This document shows positions 1-64,000 of a stretch of DNA of 64,000 nt, in pieces. This DNA comes from Candidatus Gastranaerophilales bacterium (GTDB taxonomy: Bacteria; Cyanobacteriota; Vampirovibrionia; Gastranaerophilales; Gastranaerophilaceae). The notes under the pieces are model-generated. The model was not told the DNA's origin, searched no databases, and saw only the letters and a program-made list of their open reading frames with translations. The DNA lies in contig CALUUK010000001.1 in assembly GCA_944323955.1 (NCBI GenBank), positions 248,001 through 312,000 on the forward strand. The letters are read 5' to 3'. Each line of letters begins with the position of its first letter. Position 1 is the first letter of the stretch. The position numbers were made by a program, and so were the translations under genes.

Positions 1-1
1 T

Positions 2-1165
2 GCTTCTTTAACAATTTTATCCGGTATAGTATCGGGAAACTTCTCGGGATTCTGGATAGGCCTTGTAATTGTTGCACTTATGGCAGTTTCATATTTCGCA
101 AGTTTGCATATTTCATCTGATATTATGATATATTCATCAGTATTTGCATTTGGGCTGGTTGCATTTGGTTTCCTGGGTATGGGGCCTGTTACAATTGCTG
201 TTGACAGCTACGGTCCTGTAACTGACAATGCACAATCTGTTTATGAATTGTCATTAATCGAAGAAATTCCTGATGTGGCAGAAGAAATTAAAAACGAGTT
301 CGGATTTGAGCCTAATTTTGAAAATGCGAAAAAATTTCTGGAACAAAATGACGGTGCCGGAAATACATTTAAAGCAACTTCTAAGCCCGTATTAATAGGT
401 ACTGCGGTTGTCGGTGCTACGACAATGATATTTTCTTTGATTCTTGTCATTAAAGAAACATTGGGAATTGAACCTGAGGCAATATTAAATCTTTTAAATC
501 CTTATACGATTTTAGGTTTATTAATGGGCGGTGCCGTTATATACTGGTTCTCGGGTGCATCTATGCAGGCTGTTACAACAGGTGCTTACAGAGCTGTTGA
601 ATACATTGCAAAGCATATAAAACTCGGTGAATGTGATAATAAGAAAGCTAATGTAGATAATTCCAAAGAAGTTGTTAAAATATGTACGGAATATGCACAA
701 AAAGGTATGTTAAACATATTTATAGCTTTATTTGCTTTTGCGTTGGCTTTTGCATGTTTATCTGCCCCTGTCGGTGATAATGCACATCCTGTTTCATTCT
801 TCGTCAGCTATTTAATTGCTATTGCAATATTCGGTTTATTCCAGGCCGTGTTTATGGCTAATGCGGGCGGATGCTGGGATAATGCCAAGAAAATAGTTGA
901 AGTCGACTTAAATGAAAAAGGAACACCATTGCATGATGCTACTGTTGTTGGTGATACAGTTGGTGATCCGTTCAAAGATACTTCTTCGGTTGCAATGAAT
1001 CCGATTATAAAATTTACGACTTTATTCGGTCTTCTGGCAATGGAAATAGCAATTGCTCCGGCATTTAAAGAAATTGCTCCGATTGCAGGATGGGTACTGT
1101 TTATAATCGCAGTTATCTTTGTAATTCGTTCTTTCTATGCTATGAGAATCCCTACGGATAAATAA
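2..1165 (+). CDS. hppA: Membrane-bound pyrophosphatase, C-terminal part (5' end outside window)
   Basis: C-terminal ~387 residues of an ion-pumping pyrophosphatase, which couples PPi hydrolysis to cation export across the cytoplasmic membrane. The frame is open from base 2, so the gene starts upstream; the internal ATG at 80 is not the start. Seen: the motif GPVTDNAQS, a GNTFKATSK motif, the late motif GDTVGDPFKDTSS and several hydrophobic helices. In this family the Lys in GNTxKA marks K+-independent enzymes (K+-dependent ones have Ala), so a K+-independent, probably H+-pumping enzyme is inferred. The first motif (DNAQSVYELS instead of DNAGGIAEM) is divergent. A strong hairpin terminator follows the stop. 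Confidence 0.93.
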   Translation, partial: ASLTILSGIVSGNFSGFWIGLVIVALMAVSYFASLHISSDIMIYSSVFAFGLVAFGFLGMGPVTIAVDSYGPVTDNAQSVYELSLIEEIPDVAEEIKNEFGFEPNFENAKKFLEQNDGAGNTFKATSKPVLIGTAVVGATTMIFSLILVIKETLGIEPEAILNLLNPYTILGLLMGGAVIYWFSGASMQAVTTGAYRAVEYIAKHIKLGECDNKKANVDNSKEVVKICTEYAQKGMLNIFIALFAFALAFACLSAPVGDNAHPVSFFVSYLIAIAIFGLFQAVFMANAGGCWDNAKKIVEVDLNEKGTPLHDATVVGDTVGDPFKDTSSVAMNPIIKFTTLFGLLAMEIAIAPAFKEIAPIAGWVLFIIAVIFVIRSFYAMRIPTDK

Positions 1166-1180
1166 GCTGTTAACAATTCT

Positions 1181-1212
1181 AAAAAGAACCGGCTTAAACC
1201 GGTTCTTTTTTT
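1181..1212. terminator. Bidirectional rho-independent terminator
   Basis: A perfect 12-bp stem (AAAAAGAACCGG, 6-nt loop, CCGGTTCTTTTT) with T-rich tails on both strands. It lies between the convergent hppA and radical SAM genes and overlaps the stop of the latter. Confidence 0.9.
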
Positions 1213-2198
1213 AATAAATAATTATTGACTATATGCTCAACTCTTGGCCACATTGAAAGAGAAATTCCCTTCTCTTCGCATTGATTTTTAAAGTGAATGA
1301 ATAAATCTTTGTAATGAGCGGGAAGCGGAGTTTTATCTAAATCGGTAAATAATACATATTTATAATCAATAGAAAATTCTACGACAAAAATTCCGATTGA
1401 AGACATAAGTTCTATAAACTTTGTTATTTCTTCAATATTGTCATTTTTATTTTCCACCAGAATATATTTTACGTTAATACGGTCTTTATGCGGACTTTGT
1501 GCATATTTTCTTAAGTTGTTTACACAGTCGTTAAATTTATCAACTCTTTTTATCTTATAGTAAGTTTCTCTTGTTCCGCAGTCTAAAGAAGTAACCAGAG
1601 CTGCTTTATTCATATCAAGAAGGTCCTTTATAATCGGTTGATATGTAATATTATTTGTTAATATATGAAATTCTTTTATTCCGTTCTTTAAAAATTCCTG
1701 AACAACAGGTTTAAATTCTTTAAGAACGGAAATATCTCCGCCTTGTATACATGCCGTAAGATTTTCTCTGTCTAATAATTCATTTTTATATAACTGTTTT
1801 AGAAGAGGCAGAAAATCATAGTATTCAGATTTTACAGGCTTTTGTGTAATTACCCCTTTTGAATCATTCATCCTTGCACAATATGTACAACCGCAGTTGC
1901 AGGCTGTCCAGTGGCTTACGTTTATCCATTTATATGTTTTGGATATTTCATCGTTTGCCTTTTTCTCACGCAGATTAAAACAATTTTTACAAGGCAGGTT
2001 GTCTATACATCCTGATGCAAGAATATTAAGCGCATGTTCTTTTATTTTATAAAAGTAATCAAAAGAGATTTTTTCATTTTTATATTTTTCATAATAAACA
2101 GGCCCGCTCTGCCCGCTGCAGCATGAAAAAATCTTTTCATTCATGCATGATAAAACGTTGTTTAATTCATCACAAAAATAAGATTTAGTTTCTTCCAT
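1194..2198 (-). CDS. Radical SAM protein with N-terminal Cys motif (isolated paralogue)
   Basis: 334 aa. The radical SAM cluster motif CxxxCxxC is seen as CNCGCTYC (C100, C104, C107), followed by a (beta/alpha)-type core with a GGD glycine motif. Before the core are C9, C26-C27 and C70xxC73, a four-cysteine arrangement shared with the three tandem paralogues at 21.7-24.7 kb. That pattern resembles the auxiliary [4Fe-4S] site of SPASM/twitch domains, but those normally follow the core. Substrate unknown. It lies 70 bp downstream of the pentapeptide-repeat gene on the same strand, with no terminator between, so co-transcription is possible. Radical SAM assignment is secure; the reaction is not. 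Confidence 0.85.
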   Translation of the reverse strand: MEETKSYFCDELNNVLSCMNEKIFSCCSGQSGPVYYEKYKNEKISFDYFYKIKEHALNILASGCIDNLPCKNCFNLREKKANDEISKTYKWINVSHWTACNCGCTYCARMNDSKGVITQKPVKSEYYDFLPLLKQLYKNELLDRENLTACIQGGDISVLKEFKPVVQEFLKNGIKEFHILTNNITYQPIIKDLLDMNKAALVTSLDCGTRETYYKIKRVDKFNDCVNNLRKYAQSPHKDRINVKYILVENKNDNIEEITKFIELMSSIGIFVVEFSIDYKYVLFTDLDKTPLPAHYKDLFIHFKNQCEEKGISLSMWPRVEHIVNNYLLKKEPV

Positions 2199-2268
2199 AT
2201 AAACCCGTATTTGACTTTCTAACGCAAAATTATATTAATAAGTGATAATAAAAGCCGTAAACCCCGGA

Positions 2269-2790
2269 TTAATAATCCGAAACTTCGCTTTCTTCTTCAT
2301 CATCGTTATCATTTTTTGAGTAATTTGTATCAAAATCATCGGGCAAAAGGTCATTATCCGGCCATATGGTTGTTTCATCGGCACGTGTTGCAGATAAGTT
2401 AATACTGGCTGAGAAATCCGAATCTGAAAGCTCGGCTTCTTTGACTATGCATCCTGCCATATCTGCATCGGTAAAATTACAATAATTTACTGTTGCATAG
2501 CTAAAATCCGTACCGTTTAATATACTTTCGGAGAAATCACACTCAACAACATTTGCTCTTGTAAAATCGGTTGCATTTAAATCAGCACCTGAAAAATTTA
2601 CATTTGAAAGATGAGAATCCGTAAACGTTGTACCCGCAAGTTCTGTGTTTGAAAAATCAATTTCTTCAAGCTGAACATTGGAAAAATCCAATTCGGTCAA
2701 ATCAAGTTCATCATCTATTGTTTTTTTGTATTTATTGTATTCTTCCGGTTCTTTTAAAATAAGTTCTACAAGTTCTTCTTTTGAATACAT
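2269..2790 (-). CDS. Pentapeptide repeat protein
   Basis: About 173 aa. The centre is a run of pentapeptide repeats of the A/S/T-D/N-F/L-x-x type (LDFSN, IDFSN, VNFSG, ADLNA, TDFTR, CDFSE, TDFSY, CNFTD), expected to form a right-handed quadrilateral beta-helix. The C-terminus is very acidic (DNDDEEESE). The start at 2790 is preferred over an ATG at 2811 because GAGGAG (2798-2803) lies 7 nt upstream of it; the longer form would add seven residues. No signal peptide, so probably cytosolic. Function cannot be predicted: family members range from gyrase-protecting proteins to scaffolds. Confidence 0.85.
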   Translation of the reverse strand: MYSKEELVELILKEPEEYNKYKKTIDDELDLTELDFSNVQLEEIDFSNTELAGTTFTDSHLSNVNFSGADLNATDFTRANVVECDFSESILNGTDFSYATVNYCNFTDADMAGCIVKEAELSDSDFSASINLSATRADETTIWPDNDLLPDDFDTNYSKNDNDDEEESEVSDY

Positions 2791-3002
2791 TATTTTCTCC
2801 TCAATATTCATATCTTAAAAACATTAACTTTAATGCTATTCCACAATTAATAATATTTATAACATGTTTATAATCTTATTTTCTTTAATTTTCATATAAA
2901 GTCAATACATTTTGTTAATATTTTTTTATAAAACAGGCAATTTTCGGTTCCAAAAAGTTTTTATATTATCATAGGGTGGTTTTTTAGTAAGGTATTTTTT
3001 TA

Positions 3003-3800
3003 GTGAAGGTAAATAGTGACGCTGAAAAATTAAATATGAAGGTTTCTTCAATTGAAAGAAATAAAGTTCTTTATGCGTCTCAGGCTGCTTTTGTGAACGG
3101 ACATAAAGATTATTTCAGCAAAGGGAATTCTTCCGTTCCTTTACAAAAGATAGGTGCCTCAACACCGTTATTATACCTTTCTCATAATCCTAAATTATTA
3201 TTAAAAACGTATTTAAATCCTTTTTCAATTAATAAAATGGCTGAATCCAATCCCAGAGTAAAAGAGTTATTGGCTGAAAACGGAATAGAATATAATGTAA
3301 ACGTTAAAAATATTTCAGGTATTTTAAACACACATCTTACTACAACAACTGCGTATGCACTTCAAATTGCAGACAGCATGAAATTAAGTCAGTATGAAAA
3401 ACAGGTACTTGAACAGGCTTGTATTTTCCATGATTTCGGAAAAGTATTGATTCCTTCGGAAATATTAAATAAACCCGGTTTTTTAACATTAGAAGAAAAA
3501 GAAATAATGAATTTGCATTCTGATTTGGGATATGAATTATTATCTCAAACAGGATTAAACAAAAGAGTGTTGGAACTTGTAAAAAATCACCACAATCCGC
3601 CTGCAGATGATGTACTTGCACAGATACTGTCTGTTGCTGATATGTATTCGGCGCTAAGAGAAGTAAGATGCTACAAAAAGCCTCTTACCAACAAAGATGC
3701 AATTGAAATCTTAGACCAAAAAGCCCAAAACGGCGAAGTAAGTACAGAAGTTGTTGAAGCATTAAAAGCATCCGTACCTGCGGAATTGTGTGCAGTATAA
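3003..3800 (+). CDS. HD-domain phosphohydrolase, HD-GYP-like without GYP
   Basis: 265 aa with a C-terminal HD domain. Seen: a first His in LNTHLTTT, the HDFGK metal motif near residue 143, a NLHSDLGYELL helix, the NHHNPP pair and an ADMYSALREVRCY segment matching the VADxYDALTSxRxY signature of HD-GYP proteins. The DGxGYP loop that should follow HHE is missing. HD-GYP proteins hydrolyse cyclic di-GMP; without the loop the substrate is uncertain. The N-terminal ~95 residues match nothing I recognise. The GTG start is weakly supported (AAGG upstream); an in-frame ATG at 3036 is an alternative. Monocistronic, with its own terminator. Confidence 0.75.
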   Translation: MKVNSDAEKLNMKVSSIERNKVLYASQAAFVNGHKDYFSKGNSSVPLQKIGASTPLLYLSHNPKLLLKTYLNPFSINKMAESNPRVKELLAENGIEYNVNVKNISGILNTHLTTTTAYALQIADSMKLSQYEKQVLEQACIFHDFGKVLIPSEILNKPGFLTLEEKEIMNLHSDLGYELLSQTGLNKRVLELVKNHHNPPADDVLAQILSVADMYSALREVRCYKKPLTNKDAIEILDQKAQNGEVSTEVVEALKASVPAELCAV

Positions 3801-3829
3801 AAAAGAACCCGATATTATCGGGTTCTTTT
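3801..3829. terminator. Rho-independent terminator after the HD gene / rpmB
   Basis: Perfect 12-bp stem AAAAGAACCCGA, 5-nt loop, TCGGGTTCTTTT, usable from both strands between convergent genes. Confidence 0.9.
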
Positions 3830-3845
3830 AATTTCTGTTTAATGC

Positions 3846-4037
3846 TTATACAGCTCTTTGAACTTTTCCGGCTTTTAAGCAGGATGTACAAACTTTTATT
3901 CTTTTAACTGTTCCGTTTTCAATAACTTTTACAGACTGAAGGTTCGGACTTTGTCTGTATACATGATGTTTATGAGAGAATGAAAGTTTTGCTGCTTTCA
4001 ATTGTTTTTTACCGCATACTGCGCATTCGACTGACAT
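3846..4037 (-). CDS. rpmB: 50S ribosomal protein L28
   Basis: 63 aa, full length for bL28. Starts MSVECAVCGK; conserved features are the HKHHVYRQSPN basic segment and the VKVCTSCLKAG end. It is the zinc-binding (C+) form: C5/C8 and C50/C53 form a four-cysteine site. It binds 23S rRNA near the E site of the large subunit. AAAGG lies upstream of the ATG, and a good sigma-70 promoter is in the divergent region shared with dgt. Confidence 0.97.
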   Translation of the reverse strand: MSVECAVCGKKQLKAAKLSFSHKHHVYRQSPNLQSVKVIENGTVKRIKVCTSCLKAGKVQRAV

Positions 4038-4071
4038 TTTATTTTCCTTTCAAGAATTCTTATATAGCCTG

Positions 4072-4100
4072 ATAATATATAAAAAAAAACTATTTATCAA
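4072..4100 (-). promoter_or_regulatory. Sigma-70-type promoter for rpmB
   Basis: On the minus strand TTGATA (4095-4100), 17-nt spacer, TATTAT (4072-4077), about 35 nt upstream of the rpmB start. Confidence 0.65.
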
Positions 4101-4194
4101 GTCTTATTTTAATATTATATTAAATAATTTAAACAAAATATTGAAAAAACTTAGTAACGGGCTGTTTTTGGAATAAAATATAAATGGAGTATTT

Positions 4195-5238
4195 ATGCAA
4201 AAAACTTTTCAAACAGTCAGAGAAAAAATAGAAGCACGGGAACATTTATTTCTGTCGGAATATGCTTCTAAAAGTTCGGAAACGAAAGGACGAAAAAAAT
4301 ACGAACAGCCATGTTCTTTAAGAACCGAATATCAAAGGGATCGTGACAGAATACTTCATTCAAAGGCATTCAGGCGTTTAAAGCATAAAACGCAGGTTTT
4401 CTTTTCACCGTTTGATGACCATTTCAGAACGCGCATGACGCATACGCTTGAAGTTTCTCAAATAGCAAGAACTATTTCACGCGCACTTGATTTAAATGAA
4501 GATTTAACAGAAGCAATAGCTCTGGGGCATGATTTGGGACATACTCCTTTCGGTCACAGCGGTGAAAGAGTTCTTAATGAGATTATGCCCGGCGGTTACC
4601 GTCATAATGAACAAAGTGTACGTGTTGTGGAATTTATTGAAAACTTGAATCTGACAGCAGAAACTTTGGACGGAATTTTAAACCATTCATATCAATGCAT
4701 GCCATCGACGTCAGAAGGGCAGGTTGTAAGATTATCGGATAAAATTGCATATATAAATCATGATATTCAAGATGCTCTAAGAGCCGGAATAATCAAAACG
4801 GATGATATTCCTTCAGAAAGTGTTAAATATTTCTCTACAACAAATAGAATAAGGCTTACAAAAATCGTTGAGGATATTGTCGAAACTTCTGCCGGAAAAT
4901 CTGAAATTACAATGTCAGAAGAATGTTTCAGACAGTTTTCAAATTTACGGAAATGGATGTTTGAACATGTATATGATAATTCTCCCGCGAAATTAGCTGA
5001 GGATAAGGCCCAAAATGTAGTAAGAAGAGTTTTTGAATATTATTGTGATGAACTTTCAAAAAAATATAAGAATTCTTCAAATAATGAAATAATGCAAACT
5101 GCTTGTGATTATGTCTCCGGCATGACAGACAGATATGTGTTATTTAAATTTGAAGAAAATTTCCTTCCGGCTCCTTTAATAAAAGAAAACGGTGACGGCT
5201 TTTTGTTTAAATTGGCGGAAATGAACGGGCTGAAATAA
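4195..5238 (+). CDS. dgt: Deoxyguanosinetriphosphate triphosphohydrolase-like protein
   Basis: 347 aa HD-superfamily nucleotidase that cleaves dGTP (and probably other dNTPs) to the nucleoside and tripolyphosphate. Seen: the N-terminal RDRDRILHSKAFRRL signature, metal-binding H83 (MTHTLEVS) and the H112-D113 pair in GHDLGHTPFGH, with conserved H116 and H121. The length fits the shorter Dgt-like class. GGAG precedes the ATG. It ends 2 nt before dnaG and is first gene of a dgt-dnaG-rpoD operon, which places dNTP control beside replication initiation. Confidence 0.95.
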   Translation: MQKTFQTVREKIEAREHLFLSEYASKSSETKGRKKYEQPCSLRTEYQRDRDRILHSKAFRRLKHKTQVFFSPFDDHFRTRMTHTLEVSQIARTISRALDLNEDLTEAIALGHDLGHTPFGHSGERVLNEIMPGGYRHNEQSVRVVEFIENLNLTAETLDGILNHSYQCMPSTSEGQVVRLSDKIAYINHDIQDALRAGIIKTDDIPSESVKYFSTTNRIRLTKIVEDIVETSAGKSEITMSEECFRQFSNLRKWMFEHVYDNSPAKLAEDKAQNVVRRVFEYYCDELSKKYKNSSNNEIMQTACDYVSGMTDRYVLFKFEENFLPAPLIKENGDGFLFKLAEMNGLK

Positions 5239-5240
5239 TA

Positions 5241-7127
5241 ATGACAAATAAAACATACAGTGAAGCTATAGATGAAATACGTTCGCGTCTTGATATACTT
5301 GACGTTGTTCAATCCCGAGTGGTTTTAAAGAAAAAAGGCCAGAACTACTGGGGCTGTTGCCCTTTTCATAATGAAAAAACACCTTCTTTTTGCGTAAATG
5401 TTCAAAAAGGCATTTTTAAATGTTTCGGATGCGGAGAAGGCGGGGATGCGATAACGTTTTTGATGAAAATAAACAATCAGTCTTTTTCGGAAGTCATAAA
5501 AGATTTGGCAAAAGAATTCGGTATTGAACTTCCTTCTTCAAGCGGAAACACAAAGCAGCATAGTGAAGAAAAAGAAAAAATTAAAAATCTTATGCAAAAA
5601 GCATGTGATTATTATCATAATAATCTAAAAACCATGCCTGAGGCAAAGAGAGCACTTGATTATCTCCATCAAAGAGGCATAACTGACGAAATTATCAACG
5701 AGTATAAATTGGGATATTCGCCAAAAGGCTATAGCGAACTTCAAAAAAAGTTTAAAGCCGATTATACTCCGGATATAATGGAAAAAGCCGGACTAATATT
5801 GAAGACCGAAAAGGGAGATGTTGTAGATCGTTTCAGGCACAGAATTATGATTCCGATAAAAGATGAGAAATCATCAGTTATTGCCTTTGGGGCAAGAGCC
5901 ATAGAACCCGAACAAAATCCGAAATATTTAAATTCACCCGATACCTATCTTTATAATAAAAGCCGTATATTATACGGTATAGATGTTGCAAAGAATAAAA
6001 TGATAGAAGAAGACTTTGTGGTTATAATGGAAGGCTATTTTGATGTTATATCGGCCCAGGCTGCAGGTTTAAAAAATGCTGTTGCTTCTTGCGGAACCGC
6101 ACTCACCGTTGATCATATAAAATTAATTGCAAAGTATTCCAAATCAAGAAAAATATATTTGTCCTTTGATACGGATGCCGCAGGGCTAAAAGCGACAAAA
6201 CGCAGTACTGATGTTATAAAAGAAGCGTTTCAGGGGCTTGGCAATGTCAAGATTTTTGATCAGACATATTCATCTTTAAATGATGAAAAATATACTTGTG
6301 AAATACGTGTAATTGCACCGTTTGACAGTAAAGACCCCGATGAATATATCCGTGAATACGGTATTGAACAGTATAAAAAATATATAAAACAGGCTCCGCT
6401 GCTTTTGGATTTTGAAATTGAGCAAATATTAAAAGATTATAAAAATGATTTTTCTCCTACGGATAAACTGCAAATGTTGAAAAAAATCATGCCTTTAATC
6501 GAGGAAATTCCTAATAATATAGTTCAAAATGAATATATAAAACTTGTTTCCGACAGAATTGATATTGACGAACAGGCTATGATTAGGGAGGTTAACAAGT
6601 CCAGAATGACTAAAACCTATACAGAGAGTGCTCAAACAAGAATTGTAACAAAATCTTCAAATATTTCTGAAAAAGCACAAAAAAATTTATTAAGTTTGTT
6701 TTTAACCGGTGGAAGTAATTCAGACATATATTACCTCAAAGAAGCTATAAAGAATGTTAAATTTATAGATAAAAATTTAATTATTATTAAAGATGCAATT
6801 GACAAATTGTCATGTGAGATAAATAATGATGTGGATAAACTAATACAGACCCTGTATATTCAATTTGCGGATAATAATGAGTTAAAGGATATAATAACAG
6901 ATTTAATATATATAGCCGACAGCTTTAAAAACCTAACGGAACGGGATTTTAAGGCAGCAGTGAGAGATAATACGAATTGCCTTCAAAAATGTCAATTTAA
7001 TCGTGAGAAGGATGAAATTATATCAAAGTATAAGTATCTGAATGATGATGATGTTGAATCAATGCAATATCAGATGCAGCTAAGAGAAAGACTTAGAAAT
7101 AATCAAAGAATCGGAGAATATAGCTAA
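5241..7127 (+). CDS. dnaG: DNA primase
   Basis: 628 aa; makes RNA primers for the replication fork. Domains in order: CHC2 zinc-binding domain (C40, H43, C61, C64 in [13 protein letters not shown] and KCFGCG), the RNA-polymerase core starting near residue 125, a TOPRIM fold with the acidic motif MEGYFDV and SFDTDAAG around residues 263-315, and a C-terminal helicase-interacting region from about residue 450. Length is typical. The stop shares one base with the rpoD start (TAATG), so the two are translationally coupled, as in the macromolecular-synthesis operon of many bacteria. Confidence 0.97.
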
Positions 7128-8236
7128 TGAGCAAAAAGAAAATGTCAGATTTGTCCGTTGTAGGGATATTAGATGAAGAAACAATGGAAACGGAACCTGC
7201 CGAAACTTCGGGAATTATTCTGATGACAGAGCCTGAAACAATTAGCCGTGACGGTATGGATGTTATTATTAATTCAGAAAGAAATAAAATCATTGATACT
7301 ATGGAAAATGAAGATCTTTTCTCCACTGATATCACTGATGAACCGGAAGAGGATGATGAAACTAATTTCAGCGATGCGCTTCTTACAAAAGGAGTTTCTT
7401 TCGATGACCCCGTCAGAACTTATCTAAGAGAAATCGGACGTATAAAACTTTTAACTGCAGATCAGGAAATTGATCTCGCAAAGAAAATCATACAAGGCGG
7501 TAATGCAGGCGTTATTGCAAAAAGAAAACTGGTTCAGGCAAACTTAAGACTTGTAGTAAGTATTGCTAAAAAGTACGTCGGACGCGGTATGTTATTCCTG
7601 GATTTAATCCAGGAAGGAAACCTCGGTTTGATTAGAGCTGCAGAAAAATTTGACCATGAAAGAGGATATAAATTCTCTACATATGCAACCTGGTGGATAA
7701 GACAGGCTATTACACGTGCTATTGCCGATCAGGCAAGAACAATAAGAATACCTGTTCATATGGTTGAAACAATTAATAAACTTAAGAAGATTACAAGAAA
7801 ATTAGCTCAGGAACTTTCAAGAAAACCCACGGAAGAAGAACTTTCAGTTGAAATGGGAATTTCTGTTTCCAAATTAAGAGAAATAATTAAAGTAGCACAA
7901 GAACCTTTGTCTTTAGAAACGCCTATTGGTAAAGAAGAAGATTCACGTCTGGGTGATTTTATTGAAGACAAAGATGCGGATGCTCCCGTTAAAACAGTAG
8001 CACAAGAGCTTTTAAGAGAAGATCTTGCAGAAGTATTAAGCGGTTTATCTCCAAGAGAAAGAGATGTACTTCGTTTGAGATTCGGTATGGATGACGGCAG
8101 ACAAAGAACACTTGAAGAAGTCGGACAATTATTCGGTGTAACAAGAGAAAGAATAAGACAAATTGAGGCAAAGGCTTTAAGAAAATTAAGACATCCTAAC
8201 AGAAGTAAACGATTAAAAGAATATATTGAAGTATAA
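7127..8236 (+). CDS. rpoD: Primary RNA polymerase sigma factor (sigma-70 / SigA)
   Basis: 369 aa. Region 1.2 ([17 protein letters not shown]), region 2 ([27 protein letters not shown] for -10 recognition), region 3 and region 4 with the helix-turn-helix [20 protein letters not shown] are all intact. The short acidic N-terminus (about 95 residues) replaces a full region 1.1. The C-terminal [10 protein letters not shown] resembles cyanobacterial SigA, one basis for the lineage guess. As the principal sigma factor it should recognise the TTGnnn-17-TAnnnT promoters seen throughout the window. Last gene of the dgt-dnaG-rpoD operon. Confidence 0.97.
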
Positions 8237-8249
8237 CTTCAGTTTAATA

Positions 8250-8289
8250 AAATAAAGAAGGAACATTTTTATATGTTCCTTCTTTATTT
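8250..8289. terminator. Terminator between rpoD and ftsX
   Basis: Perfect 17-bp stem (AAATAAAGAAGGAACAT / ATGTTCCTTCTTTATTT) with a 6-nt loop, T-rich on both strands, separating the convergent operons. Confidence 0.9.
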
Positions 8290-8301
8290 GTATAGTATTT
8301 T

Positions 8302-9207
8302 TTATACTTGCAAGTGTTTCTTTATGGAAAGAAGACTTCCGCCTGCACTAAAGAATATAGCTATTACAAATATGCAAAAGACGACAACTTGAAGTGCAAA
8401 ATCAGAGGACGGTACATTGAAAAAGTTATTTAATTTTTCAAGTCCGCTTTGTACAGTATTTAAAGGCAATAGTGAAATCATAGCGCCCGTGAACCCGTAA
8501 AATGCACCTTGAAGGATTAGTGGTATTTTGATATACCAGTTGCTTACACCCATTAAACGCATAATTTCTATTTCATCTTTTCTTGATTGGATAACAAGCT
8601 GAATTGTGCAGTTTATGATGATTATTGTTAAAAGAGCCGTGGCAATAAGAACAAATACGGTTACGGTATTATAAACGGTATTTAAATTTTGAAGTTTTCT
8701 TGCATACTCCTGGGCATAATTCATACTTTCAATACCCTGAAGTTTCTTCACAGTATCACAAACGCTGAGGATGTTTTTCGGGTCGTCAACGGTAACATGC
8801 AAAGTATCAGGAAGCGGATTTTCCATGCCCGTTACATCCATATTATTGTTCATTTCTTCCCAGGCTTCTTCTTTTGTTTTAATTGTTACTTTTTTGACGT
8901 GTTCAAGTTCTTTAATTCTTGATGCCATATGCACTGGGTCTGTTTTTTGTTTTAGATATACGGAAATTTCAAATGTATCTCCGAGATTATCAACATATGA
9001 ACTAAGGGAAAAACTTGTTCTGAATAAAGCTCCGAATATGGTTAAAATTGCTGCAATTGCAGCAATAATTGCTATATTAAGCAGCCCTGTTCTTTTAATT
9101 CCGTAAACGGTTTCCATTGCAATTCTGTACATAATTCTTACAGAAGAAATATGTCTTTGCGGAATGTGTCTTTTTACTGTATCTTTTATCTGGCTTTTTT
9201 TACTCAT
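8302..9207 (-). CDS. ftsX: Cell division protein FtsX
   Basis: 301 aa from the preferred start. Permease-like partner of FtsE; in other bacteria the complex activates peptidoglycan hydrolases at the septum. Seen: N-terminal cytoplasmic segment, first membrane helix (LLNIAIIAAIAAILTIFG), a ~110-residue extracytoplasmic domain with the conserved FEISVYLK opening, then three membrane helices and the motif EIEIMRLMGVSNWYI. The start at 9207 (MSKKS) has AGG close upstream and overlaps ftsE by 8 nt; an ATG at 9225 would give a 26-nt overlap. Confidence 0.93.
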   Translation of the reverse strand: MSKKSQIKDTVKRHIPQRHISSVRIMYRIAMETVYGIKRTGLLNIAIIAAIAAILTIFGALFRTSFSLSSYVDNLGDTFEISVYLKQKTDPVHMASRIKELEHVKKVTIKTKEEAWEEMNNNMDVTGMENPLPDTLHVTVDDPKNILSVCDTVKKLQGIESMNYAQEYARKLQNLNTVYNTVTVFVLIATALLTIIIINCTIQLVIQSRKDEIEIMRLMGVSNWYIKIPLILQGAFYGFTGAMISLLPLNTVQSGLEKLNNFFNVPSSDFALQVVVFCIFVIAIFFSAGGSLLSIKKHLQV

Positions 9208-9874
9208 ACGTACCTGCCTGAACATCTCTTATTATTTGACCTTGGTCCATTGTAATTACTCTTTTTCTAAAGTAATCAACAATATCTTTATCATGGGTTG
9301 ATACAATAACTGTTATGCCTTTATCATTAATTTGTTCTAAAATTTGCATAACTTCAAGAGAGTTTTTTGGATCTAAATTACCGGTGGGTTCATCCGCTAT
9401 AAGAAGTGGGGGTCCGTTAACAATTGCTCTTGCAATGCTTACTCTTTGTTGTTCTCCGCCGGATAGTTCAGTAGGTTTTGCATTCATTTTGTTGGATAAG
9501 CCTACTATTTTAAGGGCACCCATAACCCGTTCCTGAATTTCCTTATTTCTCATTCCCAATGTTCTTATAACATAGGCAATATTATCGTATACGGATATGT
9601 TTTGAAGAAGTTTATAGTCCTGAAAAACAATTCCCATACATCTTCTTATATTAGGCACTCTGTCATTTGGCAGTTTAGCAATATTGATATTGCCAATCAT
9701 AACGGTACCGGATGTCGGAATTTCTTCTCTGTATAATAATTTCATTAATGTTGATTTTCCTGCACCCGAAGACCCTGTTAAAAACACAAACTCACTTGAC
9801 ATTATATCAAGATTAATATTTTGCAAAGCATAATTATCTTTATATTTTTTATATACGTTTCTTAGCTGTATCAT
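9200..9874 (-). CDS. ftsE: Cell division ATP-binding protein FtsE
   Basis: 224 aa ABC ATPase. Walker A GSSGAGKST (33-41), Q-loop, signature LSGGEQQR, Walker B LLIADEPTGNLD and the switch His in VIVSTHD are intact. Its length and the FxxDYKLL segment after the Q-loop fit FtsE. It powers FtsX conformational changes at the divisome. The start overlaps the preceding transketolase gene by 26 nt, so ftsEX is coupled to the metabolic genes upstream. Confidence 0.95.
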   Translation of the reverse strand: MIQLRNVYKKYKDNYALQNINLDIMSSEFVFLTGSSGAGKSTLMKLLYREEIPTSGTVMIGNINIAKLPNDRVPNIRRCMGIVFQDYKLLQNISVYDNIAYVIRTLGMRNKEIQERVMGALKIVGLSNKMNAKPTELSGGEQQRVSIARAIVNGPPLLIADEPTGNLDPKNSLEVMQILEQINDKGITVIVSTHDKDIVDYFRKRVITMDQGQIIRDVQAGTYE

Positions 9875-10811
9875 TTATATATTCCATAATTGTATGTACT
9901 AATTTTTCCGAGGAAAGTCCGTAAAGGTTCATTAACTCCTTTGCTTTACCGCTTTGTCCGAAAACATCATTTGTCCCGATTCTTTTAACCGATACAGGAT
10001 AATTTTCGCTTAACAGTTCACAAACAGCACTTCCAAGTCCGCCTATTACCGAGTGATTTTCTATTGTAATTACGTTTTTTGTCTTTTTGGCCGAGTTTAT
10101 TATTGTATTGGCATCTATCGGCTTTACTGTCGGTGCGCTGATTATTTCCGCACTTATCCCTTTTTCTGATAATATTGTAGCACAATCTATTGTTTCAACC
10201 AATGTTTCTCCGTTTGAAATTAAAGTAATGTCTTTTCCTTCACGAATTATGTTGGCTTTCATAGGGTTAAATTTATAATTATTGCGGTCAAAAATATCGG
10301 GTAAGTTGCTTCTTGAAACTCTTATATAAAAAGGCCCGTATTCTTTTGCGGCATATTCAATTGCCTGCTTTGTTTCAATGGCATCAGCAGGAACAATAAC
10401 ACGCATATTGGGGATACTTCTCATAAGAGATATATCTTCAAGAGCCTGATGGCTGCCGCCGTCTTCTCCAACGGTGATTCCTCCGTGAGTGGCAACTATT
10501 TTTACGTTAAGATTTGAATAACAGATAGTATTTCTTATTTGTTCCCATGCTCTTCCGGATGCAAACATTGCAAAAGTTGAGACAAAAACTGTTTTTCCTG
10601 TGCAGGCAAGCCCTGCCGCAGTTGTCATAAGATCTTGTTCTGCAATACCTACATTAAAAAATCTTTCTGGAAATTCTTTTGCAAATATTTTAGTTTGTGT
10701 TGAGCAGGATAAATCCGCATCCAGCACAACTATATTTTTATTTTCTCTCCCTAATTCTGCAAGTGTGTTCCCGTATACGTTTCTTACCGATTTACATTCT
10801 CTTGTTGTCAT
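9849..10811 (-). CDS. Transketolase, C-terminal (pyrimidine-binding plus C-terminal domain) subunit
   Basis: 320 aa. Split-type transketolase beta-like chain: FFNVGIAEQDLMTTAAGLA carries the Glu that activates thiamine diphosphate, and THGGITVGEDGGSHQALEDI is the typical substrate-channel stretch. The C-terminal domain from about residue 190 is complete. With the N-terminal subunit encoded just upstream it forms one active enzyme moving two-carbon units in the non-oxidative pentose phosphate pathway. The gap between halves is 9 nt. Confidence 0.92.
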   Translation of the reverse strand: MTTRECKSVRNVYGNTLAELGRENKNIVVLDADLSCSTQTKIFAKEFPERFFNVGIAEQDLMTTAAGLACTGKTVFVSTFAMFASGRAWEQIRNTICYSNLNVKIVATHGGITVGEDGGSHQALEDISLMRSIPNMRVIVPADAIETKQAIEYAAKEYGPFYIRVSRSNLPDIFDRNNYKFNPMKANIIREGKDITLISNGETLVETIDCATILSEKGISAEIISAPTVKPIDANTIINSAKKTKNVITIENHSVIGGLGSAVCELLSENYPVSVKRIGTNDVFGQSGKAKELMNLYGLSSEKLVHTIMEYINDTAKKRI

Positions 10812-10820
10812 ATTTCTCTC

Positions 10821-11657
10821 CTATGCCAATTCCGCTAACGCTTGTTCGAGCTGTTCATCGTTAGGTGCCTTTCCGTGCCAGCCTGCATTATTTTCCATAA
10901 AAGAAACGCCTTTACCTTTTATTGTATTTGCAATTATTGCTGCCGGTTTGTCTGATTTTTTTGCAAGTTCAATTGTTGTATAGATTTCATTAATATTATG
11001 TCCGTCAATTTCAAATGTTTCCCATCCGAAGGCTTTAAACTTATCGCAAACATTGCCTAAGGATTTTATATCTTCAGTTGAACCGTCTATTTGCAGTTTA
11101 TTGCGATCAATAATTGCAATAAGATTTGTTAGTTTTTTGTTTGATGCATTCATTGCTGCTTCCCAAACGCTGCCTTCTTGAATTTCACCGTCTCCCATCA
11201 AAACAAAAACTTTACTGCAGGATTTGTCGAGTTTTAATCCGAGAGCCATTCCGCAGCCTATTGAAAGTCCTTGTCCCAATGATCCCGTTGAAACTTCAAT
11301 TCCTTTAAGTTCATTTGAACAAGGATGACCTTGCAGTCTTGAACCTGTTTGTCTGAAAGTCATTAGTTCGGACTCATCAAAATATCCGCAATATGCCATA
11401 ATTGCATATAGTGCTGCGGAAGCATGTCCTTTTGAAAGAATAAATCTGTCTCTTTTTTCGTAATCACAGCTTTTTTCGCAAAGAGGATAATGTTTCATTG
11501 ACTTTGTAAAAAGTACATTTAATATATCTATGCAAGATAAAGAGCCGCCGGGATGTCCTGATTGGGCTTTATGTATCATTTTTAAGATATTTTGTCTTAA
11601 ATGTTTTGACGTTTGCTCGATTTTATCGATTTCGTCTTTGCTAAGTCTGTTTCCCAT
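10821..11657 (-). CDS. Transketolase, N-terminal (ThDP diphosphate-binding) subunit
   Basis: 278 aa. Seen: [26 protein letters not shown], and the ThDP/Mg motif [13 protein letters not shown]...[11 protein letters not shown]. The length equals the first domain of full transketolase, so this is a natural split form rather than a truncation. It overlaps the upstream WecG/TagA-type gene by 17 nt; a GGGG-type ribosome site lies inside that gene's last codons. Confidence 0.93.
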
Positions 11658-12414
11658 TATTATCCCCTTTGCGCAAAAACCTGAATTCTACAGCTTCTAT
11701 TATAGCCTTAACAGCAAAGAGAGGCAAAGTTTTATAAATTCTTTTTAATCTTTCGGGCTGTTTATATGTTCTGTATATCCATTCACATCCTATAAATCTA
11801 AAGAAATAAGGTGCTCTTCCGACGACTCCTGCCCATACGTCAAATGTACCTCCTACACCTATATAAACAGCATTTGAGTATTTTTCCATGCATTTTTTTA
11901 TAAAAAATTCCTGTTTGGGAGAACCGAGTGCAACCAAAACAATATCAGGCTTAAGGTTATTTATATCATTTATAATAATGTTTTCTTTTTCAGAATCAAA
12001 GTATCCGTCTTGTTTGTAACAGATATTTATATTCTTTAATTTGCTTTGTAATGCGGCTGCAGCCTTATCTATAACCTCTGGTTTTGCACCAATCAGGGCT
12101 GTTGAATAATTTGAATCATTGGCCATTTCCAAAAGGGCAAAAGCTAAATCTATACCCGGAATTCTTTCCTGTCTGATTCCTTTAAACATTAATGCCAGTT
12201 TAATACCTGAACCGTCAGGAACTACTAATTGTGCCTGTTCAATTATCTTTTTCAATGCATTATTTTTTTTTGCAGATTCAATTATCTCGGGATTTATTGT
12301 TACAACGTGGACGCCTTGTTTATTTTTAATTTTTTCTGAAAGCAGCATAACGGCATCTTTTAATGTAATTAAATCAACATCAAATCCGAGTACTTTTTCT
12401 TTCTTTTGTTCCAT
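11641..12414 (-). CDS. WecG/TagA/CpsF family glycosyltransferase
   Basis: 257 aa, GT26 family. Typical motifs are [14 protein letters not shown], the active-site-region [16 protein letters not shown], and the C-terminal [11 protein letters not shown]...[11 protein letters not shown]...[16 protein letters not shown]. Relatives add N-acetylmannosamine or N-acetylmannosaminuronate to a lipid-linked GlcNAc in teichoic-acid or enterobacterial common antigen synthesis. Donor and acceptor here are unknown. The basic C-terminus agrees with peripheral membrane association. Sits between pgi and transketolase in the operon. Confidence 0.88.
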
Positions 12415-12423
12415 ACTTAAAAT

Positions 12424-13803
12424 CTATAATTTCTCTTTTAGCTCGTTTGCGGAATCTTCATAACCGACTCTGCCCATAAGTGCATATGTGTAATTTTTTG
12501 ACTGTTCAACTCCGGGCTGGTCAAAAGCATCTATGTTGTAAAGAGCGCCTGTTATTGCTGTTTGTATTTCAAACATATATAAAAGCTGTCCTATATAATA
12601 GGGAGTTATTTTGGGAACGGTAATTGTTATATTCGGACGTTTATAATCAATAAGCGATGCCATTGTTGAATCTGCTTCGGCATTAAATAATCTGTTTATT
12701 GTTTTGCCTCCGAGATAACTTATACCCGTATATTCAAAGATATTGGGAATTTCAAGTGTCGTATCATATTCTCCGACTCTTAAGAAATTAATAATTTTAT
12801 CATTAGGTCCTTCATTGTAAAGTTGAATTTGAGAGTGTTGATCGGTAACTCCCAGAGCTTTTACCGGAGTTTGTCCCGTATTGACTATCTGGTTTTCTTT
12901 ATTTTTTTCTTTTCCTAAAGACTCTGCCCATAATTGACAATACCAGTCCGCAATAAATCTCAGCCTGTATGAATATGGCATCATTACCGAAATTTTTTTA
13001 CCCTTTTTTACATCCATCAAATAATGAATTAATGCATTTTGTGCTGCAATATTATAATGGATATCGGTGTTTTTAAGTGCTAAATCCATATCTTTAACAC
13101 CCTGGGTTATTTCTTCAATATTTATACCCAGAAGAGCAACAGGTAAAAGTCCCACTGCTGAAAAAACGGAAAATCTTCCGACTACATCATCCGGAATATA
13201 AAATGTTTTATATCCTTCCTGACTTGATAGTTGTTTCAGTATGCCCATATTTTTATCTGTAGTGGCTATAATATTTTTTCTGTAGTCGTCACCGAGTTCT
13301 TTTTCCATTTTGTCTTTTAAGACCATAAATTGAGCCATGACTTCGGCTGTTGAGCCTGATTTTGTCACAACATTAACGAGAGTTTTCTTTAAATCCAATA
13401 TATTGAGCATTGAAACCATTTGATCAGGGTCTATATTGTCAAGGAAAAATATTCTTGGATAGTTATTTCTCTGTTCTTTTGTAAGATGATTCCAATATGG
13501 CGGCAACAGCGCTTCACAAACAGCCTGTGCTCCTAATGAGGAGCCGCCCATTCCTAATATAAGTATATTATCAAAACGGTTCTCAACCATAGCTGCATAT
13601 TCTTTTACATACCATATTGTTTCTTCGTTATATCCGAGATTCATCCACTGCAAATTTTGCCCGGGCTTATCTTTATTTGAGTTAAGCTCTGCAATTATTT
13701 TATGGATAGTGTCTTTATATGCATCAAATTCCGCATTTATATTTAGACCGTTTTCTCCGCCGATAATTTCCTCTTTTATATTGCGATAGTTAAGCTCTAT
13801 CAT
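12424..13803 (-). CDS. pgi: Glucose-6-phosphate isomerase
   Basis: 459 aa, double-SIS-domain enzyme interconverting glucose 6-phosphate and fructose 6-phosphate. Seen: GMGGSSLGAQAV, VVTKSGSTAEVMAQF, the catalytic-region QLWAESLGKE and TDQHSQIQLYNEGP with the active-site His. Length fits the shorter bacterial PGI class. First gene of the minus-strand chain pgi - wecG-like - transketolase N - transketolase C - ftsE - ftsX, with gaps of 9 nt or overlaps throughout. Confidence 0.95.
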   Translation of the reverse strand: MIELNYRNIKEEIIGGENGLNINAEFDAYKDTIHKIIAELNSNKDKPGQNLQWMNLGYNEETIWYVKEYAAMVENRFDNILILGMGGSSLGAQAVCEALLPPYWNHLTKEQRNNYPRIFFLDNIDPDQMVSMLNILDLKKTLVNVVTKSGSTAEVMAQFMVLKDKMEKELGDDYRKNIIATTDKNMGILKQLSSQEGYKTFYIPDDVVGRFSVFSAVGLLPVALLGINIEEITQGVKDMDLALKNTDIHYNIAAQNALIHYLMDVKKGKKISVMMPYSYRLRFIADWYCQLWAESLGKEKNKENQIVNTGQTPVKALGVTDQHSQIQLYNEGPNDKIINFLRVGEYDTTLEIPNIFEYTGISYLGGKTINRLFNAEADSTMASLIDYKRPNITITVPKITPYYIGQLLYMFEIQTAITGALYNIDAFDQPGVEQSKNYTYALMGRVGYEDSANELKEKL

Positions 13804-13901
13804 TTTTCCCTTTCCGCAGGTAATGTTTAGGTTATGTAAATAGTAAATACAATTATATTGTACATGCTTACAAAATATTTAAAAGTATATTAAATTAATA
13901 T

Positions 13902-13930
13902 GTAACATATTTAGTAATAAATGTTAGAAT
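13902..13930 (+). promoter_or_regulatory. Candidate thiL promoter giving a leaderless transcript
   Basis: GTAACA (13902-13907), 17 nt, TAGAAT (13925-13930). The -10 ends 6 nt before the thiL ATG and no Shine-Dalgarno is present, so transcription would start at about the A of ATG. The -35 match is modest. Confidence 0.45.
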
Positions 13931-13936
13931 GTTTTC

Positions 13937-14893
13937 ATGAATGAATTTGAAATTTTAGATGTTATAAATAATAGATTGTCCTCTTCCGAGTTTTTGGGTG
14001 ATGACTGCGCCTTTTTGGAAGATTGGAATATTTTTGTTACTCATGATACTTTGGTTGAAGATGTTCATTTTACGATGCATACAACATCACCTTATTTGCT
14101 CGGGCGAAAATCCGTTGCCGTAAATTTGAGCGATTTGGCCGCAGCGCTTTGCGAAGCCAAATATATTACTGTTTCTCTTTCTATGCCTTCTGATATAAAA
14201 AAATCTTTTGTGGAAGAATTTTATGAAGGAATAAATGATATTTGTAATGAATATGGTGTAAAAGTTGCCGGCGGTGATCTTACTTCATCTGAAAAGATTG
14301 TTGTTTCAATTTGTGCCGTCGGAAAAAAAATATCTTTATACAGAACATCCCGAAAATTTGCAAAAAATGGCGATTGTATTGTGATTACAGGTATGCATGG
14401 TTCAAGTTCGGCAGGATTATATGCCCTGAGTGAATTTCTTTATGCGGGAGAGTCTTTAATTAATTCTCATCTAAATCCCGTTCCCGCTTTAAAAGAAAGC
14501 AGAATTCTTTCTTCTGTTATTGATTCAAATATTGCCGCAATGGATACGTCTGACGGACTTATAGATGCTCTTTATAAAATTTCTTCGGCAAGTAATCATT
14601 CTATGGAAATTGATATTAATAAAGTTCCTTTTCATCCTGAGTTGTCTCTTTTTTGCTCTTATAACAAGCTGGATGCAAAACAGTTTATAAAATGGGGCGG
14701 AGAAGATTATCAATTAATCGCCTGTGTCCCCAAAAATATTTATGAAAAACTTGATAAAGAATTGTTTACCTGTATAGGAAAAGTTTTAAATAAAAGCACT
14801 AATCCTTGTGTTTTTGTTAAAGATGGCGAAAATACCGAAAAGATAACAAAAGATATTGTATGCAGAAAAACTTTTAGTCATTTCAATAATTAA
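13937..14893 (+). CDS. thiL: Thiamine-monophosphate kinase
   Basis: 318 aa. Phosphorylates thiamine monophosphate to the diphosphate, the cofactor of the transketolase encoded nearby. AIR-synthase-like fold: LGDDCAF metal site, VTHDTLVEDVHF, VAVNLSDLAAALC, VAGGDLTSS and AMDTSDGLIDALYKI are the expected ATP/metal motifs, and the C-terminal KWGGEDYQLI is diagnostic. No Shine-Dalgarno precedes the ATG. No TPP riboswitch is visible upstream. Confidence 0.93.
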   Translation: MNEFEILDVINNRLSSSEFLGDDCAFLEDWNIFVTHDTLVEDVHFTMHTTSPYLLGRKSVAVNLSDLAAALCEAKYITVSLSMPSDIKKSFVEEFYEGINDICNEYGVKVAGGDLTSSEKIVVSICAVGKKISLYRTSRKFAKNGDCIVITGMHGSSSAGLYALSEFLYAGESLINSHLNPVPALKESRILSSVIDSNIAAMDTSDGLIDALYKISSASNHSMEIDINKVPFHPELSLFCSYNKLDAKQFIKWGGEDYQLIACVPKNIYEKLDKELFTCIGKVLNKSTNPCVFVKDGENTEKITKDIVCRKTFSHFNN

Positions 14894-14977
14894 GTTATAT
14901 TACAATGATTGTTTTTTCTGACAAAAAAAATATTGTGCGTACTTAGAATTAGTGAAGCAGTTTTTTTAGGTTACGAC

Positions 14978-16537
14978 ATGAATATTTTAAACAGTATTTA
15001 CCCATCGCCGAGTGTTCAAGGAAAAACTCCCTCAGTTGATTCAGCCCGAAAAAGTATGGTGAATCCTGCTTCTGTTACAAAAACATCAATTTTCTACATA
15101 AATGATGTCCACGGACAAATTCCGAAGATGCAAAGACTTGTTTCCGCAAGCGAGCATGCCGGACTTCTTGCGGACGAAAGAGGTGCTGATTTATTAAGAC
15201 TTTCATCAGGTGACATATTCATAGGCAAAGATAAAAAAAGAAACGGGGTTGCTGCGTCATTTTTAAACATTGCGGGAATTGATGCCCAGGCACCCGGAAA
15301 TCACGAATTTGATATTACTGCTTCTATTTGCGGAAATCTTTTGAAAGATTCAAAAACAAAACTTTTGGGTATGAATTTAAATTTCCCCGATGATGACCAT
15401 TCTCTGGCAAAAAAGGTAATGCGCTCCGTTGTTCATGTTTCTGATAACGGTGAAAAGTATGGTCTTATTGGTATTCAGCCTTCCGATTTAGGAGAAAGAG
15501 TTAAAGATAAAGCTATTCTCGAAGGAATAACCATTGATGATAAGGATCAAACAATACGTGAATTAAGAGAAGAGGTAGCTAAACTTCAATCTCAAGGCAT
15601 TAATAAAATCTTTTTGCTGTCACATGAAGGAAATATTATAGAAAGAGAAATTGCACAGAGCGTAAGCGGTATAGATGTTATTCTCGGCGGACATTCGCAT
15701 GACCTGATTGAAGGTGTTGTTCCCGGAGAAAACTTATTTTATTCTCCTTCCGGTGAACCTGTTCTTATTACACAAGCCGGCAGAGACGGTAATAATTTCG
15801 GATTTTTAAATCTTGAATTTAATGATAAGGGGCAAATCTCTTATGTGCAAAACAATGTTTTATGTACAAATACTTATGACCCGAATTTAATAATGTCAAA
15901 AACAGTTGATTCGGTTCTCGGAAAATCACCTGTTATAGGTCAGCTTAAGTCTGCTGATCCTATTCCTCATAATAATTTGGTGGAAGAAAACCCATGGGCT
16001 GACTTTGTTGCAGATGCCGTAAGAAATCAACTCGGTGCTGATATTGTTCTGATTAATGCTGCGAATTTCAGAGGAAATGTTGACTGCGGTGACGTTACAG
16101 AGCGCGATATACAAAGTATATTCCCGTTCAACAATACATTATTCAAGGTCAGAATTAATGAGAAAGATATTGTTGACGCAATAAAAAAATGCGGGCTTTC
16201 TTTATCGGCTAAAAACTCAAAACCCGGATTAATGCAGGTCTCGGGGTTGACGTATAAACTTGATAAAGCAGGAAACGTTCTTGAAATGATTCATACGGAT
16301 AAAAAAGGTGAAAAGCATATTATTGATGTTAATAATCCGAGAAGTGATAAATTCTATGAAGTTGTTTATGATGAATTTTTAATTGGCGGCGGTGATTCTT
16401 TGGATATGCTTGAGCGTGACGATGAGGATATTTTGGAACGCTATTCTTTTGATAAAGAAAAATGTACCATCGACTATATAAAAACTCTTGCACAGCCTTT
16501 TGAAGTTCACAAAGACAACAGAATTCAAATCGTTTAA
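14978..16537 (+). CDS. 5'-nucleotidase/UshA-like metallophosphoesterase without signal peptide
   Basis: 519 aa from the ATG at 14978 (AGG eight bases upstream); the frame runs back to a TTG at 14909 but that start is poor. Calcineurin-like domain: FYINDVHGQ, SSGDIFIG, APGNHEFD, LLSHEG, LGGHSHD give the full two-metal set. The C-terminal 5'-nucleotidase domain shows NPWADFVADAVR, NAANFRG and IGGGDSLDML. Relatives hydrolyse nucleotides or UDP-sugars, usually in the periplasm. Here the N-terminus is polar (MNILNSIYPSPSVQGK), with no signal peptide or lipobox, so location is unclear. Follows thiL by 84 nt. Confidence 0.85.
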   Translation: MNILNSIYPSPSVQGKTPSVDSARKSMVNPASVTKTSIFYINDVHGQIPKMQRLVSASEHAGLLADERGADLLRLSSGDIFIGKDKKRNGVAASFLNIAGIDAQAPGNHEFDITASICGNLLKDSKTKLLGMNLNFPDDDHSLAKKVMRSVVHVSDNGEKYGLIGIQPSDLGERVKDKAILEGITIDDKDQTIRELREEVAKLQSQGINKIFLLSHEGNIIEREIAQSVSGIDVILGGHSHDLIEGVVPGENLFYSPSGEPVLITQAGRDGNNFGFLNLEFNDKGQISYVQNNVLCTNTYDPNLIMSKTVDSVLGKSPVIGQLKSADPIPHNNLVEENPWADFVADAVRNQLGADIVLINAANFRGNVDCGDVTERDIQSIFPFNNTLFKVRINEKDIVDAIKKCGLSLSAKNSKPGLMQVSGLTYKLDKAGNVLEMIHTDKKGEKHIIDVNNPRSDKFYEVVYDEFLIGGGDSLDMLERDDEDILERYSFDKEKCTIDYIKTLAQPFEVHKDNRIQIV

Positions 16538-16587
16538 TTATTTGTTTTAATACCGGTTTTGATAAAAAAATTTAATAAATATTTAAT

Positions 16588-16616
16588 TTGACCTTTTATT
16601 TCTTATTTTCTACAAT
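16588..16616 (+). promoter_or_regulatory. Sigma-70-type promoter for the Gfo/Idh operon
   Basis: TTGACC (16588-16593), 17-nt spacer, TACAAT (16611-16616), about 47 nt upstream of the ATG at 16663. A frame open from TTG 16588 would begin inside this promoter, which argues against that start. Confidence 0.7.
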
Positions 16617-16662
16617 ATTTATGTACAATTATGCATGTATAGCGAATATTTGGAGTATCAAA

Positions 16663-17661
16663 ATGAAATTACATAATGTAGCTGTTATCGGCTGTGGTAT
16701 TTGGGGTAAAAATGTTGTAAGAAACTTTTATAATCTTAATGCATTACATACCGTTTGTGATTTGGATGAAGAAAACAGGAGAAATTTAAAAGAGCAGTAT
16801 CCTGATGTCAATATGGTTGCGGATTTTAATGAAGTGCTTGCTAATCCCGAAATAGAAGCAGTTGCGGTTGTAACGCCGAGTCATACTCATTATAAAATTG
16901 TAAAACTTGCAATTGAAGCGGGTAAACATGTCTATGTTGAAAAACCTATTTCGACGGTTGCATCAGAAGCTATGGCACTTGCTGAAATTGCCGAAAAAAA
17001 TAATAAAGTTCTTATGGTAGGGCATCTTTTAATGTATCATCCTGCAGTAAACAGACTCAAAATGTTAATTGCAGAAGGTGTACTGGGTGATATCAAGTAT
17101 GTTCAAAGTGACAGATTAAATATAAATTACTTCAAAAATGACAGAAGCGTTATGTGGGATTTGGCTCCGCATGATGTTTCAATGACAAGTTATATTCTTG
17201 GAAAAGAACCTGTTCGTGTTATAAGCGCTGTAGGCGCTTCATCAGACAGTAATGATATTATGGATATTACACACGTTACTATTGAGTATGAAGACGGAAT
17301 AATAGCTCATATTTCAGACAGCTGGATACATCCTCAAAAAAGAGTTAATCTGCTTGTCAGAGGTACAAAAGCCGCTGCTATATTCGACGATACGCTGGCG
17401 GAAAACAAATTGCAAATTTTTGAAAGTTCTTCGCCTAAAGTTTCTAAAACAGAAGTTCTTGACTATATAGAAATAGAACCGTTGAAGTTAGAATGCCAGC
17501 ATTTCTTAAAATGCATTGAACAGGGTAAACCTGCAAGAAGTGACGGGCATAACGGATTTAATGTAGTTAAAGTTCTTGAAGAGGCAGAAAAAATAATGCT
17601 TGGTGAAAAGGTTAAGGCACTGGATAATGTTAATTTTGCACTTTCCAGAAGTAAAAGATAA
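16663..17661 (+). CDS. Gfo/Idh/MocA family NAD(P)-dependent sugar oxidoreductase
   Basis: 332 aa from ATG 16663 (GGAG eight bases upstream). Rossmann motif AVIGCGIWGKNVVRNF at the N-terminus; the active-site EKPIS motif near residue 93; C-terminal alpha/beta domain with WDLAPHDVSMTSYILG containing the catalytic His region. Closest in feel to WbpB/WlbA-type UDP-GlcNAcA 3-dehydrogenases used in surface sugar synthesis, but substrate cannot be fixed from sequence. pgsA follows after 10 nt, so both share the promoter at 16588. Confidence 0.85.
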   Translation: MKLHNVAVIGCGIWGKNVVRNFYNLNALHTVCDLDEENRRNLKEQYPDVNMVADFNEVLANPEIEAVAVVTPSHTHYKIVKLAIEAGKHVYVEKPISTVASEAMALAEIAEKNNKVLMVGHLLMYHPAVNRLKMLIAEGVLGDIKYVQSDRLNINYFKNDRSVMWDLAPHDVSMTSYILGKEPVRVISAVGASSDSNDIMDITHVTIEYEDGIIAHISDSWIHPQKRVNLLVRGTKAAAIFDDTLAENKLQIFESSSPKVSKTEVLDYIEIEPLKLECQHFLKCIEQGKPARSDGHNGFNVVKVLEEAEKIMLGEKVKALDNVNFALSRSKR

Positions 17662-17671
17662 CGGGGATATT

Positions 17672-18313
17672 ATGGCTAATTTATTGACAATACTAAGGAT
17701 GATACTTGCAATTATTGCAATTGAATTTTTGTTCTCGGGACGACCGGAACTTACAGTTGCTTCTGCTTTATTAACTGTATTTGTAATAATACTGGACGGA
17801 CTTGACGGTTATGTTGCCAGAGCATACAATGAACAGTCAAAATTCGGTTCGCTTTTTGATATTTTGGGTGATCGTGTGGTCGAAAATTTCTATTGGATTG
17901 CTTTTGCAATTTTAGGACTGGTCGGTGCCTGGGTTCCCTTGGTTGTAGTTGCCAGAGGCATAATTACAGACGGATTGAGAAGTGTTGCTTTTTCAAAAGG
18001 TTATACGGCTTTTGGTGAAAACACAATGATGAAAAATAAAGTTTTTCATTTTTTGACGGCTTCACGTTTTTCAAGAGCCGTATACGGAACTGCAAAAGCT
18101 CTTGCTTTTTTGTTCGTTATAATCGCATATATACCTAATATTGAGTATTATGATGCGATGAATATATCTCAGTTTGGAATTTACACTTTAATTCAGCCAT
18201 ATTTGATTTTAACGGCTGATATTCTTGTTTATATCACCGTTGCAATGTGTGTTATAAGAGGATTACCGGTTCTTATTGAGAGTAAGAGATATTTAGATGA
18301 AGATAAACAGTAA
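17672..18313 (+). CDS. pgsA: CDP-diacylglycerol-glycerol-3-phosphate 3-phosphatidyltransferase-like
   Basis: 213 aa integral membrane enzyme of the CDP-alcohol phosphatidyltransferase family. The signature DGx2ARx8Gx3Dx3D is seen as DGLDGYVAR...FGSLFDILGDR, giving the metal and catalytic Asp residues. About six membrane helices. Starts at ATG 17672 with GGGG upstream; a longer frame from 17600 lies inside the preceding gene. It probably makes phosphatidylglycerophosphate, though the family also includes other head groups. Overlaps trmL by 17 nt. Confidence 0.82.
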   Translation: MANLLTILRMILAIIAIEFLFSGRPELTVASALLTVFVIILDGLDGYVARAYNEQSKFGSLFDILGDRVVENFYWIAFAILGLVGAWVPLVVVARGIITDGLRSVAFSKGYTAFGENTMMKNKVFHFLTASRFSRAVYGTAKALAFLFVIIAYIPNIEYYDAMNISQFGIYTLIQPYLILTADILVYITVAMCVIRGLPVLIESKRYLDEDKQ

Positions 18314-18758
18314 ATTTAATATTGTTTTATTTGAGCCTGAAATTCCGCAAAATACAGGTAATATAGCCAGATTATGTGCTTGCAGCGGTGCAAGATTGTT
18401 TCTTGTGGGCAAACTTGGTTTTTCGCTTTCAGACAAGTATCTTAAGCGTGCCGGTCTTGATTATTGGGAAAGCGTTGAAATATTAAAATATAATTCTTTG
18501 GAGGAATTAAAAAATGATTATAAAAATGCTACATTTTATTATCTGACAACTAAGTCAAATCAAAAATATACTGATTTCTCTTTTTCAAATGGTGATTTTT
18601 TTGTTTTCGGTCCCGAAACCAGAGGAATACCCGAAAGTATATTGGCTGAAAATAAGCAAACAGCTGTTACTATTCCTATGATAGACGGGCAAAGAAGTTT
18701 AAACCTTTCGAATTCTGTTGCGATAGTTTTATATGAGGCTATAAGACAAAATGGTTGA
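18297..18758 (+). CDS. trmL: tRNA (cytidine(34)-2'-O)-methyltransferase
   Basis: 153 aa SPOUT methyltransferase that 2'-O-methylates the wobble nucleotide of certain leucine tRNAs. Seen: FEPEIPQNTGNIARLC (motif 1), FGPETRGIPESIL (motif 2) and IPMIDGQRSLNLSNSVAIVLYEA (motif 3 and knot). Full length. Overlaps both neighbours (pgsA by 17 nt, nnrD by 8 nt), so the chain is translationally coupled. Confidence 0.95.
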   Translation: MKINSKFNIVLFEPEIPQNTGNIARLCACSGARLFLVGKLGFSLSDKYLKRAGLDYWESVEILKYNSLEELKNDYKNATFYYLTTKSNQKYTDFSFSNGDFFVFGPETRGIPESILAENKQTAVTIPMIDGQRSLNLSNSVAIVLYEAIRQNG

Positions 18759-19620
18759 TTACATTAATAAAAAATTAGTAACGGGCATGGCGCCAAAGAG
18801 AGCTCAAAACTCAAATAAAATGACTTTCGGTAAAGTTTTAAATATAGCGGGTTCCGCAAATTACCGCGGAGCAGCTTTTTTATCTTCTCTTTCCGCTTTA
18901 AGATCAGGTGCGGGATATGTTACGCTTGCAGCCGTAAAAGAAGTTGTTGATTCGGTTTCGTGCATGACTCCCGATCTTGTTTATTTGACTTTAAAATCAA
19001 ACAATAACGGTGGAATTGCCGAAGATAATATTATTAATGATTTAAATTCTTATAATGTAATTTCTTTCGGATGCGGTATTTCTACGGATGAGAGTGTAAA
19101 AACTTTTTTAATAAATTTATTATCACATATCTCTCCGTCTCAAATGCTTGTTATTGATGCTGACGGTATTAACTTGCTTTCTTCTTCAAAATGTAATATA
19201 CCTTCAAAAAATGCGATTATTACGCCTCACCCTAAAGAACTTTCGCGTTTGTTGAATGTCAGCACCGAGGAAGTAAACATGAACAGGGAAAAATATGCAA
19301 GAATTACTTCTCAGACATATGATTGTATTACCGTGCTAAAAGGACATGGTACCATAGTAACGAACGGCGATAAAATTTACGTTAATAAAAGCGGAAATTC
19401 TGCGCTTGCAAAAGCTGGCACGGGAGATGTGTTGACAGGTGCAATTGCAGGCTTGCTTGCTCAAAAAATGGATCCTTTTAATGCTGCAATTCTGGGAGTA
19501 TATTTGCATGGCCTTGCCGGAGATATAGCGTCTTCTTATTTAACGCAGTATGGCGTCCTTGCTTCAGATGTGGTTGATTATCTTCCGTTTGCATTTAATC
19601 AGGTATTAACGTCGGAGTAG
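18751..19620 (+). CDS. nnrD: ADP-dependent NAD(P)H-hydrate dehydratase
   Basis: 289 aa, ribokinase-like fold. Repairs hydrated NAD(P)H. Seen: GKVLNIAGSANYRGAAFLSS, GCGIS, the Asp-rich VIDADGINLL, ITPHPKELSRLL and the anion-hole motif AGTGDVLTGAIAGLLAQ. The epimerase half (NnrE), fused in many bacteria, is absent here. Housekeeping gene in the trmL operon; the TPR gene follows after 3 nt. Confidence 0.93.
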   Translation: MVDYINKKLVTGMAPKRAQNSNKMTFGKVLNIAGSANYRGAAFLSSLSALRSGAGYVTLAAVKEVVDSVSCMTPDLVYLTLKSNNNGGIAEDNIINDLNSYNVISFGCGISTDESVKTFLINLLSHISPSQMLVIDADGINLLSSSKCNIPSKNAIITPHPKELSRLLNVSTEEVNMNREKYARITSQTYDCITVLKGHGTIVTNGDKIYVNKSGNSALAKAGTGDVLTGAIAGLLAQKMDPFNAAILGVYLHGLAGDIASSYLTQYGVLASDVVDYLPFAFNQVLTSE

Positions 19621-19623
19621 TTT

Positions 19624-20568
19624 ATGGAAGATATAAAAATACTTCAGTCAAAATTGCAGGAAAATCCTGATGATTTGGAAACTTTGGAAAATTATGCAAT
19701 AGCTCTTTCGGATATAGGAGAAAACGAAGAGGCATTGAAAAATTTTCTTTATTTGCATTCCAAATCTCCTGATAATCCGAAAATCCTTTATAATATCGGA
19801 ATAATATTTGAAAAACTCAAATATATTGAAAAAGCTGTTGCAGCATATGAGCGTGCACTTTCCTTTCTTCCGGATGATACTGATATTTTATACAATCTTG
19901 CAAATACATATATATCCCAAAAAAAATATGATAAGGCGGAAGAACTTTTTCTCAAAGTGTTGGAAAATGATGCAACTGATGCAAATTCTTTTTTTCATCT
20001 GGGAGAAATATATTCTAAACAAAAAAAACATGAACTGTCGATTGAATATCTTCTTAAGGCCTTAGAATACAATCCTGATGATATTATTGCAAGATTTTAC
20101 CTTGCTTATGAATACAAAGAAACGGGTAATATTGACAAAGCTGTTGAAAATTACAGACAGGTTTTGCATCAAAATCCCGATTACAGCTGGGCTTACTACA
20201 ATTTGGCTTTAATATATGCTCAATCCGGTGATGATGCAAGAGCTGCAGATTATTTAGATAAGACAATAAAGACTAATCCTCATGATATTGAAGCAATAAA
20301 ATTAATAGTAAAAATATATTCAAAAACAAAAAAGTATGCACTTGCAGAAAAATTGTTAAAAAAAACAATCAGGGATTTGCCAGAAAATGCTGATTTATAT
20401 TTCCTTCTTGCCCGGATATATAAAATTTTAGATAATAATATTAGTTATGTTAAATGTTTGAAAAGTGCGCTTGCCAGAGAAGCAACATTTTCCGGCGATA
20501 TAGAAGAATTAAAAAACGAAATAAAAAATTCAACTAAAACTTCGGATAAAAAACCAAATAAAAATTGA
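19624..20568 (+). CDS. Tetratricopeptide repeat protein
   Basis: 314 aa made almost wholly of about eight TPR units (for example ILYNIGIIFEKLKYIEKAVAAYERAL and the following units with the W/L-G-Y-A-F-A-P spacing). No signal peptide, membrane helix or catalytic domain; lysine-rich tail. A protein-protein interaction scaffold of unknown partner. GGAG precedes the ATG. Last gene of the trmL/nnrD chain; its stop lies inside a terminator hairpin shared with the SRP RNA gene. Confidence 0.88.
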   Translation: MEDIKILQSKLQENPDDLETLENYAIALSDIGENEEALKNFLYLHSKSPDNPKILYNIGIIFEKLKYIEKAVAAYERALSFLPDDTDILYNLANTYISQKKYDKAEELFLKVLENDATDANSFFHLGEIYSKQKKHELSIEYLLKALEYNPDDIIARFYLAYEYKETGNIDKAVENYRQVLHQNPDYSWAYYNLALIYAQSGDDARAADYLDKTIKTNPHDIEAIKLIVKIYSKTKKYALAEKLLKKTIRDLPENADLYFLLARIYKILDNNISYVKCLKSALAREATFSGDIEELKNEIKNSTKTSDKKPNKN

Positions 20569-20595
20569 GAACTCATGTAATGAATTCTCAATTTT
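20561..20595. terminator. Bidirectional terminator, TPR gene / SRP RNA
   Basis: 11-bp stem AAAATTGAGAA / TTCTCAATTTT around a 13-nt loop. It ends the TPR mRNA on the plus strand and the SRP RNA on the minus strand. Confidence 0.8.
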
Positions 20596-20854
20596 ACCGT
20601 GCCACTACCTATCGACACAAATAAAGACGGTTTTCCCTGTTATTATCTCCTTCAAAAATAATTACACCCGCAAATTACACCTTAGTGCTGCTACGTTCCC
20701 GTCCTGACACGGTTCGATGGTTTACGCCATAACTATCTTTAATATCAACAATAATAATAAGGTCTGCCGCATTCACAGGTGCCTCACAGTAGGCTCTGCA
20801 CCCCGCTGTGCGTTCGGGTCGAGAGGTCCGCAATGTCCCCGTGGAGCACGGCAA
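20594..20854 (-). ncRNA. ffs: Signal recognition particle RNA, long form with Alu domain
   Basis: About 261 nt. On the minus strand the S-domain apical loop reads GTCAGGACGGGAACGTAGCA: symmetric loop CAGG/AGCA, a 3-bp stem and the GGAA tetraloop, the universal Ffh-binding site. The ends pair (5' TTGCCGTGC with 3' GCACGGTAA, one G-U), and the 5' part TTGCCGTGCTCCACGGGG resembles the Bacillus-type scRNA start, implying a full Alu domain rather than the short 4.5S form. A sigma-70 promoter lies directly upstream and a terminator hairpin at the 3' end. End positions are inferred from pairing. Confidence 0.92.
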
Positions 20855-20859
20855 TTTAT

Positions 20860-20888
20860 ATTTTAGTCTAAAAATTCTAATCTTGCAA
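20860..20888 (-). promoter_or_regulatory. Promoter of the SRP RNA gene
   Basis: On the minus strand TTGCAA (20883-20888), 17-nt spacer, TAAAAT (20860-20865); the predicted start is near 20853, matching the 5' end deduced from RNA pairing. Confidence 0.75.
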
Positions 20889-20911
20889 ATAAGGTTTTTT
20901 TATTTAAAATA

Positions 20912-20920
20912 TGATATAAT
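20912..20920 (+). promoter_or_regulatory. Extended -10 promoter for the Bax-inhibitor family gene
   Basis: TGATATAAT: an extended -10 TG plus a perfect TATAAT (20915-20920), about 23 nt upstream of the ATG; no good -35. Confidence 0.6.
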
Positions 20921-20943
20921 TTCTATATAATTCGGAGGTTTTT

Positions 20944-21702
20944 ATGAAAAGTTCAAATCCAATGTTAAGAGATGATGTTTTTGATAATACTGCCAACACG
21001 TATGCTCTTACAGAAAGACCGATGAGTGTTGCCGGTACTATGAATAAATTACTGCTGTTAAGCGTTATTTTGCTTATAGGTGCTGCGGCAACATATTATC
21101 AGTTTTCTTTGAAACATTATGATTATGTAATGACGCTTACATGGGCTGGAATTATTGTCAGTGTAATATGTTCAATTGTTATTTCATTCAAGCATACTCT
21201 GGTTCCGTATCTTTCGCCGGTTTTTGCATTTGCTCAGGGTGTTGCTCTGTCTGCAATTTCATGCTTTTTTGAAAGTGTTCAAAACGGGATTGTTATGCAG
21301 GCTGTATCAGTAACATTTGTAGTTGTATTTACGATGGCATTATTGTATAAGATGAAAGTGATCAGGGCGACGGAAAGACTGCGTTCGATTATTGTAACTG
21401 CTACTTTTTCTATTTTCATATTCTATCTTATATCTATAGGTTTAAGTTTCTTTGGAAAAAATATTGCATATTTTGATCCTTCCAATGCATATTTCTATTC
21501 ACCTTTTGCAATAGGTTTAAATGTTGTTATTGCTCTTATTGCTGCTTTTTATCTTATTTTGGATTTCGATTTCATTGAAAGCGGTGTACGAAAATCAGCA
21601 CCTGCATTATATGAATGGTACGGTGCATTCGGACTCTTAACTTCAATAGCATGGCTTTATCTTGAAATTTTGAGATTATTGTCCAGACTTTCAAAACGTT
21701 AA
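20944..21702 (+). CDS. Bax inhibitor-1 / YccA family membrane protein
   Basis: 252 aa with seven predicted membrane helices from about residue 33 on. The C-terminal segment (GLNVVIALIAAFYLILDFDFIESGV ... YEWYGAFGLLTSIAWLYLEILRLL) carries the acidic pair typical of the BI-1/YetJ fold, where Asp residues gate a pH-dependent Ca2+ leak in characterised members. GGAGG lies 8 nt before the ATG. Transport role here is inference. Monocistronic, with its own promoter and terminator. Confidence 0.85.
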   Translation: MKSSNPMLRDDVFDNTANTYALTERPMSVAGTMNKLLLLSVILLIGAAATYYQFSLKHYDYVMTLTWAGIIVSVICSIVISFKHTLVPYLSPVFAFAQGVALSAISCFFESVQNGIVMQAVSVTFVVVFTMALLYKMKVIRATERLRSIIVTATFSIFIFYLISIGLSFFGKNIAYFDPSNAYFYSPFAIGLNVVIALIAAFYLILDFDFIESGVRKSAPALYEWYGAFGLLTSIAWLYLEILRLLSRLSKR

Positions 21703-21726
21703 TTTATTAAAATTTATGTAACAATA

Positions 21727-21758
21727 AATATAGCGGGATTCTAAAATCCCGCTATATT
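21727..21758. terminator. Bidirectional terminator
   Basis: 14-bp stem (AATATAGCGGGATT / AATCCCGCTATATT) with a CTAA loop; it overlaps the stop of the minus-strand radical SAM gene. Confidence 0.88.
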
Positions 21759-22736
21759 TTCTTCACGCGAATGTTCGACTTCACATTTTACCTGAAATAT
21801 TTGTCCGTATAATTCACAATTAATTCCGAGTTGTTTTGCCTGTGCCTGTGTATATTTCATAAGATTATAAACCGGTATAAGATCTTTATCTACATTTTTC
21901 ATTATCCAGTTAAAATCAAGGTTCAGTACAACACTTTTTATTTGAATTTCTTTGCATTTCTTAATCCACAAATAAATCTCTTCTTCGCTGTCATTTATTC
22001 CCGGTACAATGATGTATTTTGCTTTTACAAAGTCAGCATTTTCCGGTTGATTTTTTGCATATTCTTTTAAGTTTTTCCATACAATATCATATGAGTCAAC
22101 TTGTTTTATTCTTCTGTGGATTTCTTTTGTACCTGCATCAATAGAGACAAGAACCCTTACAGAGCCTTTTTTTAAGCCTTTAATTACAGATGGGCTTTTT
22201 TTGATTGCATTTGTGTGAATTATTATCTTAGAAAAATTGTGTTTAATAAATTCATGCAGCAATGCTTCAAATTCAGGATATATAGTAGGTTCGCCGCCGG
22301 CAAAATCAATTGTTGCATCTTGCCTCAGAACTTTATTTCTAATCATATCTTTAATAAGCGGAAGTACTTTATATTTTTTTGTGTTATTTATTACATCCTG
22401 ATTTCTTGGTGCGTCACAATATATGCAGTTTGAGTTACATGCTACCCAAGGGGTCAGAAGTAAATAATTTATATAATCTTCGTCATCCCATTTTTTATGT
22501 GCGATACCGACACAATCCCTGCAAGGACGAGGACAGTCTTTTTCTCTGAATAATTTTCTCAGATTTCTTTTTATTTCAAAAAATTCTTCCCAATTGATTT
22601 TTTCACCTTTATAATTTTCATATATTACAGGGCGTCCTCCATATCTCGGGTTAAAATTATTGCAATGGCGAATTACGTTGCAGTGGTCTAAAACCATTCC
22701 GTGTTCTATGTATCCGCAGCTTTCAAATTCTTCCAA
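21741..22736 (-). CDS. Radical SAM protein, tandem paralogue 3
   Basis: 331 aa. Core motif CNSNCIYC (C100, C104, C107), then FAGGEPTIYPEF (SAM-binding GGE) and a VSIDAGTKE strand. N-terminal cysteines at 7, 19, 25, 68, 72 and 75 match the conserved pattern C..(16-17)..C..(43-50)..CxxC of its three paralogues. Last of three tandem genes; 16 nt after the previous one. Substrate unknown; no precursor peptide or transporter is adjacent. Confidence 0.87.
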   Translation of the reverse strand: MEEFESCGYIEHGMVLDHCNVIRHCNNFNPRYGGRPVIYENYKGEKINWEEFFEIKRNLRKLFREKDCPRPCRDCVGIAHKKWDDEDYINYLLLTPWVACNSNCIYCDAPRNQDVINNTKKYKVLPLIKDMIRNKVLRQDATIDFAGGEPTIYPEFEALLHEFIKHNFSKIIIHTNAIKKSPSVIKGLKKGSVRVLVSIDAGTKEIHRRIKQVDSYDIVWKNLKEYAKNQPENADFVKAKYIIVPGINDSEEEIYLWIKKCKEIQIKSVVLNLDFNWIMKNVDKDLIPVYNLMKYTQAQAKQLGINCELYGQIFQVKCEVEHSREENIAGF

Positions 22737-22752
22737 TGTCTTTTCCTTATCC

Positions 22753-23736
22753 TTATATTAATTGATATTCTTCTGTTAAATATCTGAAATTATTGTAGTC
22801 AATAAGCTGTAAATCCAATTGTTTGGCTCTGTTTATGATATATTCACAAAGCTCTACCAGATATTTGGGCTTTTCAAGATTTTTGGCTCTTAAATCTTTG
22901 CAGTAATCGTTTTCAATATCTATAACTACGGATTTTATTCCGTTTTCAACATTAAGATTAAGCCATTTATCTATTTCTTCTTTTGTTGTATTTATTTCGG
23001 GAATTAATATAAATTTTGTTTCTACAAGAGCTTTTGTATAGTCCGTTTGAGCTTTTGCATATTTTCTTGCATTCTCCCAGAACTTATCAAATTTATCAAC
23101 TCTTTTTACTCGTTGATACATTTCTCTGCTTCCTGAGTCTGCACTTAAACAAACGTGAAGAACTTTTTCTTTAATCCCTTTTTCTATTGCCTTGGAAAAT
23201 TTTATTCCCGATGAATGAACCGTAATTCTGTCAGCACCGTGTTTAATCAGAAAATTAACGAGTTCATCAAATTCTTTTAATATTGTAGGTTCACCGCCGG
23301 CAAATGTTATTTCTCCGCCCGGTCTGAATAACTTTTGTTTAAATAAGTCTTTTATCATTGGCATTACACTGTAGTGCGGACGTTTTTGATAGTTTTGTTT
23401 ATCCCAGGATGTATAGCAATATATGCAGTCGCTGTTGCAATGTGTCCAGTGGTTAAAGTGAATATAATTTATATACTTTTCGTTATCGTCCCAACCCCTG
23501 TAAACAAGATTAAAACAGCCTTCACATCTTTTATCAATAATATTATTTTTATTTTCTTGAATAAATTTTTGTTTTTTATCAAGAATATCATTCCAACTAA
23601 CTTTTTTACCATTGTAATTATCGATAATGTTAAGTCTTCCGCCGCCTTCATGGCAGCATAAACAGCACATTTCTATATGGTCATTTTCAAAACTTAATCC
23701 GTGTTGCAGCCAATGGCAGCTTGTATATTCCTGCAT
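22753..23736 (-). CDS. Radical SAM protein, tandem paralogue 2
   Basis: 327 aa. Core CNSDCIYC (C100, C104, C107), FAGGEPTILKEF, and a SADSGSREMYQRVKRVDKF stretch. N-terminal Cys set C7, C24-C25, C71xxC74, with extra C27-C28. The order Cys - aromatic - Gly - CC - GG - Y(N/K)GK - W - CxxC is shared with paralogue 1 almost residue for residue. Its start shares one base with the stop of the upstream copy (TAATG), so the pair is translationally coupled. Reaction unknown. Confidence 0.87.
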   Translation of the reverse strand: MQEYTSCHWLQHGLSFENDHIEMCCLCCHEGGGRLNIIDNYNGKKVSWNDILDKKQKFIQENKNNIIDKRCEGCFNLVYRGWDDNEKYINYIHFNHWTHCNSDCIYCYTSWDKQNYQKRPHYSVMPMIKDLFKQKLFRPGGEITFAGGEPTILKEFDELVNFLIKHGADRITVHSSGIKFSKAIEKGIKEKVLHVCLSADSGSREMYQRVKRVDKFDKFWENARKYAKAQTDYTKALVETKFILIPEINTTKEEIDKWLNLNVENGIKSVVIDIENDYCKDLRAKNLEKPKYLVELCEYIINRAKQLDLQLIDYNNFRYLTEEYQLI

Positions 23737-24704
23737 TATACTTTTTCCTTATAAAATTTCATCATATGTTCTGCACGCTCATATAATTCATATTTTAATC
23801 CCATATTTTCTGCTTTTGATTTTGCATATGCAAAAAAGTCTATAATGTAATCAGGGATATTATCGCGTCTTGCATAGAACCATTTTGATTCTATTTCATG
23901 AAATACGCAATTTATACCGTTTTCTTTTGTCTTTTTCAGCCACAAATCTATCTCTTCGTAAGAATCGTTAATTCCCGGAATTAAGATGTATTTTGTTTTT
24001 ACTGCAAAAGGGTCTTGCTGCATTGAAGCATATTTTTTCAGATTTTTCCATACTTTATCATATGAAGTTACACCTTTTACAAATTTGTGCATATCTTTTG
24101 AACCGGCATCAACGGATACTATTAAATCTACACATTTTTGTTTCAGTCCCTTTTCAATTGCTTTTGAATACAAAATGCCTGAAGAATGGATTCTTGTAAG
24201 CGGAAATCCAAAATCCATAAATATGTTCAGTAATTTTTCAAATTCCTTTAAAAGAGTTACTTCTCCTCCTCCAAAACTTACGTGACCGTTTGGCCTTAGA
24301 ATGTCTCTTTTTATCATGTCATTCAGTATCGGAAGAAAATTATAATTTTTGAAACTGTTATATTTCTTTTTATCCTGCATTGTATGACAGTACATACATC
24401 TTGAATTGCATTTTGTCCAATAGTCAAGATTAATCATGCTTATTTTTGTATGATTGTCGTCCCAGTCTCTTTCTTCAAGGAAAATACACCCCTCGCATTT
24501 GGGATAAATCTCTCCTTTTTTATGAAGATTTTTCATCATCTCTTTGAATGCAAAAACTTTATCCCAGTTTATGGGCTTCCCTTTATAATTGTCTTCTATA
24601 ATTGTGTTTCCGCCGCCTTTTGCACTATAAAGACAGCATACTTTATATGCATCGGTATCAAAATTTATTCCGGATTCTATCCAGTAACAACTTTTATAGC
24701 GCAA
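23736..24704 (-). CDS. Radical SAM protein, tandem paralogue 1 (first in operon)
   Basis: 322 aa. Core CNSRCMYC (C99, C103, C106); GGGEVTLLKEF is the SAM-binding segment; VSVDAGSKDMHKFVKGV follows. N-terminal four-Cys set C6, C23(-C24), C70xxC73, interpreted as a twitch/SPASM-like auxiliary cluster site ahead of the core. No signal peptide. It heads a three-gene tandem array. The upstream lineage-specific gene is on the same strand but a terminator (24746-24774) separates them. Confidence 0.87.
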   Translation of the reverse strand: MRYKSCYWIESGINFDTDAYKVCCLYSAKGGGNTIIEDNYKGKPINWDKVFAFKEMMKNLHKKGEIYPKCEGCIFLEERDWDDNHTKISMINLDYWTKCNSRCMYCHTMQDKKKYNSFKNYNFLPILNDMIKRDILRPNGHVSFGGGEVTLLKEFEKLLNIFMDFGFPLTRIHSSGILYSKAIEKGLKQKCVDLIVSVDAGSKDMHKFVKGVTSYDKVWKNLKKYASMQQDPFAVKTKYILIPGINDSYEEIDLWLKKTKENGINCVFHEIESKWFYARRDNIPDYIIDFFAYAKSKAENMGLKYELYERAEHMMKFYKEKV

Positions 24705-24745
24705 GTTTCTATCCCTTTTTATAAAAATTTTAGCATATCAATAAG

Positions 24746-24774
24746 AAAAAGACATTCTATTGAATGTCTTTTTT
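24746..24774. terminator. Terminator after the 458-aa membrane protein gene
   Basis: Stem AAAAAGACATTC / GAATGTCTTTTT with a 4-nt loop and T-run on both strands; it overlaps that gene's stop codon. Confidence 0.85.
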
Positions 24775-26133
24775 ATTTTCGTTTTTGTATTCTTCTTTTA
24801 TATTTTCCGCTACGTGGAATTTTGTGGTTCCTGTTTTCCATTCTCTGTATTTATAAATTAGTTTTGGAATAATATAACCGAGTACAAAACAAGATATTGC
24901 TATATTTGCGGTAGTTGAAAGAACTTTTAATCCTTTTGTTTTTGATAAAAATTTATTTATCGTTTCTCCTGATGAGCTGTATTTTTTATCAATATTTAGC
25001 AAATCTTTTGCAAGTGTTTCTATTTCTTTCGTATCAATATATTTTGAAGTATCTACAAACTGTTTTCCTGCTGCATCTTTCACGGTGCCAACAATTCCTG
25101 CTTTTTTTGCCGCTTTTACGAGAATATTGTCCGGATTTTGTACAATAAAATTAAGTTTTTCCGTCAATGATTTGTCTGCAGCAGGCATTTTAGAAATTTG
25201 CTCTGCAATTTTGCCTGATTTAAGCGCTTCTTTAAATTCTTTATCCATTAATACATCTATTTTTAAATCGATAGGTTTGTGTAAGAGCTTTTCAGATAGT
25301 TTATTTATTCCGTTTTCGATTAAACCGCCAAATCCATATACGAAGAATAAGAATACTCCTTCTTTTATTGCGTGTTCAGCAAGTTCAGTTGCATTCCTTG
25401 AGCATGCAAGTCTTTCTGTTGTAATACCTGCGTCAATAATTTTCATATTATGAACGGGATTAAACATAATTGCATCTGCGACGGATTGCAATTTCCCTTT
25501 GAATGAAGGAGTTTTATCTGCCGTAGTGTTAAATTTATCGTCTATTTCTTTAAAAACATCACTTGTTTGTGTTTTTACGAAAGTGTTTTTTGAGTCATTT
25601 TGACCGTTATATTTTTTTACAGCCAGCATTTCATTTACCGTTGTATCTTTTGTTTTCTTTTGTTTAAATTTTGTCAGGCTGAAAAAAGTTGCAAGTGTTA
25701 ACGCCGTTGCGATTATTACTTTGCTTTTAAATAAATTTTTAGCAAGTTTCCCGCCGTCTTTAAGCGCATCTGTTAATGCAGATTGTACGGTTTGCACTTT
25801 GCTGTTATTCATTATTCCTTTTGCGTTTTCCGTTGCCCATTTTGCATATTCACCGTCCGCAATAATTCTCGGGTCAACGGCAGGATTTATGTTTTTTGCT
25901 TTATATACTGTTTTGTCTATGAGTTTTTTAAAAAACGGGATGCCGCCAATCCAAATAGCCTGCGTACCAAACTCATCTATTGCCCTGTCCATACCTTCAA
26001 CAGGTCCGCCTTCTTTAAATGATTTTAATGTTAAACTGGTTGAGTCTACACCATCTTTTATCATTATCGGAACAAGTGATTCTTTGTTCCCTAAAGTTGA
26101 AATTACTTTTGTTGTTATAGCTTGTATTGTCAT
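24757..26133 (-). CDS. Lineage-specific membrane-associated protein, function unknown
   Basis: 458 aa; no family recognised. Visible: a Gly-rich N-terminus (about 1-100), a hydrophobic segment at 139-153 (VIIATALTLATFFSL), a motif PSFKGKL at 209-215, a conserved-looking block with FNPVHNM and RLACSRNATELAEHA (224-256), a second hydrophobic segment at 260-275 and a third near 413-432 before a basic/acidic tail. No signal peptide. The ATG is preceded by AAGGAA. A 27-codon ORF with a strong ribosome site ends 26 nt upstream, probably in the same transcript. The SFKG motif recalls VSFSG in the RelA/SpoT-like protein at 51.9 kb. Confidence 0.75.
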   Translation of the reverse strand: MTIQAITTKVISTLGNKESLVPIMIKDGVDSTSLTLKSFKEGGPVEGMDRAIDEFGTQAIWIGGIPFFKKLIDKTVYKAKNINPAVDPRIIADGEYAKWATENAKGIMNNSKVQTVQSALTDALKDGGKLAKNLFKSKVIIATALTLATFFSLTKFKQKKTKDTTVNEMLAVKKYNGQNDSKNTFVKTQTSDVFKEIDDKFNTTADKTPSFKGKLQSVADAIMFNPVHNMKIIDAGITTERLACSRNATELAEHAIKEGVFLFFVYGFGGLIENGINKLSEKLLHKPIDLKIDVLMDKEFKEALKSGKIAEQISKMPAADKSLTEKLNFIVQNPDNILVKAAKKAGIVGTVKDAAGKQFVDTSKYIDTKEIETLAKDLLNIDKKYSSSGETINKFLSKTKGLKVLSTTANIAISCFVLGYIIPKLIYKYREWKTGTTKFHVAENIKEEYKNENKKDIQ

Positions 26134-26159
26134 TACTCTTTCCTTTTACTGTTCAATAA

Positions 26160-26243
26160 TTACAAGCCCCATACTAAATTCATTAATCTGACAAACGGGG
26201 CATTTGCCTTCTTTTGTTCAAATCTTCGCTGAAATTTATTCAT
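26160..26243 (-). CDS. Small ORF, 27 aa, upstream of the 458-aa protein
   Basis: Reads MNKFQRRFEQKKAN then APFVRLMNLVWGL, stop TAA. GGAG sits 6 nt before the ATG, as good a ribosome site as any in the window. The product is a basic amphipathic N-terminal half plus a short hydrophobic C-terminus, so it may be membrane-associated or a leader peptide. It lies between a terminator-like hairpin (26265-26300) and the 458-aa gene. Expression is inferred only from the ribosome site and position. Confidence 0.5.
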   Translation of the reverse strand: MNKFQRRFEQKKANAPFVRLMNLVWGL

Positions 26244-26264
26244 TATTTACTCCTTTTCTTTATA

Positions 26265-26300
26265 TAAAAAACCTCCTGAACTTAAAATCAGGAGGTTTTT
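26265..26300 (-). terminator. Terminator or attenuator hairpin downstream of rplI
   Basis: 14-bp stem AAAAAACCTCCTGA / TCAGGAGGTTTTTT, 8-nt loop, followed by T-rich sequence on the minus strand. It ends rplI or attenuates the downstream small ORF. Confidence 0.8.
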
Positions 26301-26324
26301 TTATATCTTTGTAACAATTTTTTA

Positions 26325-26385
26325 CAACAAAATCGATACTTTATAAAATAAAGCCTCCTTTACTTATTTGACGTCGATTTTGTTG
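26325..26385. repeat. 12-bp perfect inverted repeat with structured 37-nt loop
   Basis: CAACAAAATCGA (26325-26336) and TCGATTTTGTTG (26374-26385). On the minus strand the loop contains AAAGGAGGC and a smaller palindrome CTTTATTTTATAAAG. It lies between the rplI stop and the hairpin at 26265-26300. The loop AGGAGG could pair with CCTCCT in the 5' arm of that hairpin. Confidence 0.6.
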
Positions 26386-26422
26386 AATAAACATGCTTTC
26401 TTTTCCCTTTTTCTCTATATTA

Positions 26423-26923
26423 CTACTCTTCAGTATTTTCTTCAACTGTTTCTTCAATTTCTTCTTTTAATACTTCAGAAGCTGTTACATTAATTTCTAA
26501 TGCAACTTTAACTTTAGAAGTTAATTTGATTTGCATATTGAATTTACCGAGTTTATTAACAGGTGCATCAAGAGAAATAGTTTTTCTGTCAACTTCAACA
26601 CCTGTTTTAACTTTAATTTCTTCTGCAAGTTTCTTTGTTGTGATAGCTCCGAATAATTTTCCGCTTTCACCTGCTTTTGCAGAAAATTCAAGTATACCCA
26701 ATGCTTCGATTTTCTTGGCTGTTTCAAGTGCTTCTGCGTGTAATTTTTCTTGTTTTGCTTTAATTCTTGCCAGATTTTTTTCTCTGTTTTCTTTTGCACC
26801 TTTTGTTGCAATTTCTGCAAAGTTTTGCGGAAGCAAATAATTTCTTGCATAACCGTCTTTTACGTTAACTATATCACCTGCTTCACCGATATTTTGTACA
26901 TCTTTTTTTAGAATTAATTCCAT
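26423..26923 (-). CDS. rplI: 50S ribosomal protein L9
   Basis: 166 aa. bL9 N-terminal domain MELILKKDVQNIGEAGDIV followed by the signature GYARNYLLPQNFA, a long connecting helix rich in Lys/Glu, the C-terminal domain with GKLFGAITTKKLAEEI, and an acidic tail. The start at 26923 has GGAG upstream; the frame extends back to 27025 through the promoter but without L9 sequence. Transcribed alone (no rpsF/rpsR beside it). Confidence 0.96.
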   Translation of the reverse strand: MELILKKDVQNIGEAGDIVNVKDGYARNYLLPQNFAEIATKGAKENREKNLARIKAKQEKLHAEALETAKKIEALGILEFSAKAGESGKLFGAITTKKLAEEIKVKTGVEVDRKTISLDAPVNKLGKFNMQIKLTSKVKVALEINVTASEVLKEEIEETVEENTEE

Positions 26924-26954
26924 TTCTTGTCTCCTTAACTGTATATATGAGTAA

Positions 26955-26983
26955 ATCATAATAAAAACAAAAACTTTTGTCAC
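26955..26983 (-). promoter_or_regulatory. Sigma-70-type promoter for rplI
   Basis: On the minus strand GTGACA (26978-26983), 17 nt, TATGAT (26955-26960), about 30 nt upstream of the L9 start. Confidence 0.65.
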
Positions 26984-27033
26984 GCTAATATTAACAAAAT
27001 TTAGTGATAAGTATTGCGAAAACAAAAGTTTTT
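26969..27033. repeat. 12-bp inverted repeat overlapping the rplI promoter
   Basis: AAAAACTTTTGT (26969-26980) and ACAAAAGTTTTT (27022-27033), 41-nt spacer. On the minus strand it follows the DUF1858 gene stop and is T-rich afterwards, so it may act as that gene's terminator while containing the rplI promoter. Confidence 0.5.
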
Positions 27034-27042
27034 ATTTTTTAA

Positions 27043-27243
27043 CTATCGGATAATGGCTGCGTTAAGGTCTTCAACCATTTTTTCAACATCAATTCCGTGA
27101 ACTTTAGCACCTGCTTCCAGATTTTCAAATCTTGCAGCCGCACAGCCTAAACAGCCTAAACCGTATCTTTGAAATACTTCAATTGTTTCAGGGTATGACT
27201 GAACTATTTCCAATAATCCCATATCTTTTGTAATCTCACTCAT
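27043..27243 (-). CDS. DUF1858 domain protein
   Basis: 66 aa. Matches the small DUF1858 / 'hybrid cluster protein-associated redox disulfide' type: MGLLEIVQSYPETIEVFQRYGLGCLGCAAARFENLEAGAKVHGI, with the paired cysteines in GCLGC. Family members are thought to bind metal or use a disulfide, often beside redox enzymes; none is adjacent here. ATG 27243 chosen; a TTG two codons upstream is possible. Confidence 0.85.
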   Translation of the reverse strand: MSEITKDMGLLEIVQSYPETIEVFQRYGLGCLGCAAARFENLEAGAKVHGIDVEKMVEDLNAAIIR

Positions 27244-27315
27244 AATCAATCAGCCTTTCGTTGCTTTTCAATGTTTTATCATTAAAAATTATACACCAAG
27301 AAAAGAAAGGTGTAT

Positions 27316-27495
27316 ATGCTGAAGTATTTATTTGAAATCTTTTGTAAAGAAACAACCGTCGGGCTTTGCTCTTTGGAAAAAGATAAAAATCAACCCGGTT
27401 CCGGTTTTTACTCCGGTTTAATTTCCTGCAATAAAGATACGGCTTCTGTTTTCAGAAAAAGTATAGCTATTGGTCAGACTGTTTATCATCTTTAA
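27316..27495 (+). CDS. Possible small ORF, 59 aa
   Basis: MLKYLFEIFCKETTVGLC... with AAAGG five to six bases before the ATG (or a GTG at 27310). It overlaps the 3' end of the minus-strand nuclease gene by 29 nt. No family recognised, two or three Cys, composition not clearly coding. It is the only content seen in the 217-nt gap between the DUF1858 and nuclease genes. Low confidence. Confidence 0.2.
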   Translation: MLKYLFEIFCKETTVGLCSLEKDKNQPGSGFYSGLISCNKDTASVFRKSIAIGQTVYHL

Positions 27496-27976
27496 GCAGC
27501 TTTTCAAAATCCGAAGGTTTAATACTTTGGATGAAGTTTCTGAATTCTTCCGATTCTTCTTCATCTTTTGCGCTGTCACAAGATACACTTCCGTCTGCAA
27601 GAACTTTTGCCGAAACAAATATCGGGGCATCAACTCTTATTGCAACAGCTATTGCATCTGATGGTCTTGAATCTATTTCCAGTTCTTTTCCTTCGGGTGA
27701 AAGAAGATATATTGTAGAAAAATACGTTTCGTTTTCAACATCGTTTATTTCAACTCTGTCTATTGTATATCCTGCTTTTTCCACGATATCGATTATAAGG
27801 TCATGCGTCATTGGACGTGTAACCTTTATATTTTCTATTTTTCTTATTATGGCACTTGCCTCTGCACTTCCAATCCATATGGGAAGTGCTTTTCTGTTAT
27901 CTTTATCGTTTAATACAATTATAGGCGAACCTGTAGCTGTATCAATTGCAATACCCATAACTTTCATTTCAATCAT
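27467..27976 (-). CDS. Bifunctional nuclease family protein (DUF151)
   Basis: 169 aa. Core of the BFN/DUF151 family: PIIVLNDKDNRKALPIWIGSAEASAI, RPMTHDLIIDIVEKAG, and the signature DSRPSDAIAVAIRVDAPIFVS. Plant relatives have DNase and RNase activity; the bacterial role is unclear. The C-terminal ~35 residues are acidic and look disordered. AAGGAA precedes the ATG. It follows map by 10 nt, so it is the last gene of adk-map-bfn. Confidence 0.9.
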   Translation of the reverse strand: MIEMKVMGIAIDTATGSPIIVLNDKDNRKALPIWIGSAEASAIIRKIENIKVTRPMTHDLIIDIVEKAGYTIDRVEINDVENETYFSTIYLLSPEGKELEIDSRPSDAIAVAIRVDAPIFVSAKVLADGSVSCDSAKDEEESEEFRNFIQSIKPSDFEKLLKDDKQSDQ

Positions 27977-27986
27977 TTTTCGTTCC

Positions 27987-28739
27987 TTATAGTAGTTTTG
28001 TTAAGATTTCAGGACCATCATCCGTAACATGCACTGTATGTTCAAAATGTCCGGAAGCCTTGCCGTCTCTTGTGACGACAGTCCATTCATCATCCAAAAC
28101 ATCAACTTCATCACAGCCGAGATTCAGCATTGGTTCTATTGCAATTGTCATACCTCTTTGCAATATCAAAGAATTATTGGTTCTGTAGTTGAATACAAAC
28201 GGGTCTTCATGCATATTTCTTCCGACTCCGTGACCGCCGTACTGTCTTACTATTCCCAGTTTGTATTTTTTTGCAACATCTTCTATTGCTCCTGATACAT
28301 TTTCAAGCCTGTCATTGCTTTTCATATGTTCAAGTCCCGCAAAAAGAGATTCTTCCGTCGCTTTTAAGAGCATTTGTTTTTCTTCTGATATTTCACCTAC
28401 GGCGTAAGTCCAGGCGCTATCTCCGACAAAACCTTTGAAGGTGGCGCCTACATCGACACTTATTATGTCTCCTTCTTTCAATATAACATCATTTGAAGGT
28501 ATGCCGTGCACCACTTGTTCATTCACTGATGCGCAAATAGATGCAGGAAATCCGTGGTAACCCAAAAAAGTCGGGTCTGATTTATTTGCTTTAATAATTT
28601 TATATGCAAGGTCATCCAGTTCTTTTGTTGTAACACCGGGTTTTATTGCATCTTTCATTGCTGCATGAACTAATGCAACTACGTTGCCTGCTTGTTTCAT
28701 TAAATTGATTTCAAATTTCGATTTTCTATGAACGGACAT
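27987..28739 (-). CDS. map: Methionine aminopeptidase, type I
   Basis: 250 aa. Removes the initiator Met. Seen: YHGFPASICASVNEQVVHGIP, metal ligands in ISVDVGATFKGFVGDSAWT (two Asp), GHGVGRNMHEDPFV (His) and IAIEPML plus the final EHTVHV (Glu residues). Standard length with no N-terminal zinc extension. Overlaps adk by 14 nt. Confidence 0.97.
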   Translation of the reverse strand: MSVHRKSKFEINLMKQAGNVVALVHAAMKDAIKPGVTTKELDDLAYKIIKANKSDPTFLGYHGFPASICASVNEQVVHGIPSNDVILKEGDIISVDVGATFKGFVGDSAWTYAVGEISEEKQMLLKATEESLFAGLEHMKSNDRLENVSGAIEDVAKKYKLGIVRQYGGHGVGRNMHEDPFVFNYRTNNSLILQRGMTIAIEPMLNLGCDEVDVLDDEWTVVTRDGKASGHFEHTVHVTDDGPEILTKLL

Positions 28740-29397
28740 ATTCTTTAATTGCTCCCGTTAAATTTTTATAAATTGTATTTATATCAAGACTTGCATCCAG
28801 TTTAACAAGCTGTCCTCTTTTTGTATATAAATCAATTAAAGGCGCCGTTTCATTGAAATATGTGCGAAATCTTTTTATTGCAACTTCTTCCGTATCATCT
28901 TCTCTTTTTGTAAGTTTTCCTCCGCACTTGGGGCATATATTTTCGTTTTCCAATGTCATTGTCTTTAAATTGTATATTGCGCCGCATTCACTGCAGGAGC
29001 GTCTGTTAACAAGTCTTTCAACAAGTTTTTCTTCTGCAACGTCAAAATAAAAAACAATTGGCTCTATATTTCTATCACTGTCAATTTCTTTTAAAATTTC
29101 GTCTAATGCATATGCCTGCTCCATACTTCTCGGGTATCCGTCAAGTATAAAACCTTCTTTTGCATCGTCTTTTAGAAGCCTGTTTTTTATAATTCTTGAA
29201 ACAACATCAATGGGAACCAATTGTCCTTTTTCCATAAAGCTGTTTGCAAGTTTTCCTTCTTCACTTCCTGACGCTACAGCATCTCTTAATAATGATCCCG
29301 TATCAATATGAGGAAGGTTAAAATCTTTTGAAAGCATTTTTGTTTGAGTGCCTTTTCCGCTTCCCGGAGGTCCGATAAAAATGTACTTTTGTTTCAT
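28726..29397 (-). CDS. adk: Adenylate kinase
   Basis: 223 aa. AMP + ATP to 2 ADP. P-loop GPPGSGKGTQ (9-18), DGYPRS, and a LID domain carrying a zinc site (CSECG...CPKCG). It is a long-form kinase. Transcribed from an extended -10 promoter directly after the secY terminator, so it is not simply co-transcribed with secY. Operon adk-map-bfn. Confidence 0.97.
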   Translation of the reverse strand: MKQKYIFIGPPGSGKGTQTKMLSKDFNLPHIDTGSLLRDAVASGSEEGKLANSFMEKGQLVPIDVVSRIIKNRLLKDDAKEGFILDGYPRSMEQAYALDEILKEIDSDRNIEPIVFYFDVAEEKLVERLVNRRSCSECGAIYNLKTMTLENENICPKCGGKLTKREDDTEEVAIKRFRTYFNETAPLIDLYTKRGQLVKLDASLDINTIYKNLTGAIKEYVRS

Positions 29398-29428
29398 TTT
29401 TTACCTGTCTTTCTGTTTCGACTTAAAT

Positions 29429-29437
29429 ATTATATCA
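29429..29437 (-). promoter_or_regulatory. Extended -10 promoter for adk
   Basis: On the minus strand TGATATAAT, identical to the element at 20912-20920, about 32 nt upstream of the adk ATG and immediately after the secY terminator. Confidence 0.6.
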
Positions 29438-29439
29438 TA

Positions 29440-29465
29440 AAAAAGAGTCCTTTCGGACTCTTTTT
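29440..29465. terminator. Terminator between secY and adk
   Basis: Perfect 11-bp stem AAAAAGAGTCC / GGACTCTTTTT with a 4-nt loop, T-run on the minus strand; it touches the secY stop. Confidence 0.88.
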
Positions 29466-30810
29466 ACTGTTTTAAGAAACTTTCATAATTCTTTGGAAGA
29501 AGGTTAGTCCTGACCTGATTTAAAAAGTCAAGTGCAACCCCGACCATAATTATAAGTGATGTGGCACCTATTCCGTGCAGTGTTGTTATTCCTGTAACAC
29601 TGCAGGCAATTGCAGGACATAAAGCAATTATACCCAATGCAAATGCACCGATGAAAGTTGTTTTGCTTAATATTCTGTCCAATGCTTCAGCTGTAGGCTT
29701 GCCCGGCTTTATTCCCGGAATTGAAGAGCCGTATTTCTTTAAATTATTGGCAATTTCTTTAGGCTGTAAGTTCGGAATAATTGAAGCATAAAAGAATGTT
29801 AACGCTACAATCAATACAAAGTAAACAGCATTATATATAAATCCCGAAGGATTGAGCGCATGTGCCAAATGCAGCATAAATTCGCCTAAAGGACCTTCCT
29901 GAAAACTACCGGATGTGAATATTTGTATTATTGTTGTCGGAAACAATAATATTGCAATCGCAAAGATAATAGGCATTACACCGCCGGGATTAAGTTTAAA
30001 CGGGATATATGTGTTTGAACCGCCGTAAATTTTATTTCCGACCTGTCTTCTAGGGTTTATTATTATTACTTTTCTTGCCGCTTCATGCATAATAACAATT
30101 GCAACCATAATAATAAAGAAAATTAATAACAATAATGCAAGCATAGGTTGAAGGGAAGAATTACCTCTTACAAGTGTTGCCGTCTGACTTGCATAGAACG
30201 GAATTTTAGATATAATACCGCAGAAAATTAACATTGATGCGCCGTTTCCGATACCTCTTTCGGTCATAAGTTCCGCAAGCCACATTGTAAATGCCGAACC
30301 TGCCGTCATTATTACAACAGAACCTATTGCAAAAGCCGGAATTGAAACATCCGGCATAATTGCCGCTCTTGCTGTTTTTAATAAATAAACGACAAATACT
30401 ATAGCTTGAAGTGCCGCAATAACAATCGTAAAGACACGAGTGTATTGTGACAATTTCCTTCTGCCGGCTTCACCTTCTTCTTTTTGCAATTGTTCCAATT
30501 TCGGTATTACAACTGCCAATAACTGCATTATAATTGATGCCGTAATATAAGGTCCAATCCCTAATGCGATTATAGACACGTTCCCAAGCGCTCCGCCGGA
30601 GAACATATCTAAAAATCCTATCAGGTTATTTGTTGCTGCCAAATTAGCAAAATTTGTTGCATCTATTCCGAACAGCGGAAGCTGTGCGCAAAATCTGAAT
30701 ACTAAAATCATTGCGAAAGTAAAAATAATCTTATTTTTTAAACCAGCAATGTTCAGGTTAGACAGCATTGCCTGCAAATTTTGATTGTTTGGTGGTGTGT
30801 ATTGCTGCAT
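29464..30810 (-). CDS. secY: Preprotein translocase subunit SecY
   Basis: 448 aa with ten membrane helices; channel of the Sec translocon. Seen: GLKNKIIFTFAMILVFR at the first helix, the plug region GIDATNF...GFLDMFSGGALGN, NPRRQVGNKIYGG and the conserved cytoplasmic loop IPGIKPGKPTAEALDRIL. Starts with a one-base overlap with the rplO stop (TAATG). It works with the SRP RNA encoded at 20.6 kb in co-translational insertion. Confidence 0.97.
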   Translation of the reverse strand: MQQYTPPNNQNLQAMLSNLNIAGLKNKIIFTFAMILVFRFCAQLPLFGIDATNFANLAATNNLIGFLDMFSGGALGNVSIIALGIGPYITASIIMQLLAVVIPKLEQLQKEEGEAGRRKLSQYTRVFTIVIAALQAIVFVVYLLKTARAAIMPDVSIPAFAIGSVVIMTAGSAFTMWLAELMTERGIGNGASMLIFCGIISKIPFYASQTATLVRGNSSLQPMLALLLLIFFIIMVAIVIMHEAARKVIIINPRRQVGNKIYGGSNTYIPFKLNPGGVMPIIFAIAILLFPTTIIQIFTSGSFQEGPLGEFMLHLAHALNPSGFIYNAVYFVLIVALTFFYASIIPNLQPKEIANNLKKYGSSIPGIKPGKPTAEALDRILSKTTFIGAFALGIIALCPAIACSVTGITTLHGIGATSLIIMVGVALDFLNQVRTNLLPKNYESFLKQ

Positions 30811-31262
30811 TATACTAACTGAGCCTTTCCGCCTGCTTTTTCAATTTTTTCTTTTGCTGTTTGGGTAAAGTATCTTGCACTGATTGTAACTGCTTTTGTC
30901 AATTCTCCGTTACCTAATACTCTTAATGCTTGTGCTCTTTTATCAACTTTACCTTCTGCTTTTAAAGATTCTAAAGTAATTTCTTCAGCTTTTACATTCT
31001 CCAGGTCGCCAACATTTATGTGACCGTATTCAATTGCATTAAAGTTTTTGAATCCTTTTAATTTGGGCATTTGTCTGAAACCGGGCATTTGTCCGCCTTC
31101 AAAACCTCTTTTTGAACTTCTTCCTGCACGTTGTCCTTCCCCGTTGTTTCCGCGGCAAGATGTTTTACCCATACCTGAAGATCTGCCTCTTCCTACTCTT
31201 TTTATTTTACCGGTAGAACCTTCTGCCGGTCTTAAGTCTTCTAATTTTATTCTTTCTGCCAT
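30810..31262 (-). CDS. rplO: 50S ribosomal protein L15
   Basis: 150 aa uL15. LEDLRPAEGSTGKIKRVGRGRSSGMGKTSCRGNNGEGQRAG N-terminal extension into rRNA, FEGGQMPGFRQMPKLKGF core, C-terminal LKAEGKVDKRAQALRVLGNGEL. Full length. In the order rpsE-rpmD-rplO-secY. Confidence 0.97.
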   Translation of the reverse strand: MAERIKLEDLRPAEGSTGKIKRVGRGRSSGMGKTSCRGNNGEGQRAGRSSKRGFEGGQMPGFRQMPKLKGFKNFNAIEYGHINVGDLENVKAEEITLESLKAEGKVDKRAQALRVLGNGELTKAVTISARYFTQTAKEKIEKAGGKAQLV

Positions 31263-31280
31263 TTTAAATTACCTTTCTTA

Positions 31281-31469
31281 TTACTCGGCTACTTTGAGCA
31301 AGTGGGGAATAGCATTAACCATACCCATAATTACTGCTGAGTTTTCGTGTTCTACTGTTTGGTCTTTTTTTGTTAAACCGAGAGCTTTTGCTACTCTTCT
31401 TTGTTTTTCTGTTGAACCGATCAGGCTCTTTACAAGTGTTATTTTTATTGTTTTATTTTTATCTGTCAT
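31281..31469 (-). CDS. rpmD: 50S ribosomal protein L30
   Basis: 62 aa uL30: IKITLVKSLIGSTEKQRRVAKALGL is diagnostic, ending in MVNAIPHLLKV. Present between rpsE and rplO as in most bacteria. From general knowledge, photosynthetic cyanobacteria and chloroplasts lack L30, so if this is a cyanobacterial relative it has retained the ancestral gene. Confidence 0.95.
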   Translation of the reverse strand: MTDKNKTIKITLVKSLIGSTEKQRRVAKALGLTKKDQTVEHENSAVIMGMVNAIPHLLKVAE

Positions 31470-31481
31470 TGTTTATTCCTC

Positions 31482-32021
31482 TTAATTAAGCATATCTTTT
31501 AATGATAAACCGCGTCTTTTTGCAACTACATCAAATGGCTTTAATGATTGAAGAGCATTCAATGTTGCGTTTGCAGCATTTAACGGTGATTTTGAACCTA
31601 ATGATTTACTTAAAATGTTTTCTATACCTGCAAGTTCCAATACTGCACGAACTGCTCCGCCTGCTATAACTCCGGTACCTTGTGATGCCGGTTTTAACAT
31701 TACACTGCCCGCTCCGCTGCGGCCTGTTATCGGATGAGGAATTGTTGTCTTGAAAATAGGAACATTAATCAGGTTTTTTCTGCCTTCTGCTACTGCTTTT
31801 TGTATTGCAATAATAACTTCGGCAGCTTTTGCGCAGCCTACGCCTACTTGTCCGTTTTTATTTCCTACTATAACGATAGCTCTGAAACTTAATTTCTTAC
31901 CGCCTTTTACTACTTTTGTTACTCTTCTTACCTGAATAACCTGTTCTTTCCATTCTGTTTGCTGAGGTTCAGCTACAGTTTCAATTTTCTTTTTTGATCT
32001 TTTTGTTTTAGTTTCTTCCAC
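31482..32021 (-). CDS. rpsE: 30S ribosomal protein S5
   Basis: 179 aa uS5. The N-terminal extension is Lys-rich; the S5 domain has [20 protein letters not shown], resembling cyanobacterial S5 (VVKGGKKL). [19 protein letters not shown] closes the C-terminal domain. The GTG start is supported by AAAGG seven bases upstream. It is the first gene here; rplR, rplF and rpsH, which usually precede it, are not upstream, so the spc operon is broken at this point. Confidence 0.97.
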
Positions 32022-32149
32022 TTTAAAAACCTTTCTTTGTATTTGTTATCCTTTAAAATAAAAAAACATGTAAATAAAGCATTAGCTTACCTTAGCATAA
32101 GCTGCTTTTTGCATGTTAGGTTGGATTTTGTTTTTTCTGACAAAAAAAT
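32022..32149 (-). promoter_or_regulatory. rpsE leader region
   Basis: A 128-nt non-coding leader on the minus strand. It contains a possible hairpin AGCTTA...TAAGCT (about 32084-32103). No convincing -35/-10 pair was found. It could carry the promoter and an autoregulatory structure, but this is inference. Confidence 0.3.
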
Positions 32150-32191
32150 AATATTACATAAAGAATTTTTTTCAAGTCTTTATGTAATATT
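32150..32191 (-). terminator. Terminator region between rpsE leader and the repeat-protein gene
   Basis: Perfect 15-bp stem AATATTACATAAAGA / TCTTTATGTAATATT with a 12-nt loop, followed on the minus strand by a T-run (TTTTTTT). It terminates the 405-aa protein gene. Confidence 0.85.
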
Positions 32192-32212
32192 ATCTGTAAA
32201 CCGTTTAAAAAT

Positions 32213-33430
32213 TTAATCTTTTTTGAAAAAATTTATTATTTTACTTAAGAAACCTTTTGCTATTCCTTCGGTGTCAGGAGTGCTTTCAACGATTTCTTGT
32301 CCTTTTGCGGCTTCTTCCCCAAGTGCTTGCGCATTTTCCATTATTTTTTTGTTTACATCGGATATTTCTTGTGTTTGGGCTGTTTCTGCAGCAGGAGCGT
32401 GAGTTTCTGCTCTAATTTGTTCTTCGTATGCTTTTTGCAGAACATCAGCGGATTCTTTTGCTGATTTATGTGATAAATTCTTTTCGTGTCTTTGTTTATA
32501 TGCTTCTTGGCTAATTTCGGCTTTTCTTTGCGACGCCAATTCAGCATCTGTTCTTGCCTGAGCTTCGGTTTTAATTTGTTCTTCATATGCTTTTTGCAGA
32601 ACATCAGCGGATTCTTTTGCTGATTTATGTGATAAATTCTTTTCGTGTCTTTGTTTATATGCTTCTTGGCTAATTTCAGCTTTTCTTTGCGATGCCAATT
32701 CAGCATCTGTTCTTGCCTGAGCTTCGGTTTTAATTTGTTCTTCTGTTAATTTTTGTTTTACATTCGATGTTTCACTTTTTTTACTTTTTATGTGCAGTGC
32801 ACTTTTTAAATTTGTTATAAATGCACCGGTTTTGAATGCATCAACTGATTTTTTCAAATTTGCAGGTGCTTGTTTTATACATTCAAAAGTTGATTTTATT
32901 ATGCCCATTTTTGATGTATCGCTTCCTGACGCTTTAAGTGCACTTTTGGCTCCGATTGCGGAACCAACAACTGCCGTTGTACCGGTTCCCATTCCCTGCC
33001 ATGCTTCTTTTGCCTGTATGTCTGTTGCTGCATTTTTTGCTTTGTTTGCATTTATTCCTATTTGTATACCGCCGCCGATTACGCCTGCCGCTGCTAAAAC
33101 AGGTGCTGCCGCGCCTCCGGTTGCTGCAATTAATGCGGCTGTTCCTGCTATCATTCCTGCACCTATTAAGAAGTTTTTGGGCGATTTAAACATTGTTGTT
33201 ACAGGGGCAATTATACCTTTTGCAAAGTTTTTAACTTTTTCTCCAAACGTAATTTTTCCGTCATCTTTTCCGTCAGTGCAGTCTTGTTTTTCAAGCGTAT
33301 CTTTGTCTATTTTATTTGAAAGCGCTGAATCTGCTTTATAAGAGTAATTTACTCCGCCTTTCATTATGTTCATAATCTGCTGTGTTTGATAGCTTGGCGA
33401 AAAAATGTTATTTATATTATTTGAAGACAT
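32213..33430 (-). CDS. Hypothetical protein with hydrophobic core and 53-residue tandem repeats
   Basis: 405 aa, no family recognised. Polar N-terminus, a Ca-loop-like DGKDDGKITFGEK near residue 53, a Gly/Ala-rich hydrophobic stretch (about 85-130: IAGTAALIAATGGAAAPVLAAAGVIGGG), then a long charged helical region with two almost identical 53-residue repeats (EEQIKTEAQARTDAELASQR...) and a partial third, predicted coiled coil. No signal peptide. GGGG precedes the ATG. It may be a membrane-associated or surface scaffold; function unknown. Confidence 0.8.
   Translation of the reverse strand: MSSNNINNIFSPSYQTQQIMNIMKGGVNYSYKADSALSNKIDKDTLEKQDCTDGKDDGKITFGEKVKNFAKGIIAPVTTMFKSPKNFLIGAGMIAGTAALIAATGGAAAPVLAAAGVIGGGIQIGINANKAKNAATDIQAKEAWQGMGTGTTAVVGSAIGAKSALKASGSDTSKMGIIKSTFECIKQAPANLKKSVDAFKTGAFITNLKSALHIKSKKSETSNVKQKLTEEQIKTEAQARTDAELASQRKAEISQEAYKQRHEKNLSHKSAKESADVLQKAYEEQIKTEAQARTDAELASQRKAEISQEAYKQRHEKNLSHKSAKESADVLQKAYEEQIRAETHAPAAETAQTQEISDVNKKIMENAQALGEEAAKGQEIVESTPDTEGIAKGFLSKIINFFKKD
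32413..32730. repeat. Two 159-bp tandem direct repeats inside the 405-aa gene
   Basis: Units begin at 32413 and 32572, with the start of a third at 32731. The two full copies differ at about three positions, all synonymous or nearly so, which indicates a recent duplication. In-frame (53 codons). Confidence 0.92.
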
Positions 33431-33514
33431 AATATCCCCTTCCCCGTTATGTATATATAAAAAAACATTTATTGTCGTTTTATTGCTTTGCTATAGGGGA
33501 TTTTGTAAAGATTA

Positions 33515-34357
33515 TTAATTTTTGTTCAATTTTAAATATTTAGTTTCCCAGGCAAGATCAACATATTTTACGTTTTCTTTTAAAATTTTTAACTCGGGCA
33601 TAATATCCTGAATTGATTTTATTCTTTCAAACGCTGATTCATCAAGTTCTCCGAGTCTGATTTTTACGTTTCGCAATTGAACAAAAACATTATGAGGCTG
33701 GCGAAGGTCAATATAAAGAACATCTTCATTTGCATATGTTTTTATGTGATAAGCAAGATTGTATAATGTTGTAATCTTCTCGCTGTCCCATTTTTCATAG
33801 TCATCTCCGTCTGCACCGTAGCTTAAAACTCTTACGGTTTTAAACTTTTTATCAAGAGGCAGATATTCTTTCGGGATTATTTTTCCCGTCATTGAAAAGG
33901 CAATAATTTCCGGTGTATTTTCAGCCGGCGAAATTATAATAGCGGGTTCTTCTTCTTCAATCATTATTACAAGCCGCGCGGGAAACCAAAAACGTCTGAT
34001 ATATGCTCTTTTTATCGGGGGCAGCGTTTCTATTTCAGATGTTAATTCTGCAGGATTTATTCGGTATAATGGAATATTATCCTGCGGAATATTTTTCATT
34101 TTATTTATAATTTTATCTTTTTTTACAATATTGTTACCTAAAATTTCTATTGCCGGACTTGAAGGGTTTGTATATATGTCTTTCGGCAGATACCAAAAAT
34201 GAGCATTTGCCGCTCTGTATACCGCATAAAAAAGAAATAAAATAAATACAAATCTCACGAGTTTATAAAGGCGTCTGACAGCAATCTCGCCTCTGCGAGC
34301 TTTCCTTCGTAGTTTATGCTGCTTCATTCTTCTTTCTATAAGGTATTCGTTTGACAT
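33515..34357 (-). CDS. ftsQ: Cell division protein FtsQ/DivIB
   Basis: 280 aa bitopic protein: basic cytoplasmic N-terminus, one membrane helix (about 31-48, LVRFVFILFLFYAVYRAA), POTRA domain (IEILGNNIVKKDKIINKM ... IKRAYIRRFWFPARLVIMIEE), then the FtsQ beta-domain ending with ENVKYVDLAWETKYLKL. Links early and late divisome proteins. Abuts ddl with no gap; last gene of murC-murB-ddl-ftsQ. Confidence 0.92.
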   Translation of the reverse strand: MSNEYLIERRMKQHKLRRKARRGEIAVRRLYKLVRFVFILFLFYAVYRAANAHFWYLPKDIYTNPSSPAIEILGNNIVKKDKIINKMKNIPQDNIPLYRINPAELTSEIETLPPIKRAYIRRFWFPARLVIMIEEEEPAIIISPAENTPEIIAFSMTGKIIPKEYLPLDKKFKTVRVLSYGADGDDYEKWDSEKITTLYNLAYHIKTYANEDVLYIDLRQPHNVFVQLRNVKIRLGELDESAFERIKSIQDIMPELKILKENVKYVDLAWETKYLKLNKN

Positions 34358-35311
34358 TTATTTATTTAAATCCGTGCTGTTTAGTATCATCAGGACCAGG
34401 TCATCATAAGAAATGCCCATTACTTTTGATTGTGCGGGAAGATCACTTGTATCTGTCATGCCGGGGCTGGTATTTATTTCAAGAAAGTAAGGTTTATCAT
34501 CTTTAACCATAAAATCTACTCTTGATACTCCGCGGCATCCTGCAAGTAGGTGTGCTTTTACGGAAAGTTCTTTTATTTTTTCGGTTGATTCTTTTGAAAG
34601 TGATGTTGAAGGTACTATAAAATCGGACATACCTTTTGTATATTTTGCTTCAAAATCATACCATTCATTTTTCGGTCTGATTTCAAGTATTTCTGTCGCA
34701 AATGTTTTTTCCTGCTCTTCCAGTACGCCGACGGTTATAAAGAATCCGTTTATAAATTCTTCAATTAAAACATCATCATTAAATTTTACGGCTTCTTCGT
34801 ATGCAGGTATCAGTTCTTCGGGTTTGTTTACTTTCGTCATGCCAAAACTTGAACCTTCGCAGACGGGTTTTGTAATAAGAGGATACCGCAAATTTTGGCA
34901 CGCTTTTAGAACATCTTCTCCTTTTCTTACAAAAACTGATTTTATAAGAGGAATTTCTTTATCGGTTGAAAGTACTTTTTTTGTATATTCTTTGTTCATG
35001 CATATAGCACTTGCCATAACCCCGCTGCCTGTATAAGGGATTTTTAGAAGTTCAAGAATTCCCTGAATGCACCCGTCTTCTCCGTATTTTCCGTGTAAAG
35101 CATTATATGCGGCAATATATCCGCCTGCTTTTAGCTTTTCTGCTATATTTTCATCAACTTCTACAATTTCGGCATTATTATATCCAAGCCTTTTTAACGC
35201 GGCATGTACATTCTTGCCTGAGCGTTTTGATACTTCTTTTTCACTTGATAATCCGCCGCATAATACTGCTATTTTTGCATCATTTCCGTATTTTCTGTAA
35301 TTTTTTTCCAT
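34358..35311 (-). CDS. ddl: D-alanine-D-alanine ligase
   Basis: 317 aa ATP-grasp enzyme making the D-Ala-D-Ala dipeptide for peptidoglycan. Seen: AVLCGGLSSEKEVSKRSG, ALHGKYGEDGCIQGILELL, PYTGSGV, KPVCEGSSFGMTKV, and the metal-binding FLEINTSPGMTDTSDLPAQ. Overlaps murB by 43 nt from this start; the first residues MEKNYRKYG could be non-native, with a later start. Confidence 0.95.
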   Translation of the reverse strand: MEKNYRKYGNDAKIAVLCGGLSSEKEVSKRSGKNVHAALKRLGYNNAEIVEVDENIAEKLKAGGYIAAYNALHGKYGEDGCIQGILELLKIPYTGSGVMASAICMNKEYTKKVLSTDKEIPLIKSVFVRKGEDVLKACQNLRYPLITKPVCEGSSFGMTKVNKPEELIPAYEEAVKFNDDVLIEEFINGFFITVGVLEEQEKTFATEILEIRPKNEWYDFEAKYTKGMSDFIVPSTSLSKESTEKIKELSVKAHLLAGCRGVSRVDFMVKDDKPYFLEINTSPGMTDTSDLPAQSKVMGISYDDLVLMILNSTDLNK

Positions 35312-36189
35312 AATTTATACTCTTGTGTTTTCTCACTACCAATATATTTTATCTCGGGTACTAATTCTATTCTATATTTTTCTTTTACTTTTGAATACAT
35401 TATGTACATAAGATTTAGAACATCTGACGAAGATGCGTTATTTTTGTTAATAATAAAGTTTGCATGATTTTGAAAAATCATTGCTCCGCCGTATGTTTCT
35501 CCTTTCAGATTACATAAATCCAGAAGTCTTCCGGCAGAATCATTATCAGGATTTTTAAAAACACTGCCCGCATTTGGAAATGTTAATGAGGGCTGGCGGT
35601 TTTTTCTGAATTCTATATTCCTTTGCATTATTTCTTTTATTGTTTTTTCATTTCCTTCTTTTAAAAGAAATTCGGCATCCAAAACAATGTATCCTTTTTC
35701 TTGTACTATAGAATTTCTGTATTTAAATTGCATTTGTTCTTTGTTTATATTTATTATTTTTTTATTTTCCGTATCATAAACATTTGCGCATATAAAACAG
35801 TCGGAGACAGATTGGTTATGCGCAGATGCATTCATATATATCATTGCCCCGAAACTGCCCGGAAAACCGATTAAAAATTCAAAACCCGAAAGATTTCTTT
35901 TTGCACATTCACTTGCCGCAATCGGACCTTTTGTTCCGCATGAAACATATACTTTATGTCCATCTATATTATATTTGTTGATTTTTTCGGTAAAAATAAT
36001 ATTTTTGTCAATATCCTGACTTGAAAAAAGCACATTTGAACAATTGCCGAGAACTAAATCATATTCGTTTGAATTTATAAGTTCTATTAGTTCTCCGATT
36101 GTTTCGGGAAATGCGGCTTTTTTTACTCTTGCGCCTATTTTAAAGGTGGAGTGTTTTTTTACTTCATAGTCAGTATATATTTTAATCAC
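35269..36189 (-). CDS. murB: UDP-N-acetylenolpyruvoylglucosamine reductase
   Basis: 306 aa FAD enzyme. KHSTFKIGARV, FAD-binding LVLGNCSNVLFS, GFEFLIGFPGSFGAMIYMNAS, and the catalytic Ser in PNAGSVFKNP. The last is the type II form without the type I loop. Starts with GTG, whose GTGA overlaps the murC stop, a coupled start. The C-terminal ~20 residues overlap ddl. Confidence 0.95.
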   Translation of the reverse strand: MIKIYTDYEVKKHSTFKIGARVKKAAFPETIGELIELINSNEYDLVLGNCSNVLFSSQDIDKNIIFTEKINKYNIDGHKVYVSCGTKGPIAASECAKRNLSGFEFLIGFPGSFGAMIYMNASAHNQSVSDCFICANVYDTENKKIININKEQMQFKYRNSIVQEKGYIVLDAEFLLKEGNEKTIKEIMQRNIEFRKNRQPSLTFPNAGSVFKNPDNDSAGRLLDLCNLKGETYGGAMIFQNHANFIINKNNASSSDVLNLMYIMYSKVKEKYRIELVPEIKYIGSEKTQEYKLWKKITENTEMMQK

Positions 36190-37583
36190 TTTAATATTCC
36201 TTTTGCCAAGTCTGTTATGATTGTTCCGGCTTTTGTAACCGAACCTGCCCCGAGTGTTATTACAATATCATTTCTTTTGAGCATCGGATATATTTTTTCT
36301 GCCGCTTCTGTTACGTTTCCTTTTATATAGAACGTATTTTTATGAACGATTTCTTTTGAAAATTTTTCGGATGAAACGCCTTCAATAGCTGATTCTCCCG
36401 CCGGATAAACATCCGTAATAAAAAGTATGTCTGCAAAATCAAATGCAGTTTTAAATTCTTTCCATAAAGACTGGAGTCTTGTATATCTGTGAGGCTGGAA
36501 AACCGCAACTACCCTTTTTTTGTCTTCTACAGCTTCTTTTACGCTTTTTAGTGTTGTTTTTATTTCGCTCGGATGATGTGCGTAGTCATCATAAATCTGT
36601 ATTCCGTCGAATTCGGAAACTTTTTGAAATCTTCTTCCCATTCCTGAGAATGTATAAAAATATTCTTTTATTTTTTCAATATCTTCTCCCGCTTCAATAA
36701 AGGCGGCAATAACAGCAAGAGCATTATATATATTATGAACGCCCGGAACGGAAAGTTTTATTTCTGATATAATCTGTCCCTTTTTACATATTTTAAAAGA
36801 AGAGCCCAATCCTTCCCGTTTTATTTCTACAGCTGAATAATCCGCATTATTGAGTCCGAATGTTATAAAATTATAATTACTGTATAATTCCATAAATTTT
36901 CTGCAGCCTTCATTATCAATGTTTATTATAACTTTTTGCCCGGGTTTATTTGACAGATATTTATTAAATGTTTTTGCTATATCTTCAAATCCGTTCTTAT
37001 AAAAGTCAAGGTGGTCTTCTTCCATATTATTTATGACCGCAATGTCTGTTGAATATTTTGCTATGGTTCCGTCTGATTCATCCAGTTCCGCAATAAAATA
37101 CTTATTTCCGCTGTATTTGCCGTTTGTATTTATGTCGGGAATGATTCCTCCTACAACGTATGAAGGATTTAGTCCGGCTTTTTCCGAAACATAAGAACAT
37201 AATCCCGATGTTGTTGTTTTCCCGTGCGTACCTGAAAAACCTATAAATAATGAGTCATTATTATCTGAAAATTCGTCGGAAATCATCTTTAAAATGTCTG
37301 AACGGTGATATATTTTTAATCCAAGTTGTTTTGCTTTAACAATTTCAATATTATTTTCTTTTATAGCCGTACTTGCAACCACTATCATATCATTTTGTAT
37401 AAGGTTTTCATCGTGTCCAATTGTGACTTTTACTCCTTTTTTTTCAAGAAGATGAGTATATTTGCTCTCAGAAATATCACTTCCCGTGACTGAAGCACCT
37501 CTTTCAGCCAAATATTTCGCAAGTGCACTCATTCCTACTCCGCCTATTGCTATAAAATGAAATTTCTTATTTGTTATGTCCAT
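36186..37583 (-). CDS. murC: UDP-N-acetylmuramate-L-alanine ligase
   Basis: 465 aa. Dinucleotide-like IAIGGVGMSALAKYLAERG, the ATP loop GFSGTHGKTTTSG, LDESDGTIAKY, YDDYAHHPSEIKTTLK and the C-terminal VAVFQPHRYTRLQ are standard. ATG 37583 chosen (AGGGAAAG upstream); the frame continues to 37646 without family sequence. First gene of murC-murB-ddl-ftsQ, a fragment of the dcw cluster. Confidence 0.96.
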   Translation of the reverse strand: MDITNKKFHFIAIGGVGMSALAKYLAERGASVTGSDISESKYTHLLEKKGVKVTIGHDENLIQNDMIVVASTAIKENNIEIVKAKQLGLKIYHRSDILKMISDEFSDNNDSLFIGFSGTHGKTTTSGLCSYVSEKAGLNPSYVVGGIIPDINTNGKYSGNKYFIAELDESDGTIAKYSTDIAVINNMEEDHLDFYKNGFEDIAKTFNKYLSNKPGQKVIINIDNEGCRKFMELYSNYNFITFGLNNADYSAVEIKREGLGSSFKICKKGQIISEIKLSVPGVHNIYNALAVIAAFIEAGEDIEKIKEYFYTFSGMGRRFQKVSEFDGIQIYDDYAHHPSEIKTTLKSVKEAVEDKKRVVAVFQPHRYTRLQSLWKEFKTAFDFADILFITDVYPAGESAIEGVSSEKFSKEIVHKNTFYIKGNVTEAAEKIYPMLKRNDIVITLGAGSVTKAGTIITDLAKGILK

Positions 37584-37678
37584 GCATCTTTCCCTAAAAA
37601 TAATATATATATTATTGTAATATAAAAGAATATTTTGACTCTTCATTAAAATAATTTACTGCTCAAAAATTTACGTTA

Positions 37679-37707
37679 TTGAATTATTAAGTAAATAATT
37701 GTACAAT
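37679..37707 (+). promoter_or_regulatory. Sigma-70-type promoter for the symporter
   Basis: TTGAAT (37679-37684), 17 nt, TACAAT (37702-37707), about 31 nt before the ATG at 37739. Confidence 0.65.
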
Positions 37708-37738
37708 AAGTCCATTATAGTTCGATTAAGAGGTTATT

Positions 37739-39082
37739 ATGAAAATTCACGTTCAAACTTTATTTGTAGCCATTGGTCTTGGTATAAAAAGAAACTGGCA
37801 TATATTTTTGGCAATTATTCTCGGGATAATTTTCGGAAATTACATTCATGAAAATTCGGTTATGTTTTCATCAGGTCCATATGCGGTTTTTGTTAAGTTG
37901 CTTAATGTTTTAGGCCAGGCATTTATAAGAATTATCCAGATGATTGTAATTCCGCTTGTTTGCAGTGCCATTGTTGTCGGTATATCAAGTATCGGTGACA
38001 GCAAACAAATCGGTAAATTCGGTAAGAAAATGGTTTTGTATTACGGTATTATTACCGTTATGGCTGTTATTATAGGTGCTGCACTTGTTCTTGCTATTCA
38101 ACCCGGCATAGGTGTCAGAGAATTTATAAGTCAGACTGCGGCACTTGATATTCAAAATCATGTTAATTCGGTAATTGCTCAAAACGGGCATTTCGGCAAT
38201 ATGTTTTTAAGCCTGATTCCGCAGAATCCTTTGGAATCACTTGCAAAAGGTGATATGATACCTATTATATTCTTTGTGTTAATTTTCTCCTTAGCACTTG
38301 CAAAAGTCGGTGATATTAACAGACCTATTGTTTCTTTCTTTGAATCTGTTTTTGCGGCAACAATGAAAGTTACAGATTGGATTATGATTTTTGCGGCTCC
38401 GGGTATTTTTGCGTTGACTACTGTTGCCGTTTCCACATTCGGACTTGATATTTTTTCAACGATTTCAAAATTTTTCCTCGTAGTGTTTACAGGTTTCATT
38501 ATCCAGCTGTTTATACTATATCCGCTTATGCTCAAGATATTCAGCAAGGTGCCCGTAAGTACTTTTTATACAGCAATAATTGAAGCTCTTCTTGTTGCAT
38601 TTGGTACTGCATCAAGCAGCGCTACTTTACCTTTAACAATTGCCTGCTGTGAAAAAAGAGGTATTTCTCATAAGGTTTGCAGTTTTGTTCTTCCGTTGGG
38701 TGCTACATTAAATATGGATGGTACCGCTTTATTTCAGACAGTAGCGGTTATATTCCTGACTCAAGCATACGGCGTGACATTAGAACCTTTGCAAATTATC
38801 GGTATTATGGTTCTTGCAATGATTGCTTCAAGTACAAGTGCGGGAATTCCGTCCGCAGGTTTAATTACCTTGGCTCTGGTTTTAAGCGGTATAGGTTTAA
38901 CTCCTCAACAAATGGTGGAAGGTTTTGCTTTCTTATTTGCAATTGAACGTGTGGTTGATATGTTCAGAACAACCGTCAACGTTGCCAGTGATGCGGTTGT
39001 CGCTGCTATAATTGCAGATAATGAAAACGAAATAAATTATGATTTACTTAAAAATACAGAAAATTACAAAGAAATAATATAA
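37739..39082 (+). CDS. Dicarboxylate/amino acid:cation symporter (DAACS family)
   Basis: 447 aa, eight helices and two re-entrant hairpins expected. Seen: the first hairpin serine-rich motif GTASSSATLPLTI, the NMDGTALFQTVAVIFL substrate/Na+ site, the second hairpin STSAGIPSAGLITL, and the C-terminal ERVVDMFRTTVNVASDAVVAAI. These are the GltP/GltT/DctA motifs; uptake of glutamate, aspartate or C4-dicarboxylates is likely, coupling ion unknown. AGAGG precedes the ATG. Monocistronic. Confidence 0.94.
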   Translation: MKIHVQTLFVAIGLGIKRNWHIFLAIILGIIFGNYIHENSVMFSSGPYAVFVKLLNVLGQAFIRIIQMIVIPLVCSAIVVGISSIGDSKQIGKFGKKMVLYYGIITVMAVIIGAALVLAIQPGIGVREFISQTAALDIQNHVNSVIAQNGHFGNMFLSLIPQNPLESLAKGDMIPIIFFVLIFSLALAKVGDINRPIVSFFESVFAATMKVTDWIMIFAAPGIFALTTVAVSTFGLDIFSTISKFFLVVFTGFIIQLFILYPLMLKIFSKVPVSTFYTAIIEALLVAFGTASSSATLPLTIACCEKRGISHKVCSFVLPLGATLNMDGTALFQTVAVIFLTQAYGVTLEPLQIIGIMVLAMIASSTSAGIPSAGLITLALVLSGIGLTPQQMVEGFAFLFAIERVVDMFRTTVNVASDAVVAAIIADNENEINYDLLKNTENYKEII

Positions 39083-39098
39083 TATTAAATATAAAAAA

Positions 39099-39127
39099 AT
39101 AAAGCTCCCAAAAAGGGAGCTTTTTAT
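39099..39127. terminator. Terminator after the symporter gene
   Basis: AAAGCTCCC / GGGAGCTTT stem with an AAAA(A) loop and T-run on the plus strand; also usable by the minus-strand gene at 39135. Confidence 0.85.
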
Positions 39128-39134
39128 TATTAAG

Positions 39135-39353
39135 TTAATCTACCAAAACCTGTTGAATTTCAACATTTGGTTTTCCGAGAACTCTCACTAACTCTAAAAC
39201 GGAAGCCTTCATCTGACAGCGCTGAGATGTACCGTTAAAGAAATCTGTATAGAAGCAACCTTCACATACACATCCTCTCTTGTAGCATTCTAAAGCCGTA
39301 TTAGTCCATCTTCTTACTGCAATGGAGCGTCCCATATCCCTGCTTCTAAGCAC
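39135..39353 (-). CDS. Small Cys-rich protein, function unknown
   Basis: 72 aa. Basic N-terminus with RRWTNTALECYKRGCVCEGC, giving C23, C28, C30, C33 and C46, a plausible zinc or Fe-S site; the C-terminal half KASVLELVRVLGKPN looks helical. No family recognised. The GTG start is well supported by AAGGAGG eight bases upstream. It has its own promoter (39451-39478) and a leader of about 90 nt, so expression is likely. Confidence 0.7.
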   Translation of the reverse strand: MLRSRDMGRSIAVRRWTNTALECYKRGCVCEGCFYTDFFNGTSQRCQMKASVLELVRVLGKPNVEIQQVLVD

Positions 39354-39450
39354 TATAAATCCCTCCTTGAATAATCCCCCAATTGTTTATGTAATGTATT
39401 TATCCTTGTTAAGTTTAAACCCATGTACATTCCCTAATTTCAATAATAAT

Positions 39451-39478
39451 ATTATATCTATTCTGATGACTATTTCAA
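39451..39478 (-). promoter_or_regulatory. Sigma-70-type promoter for the Cys-rich protein
   Basis: On the minus strand TTGAAA (39473-39478), 16 nt, TATAAT (39451-39456). The predicted start near 39444 leaves a leader of about 90 nt. Nothing else is seen in the 202-nt gap to pheT. Confidence 0.65.
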
Positions 39479-39555
39479 GAAAATATTATTCATTTATTAC
39501 GTTATGATACAATTCGTAATATTATATGAAGTTGTGTGCTATATTTATTTGTTGA

Positions 39556-42009
39556 CTATCTGAAGTTTATTGCAGGAAACTTTTTTATTAAACCGTTTTT
39601 TATTGCGTTTATTTCCTTTTCAATAACCTCGTCAGTAAGAGTCGCTTCTTCATCCTGCAATGTAATTCTGTATGCCAGACTCTTATAACCTTCTTGAATG
39701 TGTTCGCCTTCATATATGTCAAACAAATTTGAATTTTTAAATAATTTTGAATTTGCACTTTTCTTTATAGCCAGTGAAATTTGTTCGTTTGTTATATCTT
39801 TTTCTATTGCAAAAGAAATATCTCTTTGAACTTCAGGAAATTGAGGTATTTCTTTATATTTTACCGCCGCATCCGAAACAGCTTTTATAATTTTACCTAT
39901 ATTTATTTCAAATAAATATATATCCTGATTAATTTTCATTTTATCTTTTAATGTAGGATATATTTCACCGAAACAACCTATGACTTCGGGATTTTTAGAA
40001 AGAAAAATAATTTTAGCGCTTCTTCCGGGATGTAAATATTCACAATTATCTGCAGGTGCAAGTTTTATCCTGTTTTGAATATTTAAAACGGAAAATAGAC
40101 TGTCTAAAATACCCTTTAAAGTGTAAAAATCGGGTTTTTGCAATTTTTTCCAGAGGTTGGTATTTGTATCTCCCGTAATTACCCCGGAGAGCATTTGATT
40201 TTCTTCGACACCGGAATCTTTTTCAGTTGCTTCTTCTTTTATAAAGTAGGTCTTTCCGGTTTCATAGAGCCAAATATTTTTCTGTCCGTTATCAAAGTTT
40301 GTTTTAACTGCATTTAATATATTTGCAATTGTTGTTTGTCTAAGCATTGTATGTTCGTCTGATTGTGGATTTTGAACGAATACGGCTTTATCTTTTTCAT
40401 ATGAAAGACCGAATTGCTTCAGTAACGGTTCTCCTATTAATGATGAAGTTACCGCTTCATTAAATCCGTATCCGAGCATTAAATTATTTATTTTTTGTAA
40501 AATCCTCGCTTCATTTAATATTTCAGGCGATTTTGTTTTATCGGGCAGAGTTGGTTCAATTTTGTCATAGCCGTATATTCTGGCAATTTCTTCAATTAAA
40601 TCAACTTCTTGCTGCACATCATTTGCTCTGAAGCTCGGAACTTTAAAACGTGCTGCGGCTTCATTTTTTCCTGAAAGTTCAAATCCGAGATTTTGAAGTA
40701 TTTCAATACATTTTTCGGAAGGGATTTCAGTACCCAAAAGTCTTTTTATTTGATTAAATCTTAGTGTAATTTGTGTTTCTTCGAGCTTATTTATTCCCGT
40801 TTCAACAATACCGTCTATTTTTGCGTCTGCATAATCTGAAAGAAGTTGAATTGCTCTTAAAAGAGCCGGTTTTGTCGCTTCGATATCAACTCCTCTTTCA
40901 AATCTTGCGCATGCTTCACTTCTGTATCCGATACTTCTTGCGTTTTTTCTGTTGGTTGACGGAGTAAAATATGCGGATTCAAGTACTATATTCTTTGTAT
41001 TATCATCAATTCCTGAATTTTCGCTGCCGAAAACACCTGCAACACATACTCCTTTTTCTTTTGTTGCACATAATACGGAATCATTTGTTAATTTTCTTTC
41101 AACTCCGTCAAGCGTAACTATTGTTTCTCCTTCTTTTGCTCTTCTTACACAGATGTATCCGTCTAATTTATCCATATCAAATGCATGCAATGGCTGTCCG
41201 TATTCCAGAAGAACATAATTTGTTATATCAACAATGTTGTTAATAGATCGTATTCCGGATGCTTCAAGTCTTCTTTTCATCCAATCAGGTGACGGTTTTA
41301 TGACAACATCTTTTATAAGTCCCGCACAATAATATCTGCAGGTATCTTCAGCAAGAATTTCAACTTTAAATTTATCTGTTGATAAATCTTTAACTGCTTC
41401 AAGTTTTGAAAAATTTAATTTTTTGTTAAACAAAGAAGATAATTCTCTTGCTACACCTATTACTGACATTTCATCACCTCTGTTTGCGGTGGGTGCAACG
41501 TCAAGAATTACATCTTCTTTTATATTAAGTAAATCTTCAAGTTTTGTTCCGAGTTTTATATTATCATACAGCCTGTTTAAAATGAGGATTCCGTCTTCTT
41601 CCTGCATATTTTCAAGACCCAGTTCGTCTTGTGAACAAAGCATACCTTGAGATTCAATTCCTCTTATTACGGCTGAAGTCAATTCATATTCTTCTCCCGT
41701 TTTTCTGGAAAGAACCTTTGAGCCTACTGATGCATAAGGAATAATTTGGCCTGCCGCAAGGTTTTGTGCTCCGCATACCACGGTTTTTGTTTGCCCGCCA
41801 AGATCAACATCTACAAGATGAAGTTTATCAGCATTAGGATGTTGTTTTATTTCTTTTATTTGTGCCGTTATTATATTTTTAAACTTTGCACCTGACTTTT
41901 CTATATCTTCTACTTCCAGTCCGCTCATTGTAAGCTCATGTGCTATTTGTTCAACCGTATAATCCGATAAATCAACAAATTCATTTAACCATTCTAACGA
42001 TATCTTCAT
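39556..42009 (-). CDS. pheT: Phenylalanine-tRNA ligase beta subunit
   Basis: 817 aa. Domains in order: N-terminal MKISLEWLNEFVDLSDYT, tRNA-binding EMAP-II-like domain (about 40-150), B3/B4 editing domain, B5 (VQQEVDLIEEIARIYGYDKIEP), catalytic-like core and C-terminal anticodon-binding FDX-ACB domain (PEVQRDISFAIEKDI). The alpha subunit gene pheS is not adjacent in this window. AAGAGG-type ribosome site. Confidence 0.96.
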   Translation of the reverse strand: MKISLEWLNEFVDLSDYTVEQIAHELTMSGLEVEDIEKSGAKFKNIITAQIKEIKQHPNADKLHLVDVDLGGQTKTVVCGAQNLAAGQIIPYASVGSKVLSRKTGEEYELTSAVIRGIESQGMLCSQDELGLENMQEEDGILILNRLYDNIKLGTKLEDLLNIKEDVILDVAPTANRGDEMSVIGVARELSSLFNKKLNFSKLEAVKDLSTDKFKVEILAEDTCRYYCAGLIKDVVIKPSPDWMKRRLEASGIRSINNIVDITNYVLLEYGQPLHAFDMDKLDGYICVRRAKEGETIVTLDGVERKLTNDSVLCATKEKGVCVAGVFGSENSGIDDNTKNIVLESAYFTPSTNRKNARSIGYRSEACARFERGVDIEATKPALLRAIQLLSDYADAKIDGIVETGINKLEETQITLRFNQIKRLLGTEIPSEKCIEILQNLGFELSGKNEAAARFKVPSFRANDVQQEVDLIEEIARIYGYDKIEPTLPDKTKSPEILNEARILQKINNLMLGYGFNEAVTSSLIGEPLLKQFGLSYEKDKAVFVQNPQSDEHTMLRQTTIANILNAVKTNFDNGQKNIWLYETGKTYFIKEEATEKDSGVEENQMLSGVITGDTNTNLWKKLQKPDFYTLKGILDSLFSVLNIQNRIKLAPADNCEYLHPGRSAKIIFLSKNPEVIGCFGEIYPTLKDKMKINQDIYLFEINIGKIIKAVSDAAVKYKEIPQFPEVQRDISFAIEKDITNEQISLAIKKSANSKLFKNSNLFDIYEGEHIQEGYKSLAYRITLQDEEATLTDEVIEKEINAIKNGLIKKFPAINFR

Positions 42010-42096
42010 CTCTTAATCCTCTTTAAATACCTATTCATTTTATTACAAAGAAATTCTCTTGTCATGATATTCCAATATTTACCTTTGTTTATACTT

Positions 42097-42125
42097 TTTA
42101 CAAAAGTGGTTAATTTGTTTAAAAT
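42097..42125 (+). promoter_or_regulatory. Promoter of the cyclase gene, positioned for a leaderless transcript
   Basis: TTTACA (42097-42102), 17 nt, TAAAAT (42120-42125). The -10 ends 6 nt before the ATG at 42132 and no Shine-Dalgarno is present, so the expected transcription start is the A of ATG. Confidence 0.6.
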
Positions 42126-42131
42126 TATATT

Positions 42132-44111
42132 ATGTCAAAATTATTTACTCCGAAAAATGTTATAGCTATACTTTTTATTTTGGTTATTGCATTTATACAT
42201 TTCTTTTCTCATAATTTTATTGATAACAGAGCAAGTGACCTGTTTACAAAAATGCATGCCAATTTTATTAATAAATCTGCTTCGGACAATGTTGTTCTTG
42301 TCGTAATTGATGATAAATCTTTAAAAAAAATTCCCTGGCCCTGGCAGAGAAATTTATATTCGGATATTTTTGATTATCTGGAATTTTACGCGGGTGCAAA
42401 GGTTATTGCTTTTCAAAATCTTGTTATTTATCCCGATACATACTATCCTGAAAATGACAAATATTTTTATTCAAATTTGGCTAAACACAATATTTTAATT
42501 AACAGTTACATACTTTCGGGTTCAAATGCTTCGGGTGATGTTCTTCCTCCTGAATATATTAATGATTTTCTTGAAAAATCCAACGTGAATATTCTTGATA
42601 TGAGAACAAATAATACTGAAACCGCATATAAAAGTGTTATTAAACTGCCTAAAATGATGCTTCTTAATTCTAAGTATTTTGCATCTTCTTTTATTCAGGA
42701 AGACAAAGACGAAATTGTAAGAAATTATATACCGTTTGTTAACTTAAACGGCAGACTTCTTCCTTCATTGGCTTTAAGCGCTTATTCAATGTATAAGGGT
42801 ATGAATACGTTTCTTCTGTATGACAATAAATTATGTTCTGCCGACAACTGCAAAACATTGAATATGCCTATCGCGGAAAAGCCTTCTAAAGATTATATCG
42901 GCAATATTACCGATTCTTTTTTGGTATATATAAAGTGGAATAAACCTATTGAGGAATTTTATTCACATAAAGTATATTCCGCAATTGATATTATTGATTC
43001 TTATAACGATATTAAAAACGGGAAGACACCCCGGATAGACCCTTCATCTTTTAAAAATAAAATTGTAATAGTGGGGCTTAATTCGGATGCTTCTGTTTGG
43101 GACTTTCTGAGCGAAACTCCTGTTTTGAAAAAACAAGCAGATGTTGATGTGCATGCTGTTGTTATTGATAATATGCTGAAAAATCAATTTATGACTGCAT
43201 CAAATAAAGATATAACCCATATTATTACTGCCGTTTTCGTTATTCTTATTATATTCGGATTTAAGAATTTCAGAAGCAATTTAATTCTGGCATCAATTCT
43301 TTCAATACTTTACTTGATATATTATGTAATTCAGTTTTCTTCAAACATATATGCCGAGCCTTTGAGTCCCGTGATTACAATATTTGCCTGTACTTTACTG
43401 AAAAGATTGTATTCTATCGTTACAACGGATAAAACTACGGAAATGATAAAACGGGCAATGGGAAAATATATTTCAAAAGATGTAATGAAAAATGTTCTTT
43501 CAAATTTAGATAAATTAAAAGTCGGAGGAATAAGAACGGTTGTTACTGTTTTATTTGTTGATATCAGAAATTTTACGGCAATTTCCGAACAGTTAAGTCC
43601 ATCAGAAGTTACAGCTGTTTTAAATGAATATTTTTCTGTTGTTGAACCCATAATCGGTAAATATAACGGAGTTATAAATAAATACCTTGGAGATGGTGCG
43701 CTTGCTATATTTGGTGAACCCATAAAAGACAAAAACCATGCATTAAATGCTGTAATGTGTGCAAATGAAATATTATTTGCCGTTCAAGCTCTTAAAAATA
43801 AAATGTTGAATGAAGGTAAACCAAAAATTGAAGTCGGAGTGGGAATAAATACAGGTGAAGTTTTTGCGGGAAATATCGGTACGGATGAGCGTCTTGAATA
43901 TACGATTATCGGTGATAATGTTAATCTTGCATACAGAATCGAATCTTATAACAGAATATTGAAAACGCAGTTTCTTATCAGCGAGTATACATATGAACTT
44001 GTTAAAGACATAGTGGATGTTGTAAAATTAAGCCGTGTTAATATAAAAGGAAAAACTCTTCCGCTTGATATATACGAGGTCTTAAAAGTTAAGAATCCGG
44101 ATGAAAGATAA
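42132..44111 (+). CDS. CHASE2-domain class III adenylate/guanylate cyclase
   Basis: 659 aa. One N-terminal membrane helix, an extracytoplasmic CHASE2 sensor (about 30-350), three membrane helices (about 355-430), then a class III cyclase domain (about 470-650). Metal-binding Asp residues are in VLFVDIRNFTAISE and NKYLGDGALAIFG; the Lys of NKY, TIIGDNVNLAYRIES and its Arg supply purine and transition-state contacts. All key residues are present, so it should be active, probably making cAMP. No ribosome site precedes the ATG. It overlaps recG by 11 nt. Confidence 0.93.
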   Translation: MSKLFTPKNVIAILFILVIAFIHFFSHNFIDNRASDLFTKMHANFINKSASDNVVLVVIDDKSLKKIPWPWQRNLYSDIFDYLEFYAGAKVIAFQNLVIYPDTYYPENDKYFYSNLAKHNILINSYILSGSNASGDVLPPEYINDFLEKSNVNILDMRTNNTETAYKSVIKLPKMMLLNSKYFASSFIQEDKDEIVRNYIPFVNLNGRLLPSLALSAYSMYKGMNTFLLYDNKLCSADNCKTLNMPIAEKPSKDYIGNITDSFLVYIKWNKPIEEFYSHKVYSAIDIIDSYNDIKNGKTPRIDPSSFKNKIVIVGLNSDASVWDFLSETPVLKKQADVDVHAVVIDNMLKNQFMTASNKDITHIITAVFVILIIFGFKNFRSNLILASILSILYLIYYVIQFSSNIYAEPLSPVITIFACTLLKRLYSIVTTDKTTEMIKRAMGKYISKDVMKNVLSNLDKLKVGGIRTVVTVLFVDIRNFTAISEQLSPSEVTAVLNEYFSVVEPIIGKYNGVINKYLGDGALAIFGEPIKDKNHALNAVMCANEILFAVQALKNKMLNEGKPKIEVGVGINTGEVFAGNIGTDERLEYTIIGDNVNLAYRIESYNRILKTQFLISEYTYELVKDIVDVVKLSRVNIKGKTLPLDIYEVLKVKNPDER

Positions 44112-46518
44112 TTATTTAGAATCTGTTAATATTGAACAAATAAAGCGCGCCATTAATGTTGAAGAAAAATACAAATACATTGACATAATGGGACGTGAGG
44201 CTTCTTTTTCGGGTTTTATATTAAAACAGCTTCGTAATATTTATAAACTTTCTTCAAAAAATGCAAAATGGCTTCCTGTTATTGAGGCTTTTGAACATTA
44301 TTCAATGGAAAATGTTCTACAAAGAAAAAAAACAATCTCAAGATTTGTTACACTGCTAAAAAACGAGCTTAAAAACTCAAAAAGTGTTGTTACAAAAGAA
44401 AATACCTGCTCATCAGATGTTGATGATATATATTCAAAAGATGTTATTTCTCTTAAGGGAGTCGGCCCTAAATTCGGTTATTTATTAAATAAACTCGGAA
44501 TATTTTCAGTGTTTGATTTAATAAGTTATTATCCGAAAAAATATGTTGATTATTCTTCAAGAGTTTTGATAAAAGATTTAAAAATCGGACAAAATGTCAC
44601 GATATACGGAAGGATTTCTTCTTTAAAAACTTTTACTACAAAGAATAATCTGACCATAATAAAAGTTACGGTTAGTGATGAATCATCATCATTGGATTTA
44701 AATTTCTTTTATTCAAAATTAAACAGATACTCTATTGAAAGATATAAAGCACAATTTCCTCTTCATTCGGGGATTATTGTTTCCGGCTGCGTAAAATTTG
44801 ATAATTATGCAAATAATATGACCATAGATAAACCTCAGTTTCAATCTGTCAATGACAGTTCGTATTCTGATGAAAATCTTAATATAGGAAGAATTGTGCC
44901 TGTTTATCCTCTTGTTGAGAATTTAAATATTAAAGCGTTAAGAAAAGCCATATATAATGCGTTAATTGAATACGGCAGTGAAATAGAAAATCTGGTTCCG
45001 CAGAAATTTATAAAAACACATGAAATGATAAACCGATCTGAGGCCTTAAACATAATTCATTTCCCCAATAGTGTTTCATCTCTTGAAAGGGCCCGCTTTT
45101 CACTCGTTTATGAAGAGTTTTTTCTTCTGCAATTAAAAATGTTTTTAATAAAAGATAATGTATCAAGAACATACAAAACTGTTGCGCTTAATATAAAAGA
45201 AGACGGTCTTGTTAAAAAATTTATTAAGTCGCTTCCCTTTGAACTAACAGACGCGCAAAAAAGAGCGGTAAATGAAATATTAACGGATATAAATTCGGAA
45301 AGACCCATGCAAAGACTTTTGCAAGGAGATGTCGGCAGCGGAAAAACAGTTGTAGCCTGCATAATGCTTCTTGCAGCCATTGAAAACGGTTTTCAAACTG
45401 CAATTATGGCGCCTACCGAAATTTTAGCCCAGCAGCATTTTAATAATTTTATTAAATGGCTTGCTCCGTTCGGGATAAATATTGCACTTTTTACTTCTTC
45501 TAATTCAAAAAAACTCAGGACAAAACTTGAAAAGGATTTAAGAAACGGACAAATTCATATTGCAATAGGCACCCATGCTCTTATTCAAGATAATATTGAA
45601 TTTAATAAACTCGGAGCTATTGTTATAGATGAACAACACCGTTTTGGTGTAAAGCAAAGAAATTTATTAAAAAGCAAAGCAGATGTTCCTCAAATGCTTA
45701 CCATGACTGCTACACCAATTCCCAGGACATTGGCTCTTACCGTTCATGGTGATTTGGATTTAACAATTATTGATGAACTTCCTAAAGGCAGAAAACCGAT
45801 TAAGACAGCTTTATTGCCTAATTCACAACGAAAAAAAGCTCATAACTTAATAAGAGAAGAAGTGAAAAAGGGGCATCAGGCATATATTGTTTTTCCCCTT
45901 ATTGATGAATCTGAAACACTTTCGGCAAAAGCAGCCACAAAAGAAGCCGAACTTCTTCAAAACGGGATTTTCTCTGATTTGAAAGTAGGTTTACTCCATG
46001 GGAAGATGAAACCCGAAGAAAAAGACAGTGTTATGCTTGCGTTTAAGAACAAAGAGTATGATATTTTGGTATCTACAACTGTTGTTGAAGTCGGTGTTGA
46101 TGTTGCTAATGCTACTGTTATTGTGATAGAAAATGCCGAAAGATTCGGGCTTTCTCAGCTTCATCAGTTAAGAGGGCGTGTCGGAAGAAATTCAGAACAG
46201 TCATATTGCGTTCTTGTTTCTTCTTCAAAGAATGAAGAAACGCTTAATCGTTTGAATGTGCTTGTACAAACAAACGACGGATTTATTATTGCAGAAAAAG
46301 ATTTGGAAATAAGAGGCCCCGGCGAAATGCTCGGTATAAGGCAAAGCGGAATAGCTGAACTTCATCTTGCCGATCTTACAAAAGATTTGTATATTCTTGA
46401 GATGGCAAGAAACGATGCAAAGCAATATCTTGAGTCTAAGCCTGAATTTGAAGAAGGGCTGAAAAAATATATTGAAGCTAATATTACGGCTCTTTCAGGA
46501 TTTGAATTGTCCGATTAG
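44101..46518 (+). CDS. recG: ATP-dependent DNA helicase RecG
   Basis: 805 aa. Remodels stalled forks and branched DNA. Wedge/OB domain (about 110-260: SLKGVGPKFGYLLNKLGI, IGQNVTIYGRI), then the helicase: DVGSGKTVVA, MAPTEILAQQHF, IDEQHRFGVKQR, MTATPIPRTLALT, VVEVGVDVANATV, QLRGRVGR. The N-terminus is extended by about 100 residues, common in this lineage of RecG. Start overlaps the cyclase end by 11 nt; the stop overlaps the convergent GT39-like gene by 4 nt. Confidence 0.96.
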   Translation: MKDNYLESVNIEQIKRAINVEEKYKYIDIMGREASFSGFILKQLRNIYKLSSKNAKWLPVIEAFEHYSMENVLQRKKTISRFVTLLKNELKNSKSVVTKENTCSSDVDDIYSKDVISLKGVGPKFGYLLNKLGIFSVFDLISYYPKKYVDYSSRVLIKDLKIGQNVTIYGRISSLKTFTTKNNLTIIKVTVSDESSSLDLNFFYSKLNRYSIERYKAQFPLHSGIIVSGCVKFDNYANNMTIDKPQFQSVNDSSYSDENLNIGRIVPVYPLVENLNIKALRKAIYNALIEYGSEIENLVPQKFIKTHEMINRSEALNIIHFPNSVSSLERARFSLVYEEFFLLQLKMFLIKDNVSRTYKTVALNIKEDGLVKKFIKSLPFELTDAQKRAVNEILTDINSERPMQRLLQGDVGSGKTVVACIMLLAAIENGFQTAIMAPTEILAQQHFNNFIKWLAPFGINIALFTSSNSKKLRTKLEKDLRNGQIHIAIGTHALIQDNIEFNKLGAIVIDEQHRFGVKQRNLLKSKADVPQMLTMTATPIPRTLALTVHGDLDLTIIDELPKGRKPIKTALLPNSQRKKAHNLIREEVKKGHQAYIVFPLIDESETLSAKAATKEAELLQNGIFSDLKVGLLHGKMKPEEKDSVMLAFKNKEYDILVSTTVVEVGVDVANATVIVIENAERFGLSQLHQLRGRVGRNSEQSYCVLVSSSKNEETLNRLNVLVQTNDGFIIAEKDLEIRGPGEMLGIRQSGIAELHLADLTKDLYILEMARNDAKQYLESKPEFEEGLKKYIEANITALSGFELSD

Positions 46519-48206
46519 TCTTTGACTTTTTTATATACAATCAGTGTCCAGCTTCCGGCCTGAGTTATTGTGTCAATGATGTATTTATCTTTAAAGGCGT
46601 AATACAAACTGTTTTTTAACGCGGAGAAAACTAAAAAGATGTATTGTGCTTCGTCATATCTTTTATTATCTTCAAGAGTCGACACAATGTCACGATTTGT
46701 AAGAAAAGATACGCTGTCCAGCGTTATAATTCCTATTCTGTCGCCTTTTTTCATATTTTTAATAAAAGTATTTTCAACATAATCGGTGATATTTTTGTTT
46801 GGAAAAATTCTAAATACATCTTTATAAATATATTTCCCGTTTTGTATGACATTTCTGTAGTCAGGGTCTTTATACATATATTCGTTAAAATTAAATTTAT
46901 TTATTGAAAACAGTTTGTATTTATCTTCTTTTGTTAAGTATTTTTCAAATTTTGCTATGTCATAATATGTTATAAGGACGTAGTCATTATCTTTCAGATT
47001 TGATGTTCTTAAGAGTTTTACAACAGCATAATGGCCTTCAGACCTTCCCAGTCTTTGCACTGCATTTGGAGCTGTAAATACATAAAACAAATTTAATGAA
47101 AGATATAATGCAATAATCGATGTTGATATTTTTTTATTTGTTATTGAATATAATCCGAAACACATTGTCAAAAGGAGAGCAGGATACATTTCGGTTGTAT
47201 ATTTTGTAATAAGAATCATTCTTCCGGTATGCGAAATTAATACAATATAAATGAAAAATACGGCAGCTGAAGAAAAAAGGCATACAATTGCCTTATTTTT
47301 TCTTTTTAACGCAATAATTATCGCGGCAGCTCCAATTAGCATAGGAATAATTGCAAAAATTATAAAAATATAATTTACGGTATTTCCCGGCACAATATAT
47401 GTTAAAAAATGGTCATAAGTATTAATAATATTAGATTGTATGGGGGAAAAGTAATCCGTAAAAGTCAATATTATTTTTGCACAGGAAAAATTTGTCCAAA
47501 ATTGAGACAATGATTTATATGTAAAAATATTATACAAAAACGGAAAAATTAATATGCCTATTGCTATTATCGGAAAAAGAACACAGTAAATCAGGTTATG
47601 TATAACTTTTTGTCTTTTTTTTTCATCAAGTTCTGAGATTATAAAATATGCTGAAATTGTGAGAAGTAAAAATACATAAATTATTCCGAGAGTATGTGTA
47701 AAGACTACAAGCATACAAAAAATGAACAGCCTTAGCATATCATATCTGTTCGGCCTTTTTAATAATTTGACCGCATATAAATTTGCGAAAGAAGTAAAGA
47801 AGAATAAAAGGCTGTACAATCTGACTTCCTGTGCAAAATATATTAGAAATGAACTTATTGCTGTTACAAAAGCACATAAATACCCGAGATTTTTATCTTT
47901 AATTTCTTTACCGGTATGAAACATTACAATAATTGAAAGTATGGAAGGAATAACCGAAGAATATCTCAGAATTGTATCGGTATCGCCAAAGAAAAACATC
48001 CAGATTTTTAAATATAAATAATATAAGGGAGTGTGGCAGTTTCTTACCATGCTTTGAAAAAAAGCCCATAAATCTTTTTGTGAGGCAATATGCCAGCCGA
48101 CATACTCATCATTCCAGAGTCCTTCGGGTTTATCAAGAAACCATATTCTAAGTAAAAGCCCGAACATAACTATCAGAAATAAATTAAATAAACTGTATTT
48201 TTTCAT
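46515..48206 (-). CDS. GT39-like (PMT/ArnT superfamily) membrane glycosyltransferase
   Basis: 563 aa, about eleven to twelve membrane helices. The first loop carries the acidic motif GLWNDEYVGWHI (D/E after the first helix), typical of GT-C enzymes using polyprenyl-phosphate sugars, followed by RNCHTPLYYLYLKIW and HTLGIIYVF. The soluble C-terminal ~150 residues face the periplasm. The divergent neighbour is a GT2 of the polyprenyl-phosphate mannosyltransferase type, which would make the lipid-linked donor. Sugar and acceptor unknown. Confidence 0.83.
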   Translation of the reverse strand: MKKYSLFNLFLIVMFGLLLRIWFLDKPEGLWNDEYVGWHIASQKDLWAFFQSMVRNCHTPLYYLYLKIWMFFFGDTDTILRYSSVIPSILSIIVMFHTGKEIKDKNLGYLCAFVTAISSFLIYFAQEVRLYSLLFFFTSFANLYAVKLLKRPNRYDMLRLFIFCMLVVFTHTLGIIYVFLLLTISAYFIISELDEKKRQKVIHNLIYCVLFPIIAIGILIFPFLYNIFTYKSLSQFWTNFSCAKIILTFTDYFSPIQSNIINTYDHFLTYIVPGNTVNYIFIIFAIIPMLIGAAAIIIALKRKNKAIVCLFSSAAVFFIYIVLISHTGRMILITKYTTEMYPALLLTMCFGLYSITNKKISTSIIALYLSLNLFYVFTAPNAVQRLGRSEGHYAVVKLLRTSNLKDNDYVLITYYDIAKFEKYLTKEDKYKLFSINKFNFNEYMYKDPDYRNVIQNGKYIYKDVFRIFPNKNITDYVENTFIKNMKKGDRIGIITLDSVSFLTNRDIVSTLEDNKRYDEAQYIFLVFSALKNSLYYAFKDKYIIDTITQAGSWTLIVYKKVKD

Positions 48207-48269
48207 ATCGACTTTTATTCGTTTGTTGTATTATATAATAGATTTTATCACATACAAAAGTTGGATGTT

Positions 48270-49208
48270 ATGAAATTAATAATACAAATACCTTGTTATA
48301 ATGAAGAAATTGCTTTGCCTGTTACCCTGTCAAAGCTGCCCGAGCATATAGAAGGAATTGACGAAATAGAAGTATTGATTTCGGATGACGGAAGCAGCGA
48401 CAGGACTGTGGAAATAGCAAAACAATACGGAGTAAAACACATTGTAACGACAACCCATCACAGAGGGCTTGCCAGAACTTTTATGGCAGGTATTCAAGAG
48501 GCATTACGTCAAGGTGCAGACATTATTGTTAATACAGATGCAGATAATCAGTATAATGCTGATGATATTGAGAAACTTGTCAGACCTATTCTTGATAAAA
48601 AAGCAGATATTGTCATTGGAGCAAGACCGATTAGTAAAATTTCTTCTTTTTCTCCGTTTAAAAAATTCCTGCAATATTTCGGGTCAAAAGTTGTAAGGCT
48701 TATAAGTTCTACTGCTACAGAAGATGCTCCGAGCGGGTTTAGAGCATTCTCAAGAGAAGCGGCACTTTCTATTAATGTTTTTGATAACTATACTTATACA
48801 ATAGAGACAGTTATTCAGTCAAAAACGAAAGGTCTTCATATACTGTCCGTTCCTATTCGGGTTAACGATTCTTTCAGAAAATCAAGACTCGTTAAAAACA
48901 TATTTTTATATGTTCAGCGTAATTCTTTTACGATATTTAGAATGTTTATAATATACAGACCTTTCAGATTTTTTGCCATTATAGGCGGAAGTATATTTAT
49001 TGTTGGACTTATCCTTCTTGCAAGATTTCTGTATCTATATATAGTTGATCAGGGAAGCGGTCATGTTCAATCTTTAATTATATCTTCAATTCTTGTTATT
49101 ACGGGTTTTCAAACTGTTTTGTTTGGTGTGCTGGCTGACTTACTTGCCATAAACAGAAAATTAATTGAAGATGTTCAGGTTAGGACAAAAAAACTTGAAA
49201 ATAAATAG
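48270..49208 (+). CDS. GT2 glycosyltransferase, polyprenyl-phosphate sugar synthase type
   Basis: 312 aa. GT-A domain: IPCYNEEIALPVTLSKLP, SDDGSSDRTVEIA, NTDADNQY (DxD-like), then APSGFRAFSREAA and two C-terminal membrane helices (FRFFAIIGGSIFIVGLILLARFL; IISSILVITGFQTVLFGVLADLLA). Resembles DPM1/GtrB enzymes that load a sugar on undecaprenyl phosphate. ATG 48270 chosen; TTG 48261 is in frame. Probably feeds the GT-C enzyme encoded divergently. Confidence 0.9.
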   Translation: MKLIIQIPCYNEEIALPVTLSKLPEHIEGIDEIEVLISDDGSSDRTVEIAKQYGVKHIVTTTHHRGLARTFMAGIQEALRQGADIIVNTDADNQYNADDIEKLVRPILDKKADIVIGARPISKISSFSPFKKFLQYFGSKVVRLISSTATEDAPSGFRAFSREAALSINVFDNYTYTIETVIQSKTKGLHILSVPIRVNDSFRKSRLVKNIFLYVQRNSFTIFRMFIIYRPFRFFAIIGGSIFIVGLILLARFLYLYIVDQGSGHVQSLIISSILVITGFQTVLFGVLADLLAINRKLIEDVQVRTKKLENK

Positions 49209-49267
49209 CCTTTTTAAATACCTGATAAGCTAAATGTTTAAATTATTGTTTTTTAGATAATTTTCGT

Positions 49268-50734
49268 ATGAGAATTATCTTTGTAATTATAATAATATTT
49301 TCTTTGATAATGCCTGCAAATGCCGAGATTTATGATTATGTGGATGAATGCGTTAAAAATGAATCTTATAAAACATTTGCGCAGGTTGTAAAAGGCAGTG
49401 CAAGCATATCTGATGTTGAAAAACAAATGGTTATAGACAGGGAAATTCAAGCCGACCTTAAGTCAAATTTTATATATATGGATTTGGAAGATTGTATAAA
49501 TACCGCATTGGGTGAAAATTTTGATATAAAAATACAACGCCAGAACAGAAATATGGCATATTGGCAAAATAAAAATTCCCAGTTTATGCTGCTTCCTGAT
49601 GTTTATTATAATTTTACGATTCAGAATTTAGGCGGTCAGTATTTGGTCGGAGGAATAGTTGCCGCAATGGCTCATGAAGTTGCCATACAAAGTATGTTTG
49701 GTGTCGAATGGTCTACAATAAGCCAGGGCCGATATTTCTTTCAAAATGCAATGACCAGAAATACTTTAAAATCCCAAAAGGCACAACTTGAGTATAGTCG
49801 AGAAGAAACGATACTAAAAACAGTTATTGCTTATTATGATACTTTAAAAAACAAAATGGAAATAGAAGTACAAAAAGTGAATCTTTATGACAGATTAGAA
49901 CAGCTGAAATATACAAAAGCACGTTTTGATACGGGCTTGGGAACACTTTATGATGTTAAAAGAGCAGAGGCAGAATTGGCTCAGGCACAACAGGATTATT
50001 CGGAAACATTGTTTAATCTTCGTGTTAGTCAGGCTTCATTGGCAAATGTTATGGGGGTCGATGTTTTTGATTGTATTTATCCTTATGAATTTTCTGTTGA
50101 TAAAAGAATGCTCATAGACAAAAGTTATGATATTGAAGAACTGTATAATCAGGCATTGGTCTCAAGAGAAGATATCAGAGCGAAAAAAGCCGAAATTAAG
50201 GTTTATCGTGCTATGAGAAATATGAATTATGCAGATATAATTCCTGATGTCGTTGTCGGATATCAAAACGGATATGTCGGTACAAGACGTGCAGGTCTGG
50301 GAAATCATAACAGTTTATCTTTGAGCGTAAGAACATATTTGGGAAAAAATTTACTTATGGGAACAATAACCCAGATAAAAGCGGATACTGCTGCACTGAA
50401 TGTTAAAAAATTGGAATTGCAAAATTTGGAAAGACAAGTTAAAGAAAATATTATTAACGCTTATTTTAGTTCTGAAAATGCGCTGAAAAAAATTGAGGAG
50501 GCAGAGCGTGAAACAGAAGCCGCAAATGTTAGTTTTGATCTTTCGCAATCGAGCATGAAGGCAGGACAGGCAACTTTTATTGATGTTATTGAATCACAGA
50601 ATATTAAAGTAAGAGCAAATATAAATTTAATTACAAATATGATAGAATATAATAAGGCGCAGTCGCAGCTTTTATTTGAAATCGGACTTATAAGCCCCGA
50701 AAATGTTTTAAAGGATTATATAAGAAAATACTGA
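49268..50734 (+). CDS. TolC-family outer membrane efflux protein
   Basis: 488 aa. Signal peptide (about 1-19, MRIIFVIIIIFSLIMPANA). Two OEP repeats with the long helical hairpins (DLEDCINTALGENFDIKIQRQNR; RFDTGLGTLYDVKRAEAELAQAQQDY; SMKAGQATFIDVIESQNIKVRA). Forms a trimeric outer-membrane duct for a type I or RND exporter, whose inner parts are not nearby. GATAAT lies 6 nt before the ATG and there is no Shine-Dalgarno, so this may also be leaderless. Confidence 0.92.
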   Translation: MRIIFVIIIIFSLIMPANAEIYDYVDECVKNESYKTFAQVVKGSASISDVEKQMVIDREIQADLKSNFIYMDLEDCINTALGENFDIKIQRQNRNMAYWQNKNSQFMLLPDVYYNFTIQNLGGQYLVGGIVAAMAHEVAIQSMFGVEWSTISQGRYFFQNAMTRNTLKSQKAQLEYSREETILKTVIAYYDTLKNKMEIEVQKVNLYDRLEQLKYTKARFDTGLGTLYDVKRAEAELAQAQQDYSETLFNLRVSQASLANVMGVDVFDCIYPYEFSVDKRMLIDKSYDIEELYNQALVSREDIRAKKAEIKVYRAMRNMNYADIIPDVVVGYQNGYVGTRRAGLGNHNSLSLSVRTYLGKNLLMGTITQIKADTAALNVKKLELQNLERQVKENIINAYFSSENALKKIEEAERETEAANVSFDLSQSSMKAGQATFIDVIESQNIKVRANINLITNMIEYNKAQSQLLFEIGLISPENVLKDYIRKY

Positions 50735-50750
50735 TTACGGAGTTATATGA

Positions 50751-51833
50751 ATGTTTATTAATATGTTTAAAAAATTATTTTTTCGGCATAAGAGCACAAA
50801 CATGGAAGCAGAGATTTTTGAACAGCCGCAAATTATTTCAAAATTAATAAAAAAGTATATTACAAAAGATGGAAAAGTTAACATTGAATTACCTGATAAT
50901 ACAAATAAAATAGCATTAATAGCAAGCGGCTCTTCTTATCACAGTGCAACAATTGCCGCAAATTATTTAAGAAATTATGTCCATTGCGAAGCACAGTCTT
51001 ATTATGCCAGCGAATTTTCTCTTGTGGAAAATGTTAATCCCGACCCGGAAACATTATATATTTTAATTTCTCAATCAGGAGAAACCGCTGATACAAATAA
51101 TGCGCTGAAAAAAATTGCAGCAAAAACAAATAAGATAATGGCAATAACAAATACAAAAGATTCAACCCTTTATAACGGAGCAAAATATAAAATTTTGACA
51201 AATGCCGGAGCGGAAAAGTCAATTGCATCCACAAAAGCTATGAGTGCACAAATGTTTTGTCTGTTTTTAATTGCCGCAAAAATTATGCAGCAAAAAGAAA
51301 TACCTGTTGATAAAACAATATGTGAACTCAAAAATGCCGTTTCAAGTATTGAAAAAGCATTTTCTTACAGGGATATAATAAAAAAATATTCATTAAAATT
51401 GAAAGATTACGATAATGCGGCAGTGCTTGCTTCAGGCATGTTTTACCCTTTAGCAAAAGAAGGTGCTTTGAAAATAAAAGAAACATCTTATATAAATACA
51501 ACCGCATATCCGACAGGTGAATTTCTTCACGGACATATAGCTATTTTAAATAAACGTTGTGCGGTAATTTCGGTTATTAATAATTATAATACAGATTTTA
51601 TGCAAAGCGTAATAGCCAATATCAGAAAAAATTATAATACGGATTTGCTTATAATATCTGCAAATCCCGTAAAATATAATGATAATGATACATTAATACA
51701 GGTAAGTACAATGTTTGATATTGACTTTATTTTTACTACCCTGGTTATTTTTCAGCTAATGGCGCTTGAGACAGCATCTTTATTAAATCGTAATGTGGAT
51801 AAACCTGAAGGGCTTACAAAAATAGTAAAATAA
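50751..51833 (+). CDS. Double SIS-domain protein, GlmS isomerase-like
   Basis: 360 aa. Two SIS domains: IALIASGSSYHSATIAANYL, ILISQSGETADTNNAL, AGAEKSIASTKAMSAQMFCL (first) and VLASGMFYPLAKEGALKIKETSYINTTAYPTGEFLHG (second). These match the isomerase half of glucosamine-6-phosphate synthase, but the N-terminal glutaminase with its Cys is absent. Ammonia-dependent GlmS, GlmD or a fructosamine deglycase are possible. GGAG is 8 nt before the ATG. Follows the TolC gene by 16 nt. Confidence 0.85.
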   Translation: MFINMFKKLFFRHKSTNMEAEIFEQPQIISKLIKKYITKDGKVNIELPDNTNKIALIASGSSYHSATIAANYLRNYVHCEAQSYYASEFSLVENVNPDPETLYILISQSGETADTNNALKKIAAKTNKIMAITNTKDSTLYNGAKYKILTNAGAEKSIASTKAMSAQMFCLFLIAAKIMQQKEIPVDKTICELKNAVSSIEKAFSYRDIIKKYSLKLKDYDNAAVLASGMFYPLAKEGALKIKETSYINTTAYPTGEFLHGHIAILNKRCAVISVINNYNTDFMQSVIANIRKNYNTDLLIISANPVKYNDNDTLIQVSTMFDIDFIFTTLVIFQLMALETASLLNRNVDKPEGLTKIVK

Positions 51834-51892
51834 GGTTTATATTAGTTCATAAAATAGCAAAAAAAAATAATTACATGTTTTAAGATGATGTT

Positions 51893-53362
51893 ATGAAAAT
51901 TTTATTTAACAGTTTCAACATAGACGGATTAAAACGTCTCTCAGAAGGGCAGATAGCACAAACAGCACAAAATAACGCTTCTGTTTCATATCCGAATTTA
52001 AAACCGCTTGAAAAAGACACGGTGTCTTTTTCGGGACGTAAGACTCTGATTGCCAGTGACATGAGTATTGCACCTTCTGTGTCAAACTGCGCAAAGGTTA
52101 ATAAAGACGCTGAACCTGCAAGATTTTATCTTAATAGAATTTTGGATGAATATATAGGTCCATATGTTGATACAACTGATACCCTTGATACAAGAGATTA
52201 TCCTGTTCTGGCATGCAAAGTAAGAGTTAAAAGTCCTTTAAGTATCAGGGAAAAAGTTGTTTCCAAATATTCGGCAGCATATTCAAAAATGGCTGATGAT
52301 TTTGCGAAAAAGGTTTATGATGAACTTTCAAGATATTATGTGCCAAATCCTGATTGTAATGTAAAAGCGGTATTAAATGAGGTTAAAAGCTGCATTGAAG
52401 GGCATGATTCGCGCGGAGAATTTTTGGCATACTCGAATCCCGCATTAAATTATCATATTGCTCTTATGGTTTTACAAGAAGCAAATGCTTTTAAATTTGA
52501 TGCTCTTGGTCACGAAAAACAAAGCGCAATTGATACTGAAATTATTAAAAATATAATTCAATATGTAAGAGTGCAGGAACCAATGCAATCCACAGAATCT
52601 GCTGAAGGTATTAAGTCTTATGCCAATGATATTGTTGGTGCAAGAATTGTTTTAAGAGAGCCTGACCCTAATTATACTAAAAAGGTATTTAGTGCACTAA
52701 AGGCTGCGGTTGAAGCAGGTAAATTAAAAATTACATCAATAGAAAATAATATCCCTGATCCCGATAAATTACCCGAAGGCGACAGCGTATCGGATTATAT
52801 TTATGCTCATGATTATACACTTCAGGCATTAAGAAGGGTTTCCGGTTCGGAACTCAAAACAAATAAGTCTAAATCAGGCTATATGGCTGTTCATATAAAT
52901 GTTGATTTCTCGGATTGTGATTTTGCAAAAAACAAACGTTATTCAGGCTATAAAGGTGAAATCCAAATTTTAGGCCGCGAAGTTGAAAAATTAAAAGAAA
53001 TTGAAGATTTGTGCTACAAATTAAAAGACAATAAAAATGCCATAAAGTCGGAATACAAACCTTTTAAAATTCATTTTGAAAAATATTATACAGGCGATAC
53101 AAAAGACGTATTTGATGATTATACATATAAAATGTATCTGGCACAGCGCAGAAAACCAAAATCACCAAAAAGAAAAGATTTTCCGTCGCCGGCGCAGCTC
53201 GGATTTAAAGATAAATTGCCGGAACAGCTTGATTTTAATCAACTTGCAAAAATTAAAGCTGAATGCGATGCCGTTATAAAAATGAATGAAGCAAAAGAAC
53301 TTATTAATGAAATTCAGGCAACAATTATCGGTAAGAAAAGCAAAGATAAATATTATCATTAA
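51893..53362 (+). CDS. RelA/SpoT-domain-like protein (possible alarmone synthetase-type nucleotidyltransferase)
   Basis: 489 aa. A RelA/SpoT synthetase-like domain is visible in pieces: RVKSPLSIREK (111-121), DIVGARIVL (246-254), KSGYMAVHINV (327-337, cf. GYRSLHT) and KGEIQILGREV (354-364, cf. EVQIRT). About 120 residues of helical sequence are inserted between the first two. No HD hydrolase, TGS or ACT domains. The N-terminal ~100 residues are polar, with the motif VSFSG at 44-48. It may make (p)ppGpp or pyrophosphorylate another target such as tRNA; activity is unproven. Basic C-terminal tail. Confidence 0.72.
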   Translation: MKILFNSFNIDGLKRLSEGQIAQTAQNNASVSYPNLKPLEKDTVSFSGRKTLIASDMSIAPSVSNCAKVNKDAEPARFYLNRILDEYIGPYVDTTDTLDTRDYPVLACKVRVKSPLSIREKVVSKYSAAYSKMADDFAKKVYDELSRYYVPNPDCNVKAVLNEVKSCIEGHDSRGEFLAYSNPALNYHIALMVLQEANAFKFDALGHEKQSAIDTEIIKNIIQYVRVQEPMQSTESAEGIKSYANDIVGARIVLREPDPNYTKKVFSALKAAVEAGKLKITSIENNIPDPDKLPEGDSVSDYIYAHDYTLQALRRVSGSELKTNKSKSGYMAVHINVDFSDCDFAKNKRYSGYKGEIQILGREVEKLKEIEDLCYKLKDNKNAIKSEYKPFKIHFEKYYTGDTKDVFDDYTYKMYLAQRRKPKSPKRKDFPSPAQLGFKDKLPEQLDFNQLAKIKAECDAVIKMNEAKELINEIQATIIGKKSKDKYYH

Positions 53363-53369
53363 TAAATAT

Positions 53370-53825
53370 TTATTTGTAGTGTCTCATTGTTCGATTCATT
53401 AAGTCTGTCAGAAACGGGATATAGAAAATACGTCCTAAAACTACTCCTGTTATAATGTAGCCTATAAGCAAAATAACAAGTAATTCAAGCAGTGTAAATG
53501 ATATATTTAAACCGTAAATTCTTATAACTTTGAAGGATAAAAGAAAATAAATAACTGCAGCAATATAATCTACAAAAGGAATTTTCGCAATAACGGATAA
53601 AATTATATCCAGACCTATTTTTATTAATGCCAAAAAAATAGATATAACCATGGATTGAGCGATATTGTACATAAGGAAAAATCTTAAATTTTGTTTTCTG
53701 AAATATGCAATAATTATCCATATAAGTCCTGCTATCCCCATTGTTATATAAGACAGTACCGAAATTATTTTTTCTATGGGTAAAATTTTTGTTGAATTAT
53801 GCTGCACTTTTATCGCCGTCCTCAT
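53370..53825 (-). CDS. Four-helix membrane protein, possibly Tic20-like
   Basis: 151 aa with about four membrane helices. The segment LRFFLMYNIAQSMVISIFLALI resembles the conserved F-x-R-F-N-x-x-Q-A stretch of cyanobacterial Tic20/Ycf60 proteins, and the helix order fits, but similarity is weak. No signal peptide. The start overlaps the end of the TPR gene upstream by 29 nt, so the two are coupled. Convergent with the RelA/SpoT-like gene, 7 nt apart. Confidence 0.6.
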   Translation of the reverse strand: MRTAIKVQHNSTKILPIEKIISVLSYITMGIAGLIWIIIAYFRKQNLRFFLMYNIAQSMVISIFLALIKIGLDIILSVIAKIPFVDYIAAVIYFLLSFKVIRIYGLNISFTLLELLVILLIGYIITGVVLGRIFYIPFLTDLMNRTMRHYK

Positions 53826-54870
53826 TTAAATCATTATCAATATATTCTCGTACAATTTCAATGTATATAAGTTTTAATTCGTCATTTTCAGGGTCAATAT
53901 CAATTGCCTGTTTATACATAGAAATTGCCGTTCTTAAATCTTTTAACATTACATATGTATTACCGAGCAGAGTATATGTATTTGCATTTGCCGGTTCTAT
54001 TTCAATAGCTTTCTGGTACATCATAACAGCTTCTTTGAAACTTTGAATTGAGCAATAAATATTTCCCAATAAAACGTATGCATTTGAAGCATCGGGTTTG
54101 ATAGAAATTGCTGTTTTATAATTTTGTATTGCATCTTCTGTTCTGTTTTGTTCAAATAAAGAAATTGCGTAACAAAGATATGTTTGATAGGCATTAGTGT
54201 CTGTTTCCGCAGCGATTATAAATAATTGATTTGCTTTATCATATTCTTTAGCGGCGGAATATGCATTTGCGCAATATAACATATATTTAGGATTATTATT
54301 ATCAAGTTCCAATGCATTTTCAAACAGCATAGCAGCGTCATGAAATCTGTTTTTTTTCATAAGAACAAATGCCAGATTTGTATGATTTTCGGGAAGTTCA
54401 GGACAAAGATTAAGGGCTTTTTCATAATACCTTATTGCTTCTTCGTAGTTTCCGTAATCCTGATACAGCATTGCTATGGCAGAGTATACCTGATAATTTT
54501 CTTTATCAATGTTTAATGCTTTAATATAATTTGCCATTGCTTGTTTAAATTCTCCGATTTCGGCATATGCATTACCCAGATTGATAAATACAGATATGTT
54601 ATTGACCCCGAGCATAACTGCTCTTGAATAATAATTAATTGCTTTATGAAAATCGTATTTACACGAATAAATACTTCCTATATTAATCAGTGCAACGAAA
54701 TTTTCAGGTTCAAAAGTCAAAAGACTTTCATATACGTTTATTGCAAAATCATATTCTTTATTTTTCAGATAAATATTTGCAAGAGAAAGATAATTGTCGG
54801 AATTATTCGGATTCTCAACGATCTCTTTTATCAGATTTTCTATTTCGGTCAATTCTTTTTCTTTATTCAT
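53797..54870 (-). CDS. Tetratricopeptide repeat protein
   Basis: 357 aa, nine or ten consecutive TPRs spanning almost the full length (for example VALINIGSIYSCKYDFHKAINYYSRAV). No signal peptide, no catalytic domain. Start set at ATG 54870. No Shine-Dalgarno; a TATAAT lies 7 nt upstream, so the transcript may begin at the start codon. Coupled to the Tic20-like membrane protein gene downstream. Confidence 0.88.
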   Translation of the reverse strand: MNKEKELTEIENLIKEIVENPNNSDNYLSLANIYLKNKEYDFAINVYESLLTFEPENFVALINIGSIYSCKYDFHKAINYYSRAVMLGVNNISVFINLGNAYAEIGEFKQAMANYIKALNIDKENYQVYSAIAMLYQDYGNYEEAIRYYEKALNLCPELPENHTNLAFVLMKKNRFHDAAMLFENALELDNNNPKYMLYCANAYSAAKEYDKANQLFIIAAETDTNAYQTYLCYAISLFEQNRTEDAIQNYKTAISIKPDASNAYVLLGNIYCSIQSFKEAVMMYQKAIEIEPANANTYTLLGNTYVMLKDLRTAISMYKQAIDIDPENDELKLIYIEIVREYIDNDLNEDGDKSAA

Positions 54871-54877
54871 ATGCACA

Positions 54878-54906
54878 ATTATACTAAAGAATAAATCTGG
54901 TAGCAA
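54878..54906 (-). promoter_or_regulatory. Promoter of the TPR gene, positioned for a leaderless transcript
   Basis: On the minus strand TTGCTA (54901-54906), 17 nt, TATAAT (54878-54883), 7 nt, ATG. It lies across the 3' end of the upstream beta-barrel gene. Confidence 0.6.
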
Positions 54907-56005
54907 ATAATATTCCGTTAGAGTTAGGCTGATTATTTCCCGTTGTAAAAACGTAGTTTAGTAAAACTTTCATATTTTCAAACGGTTTATAAACAAACCC
55001 GAGCGAATACTCGCTTGTGGTATCGTTATCAGCATTTGTATTATAATCAAATACATCATATCTGCCGAGTATTTGCAGTTTTGGAGTCAGATCGTAAGCC
55101 AATGTTGCATACATGCCTTCTGCGGAATTTTTAGATTCGTATATTCCGTTATAACCGTTTGCAGATGCATACTCAATTTTTGCGTGAAATTTTTTTATAT
55201 CATATCCTGCAAACAAAGAGTACTGACTGTAGCTGATATTATTTTTACCTACAGAATAACCTGCACCTATTTTAAAATCTCCGGTTTTTTCTTTTACATC
55301 GGCAAGGGGTTTGAACATAATGTTACCGGTAAAATCCAGTCCGTTTCCGAAGTCTTTCATAAATCTGGTACTGTCATATAATCCGATATCATAATCAACA
55401 TATTTATAGTTTCCCAGATTTCTTATACCGGTTGACATAGTATTTCCGAAAGTTCTGCCAAGCTGGGTTTTTAATACCATATCCTGATCATATATTCCTC
55501 TGCTTCCGTCATGGGTTGAAGGAAGACGCCAATATTGACCTAAAACTACCGTTTGCCGGGGTGTAATTTGATGAGCGATATATACCTGTCTTATCCTTTG
55601 TGTCAGCCAGTTTGAGTAGCCGTCAATTGTTCCCGTTAAATTTATGTCAAACATTGCATGGGTTTTATTATCGTTAAAATGAACGGATACTTTCGGTTCA
55701 ACGGTTGCAAAATCATGATTAAAAAACTGTCCGGAATGCTCTGTATTTAAATATGTCATTTCTCCGGAATACAACATATGAAGTTTTACAGAGTTTATTT
55801 TAGAATTTTCAAATACAAGACCTTTCTTTCCGAATAACTGAAGTGCTTTTGGTACATTTTCAACTTTTCCGTAGTATATATCAGACAAATAATCACCATA
55901 GTGCCACGGATTAAGGTCTTTCTGCTCCAATGTAATTTCTTCAATCGAAAAGGCCTGATTTGCATTAAATATCAACACAAATATTATTAGGATTATCTTT
56001 TTCAT
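54884..56005 (-). CDS. Outer-membrane beta-barrel (porin-like) protein
   Basis: 373 aa from MKKIILIIFVLIFNANQAFS, a clear signal peptide. The rest alternates polar and hydrophobic residues in amphipathic strands and ends with Phe-Ile-Leu after an aromatic-rich last strand (GILFATRFIL), typical of outer-membrane barrels. Segments such as YDVFDYNTNADNDTTSEYSLGF resemble phosphate-selective porin O/P-type barrels; the substrate is unknown. It follows the epimerase gene by 5 nt and probably shares its mRNA. Confidence 0.8.
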   Translation of the reverse strand: MKKIILIIFVLIFNANQAFSIEEITLEQKDLNPWHYGDYLSDIYYGKVENVPKALQLFGKKGLVFENSKINSVKLHMLYSGEMTYLNTEHSGQFFNHDFATVEPKVSVHFNDNKTHAMFDINLTGTIDGYSNWLTQRIRQVYIAHQITPRQTVVLGQYWRLPSTHDGSRGIYDQDMVLKTQLGRTFGNTMSTGIRNLGNYKYVDYDIGLYDSTRFMKDFGNGLDFTGNIMFKPLADVKEKTGDFKIGAGYSVGKNNISYSQYSLFAGYDIKKFHAKIEYASANGYNGIYESKNSAEGMYATLAYDLTPKLQILGRYDVFDYNTNADNDTTSEYSLGFVYKPFENMKVLLNYVFTTGNNQPNSNGILFATRFIL

Positions 56006-56010
56006 AAAAG

Positions 56011-56946
56011 CTAACAAACTAATTTCTTAAAATATTCAATCGTTTTTAAAAGACCTGTTTCTACATTTATACAAGGCTGCCAGTTTAATTTTTCCCGTGC
56101 AAGTGAAATATCAGGTTCTCTTTGTGCGGGATCATCAGACGGAAGCGGCTTGAATACAATTGATGATTTTGATTCTGTAAGTTTTATTATTAACTTTGCA
56201 AAATCTATAATTTTAATTTCTTGAGGATTTCCCAAATTAACGGGACCTGTAAACCCAATAGTATTATTCATTAATTTTATCAACCCTTCCACCATATCAT
56301 CAACATAGCAAAATGCTCTGGTTTGACTACCGTCCCCGTATACCGTAATAGGTTCATTTTTAAGTGCCTGAATAATAAAATTGGAAACCACTCTGCCGTC
56401 ATTTAAAGCCATATTCGGACCGTATGTATTAAATATTCTTGCAATTCTTACCTGTATATTATTCTGTCTGTGATAATCCGACATCAGTGTTTCGGCGCAC
56501 CTTTTTCCCTCATCGTAGCAGCTTCTTAATCCTATCGGATTAACATTCCCCCGATAAGATTCCGGTTGAGGATGAATTTTAGGATCGCCGTATACTTCAC
56601 TTGTACTTGCCTGCAAAATAGTTGCATGACATCTTTTTGCAAGTCCGAGCATATTAATTGCTCCCATAACAGAGGTCTTTATTGTTTTTATAGGATTATA
56701 TTGATAGTGAACGGGAGAGGCGGGACAGGCAAGGTTGTATATTTGGTCTACTTCCGCAAAATATTCGTTTATAACGTCATGTCTGACAAGTTCAAACCTG
56801 TTGTTTCCTATTAAGTGTCTGATATTGTCTTTTGATCCGGTAAAAAAATTATCAAGGCAAATTATATCATGACCATCTTTTATTAGTCTTTCGGACAGAT
56901 GAGAACCGATAAATCCGGCACCGCCCGTAACCAATATTCTTTTCAT
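56011..56946 (-). CDS. NAD-dependent SDR decarboxylase, UDP-xylose synthase type
   Basis: 311 aa extended SDR. NAD motif [36 protein letters not shown] is the hallmark of UDP-glucuronate decarboxylase (UXS); active site STSEVYGDP, Tyr in [22 protein letters not shown]. Converts UDP-glucuronate to UDP-xylose for glycan synthesis (known of the family). ATG 56946 with AGAGG upstream. Divergent from the glycogen-synthase-like gene. The 179-nt gap is AT-rich without a clear promoter. Confidence 0.9.
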
Positions 56947-57131
56947 TATCAACCTCTCTCAATGCGTTTCTTAATTATCTCAAAATATATAAAAAAAGGG
57001 AAGAAAAATTTTAATTTTATATTTTTTTTAAATAATAAAAATGTAACAATTATTTAATAATAGTAAAAAAAATGACATAAAAAAACTGTTCGTGTTTTCA
57101 AGTAAATGTGGTTATTTAAGGGAGTTATATT

Positions 57132-59591
57132 ATGAGTATTAAAATGTTTCCTGTCGGATTTGGCAGTTCAAAACGCAATAAAGATAATAATATTTCGTCA
57201 AAAGAAGGCAATTCTTCAAAAAATTTCTTAACAGGCATTAAAAAAGCGGCTCCGGTTGTTTTGCCTTTAGCGTCAATTCCGCTTGCGGCACTTGTAACAC
57301 ACAAAGTTAATTCAAAACACAACGCACAAATCTGGTCTGCATTAATCGGTATTGCCGGTTTGGGCGGAGCATATACTGCGGGGAATTTGACTGCTGAACA
57401 AAAAGAAGATATCTCTCGCAGAGCCGAAGAAAGAGTAAATGCAGCGCTTAACGGTCAGAATACATTGAATCGTAAGTATACTACGGATTATAACGGTATT
57501 ACCCTTTTAAATACTTCGGATAATTTAAATCTTGATTCAGTAAAACTTAAAAAAGCTCATGAAAAAATTGAATCTGCAGCTGTAAAACGTTTGAATGAGG
57601 CTCCGGATGTGAAACCGATATTTAAAGAAAATCCCACATTATGGTCTGTAAGTTCAGAGTTTGCACCCGTGAAAGAAGGCGGTTTGGGCTCTGTTCCCGT
57701 TGAATTGCAAAATAATATGTCAAAATTAGGAATTGATGTTCCGACTTTTATTCCGATGTACCAGCAGCGCGGAATTGCAAGTTTCCGAAAAGAAAACGGT
57801 AAATATTTTTATACATATAAGGGAAAAGAATTTGAGCTTGATAAAGCTGCATCTTTTAAATTGGACACTTATCAGGACGGAAAATCAAAAACCGAGGATG
57901 TAAGTTTTTATACGGCAAATTTAGGTAAAGATGACAACGGTACGGATAAAAAACTTGTATTTGTCCATAATGATACCTACTTTAACGGTACGATATATCA
58001 ATCATCCGAAAAAACGGAAGAACCTGAAAAATTTGCATTTTTCTCAAAAGCCGTATATGAATTTGCAAAAGCAAAAGCTGATAAAAACAGTGTTAAAGGA
58101 CTTGTTATATCCGATAGAGATGCCTTTGACTCAATAAAATTCCCCGACGGCTTAATTTTAAATGACTGGCAGGCTTCTCCGATTGCAGCTCTTGCACGCT
58201 ATAAAGCACCTATGGAAAATGCATATAAGCAATTGTCAAATGAAGCTGCCGAAAAACTTTCTGATATGAGAATTATAACAATAGGACACAATGCTACTTA
58301 TCAAGGTTCTACAAGCAATAATAACGATAATTTACAAAGACATACCGCTACTTCTAATATTTTAAACACACTTTTTGATAATTATGCTTTTGATATTGTT
58401 TCTCATGCAAAAACGGCTGCATCTGAAGATGATATTACGGATTACGGGTTAAGAAATCTTGATAATGTTTTAATTTTAAACGACCATGATTATTGGGCAA
58501 ATCACACAAACCTTTTGAATATGGGAGTATGCTTAAGCGATTATTTCCATCCGGTTTCGGAAAATTATGCAAAGGAAATCATTTCTGATGAACATCCGGA
58601 ACTGGCCTGGGAATTGAGATGGGCACTTAATAAACGTGCAAAAGCCGGCTCTCTTATAGGAATAATTAACGGCAATGATTTTGCTAATCTTAATATTGAA
58701 GCTAAAAAAGAAGCTATAAAAAATACTGCGGGATTTACACCCGAAACATACTCTAAAGATTCTTCGACTGAGGAAATTATGAATGCACGTTTACATAATA
58801 AAATTGCAATGTATAACGAGTTTATGATTCCTTTCACCCGGAAAGATACAAATGATGAATCTGATAAAGTGAGAAAAATAAGGAGTATTACCGAGAGATT
58901 TGAAATGGTAAATCCGACCGGAGAAACAAACTTACCGATTTTATCGGATGAAGAACTTGCTGCTGCTCCGATTTTATCATCAGCAGGAAGATTGGTATCT
59001 CAAAAGGGTGTAAAACTTATGTCTGATGCAATTAAAATGCTTTATGATAATTGGGATGAAGAATTTCCCGGCAAACCAAAACCCTTATTCTATTTGGCAG
59101 GGCAAGACGGTGAAGGCGGTACGCAAAGAGCTCATATAGAAAATTTAAAAAAAGAACTGGATAAAGATGACTCCGACAGAGTTATATTCGGTCATGGGTT
59201 TGCTCCTATGCAGGCAATAATGGCTTCTTCCGACTTCTTTATGCTGCCGAGTTTATTTGAACCCTGCGGTCTAACCCAGGGAGAATCATTTGCACTGGCA
59301 ACTCCGGTTATCGGAAGCGCTGTCGGAGGAATAGTAGATACTGTTAACAGAAATGGTAAAACAAACGGAATACTTACGGATAAAAATTCAAAACTAACAC
59401 CCGAAGAGTTTTATAACGCAATAAAAACAGCTCTTCATATATACTTTGATGAACCTGAAAAGTATAAATCAATGGTGAAAGATTCTTTGGCAGAAGATTT
59501 TAGCTGGATTCAAAAGGGTAAAAACGGCCCCGTATATGACTATCTGGATAAAATTGGAATAAAACGCGAAAATCTTCCTGACATTCATTAG
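57132..59591 (+). CDS. glgA: Glycogen synthase-like GT5 enzyme with membrane-anchoring N-terminal extension
   Basis: 819 aa, well above the usual ~480. The catalytic part begins near residue 168: WSVSSEFAPVKEGGLGSVPVEL (KxGGL ADP-glucose site), IGHNATYQGS, SAGRLVSQKGVKLM, and FEPCGLTQGESFALATPVIGSAVGGI (catalytic Glu and nucleotide-binding loop). The N-terminal 167 residues contain two hydrophobic segments (about 37-56 and 65-83) and a helical stretch, no cleavable signal. It probably elongates an alpha-glucan at the membrane. A GGGAG ribosome site is present. Confidence 0.85.
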   Translation: MSIKMFPVGFGSSKRNKDNNISSKEGNSSKNFLTGIKKAAPVVLPLASIPLAALVTHKVNSKHNAQIWSALIGIAGLGGAYTAGNLTAEQKEDISRRAEERVNAALNGQNTLNRKYTTDYNGITLLNTSDNLNLDSVKLKKAHEKIESAAVKRLNEAPDVKPIFKENPTLWSVSSEFAPVKEGGLGSVPVELQNNMSKLGIDVPTFIPMYQQRGIASFRKENGKYFYTYKGKEFELDKAASFKLDTYQDGKSKTEDVSFYTANLGKDDNGTDKKLVFVHNDTYFNGTIYQSSEKTEEPEKFAFFSKAVYEFAKAKADKNSVKGLVISDRDAFDSIKFPDGLILNDWQASPIAALARYKAPMENAYKQLSNEAAEKLSDMRIITIGHNATYQGSTSNNNDNLQRHTATSNILNTLFDNYAFDIVSHAKTAASEDDITDYGLRNLDNVLILNDHDYWANHTNLLNMGVCLSDYFHPVSENYAKEIISDEHPELAWELRWALNKRAKAGSLIGIINGNDFANLNIEAKKEAIKNTAGFTPETYSKDSSTEEIMNARLHNKIAMYNEFMIPFTRKDTNDESDKVRKIRSITERFEMVNPTGETNLPILSDEELAAAPILSSAGRLVSQKGVKLMSDAIKMLYDNWDEEFPGKPKPLFYLAGQDGEGGTQRAHIENLKKELDKDDSDRVIFGHGFAPMQAIMASSDFFMLPSLFEPCGLTQGESFALATPVIGSAVGGIVDTVNRNGKTNGILTDKNSKLTPEEFYNAIKTALHIYFDEPEKYKSMVKDSLAEDFSWIQKGKNGPVYDYLDKIGIKRENLPDIH

Positions 59592-59649
59592 TTAATTATT
59601 GCAAACGGACATATTAAGCCTTATTATGTTATAAGGAGTCAAATTTAAT

Positions 59650-61680
59650 ATGTCCGTTAATTACAAACAATTATTTGATAAAGCATATAAATTGCACAGT
59701 ATGGGCAATTTTGACGAAGCTGAAAAATTGTATAATATACTAATTGAAATGTCTCCTGAAGACAGTAATACTTTAAACCTGTACGGGCTTTTGTGTATTG
59801 CAAAAAAGGATTATCAAAAAGCTATTACCTATTTATCTAAAGCCGTAGTCTTGTCCAAGTCTCCTATTGCCGTTACAAATCTGGGGAAAGCACATCTTTC
59901 TAATAACGAGTATGAGAAAGCTATAAGACTGTTTCGGCAGTCATTGCAAATTTCGCCAAATGACGATACTTATTACTCAATGGCAATAGCATATAAAAAG
60001 ATGAAAAATCTTGAAATGTCAGCTCAATGCTATGAAAAAGCTCTTGAATTAAATCCGAACAATTATAATGCCGGCTATAATTTAGTTGTCGCTTACAAAG
60101 ATTTGAAAAGATATAAAGAAGCAATTAATTATGCAAACAAATGCATATTATTAAATCCTAAAGCAGAAGAAATATATTCTTTGTTGTCTTTTTTATATGA
60201 ATGTGTGAATGATTTAAAATCTGCGGTTAAAGCGCTTGAGAAAGCGGCTATGCTTGATCCCAAACAGTATTTGTATTTTTATAACCTCGGTGTTTTGTAT
60301 TCAAAACTGCATGATTCCGAGAATTCAATCTTAAATTATAAAAAAGTAATTGCGTTGAAGCCTGACAGTACTGCCGCACTTGTTAATTTATCGCTATTGT
60401 ACAGAAAAAGAAATATAAATCTTTCTCTGCAATATATTTTACTGGCTCAAAAAAATTCGCCAAAAGCAAAAAATGTTCTTTTAAACCTTGCTCAGATATA
60501 TAAAGATATGGGCAGAAACAGTGAAAGTATAAAAACTGCTGATGAAATTTTAAATATAAATCCGAAATCTCATGAAGCATATTCTATTCTGGCAATGAAC
60601 TATATGGATATGTGTGAATACACTACGGCTTACAATTATTATGAAAAAGCATTGGAATTATCTCCCGATACTCCTTCATATTTACACGGAAAAGCAGTGG
60701 CTTTAAAATATCTCGGTAAAACAGCAGAGTTTAAGGAACTGATGAATACGGTCTTTAAAAAAGACCCCAATACACCTGAGGTAAGAATTACTCTGGGAAT
60801 GTCCTATCTTGCTGATAAAGAATTTCAAAAAGGAATGGAACTTTACAGAGCAAGAAATCTTAATACGAACTTTAACAGATTTTTTGGAAATAAGTGCTGG
60901 AAGGAAAGCGATGATATTTCCGGAAAAAATGTTCTTTTATACTCGAATTGCGGACTCGGCGATACTTTAATGTATGCCAGATATTTTAATTTTGTTGCCG
61001 AAAAAGCAAGAAATGTTATTGTTCAGACTGATGATGCATTAATAAAAATATTAAGAAATAATTATAAAAATATTGAATTTATATCTAAAAAAATACAATG
61101 TAATGCTGATTATGACATTGCTGTTCCTATTATGGATATACCTTATATACTAAACATGGATTTTTCGAATATTCCCTCAAAAGAAGGTTATATAAAGGCT
61201 GATGATGAATTAGTTCAAGAATTTTCCAAATTGGATGTTTTTAATACAGAAAAAAAGAAAATAGGATTGTTTTTACAAGGTAACAGAAGAATATTTAAAA
61301 ACAGATTTATTCCTCAGAATTCGGTCTTGCCCTTTTTTGAGAATCAAAATATTCAATTTTATTCGTTTCAAATATCACAGGATATTTCGTTCAATGAAAA
61401 TATCATTAACTTTAAGCAGTATATAAAAGATTATAATGACACTGCGGCGATACTTAAAAATATTGATTTACTTATTTCTATTGATTCTTCAATAGTTCAT
61501 ATGGCCGGAGCTTTAGGTGTTAAAACTTTTTTGATGCTGCCATATACTCCAGAATGGCGCTGGTTTAATGACTGTGAAACGTCTTCATGGTATAACAGTG
61601 TAAAAATATTTAAACAGAGCAAAATAGCTGACTGGACGGATGTATTTGACAGAATTAATACATGCTTAAAAAAATTATGA
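59650..61680 (+). CDS. TPR repeat - glycosyltransferase-like fusion protein
   Basis: 676 aa. Residues 1 to about 400 are some ten TPRs; the C-terminal part (about 425-676) is a GT-B/GT9-like domain with SNCGLGDTLMYARYFNFVAEKA, FLQGNRRIFKNRF, and LLISIDSSIVHMAGALGVKTFLMLPYTPEWRW, the donor-binding signature seen in TPR-linked transferases related to SPINDLY/O-GlcNAc transferases. It may glycosylate proteins or surface polymers; the acceptor is unknown. Ends in an ATGA overlap with rlmD. Confidence 0.85.
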   Translation: MSVNYKQLFDKAYKLHSMGNFDEAEKLYNILIEMSPEDSNTLNLYGLLCIAKKDYQKAITYLSKAVVLSKSPIAVTNLGKAHLSNNEYEKAIRLFRQSLQISPNDDTYYSMAIAYKKMKNLEMSAQCYEKALELNPNNYNAGYNLVVAYKDLKRYKEAINYANKCILLNPKAEEIYSLLSFLYECVNDLKSAVKALEKAAMLDPKQYLYFYNLGVLYSKLHDSENSILNYKKVIALKPDSTAALVNLSLLYRKRNINLSLQYILLAQKNSPKAKNVLLNLAQIYKDMGRNSESIKTADEILNINPKSHEAYSILAMNYMDMCEYTTAYNYYEKALELSPDTPSYLHGKAVALKYLGKTAEFKELMNTVFKKDPNTPEVRITLGMSYLADKEFQKGMELYRARNLNTNFNRFFGNKCWKESDDISGKNVLLYSNCGLGDTLMYARYFNFVAEKARNVIVQTDDALIKILRNNYKNIEFISKKIQCNADYDIAVPIMDIPYILNMDFSNIPSKEGYIKADDELVQEFSKLDVFNTEKKKIGLFLQGNRRIFKNRFIPQNSVLPFFENQNIQFYSFQISQDISFNENIINFKQYIKDYNDTAAILKNIDLLISIDSSIVHMAGALGVKTFLMLPYTPEWRWFNDCETSSWYNSVKIFKQSKIADWTDVFDRINTCLKKL

Positions 61681-63053
61681 AACCAAACGATGAGTTTATA
61701 GTTAAAATAGAGAAAACGGTCAATGAAGGTAAAGGAATTACACGCATTGACGGATTCCCCGTTTTTGTAGAAAATGCAGCACCCCGGGATGTTTTAAAGG
61801 TTAAGTTATCAAAAATAAATAAAACATATGCAAATGCGGAAATTATTGATGTTATAGAGGCTTCACCTCACAGAATAAAACCGTTGTGCCCTATGCATAA
61901 TGTATGCGGAAGCTGCAATTGGCAGCATATTGAATATAGTGAACAGCTGCGGCAAAAACGGCAAATAGTGTATGAAACTTTAAAAAATATCACGGGAAAA
62001 GATTTTAATGTTAATGAAACAATTGCATCTCCCAAAAGAAACGGTTACAGATGTAAAGTTCAATATCCCGTCTCTCAAAAGAAATCAGGAAGATTGATTT
62101 CAGGCTATTATAAAAAACTTTCTCATGATTTAATCAATGTAAAATATTGCCCTATGCATGATTTTATAATTAATGAAATTATGGAATTTATAAAAAATGA
62201 AGCACCAAATTTTAAAATCACCGGATACATTGAAACAAAACATTCGGGATTACTGCGTCACGTTATATTTAGAAAGTCTTCTTTTAACGGGCAAATACTC
62301 GTAATTCTAGTTATAAATGATGATAAAATTGATACAAAATTAAAGAAACTGGCTGATTTATTGATGTCGAAGTTTCCTGAAATTACCGGAGTTTGTGTTA
62401 ATTTTAATACAATGAAGTCAAATGTAATTCTCGGTAAAATAACAAAAGTTATTAAAGGCAATGATTATTATATCGAAATTCTGTCCGGGATTAAATATCA
62501 AATCAGTGCTTCGAGCTTTTTTCAGGTTAATCCTTACTCGGCGGAAATTATATTTAATACCGTAAAGGATTTAATTTCCGAAAGAATTTCAACCCCGTCA
62601 ATTCTTGATGCTTATTCAGGTGTATCAAGTTTCGGAATATGGTTGTCTTCGATTGCGTCGAAAGTAGTTTCTGTTGAAGAGGTTTATTCCGCTTCTTCAG
62701 ATGCCGTTCAAAATTTAAAAATAAATAATCTGGATAATATTGAAATTATTAATGATGATGCGGCAAAAACCTTTAAAAACTTTATAAATAATAATATAAA
62801 ATTTGATGTTGTTTTAATAGACCCGCCAAGAAAAGGTTCTTCGGCTGAAGCATTAAAAAGTGTAATATCTCTTGCGGAAAAATTTTTGATATACGTCAGC
62901 TGCAACCCGGCAACACTGGCAAGGGATTTAAAATTTCTTATTGAACATAATTTTCTGCCCGAATATATTCAACCCGTTGATATGTTCCCCAATACCAGCC
63001 ATATAGAAACAGTGGTTTTACTAAAAAATTACAATAAAAAAGATGCCGTATAG
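61677..63053 (+). CDS. rlmD: 23S rRNA (uracil-5-)-methyltransferase, RlmD/RumA type
   Basis: 458 aa. TRAM domain at the N-terminus, Fe-S cysteines in CPMHNVCGSCNWQHI, SAM motif DAYSGVSSFGIWL, DPPRKGSS, and the catalytic SCNPATLARDL. Family enzymes make m5U in 23S rRNA or tRNA; RlmD, RlmCD or TrmA-like specificity cannot be separated by eye. ATG 61677 forms an ATGA overlap with the preceding stop; ATG 61662 would add five residues. Confidence 0.9.
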   Translation: MKPNDEFIVKIEKTVNEGKGITRIDGFPVFVENAAPRDVLKVKLSKINKTYANAEIIDVIEASPHRIKPLCPMHNVCGSCNWQHIEYSEQLRQKRQIVYETLKNITGKDFNVNETIASPKRNGYRCKVQYPVSQKKSGRLISGYYKKLSHDLINVKYCPMHDFIINEIMEFIKNEAPNFKITGYIETKHSGLLRHVIFRKSSFNGQILVILVINDDKIDTKLKKLADLLMSKFPEITGVCVNFNTMKSNVILGKITKVIKGNDYYIEILSGIKYQISASSFFQVNPYSAEIIFNTVKDLISERISTPSILDAYSGVSSFGIWLSSIASKVVSVEEVYSASSDAVQNLKINNLDNIEIINDDAAKTFKNFINNNIKFDVVLIDPPRKGSSAEALKSVISLAEKFLIYVSCNPATLARDLKFLIEHNFLPEYIQPVDMFPNTSHIETVVLLKNYNKKDAV

Positions 63054-63061
63054 GCATCTTT
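63039..63061. terminator. Terminator after rlmD
   Basis: AAAGATGCC / GGCATCTTT, 5-nt loop, overlapping the stop codon; T-rich on both sides. Confidence 0.75.
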
Positions 63062-63100
63062 ATATTAAAAATCCATTTCCCCAATTTAAGTCTGCGCCGC

Positions 63101-63289
63101 TTAATCTAATAGTGCTTCAAGTATGCTTGCATTTTTGACAGCTAAAGCATTTTCTTTAACTCTTTGTTTATGAATGTAAGTTCTGAGTGCTTCACGAATA
63201 AGTTCACTTCTTGTTCTGTTTTCACCTTCAGCGACTTCATCTATTCTAGTCAAAAATTCTTCCGGCATTGATATAAGTACTCTTGCCAT
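63101..63289 (-). CDS. CopG/Arc/MetJ-type ribbon-helix-helix protein
   Basis: 62 aa. MARVLISMPEEFLTRIDEVAEGENRTRSELIREALRTYI is a canonical ribbon-helix-helix: a beta-strand for operator DNA, then two helices. ATG 63289 has AGAGG upstream; a frame from 63361 gives no family sequence. There is no toxin gene next to it, so it is more likely a stand-alone repressor than an antitoxin. Target unknown. Confidence 0.85.
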   Translation of the reverse strand: MARVLISMPEEFLTRIDEVAEGENRTRSELIREALRTYIHKQRVKENALAVKNASILEALLD

Positions 63290-63524
63290 TTTTTTTGTCC
63301 TCTTTCTGTTATGTTGTCTTCCCTTACTTATATAAACAATTTTGAGAAAGGAAAATTGCATAATTTGTATATATTCTTTATTTATTTGTTAACAAAACTT
63401 CATATACTGTAAAACAAAATAGTAAATATTTGTAAAAATCCTTGTCAAATAAGGTGTTTGGGACTTCCTAAGAAATATATTTTTATAATAGAATAATTAC
63501 GAACTATATATCAGAGGCGTTGGA

Positions 63525-64000
63525 ATGTTAAAGAAAATATTTGCAGTTATATTTTTAATATGTGTGTGTTCCGGCTCGGTTTTTGCAAAAGGTGATTTTA
63601 ACGATTATTTAAAGAATATAAAGTTTCAAACGGAAAAAGCCTGGAATCCCCCTGTTTACTATTTAAGACATACATCTGAAGTTTATTTTAAAATAAAAAA
63701 AGACGGTACAATAAGCGACATAAAACTGGCAAAATCATCAAAAGTGCCGCAGCTTGATAAAAGAGCGTTAGAAACTGTTAAAAATTTACCTAAATTTGAT
63801 AAATTTCCTTCTTTTTATATAGGTGATTTTATTGAAGTTACAGTCGGGCTTACAAATTATGTATATGAAGATTTAAAAAATCCGAATGTATATCAAAAAA
63901 AGAAAAATATACGGCAAAATGACCTTATTCCCGTCAATACAAAACGTGTAAAATTTGTAAAAGTTGTTTATGATGAATTTTTTGTTCACGGTGAATCAAA
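63525..64000 (+). CDS. Secreted TonB-C-terminal-like protein (3' end outside window)
   Basis: At least 158 residues, open to the window edge. Signal peptide MLKKIFAVIFLICVCSGSVFA. Residues 45-110 (SEVYFKIKKDGTISDIKLAKSS, LDKRALETVKNLPKFDKFP) match the TonB C-terminal fold consensus (V.F.I..DG.I...V..SS..LD.AA). There is no TonB-type membrane anchor and Pro-rich linker, so it is probably a periplasmic protein rather than a classic energy transducer. GAGG-type ribosome site. The 235-nt gap upstream is AT-rich with a TATAAT at 63484. Confidence 0.75.
   Translation, partial: MLKKIFAVIFLICVCSGSVFAKGDFNDYLKNIKFQTEKAWNPPVYYLRHTSEVYFKIKKDGTISDIKLAKSSKVPQLDKRALETVKNLPKFDKFPSFYIGDFIEVTVGLTNYVYEDLKNPNVYQKKKNIRQNDLIPVNTKRVKFVKVVYDEFFVHGES

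Follow-up and report, generated by a model that had tools for sequence, protein, structure and literature searches.

Radical SAM proteins with a probable twitch-type domain ahead of the core form a large, dispersed family in a Candidatus Gastranaerophilales genome

In the Candidatus Gastranaerophilales genome, three related radical SAM protein-encoding genes (A, B and C) lie in tandem on the reverse strand of the window, i.e., the whole stretch of 64,000 nucleotides that was analysed, and a fourth member of the same family is encoded at a distance from them. The term twitch-first is used below for the position of a predicted twitch-like domain at the N-terminus of these proteins. The features are as follows:

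23736..24704, (-): trio gene A, 322 aa twitch-first radical SAM protein, TTG start (PF04055, 1.4e-15)
24426..24704, (-): gene A N-terminal twitch-like domain, Cys 6, 23, 70, 73
24387..24410, (-): gene A CxxxCxxC radical SAM cluster motif, residues 99-106
22753..23736, (-): trio gene B, 327 aa twitch-first radical SAM protein (PF04055, 3e-18)
23455..23736, (-): gene B N-terminal twitch-like domain, Cys 7, 24, 71, 74
23416..23439, (-): gene B CxxxCxxC motif, residues 100-107
21741..22736, (-): trio gene C, 331 aa twitch-first radical SAM protein, TTG start (PF04055, 4.2e-22)
22455..22736, (-): gene C N-terminal twitch-like domain, Cys 7, 25, 72, 75 in gene C numbering
22416..22439, (-): gene C CxxxCxxC motif, residues 100-107
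1194..2198, (-): fourth family member in the window, 334 aa
1917..2198, (-): fourth member N-terminal twitch-like domain
1878..1901, (-): fourth member CxxxCxxC motif

The first-pass annotation of this DNA had reported four open reading frames, and all were recovered at the same positions with lengths of 322, 327, 331 and 334 aa, together with the 1-nt TAATG overlap of genes A and B and a 16-nt gap within the trio. The N-terminal cysteines that it had singled out (C6/C7, C23/C24, C70-C73/C71-C74), followed by CxxxCxxC at residues 99/100-106/107, are present in each of the four proteins. PF04055 scores of 36 to 80 bits, against a gathering score of 29.5, place all four in the radical SAM superfamily; Pfam sees only the core in them, from approximately residue 94 on. 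Pairwise identity is 34-40% among the trio members and 26-28% between the trio and the 1194-2198 protein, which belongs to a different branch of the family and groups with L066:14352 and L076:7753.

Gene order in the trio is conserved at 32 of 34 related loci, of which two are truncated by a contig end, and two further loci hold A and B only; gene C is present in 32 of the 34, and gene A orthologues across these loci are 67-88% identical. Strong purifying selection acts on the trio, with dN/dS values of 0.04-0.07 against the nearest relative (L122) and dS near saturation. In most relatives of the trio, TTG or GTG starts predominate in A and C, and every B starts with ATG. The 458 aa protein encoded at 24757-26133 adjoins both rplI and the trio in a conserved arrangement; paralogues of it occur in many Gastranaerophilales genomes, and it has no NCBIfam match.

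A profile built on the four window proteins identified 42 paralogues of the twitch-first family in the 1.96 Mb genome, plus further weak matches, which is about half of the 85 PF04055 matches found there. The four paralogues reported earlier are real, yet they are only 4 of about 42, and the expansion had been missed. The copies are solitary or tandem (four in L066, five in L067), and the nine genes of an array around C9:43-53 kb include three, interspersed with family members, whose products have an N-terminal SPASM domain. Seven cysteines (C7, C24, C71, C74 and the three of CxxxCxxC, gene B numbering) are invariant in 42 of 42 paralogues, as are G148, K211 and N249. All seven are also kept in 203 further members, apart from one C104G, and in 22 distant (outgroup) homologues, where the sole deviation is an alignment gap at C24; since the pattern is invariant across the genome and in essentially all of these relatives, its conservation is far beyond chance. 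It is unusual for a small host-associated bacterium with a 2 Mb genome to devote about half of its radical SAM domains to some 42 diverged paralogues in which the cluster ligands are all retained. One family member, L131:2217-3197, lacks a core cysteine (CNCNGIYC) and is perhaps decaying or inactive.

An AlphaFold model of the gene B product, computed with 103 family sequences as input, reached a pLDDT of 94.1 and a pTM of 0.91, and residues 1-94 folded alone reached 91.4 and 0.79. In the latter model, strands 13-16 and 20-22 form a β-hairpin, followed by a short strand (36-39) and a helix (48-63), giving the order Cys 7, hairpin, Cys 24, strand, helix, CxxC (71, 74). In a twitch site a β-hairpin is flanked by a ligand on each side, and two more ligands come behind the next helix; SkfB has a short additional strand (PMC6231123). 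The predicted secondary structure and cysteine order of the family agree closely with this arrangement. The location differs: SPASM/twitch domains are reviewed as C-terminal extensions (PMC9012708), whereas residues 1-94 precede the core in every member. Only four non-core cysteines are invariant, short of the seven-cysteine SPASM motif that holds two auxiliary clusters. The four window proteins have no Pfam SPASM match (PF13186) over the gathering score, and hhalign comparison with the N-terminal SPASM domains described below gave 2% for the family N-terminal domain and a weak match in the right register for the outgroup copies (27%, E 6.6e-4); a Foldseek search with the isolated domain returned no PDB match. 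The twitch-like cysteine set suggested by the first-pass annotation is therefore borne out by the predicted fold order, and less so by homology, the profile match to SPASM being weak and a PDB fold match missing. On the strength of the models, residues 1-94 are very probably a twitch-type domain that precedes the radical SAM core.

Related proteins of the same genome carry a Pfam SPASM domain before the core (1.8e-13), and hhalign shows their N-terminal SPASM domains to be homologous to the C-terminal SPASM domains of that genome (98%). Five such proteins were noted (L064:14512-15528, 17557-18585 and 18609-19622; L069:7141-8178; L075:6834-7967), and canonical core-then-SPASM proteins coexist with them. 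In SkfB the C-terminal domain wraps back so that its first strand lies beside strand 1 of the core (PMC6231123), and a swap to the front would therefore be topologically easy: the domain of known twitch enzymes comes after the barrel and turns back to its first strand, where a copy attached immediately ahead of strand 1 might also sit. If an auxiliary cluster site in front is confirmed, the twitch module can be permuted, which bears on the access of the cluster to the active site.

The N-terminal-twitch layout is an already known kind. The NF033640 model (N_Twi_rSAM) has a cysteine-rich domain first and the core after it, as in the family, and it spans both parts of N-terminal SPASM proteins of this genome, such as L075:6834-7967 (residues 26-310, 57 bits), although these too score below the cut-off. 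Against the trio it aligns to the core only, with 41.4 bits for C and 28.9 bits for B relative to a cut-off of 170, and gene A and the fourth member are not among its listed matches. The proposal of an undescribed permuted family consequently needs narrowing: the layout had already been named, but the members fall far below the cut-off, and the literature searched yielded no characterised NF033640-type protein. Nor did it yield a paper on N-terminal twitch or SPASM domains or on radical SAM expansion in Melainabacteria/Gastranaerophilales, or a description of the expansion, of ligands invariant across it or of the loss of the set in one clade.

The cluster ligands of BtrN, a radical SAM dehydrogenase of butirosin biosynthesis, are C169, C187, C232 and C235, spaced 18/45/3, compared with 17/47/3 in the family. 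Four cysteines, on either side of the hairpin and, as a pair, beyond the helix as in the family model, fully ligate the BtrN cluster (PMC6231123), and this twitch enzyme oxidises an aminocyclitol (PMC9012708). Its twitch domain follows the core, however, and its sequence match to the family is confined to the core (residues 84-205, E 6.5e-4, profile). SkfB, SuiB and anSME combine a radical SAM core with a twitch or SPASM domain and are among the best fold matches, but their auxiliary domain is C-terminal and TM-scores against the family do not exceed 0.57; the family also shows no sign of the N-terminal peptide-binding RRE that SkfB and SuiB possess. BlsE is the best fold match (E 3.6e-9) and also a sequence match (1.7e-8). 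DesII is a fold match as well, and both enzymes act on nucleotide or sugar substrates; TM-scores nevertheless stay below 0.5, the sequence match is limited to the core and neither enzyme is twitch-first. Viperin is also among the nearest fold matches.

The distribution of the family was assessed in a genus survey of 34 genus-mates, mostly from rabbit, ruminant and other animal gut samples, and the genome itself. Copy numbers in the genus range from 5 to at least 37, the ceiling of the scoring, and the family is retained in most species, with zero copies in three genomes of the survey; a fourth zero-copy genus-mate (G237) came from an order survey. Two neighbouring genera hold 10 and 18 copies, other genera of the taxonomic family hold 0-2, and a phylum sample contained none outside the order Gastranaerophilales. 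A phage origin was rejected: phage records had no match to the family, and viral contigs gave only two, at 22%.

Three of the four zero-copy genomes form one clade (100/99 in the MATE tree, 92/90 in the 458 aa protein tree), which in the latter tree is nested among carriers, behind starred branches. The non-carrier clade comprises G008, G032 and G237, and possibly G018. The corresponding sites are clean: G032 has rplI, the 458 aa gene and the D-lactate dehydrogenase gene without the trio, and G008 and G237 have hisH and the MATE gene without the radical SAM gene. In G225, from another genus, a family copy lies near the 458 aa gene, and in G260 copies adjoin the MATE gene; the presence of copies at these two sites therefore probably predates the genus, and loss is the best reading of the empty sites. 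Because every dispersed copy was lost in that clade, the set appears to have been lost as a whole, which, from this one clade, suggests a common dependency among the copies. The zero-copy sister clade with its clean empty sites offers a ready comparison for finding the product.

Two neighbouring genes were the best candidates for a partner. The D-lactate dehydrogenase gene comes directly after the trio, at a distance of at most 1 nt, in 23 of 34 relatives; it was ruled out as a partner, as it stays in place where the trio is absent (L276). The MATE exporter gene is coupled to a family member in all 11 carriers. In three of the 11 genomes the MATE gene is part of a fusion, giving 759-782 aa proteins that join a family member to a complete MATE transporter (L070:9540-11819, L246, L252), and in the remaining genomes the unfused gene overlaps the upstream radical SAM gene by 14-20 nt. 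This exporter was likewise ruled out as a partner, with orthologues 59-61% identical in genus-mates that lack the family. Pre-existing neighbours account for both linkages, since each gene keeps its site in genus-mates that have no family copies. SGNH/AlgJ-like proteins (a family name assigned by eye) were also discarded as partners; the genome has only six, some near copies, with no clear link.

The distant homologues lie in other Gastranaerophilales genera (L216, L220, L225-L232), at 0-2 per genome, and share the same seven-cysteine layout; their N-terminal domains are homologous to those of the family (98.5% profile probability), and they form one separate side of the tree (100/98). Twelve of 13 copies of outgroup clade 2 are located among GT2, NeuB, TPP-enzyme, pyruvyl-transferase or flippase genes, i.e., in O-antigen-type clusters, some of these genes being named by eye and others tested. 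These O-antigen/capsule-cluster proteins differ from the family in their glycan clusters, their fusions and their often greater length. Fusions include a GT2 domain ahead of a twitch-first radical SAM protein in O-antigen-type clusters (L225:6595-8676, L226:8265-10382) and a radical SAM-hexapeptide acyltransferase protein beside gyrase and a PGA_cap gene (L214:7568-9466, with orthologues L215 and L217); the g23 copies fused to hexapeptide acyltransferase adjoin the PGA_cap gene. In the genus itself, most copies are single, their surroundings are housekeeping genes and glycan genes do not recur next to them, and one member of the genome has a GT2 gene 2 nt upstream.

Considering the glycan context of the homologues, the BlsE and DesII matches and the electron-acceptor precedents, we tentatively favor a role in the oxidation of cell-envelope sugar precursors, with trans-acting peptide maturation as the next most likely reading. 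The proteins would carry two putative Fe-S clusters, a SAM-cleaving [4Fe-4S] cluster on CxxxCxxC and an auxiliary cluster on the four twitch-domain cysteines. By analogy with the proposal for BtrN, the front-placed auxiliary cluster could take an electron from the substrate radical, and, because of this possible acceptor role, the most likely reaction would be a net two-electron C-H oxidation of a small, sugar-like substrate. Electron-accepting auxiliary clusters are associated with two-electron oxidation in BtrN, PqqE and SuiB (PMC9012708). In this reading the family, which is related to genes of O-antigen/capsule clusters, would have expanded in this lineage to about 42 scattered copies, and the individual enzymes would probably differ in which variant of a single class of cell-envelope glycan precursor they modify. 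The description of the family as radical SAM oxidoreductases with a single auxiliary cluster that modify envelope sugars is accordingly offered as a working hypothesis; function in this subfamily is hard to predict from sequence clusters (PMC6231123), and twitch and SPASM enzymes also modify peptides.

Peptides are the substrate in the next reading, in which each paralogue crosslinks or oxidises peptides or surface proteins encoded elsewhere, as SPASM/twitch RiPP enzymes do. The presence of SuiB, SkfB and anSME among the nearest fold matches, besides BlsE, DesII and viperin, is consistent with it; numerous paralogues could serve numerous peptide substrates, and the MATE-type exporter that is coupled or fused to family members also matches the profile of the tryglysin exporter WgkD (65 bits). 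The same MATE gene, though, occurs without the family in genus-mates, the outgroup context is glycan rather than peptide, and Pfam reported no peptide-binding RRE domain in the four window proteins. The absence of a precursor peptide or transporter next to the trio, as stated in the first-pass annotation, was confirmed, and inspection of the surroundings of all 42 copies found no recurring small ORF, transporter or partner gene. A system of precursor peptide and adjacent RiPP maturase was rejected on the lack of a recurring small ORF, and maturation in trans is rather doubtful.

Modification of RNA, cofactors or proteins in general, with no relation to the envelope, is somewhat less probable still. 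It would treat the O-antigen context as a property of a different family branch, and it draws on the location of copies among housekeeping genes and on the separate position of the outgroup in the tree, which does not require a shared function. About 42 diverged copies, in numbers that vary between genomes and fall to none in one clade, are unlike a core modification enzyme.

Zinc binding or a purely structural role of the N-terminal cysteines, with no auxiliary cluster, is improbable. Four-cysteine sites with CxxC can bind zinc, and the isolated domain lacks a PDB fold match; on the other side, the cysteine order and secondary structure equal those of a twitch site, and sister proteins hold true SPASM domains in the same position. 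Least probable is a hitch-hiking, self-spreading gene family without a shared host function, inserted into operons and purged in one clade: clean empty sites between hisH and the MATE gene and between the 458 aa and D-lactate dehydrogenase genes, and copies that abut or overlap host genes, would suit it, but the seven ligands are kept in essentially every copy, the low dN/dS and conserved trio order speak against it, and no mobile-element gene was recognised by eye in the neighbourhoods inspected.

The presence of the dispersed copies as a set or not at all raises the possibility, less likely than not, that a twitch-first lineage radiated into approximately 40 paralogues that act jointly on one substrate class and are kept or lost as a unit, as a bacterial combinatorial modification system of permuted radical enzymes. 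The family provides a natural set of enzymes that share an architecture and may span many specificities. Directly beside one of its members lies another radical SAM expansion: L084:1-7491 (C1:357000-364490 of the genome) encodes at least five tandem B12-binding radical SAM proteins of approximately 520-540 aa, with PF02310 and PF04055 confirmed in one of them.

Follow-up and report, generated by a model that had tools for sequence, protein, structure and literature searches.

Bacterial glycogen synthases are regarded as soluble enzymes. Among the matches listed in searches of the literature on membrane anchoring of glycogen synthase or GlgA and on glycogen in Melainabacteria or Gastranaerophilales, which lay mostly outside subscription journals, no enzyme of glycosyltransferase family 5 (GT5) with a membrane anchor was found, and this includes the accessible parts of two of these sources (PMC4040986; PMC5877343). 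By analogy, the nearest worked-out parallel appears to be granule initiation in plants, where SS4 and PTST2 are positioned at the thylakoid by MFP1, a protein with a short transmembrane domain and coiled coils, and where MFP1 targeted to the envelope redirects both partners (PMC10801857, in the part of the text available). The arrangement described there, in which a GT5 isoform is brought to the membrane by a membrane segment together with a coiled coil, resembles the one considered below, with the difference that the plant anchor is a separate protein, whereas the anchor of the protein studied here would be fused to the enzyme.

A further point of reference is provided by re-entrant membrane domains, both ends of which lie on one side of the membrane. 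According to the available part of the source, such domains are marked by their N-terminal location, by positive charges ahead of the segment and by a proline that breaks the helix, and an Ile-Pro motif is decisive in caveolin-1 (PMC6133551). Compared by the features described there, the anchors of PglC and caveolin-1 share with our protein N-terminal positive charges, a short hydrophobic segment and a conserved proline break after a serine or a branched residue; they differ from it in that its segment holds up to three prolines, and in enzyme family and acceptor.

The gene and its predicted catalytic core

The protein is encoded in a stretch of 64,000 nucleotides from a Candidatus Gastranaerophilales genome, referred to here as the window.

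57118..57124, + strand: Shine-Dalgarno-like AAGGGAG, 7 bases 5' of the ATG (direct sequence reading)
57132..59591, + strand: coding sequence of a predicted GT5-type glucan synthase with an N-terminal extension, 819 aa (open reading frame, Pfam, genus orthologues)
57633..59564, + strand: residues 168-811, GT-B catalytic core, carrying insertions when compared with E. coli GlgA (Pfam, Z 27.3 to 2qzs)
57672..57689, + strand: KEGGLG, residues 181-186, with K181 equivalent to E. coli K15 (sequence, residue mapping)
58287..58307, + strand: HNATYQG, residues 386-392, with H386 equivalent to H161 and Y390 to Y165 (sequence, residue mapping)
59256..59279, + strand: FEPCGLTQ, residues 709-716, with E710 equivalent to E377, C712 to C379 and T715 to T382 (sequence, residue mapping)

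The start codon is sound, since an in-frame stop lies only four codons before the ATG of the 819-residue frame and the AAGGGAG site precedes it. Pfam matches the protein to Glyco_transf_5 (PF08323) at residues 172-487 (89.9 bits, cut-off 22.7) and to Glycos_transf_1 (PF00534) at residues 613-779, and the glgA model TIGR02095 gives 170.8 bits, below its cut-off of 328.45, which places the protein outside GlgA proper. The AlphaFold2 model superposes on E. coli GlgA (CAZy GT5, 2qzs) with a Z of 27.3 and an rmsd of 2.6 over 460 residues at 23% identity, and the catalytic domain of plant SS4 (Z 27.0) also ranks among its best structural matches. In the model alignment, residue 1 of E. coli GlgA pairs with residue 168, so that the N-terminus of 167 residues given in the preliminary description is of the correct length. 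The length of 819 residues and the motifs starting at K181 (KEGGLG), H386 (HNATYQG) and F709 (FEPCGLTQ) were likewise described correctly, as was the presence of insertions, for the 460 residues matching the 477-residue E. coli enzyme are spread over model residues 168-810 and the insertions in the 819-residue protein total about 180 residues. The likeness to GlgA thus extends to the GT-B fold, the KxGGL and EPCGLTQ motifs and the residues contacting donor and acceptor, while a core of 650 against 477 residues, the extension and the low identity set the protein apart.

Thirteen active-site positions of the E. coli enzyme (K15, G18, Y95, D137, H161, Y165, N246, R300, K305, G354, E377, C379 and T382) are conserved in all 13 genus sequences tested; in the window protein they correspond to K181, G184, Y289, D345, H386, Y390, N513, R620, K625, G689, E710, C712 and T715. 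Apart from C379/C712, these positions come from the contact table in the available part of PMC6210743, with Ser298 left out because of a numbering mismatch with the chain. The adenine-stacking Tyr355 is replaced by Phe690, an aromatic residue as in Ostreococcus SSIII-B, and V297, H356 and S360 are changed to S, A and M, respectively, the assignments around 354-360 being less sure owing to alignment gaps. Tyr95, Asp137 and Tyr165 of E. coli GlgA contact the acceptor glucoses +1 and +2 (PMC6210743, available part), and since their equivalents are retained in all 13 genus sequences tested, the earlier suggestion of a new acceptor finds no support. By far the simplest reading of these residues is that the protein would be an alpha-1,4-glucan synthase that uses a nucleotide-glucose donor. 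GT5 enzymes and the GT35 phosphorylases have the GT-B fold in common, and glycogen phosphorylase aligns with the model over about 520-540 residues (Z about 24); this assignment was rejected in view of an identity of 12-14%, the intact GT5 motifs and the absence of the phosphorylase family from the Pfam matches.

The N-terminal extension

57132..57170, + strand: N-terminal peptide, residues 1-13, MSIKMFPVGFGSS (alignment A1)
57246..57302, + strand: hydrophobic segment H1, residues 39-57, with P41-x3-P45-x3-I49-P50, a probable re-entrant membrane segment (Kyte-Doolittle (KD) 1.67, pattern in 32/32)
57324..57380, + strand: H2, a weaker hydrophobic, glycine-rich segment, residues 65-83 (KD 1.12)
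57393..57488, + strand: predicted helical linker, residues 88-119 (AlphaFold2, block pLDDT about 47-77)
57537..57596, + strand: predicted helix adjoining the core, residues 136-155 (AlphaFold2, block pLDDT 68-95)

Conservation of the extension was followed in 98 related genomes, 41 of the same genus (the own genome included) and 57 outside it. An orthologue is present in 40 of the 41 genus genomes (E <= 2.3e-179), the sole genome without a match (G031) being 70% complete; outside the genus, 5 of the 57 genomes contain a match to the window protein at E < 1e-30. Of the 40 genus orthologues 33 were read, one of which is cut by a contig end, and each of the remaining 32 complete N-termini carries the extension. 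In alignment A1, which holds 26 of these 32 sequences, M1, F6, P41, I49, P50 and G76 are invariant amid an otherwise poorly conserved extension, and dN/dS over ten pairs amounts to 0.09-0.24 for the extension and 0.05-0.13 for the core, with one pair (P0001-L002) close to synonymous-site saturation. Judged by its invariant residues, its presence in the orthologues and its dN/dS, the extension is translated and under purifying selection. A wrong start, which the preliminary description had named as a ground on which relatives might lack the extension, is ruled out by the same evidence together with the Shine-Dalgarno-like site, and so is a chance open frame.

Two closer relatives, both from Candidatus Gastranaerophilales MAGs, share 52% (L058) and 48% (L059) identity with the window protein (alignment A2). 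L058 has a hydrophobic segment of KD 1.97, whereas L059 keeps the core and lacks H1 together with the stretch that follows it, so that anchoring is not essential to the family.

Within the first ten residues, near residue 6, most orthologues have F-S-x-[F/I/M], where the window protein has F-P-V-G-F, and a lysine-rich linker leads from this peptide to H1. A common docking peptide F-S-x-F was considered but is weakened by the sequence of the window protein and by the occurrence of the strict form in 2 of 5 paralogue C-terminal tails; a general N-terminal [S/T]FxG tag was rejected, as the pattern occurs in 4 of 84 open reading frames, in at least 2 of these seemingly by chance. The H1 pattern and H2 are separated by 8 residues in the window protein as against 43-59 in the other 31 complete orthologues, in which this stretch looks coiled-coil-like by eye and contains on average 18% K+R versus 11% D+E. 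In the AlphaFold2 model residues 1-63 have pLDDT below 50, and residues 1-170 modelled alone reach a mean of 45.7; the model therefore lends no structural support to a membrane insertion of H1.

Hydrophobic segments and possible membrane attachment

The preliminary description counted two hydrophobic segments, and stretches of this kind do exist at residues 39-57 and 65-83, but only the first is hydrophobic enough to be considered for membrane insertion, and its hydropathy taken by itself overlaps that of soluble proteins. H1 has a KD value of 1.67 (1.56-2.11 over the orthologues), compared with maxima within the GT5 core of 1.54 in the window protein and 1.29-1.68 across the family, where octanol scores reach 4.1. 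Its own octanol score is 3.8 (2.1-6.7 in orthologues), as against 10.4-17.2 in seven membrane proteins of the window; among 17 proteins taken as soluble, Pgi, RecG and SIS score 6.8-7.0 and MurB 3.8, and in three of the 17 the KD value exceeds that of H1. H1 is consequently no ordinary transmembrane helix, and its hydrophobicity falls within the range of soluble proteins. H2 is weaker still, with KD values of 0.67-1.40 over the 32 sequences and octanol scores below zero in 25 of them, so the pair does not qualify as a two-span hairpin.

The pattern P-x3-[P/S/C]-x3-I-P is found at H1 in all 32 orthologues, with proline (25), serine (6) or cysteine (1) at the middle position, and I49-P50, present in 32 of 32, is a conserved helix-breaking proline after a branched residue as expected of a re-entrant anchor. 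In a small control of 50 hydrophobic 19-mers from ten membrane proteins of the window, named by eye, three prolines occurred in none and two in three segments. By eye, the triple-proline pattern is absent from L036, L037 and L058. H1 has lysines or arginines on either side, K37-K38 preceding it directly, and the 19 residues before it contain on average 5.5 K+R in the 32 sequences and 4 in the window protein, in keeping with the positive charges that precede re-entrant domains.

Taken together, these features make it plausible that the protein attaches to the membrane through H1 as a re-entrant (monotopic) segment with both ends in the cytoplasm, a topology that would keep the enzyme with its nucleotide sugar and would explain the charge on both sides of H1. 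Two spans with the intervening stretch in the periplasm were rejected as first choice because H2 is too weak and because a stretch so rich in K+R relative to D+E would be unsuited to the periplasm. A single span is likewise disfavoured, since with the lysine-rich N-terminus inside it would leave the enzyme outside, apart from nucleotide sugars.

GT5 paralogues

Besides the 819-residue protein, the own genome encodes a canonical GlgA of 482 residues, a GlgC above cut-off and two Alpha-amylase_C domain proteins, and a frame of 991 codons (L035) holds its third GT5. Canonical GlgA, in frames of 374-510 codons, is found in 40 of the 41 genus genomes (the exception being G027). As an ordinary GlgA and GlgC are present in the own genome, the 819-residue protein is an additional isoform. 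In a quick maximum-likelihood tree built from 58 GT5 proteins, the genus clade is separated from 21 canonical rows with a support of 99; these rows derive from the own GlgA and 23 sequences chosen by hand from 80 loci, two having been excluded for their length and one for want of the trimming motif. Other large GT5 proteins from the class group with the genus clade, as do eleven proteins from proteobacterial MAGs, most of them titled Alphaproteobacteria, the deeper order being unsure owing to several long branches and open forks.

Hydropathy was measured in eleven further large GT5 proteins of the class. A segment of KD 1.50-2.30 lies outside the core in seven of them (L035, L036, both of L037, L050, L051 and L052), which speaks for membrane tethering, and is lacking in four (L038, L053 and the two of L049), which speaks against it; L050 has a frame whose upstream part is doubtful and contains the top segment, but its next segment also passes. 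The third GT5 of the own genome, like the orthologues, combines a GT5 core with two hydrophobic segments that enclose a coiled-coil-like stretch, and it has a short peptide, F-[S/A/Q]-x-F, at the free end. It differs in that module and peptide are C-terminal, in mirror order.

Genomic neighbourhood

56011..56952, - strand: divergent neighbour of the NAD-dependent sugar epimerase/dehydratase family (PF01370, 176.3 bits), by eye presumably UDP-xylose-synthase-like
59650..61680, + strand: co-directional TPR protein, 58 bases downstream, its C-terminal part weakly GT9-like (E 0.021, below cut-off; Pfam)

None of the genes adjoining the GT5 gene at this locus is a known glycogen gene. The 10 genus loci compared all have the epimerase gene upstream in divergent orientation and homologues of the TPR gene and of a RumA-like gene downstream, an order that is absent at L036, L037 and L038. 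At one locus (L040) a gene for an MsbA-like ABC exporter (515 bits, below the cut-off of 602) lies between epimerase and GT5, and an exporter gene alike by eye occupies the same position at L043; neither the window nor L039 has an exporter gene there. Genes upstream code for an outer membrane efflux protein (OEP) and, with a match below cut-off (E 0.2), for a possible outer-membrane barrel. At L037, in genome G063, two GT5 genes flank a sugar nucleotidyltransferase gene (NTP_transferase, 60.8 bits), a homologue of which is encoded elsewhere in the own genome (38% identity). A tight link to this nucleotidyltransferase was rejected; with matches in 35 of the 98 genomes and none in 22 of the 41 genus genomes, it is not required.

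A candidate role and its rivals

Glucan synthesis at the membrane, as proposed in the preliminary description, is plausible in the form of a proline-broken re-entrant segment and not of two spans, with the hydropathy of H1 and the relative lacking it (L059) weighing on the other side. We give an even chance to the protein being a second, membrane-tethered isoform of glycogen synthase, attached to the inner membrane from the cytoplasmic side. Its C-terminal 650 residues would form a complete GT-B enzyme that, within the cytoplasm, extends an alpha-1,4-glucan at the non-reducing end with glucose from a nucleotide donor, for which ADP-glucose is the most likely candidate. H1, broken by prolines and flanked by lysines, would enter the cytoplasmic membrane at its inner leaflet and turn back, so that both of its ends and the enzyme remain cytoplasmic, while H2 may lie at the interface or pack against H1 and the coiled-coil-like stretch of the orthologues would probably add self-association. 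The likely role would be to position glucan synthesis at the membrane, or to initiate it there, beside a soluble GlgA doing the bulk of elongation.

The same extension could serve a soluble enzyme, with H1, H2 and the stretch between them acting as a protein-protein or self-assembly module that binds the granule surface or a scaffold and buries its hydrophobic residues in an oligomer. Such a module, which we consider rather unlikely, would agree with the hydropathy of both segments, with the coiled-coil-like residues of 31 orthologues and with the conserved N-terminal peptide, whose invariant F6 resembles a docking motif; yet the short gap of the window protein leaves no coiled coil in which hydrophobic residues could be buried, and lysines flank H1 on both sides. 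H1 is also unpacked in the AlphaFold2 model, at a confidence too low to count. If H1 proves to belong to a soluble protein, the window protein would be a divergent GT5 with a scaffold domain.

The gene neighbours raise the question of a role in the cell envelope, in which a membrane-bound GT5 would build a surface or lipid-linked glucan for export by a neighbouring system. The constant company of the epimerase and TPR genes within the genus, the exporter genes at L040 and L043 and the upstream efflux and possible barrel proteins point in this direction, but the exporter is missing from the window and L039, the gene order is not kept at L036, L037 and L038, the relative in G063 adjoins a sugar nucleotidyltransferase instead, and the residues for the acceptor glucan are those of GlgA, which makes such a role improbable. 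That the protein could be a catalytically weak or regulatory paralogue, a glucan sensor and not a synthase, is suggested by the long branches within the large GT5 clade and by the L037 relative in G063 (929-codon frame), which has lost K15, D137 and C379, as several others have lost K15. Against this, the window protein and all 12 relatives tested from the genus retain the 13 positions, and the core evolves at low dN/dS; we regard a sensor as highly improbable.

Beyond the single protein, we suggest tentatively, and as a rather doubtful generalisation, that the Gastranaerophilales may hold a radiated clade of self-anchoring glycogen synthases, in which a GT5 is joined to a proline-broken re-entrant segment, with a coiled coil added in most orthologues, the module sitting at either end depending on the paralogue. 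Glycogen initiation would then be fixed at the inner membrane within one polypeptide, a job that plants split between SS4 and MFP1. If a membrane-tethered isoform is indeed present, its proline-rich segment would join the few known re-entrant anchors, and a conserved, self-anchored isoform beside GlgA would make the start site of the bacterial glycogen granule directly testable. It would also constitute a bacterial parallel to plant granule initiation, in a sister group of the photosynthetic Cyanobacteria.

Core and N-terminal segments of the window protein

In the AlphaFold2 model of the window protein (md770526f067a), about 520-540 residues of the part spanning residues 164-819 align to glycogen phosphorylases with a Z score of about 24, at 12-14% identity, and in this predicted structure the alignment of the enlarged core to glycogen phosphorylases spans more residues than that to GlgA. 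Separately, the window protein is the sole case among 32 complete orthologues in which a stretch of 43-59 residues between the two hydrophobic segments is missing (window 57303-57323).

Other genes of the window

Two further genes of the window encode the following proteins:

window 51893-53362, 489-aa protein
window 50751-51833, 360-aa protein

The 489-aa protein has a match in 30 of the 35 genus genomes searched and lies close to the GT5 gene in eight of the ten loci compared; a Pfam search returned zero matches at E <= 1, and by eye it presumably resembles the RelA/SpoT synthetase domain. Against the GlmS profile TIGR01135, the match of the 360-aa protein is confined to the isomerase half (positions 252-604) and scores 229 bits, under the cut-off of that profile.

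Other GT5 proteins

The third GT5 of the same genome has a mirrored layout, with the GT5 core at the front and the extra module behind.

L035:8929-11871 (G000:C1:142928-145870), third GT5, orthologues L139-L142
L173:1234-3111, GlgC-like nucleotidyltransferase of the same genome

After the core follow a hydrophobic segment (Kyte-Doolittle hydropathy 1.38), a coiled-coil-like stretch, a second hydrophobic segment (2.30), a linker and a tail, which in this protein and its four orthologues reads F-[S/A/Q]-x-F (LFSNFAKYV, LFAGFPKYQ, PFSNFNQYVS, PFANFNQYVS, LFQHFSQYV), strict F-S-x-F occurring in two of the five. Both genes listed encode N-terminal leaders ending PVSFxG or PVSFGA, and the 489-aa protein contains a similar peptide, VSFSG. 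Such leaders may be a sorting peptide; a small ORF sample showed no enrichment of the pattern.

Related GT5 proteins of 665-681 aa, their starts set by rule, occur in 11 proteobacterial MAGs (L060-L069, L074), several of which have titles that point to rumen or gut. By eye they lack an extension comparable to that of the window protein, and they form a single clade with support 100, the fork linking them to the large GT5 of genome G045 (L038) being open.

Genome G063 carries a further relative:

L037:4313-7099 (-), GT5 relative

A second GT5, one gene away, itself has Q at the K15 position. Because K15, D137 and C379 (E. coli GlgA numbering) are replaced in L037:4313-7099, this relative is probably non-catalytic.
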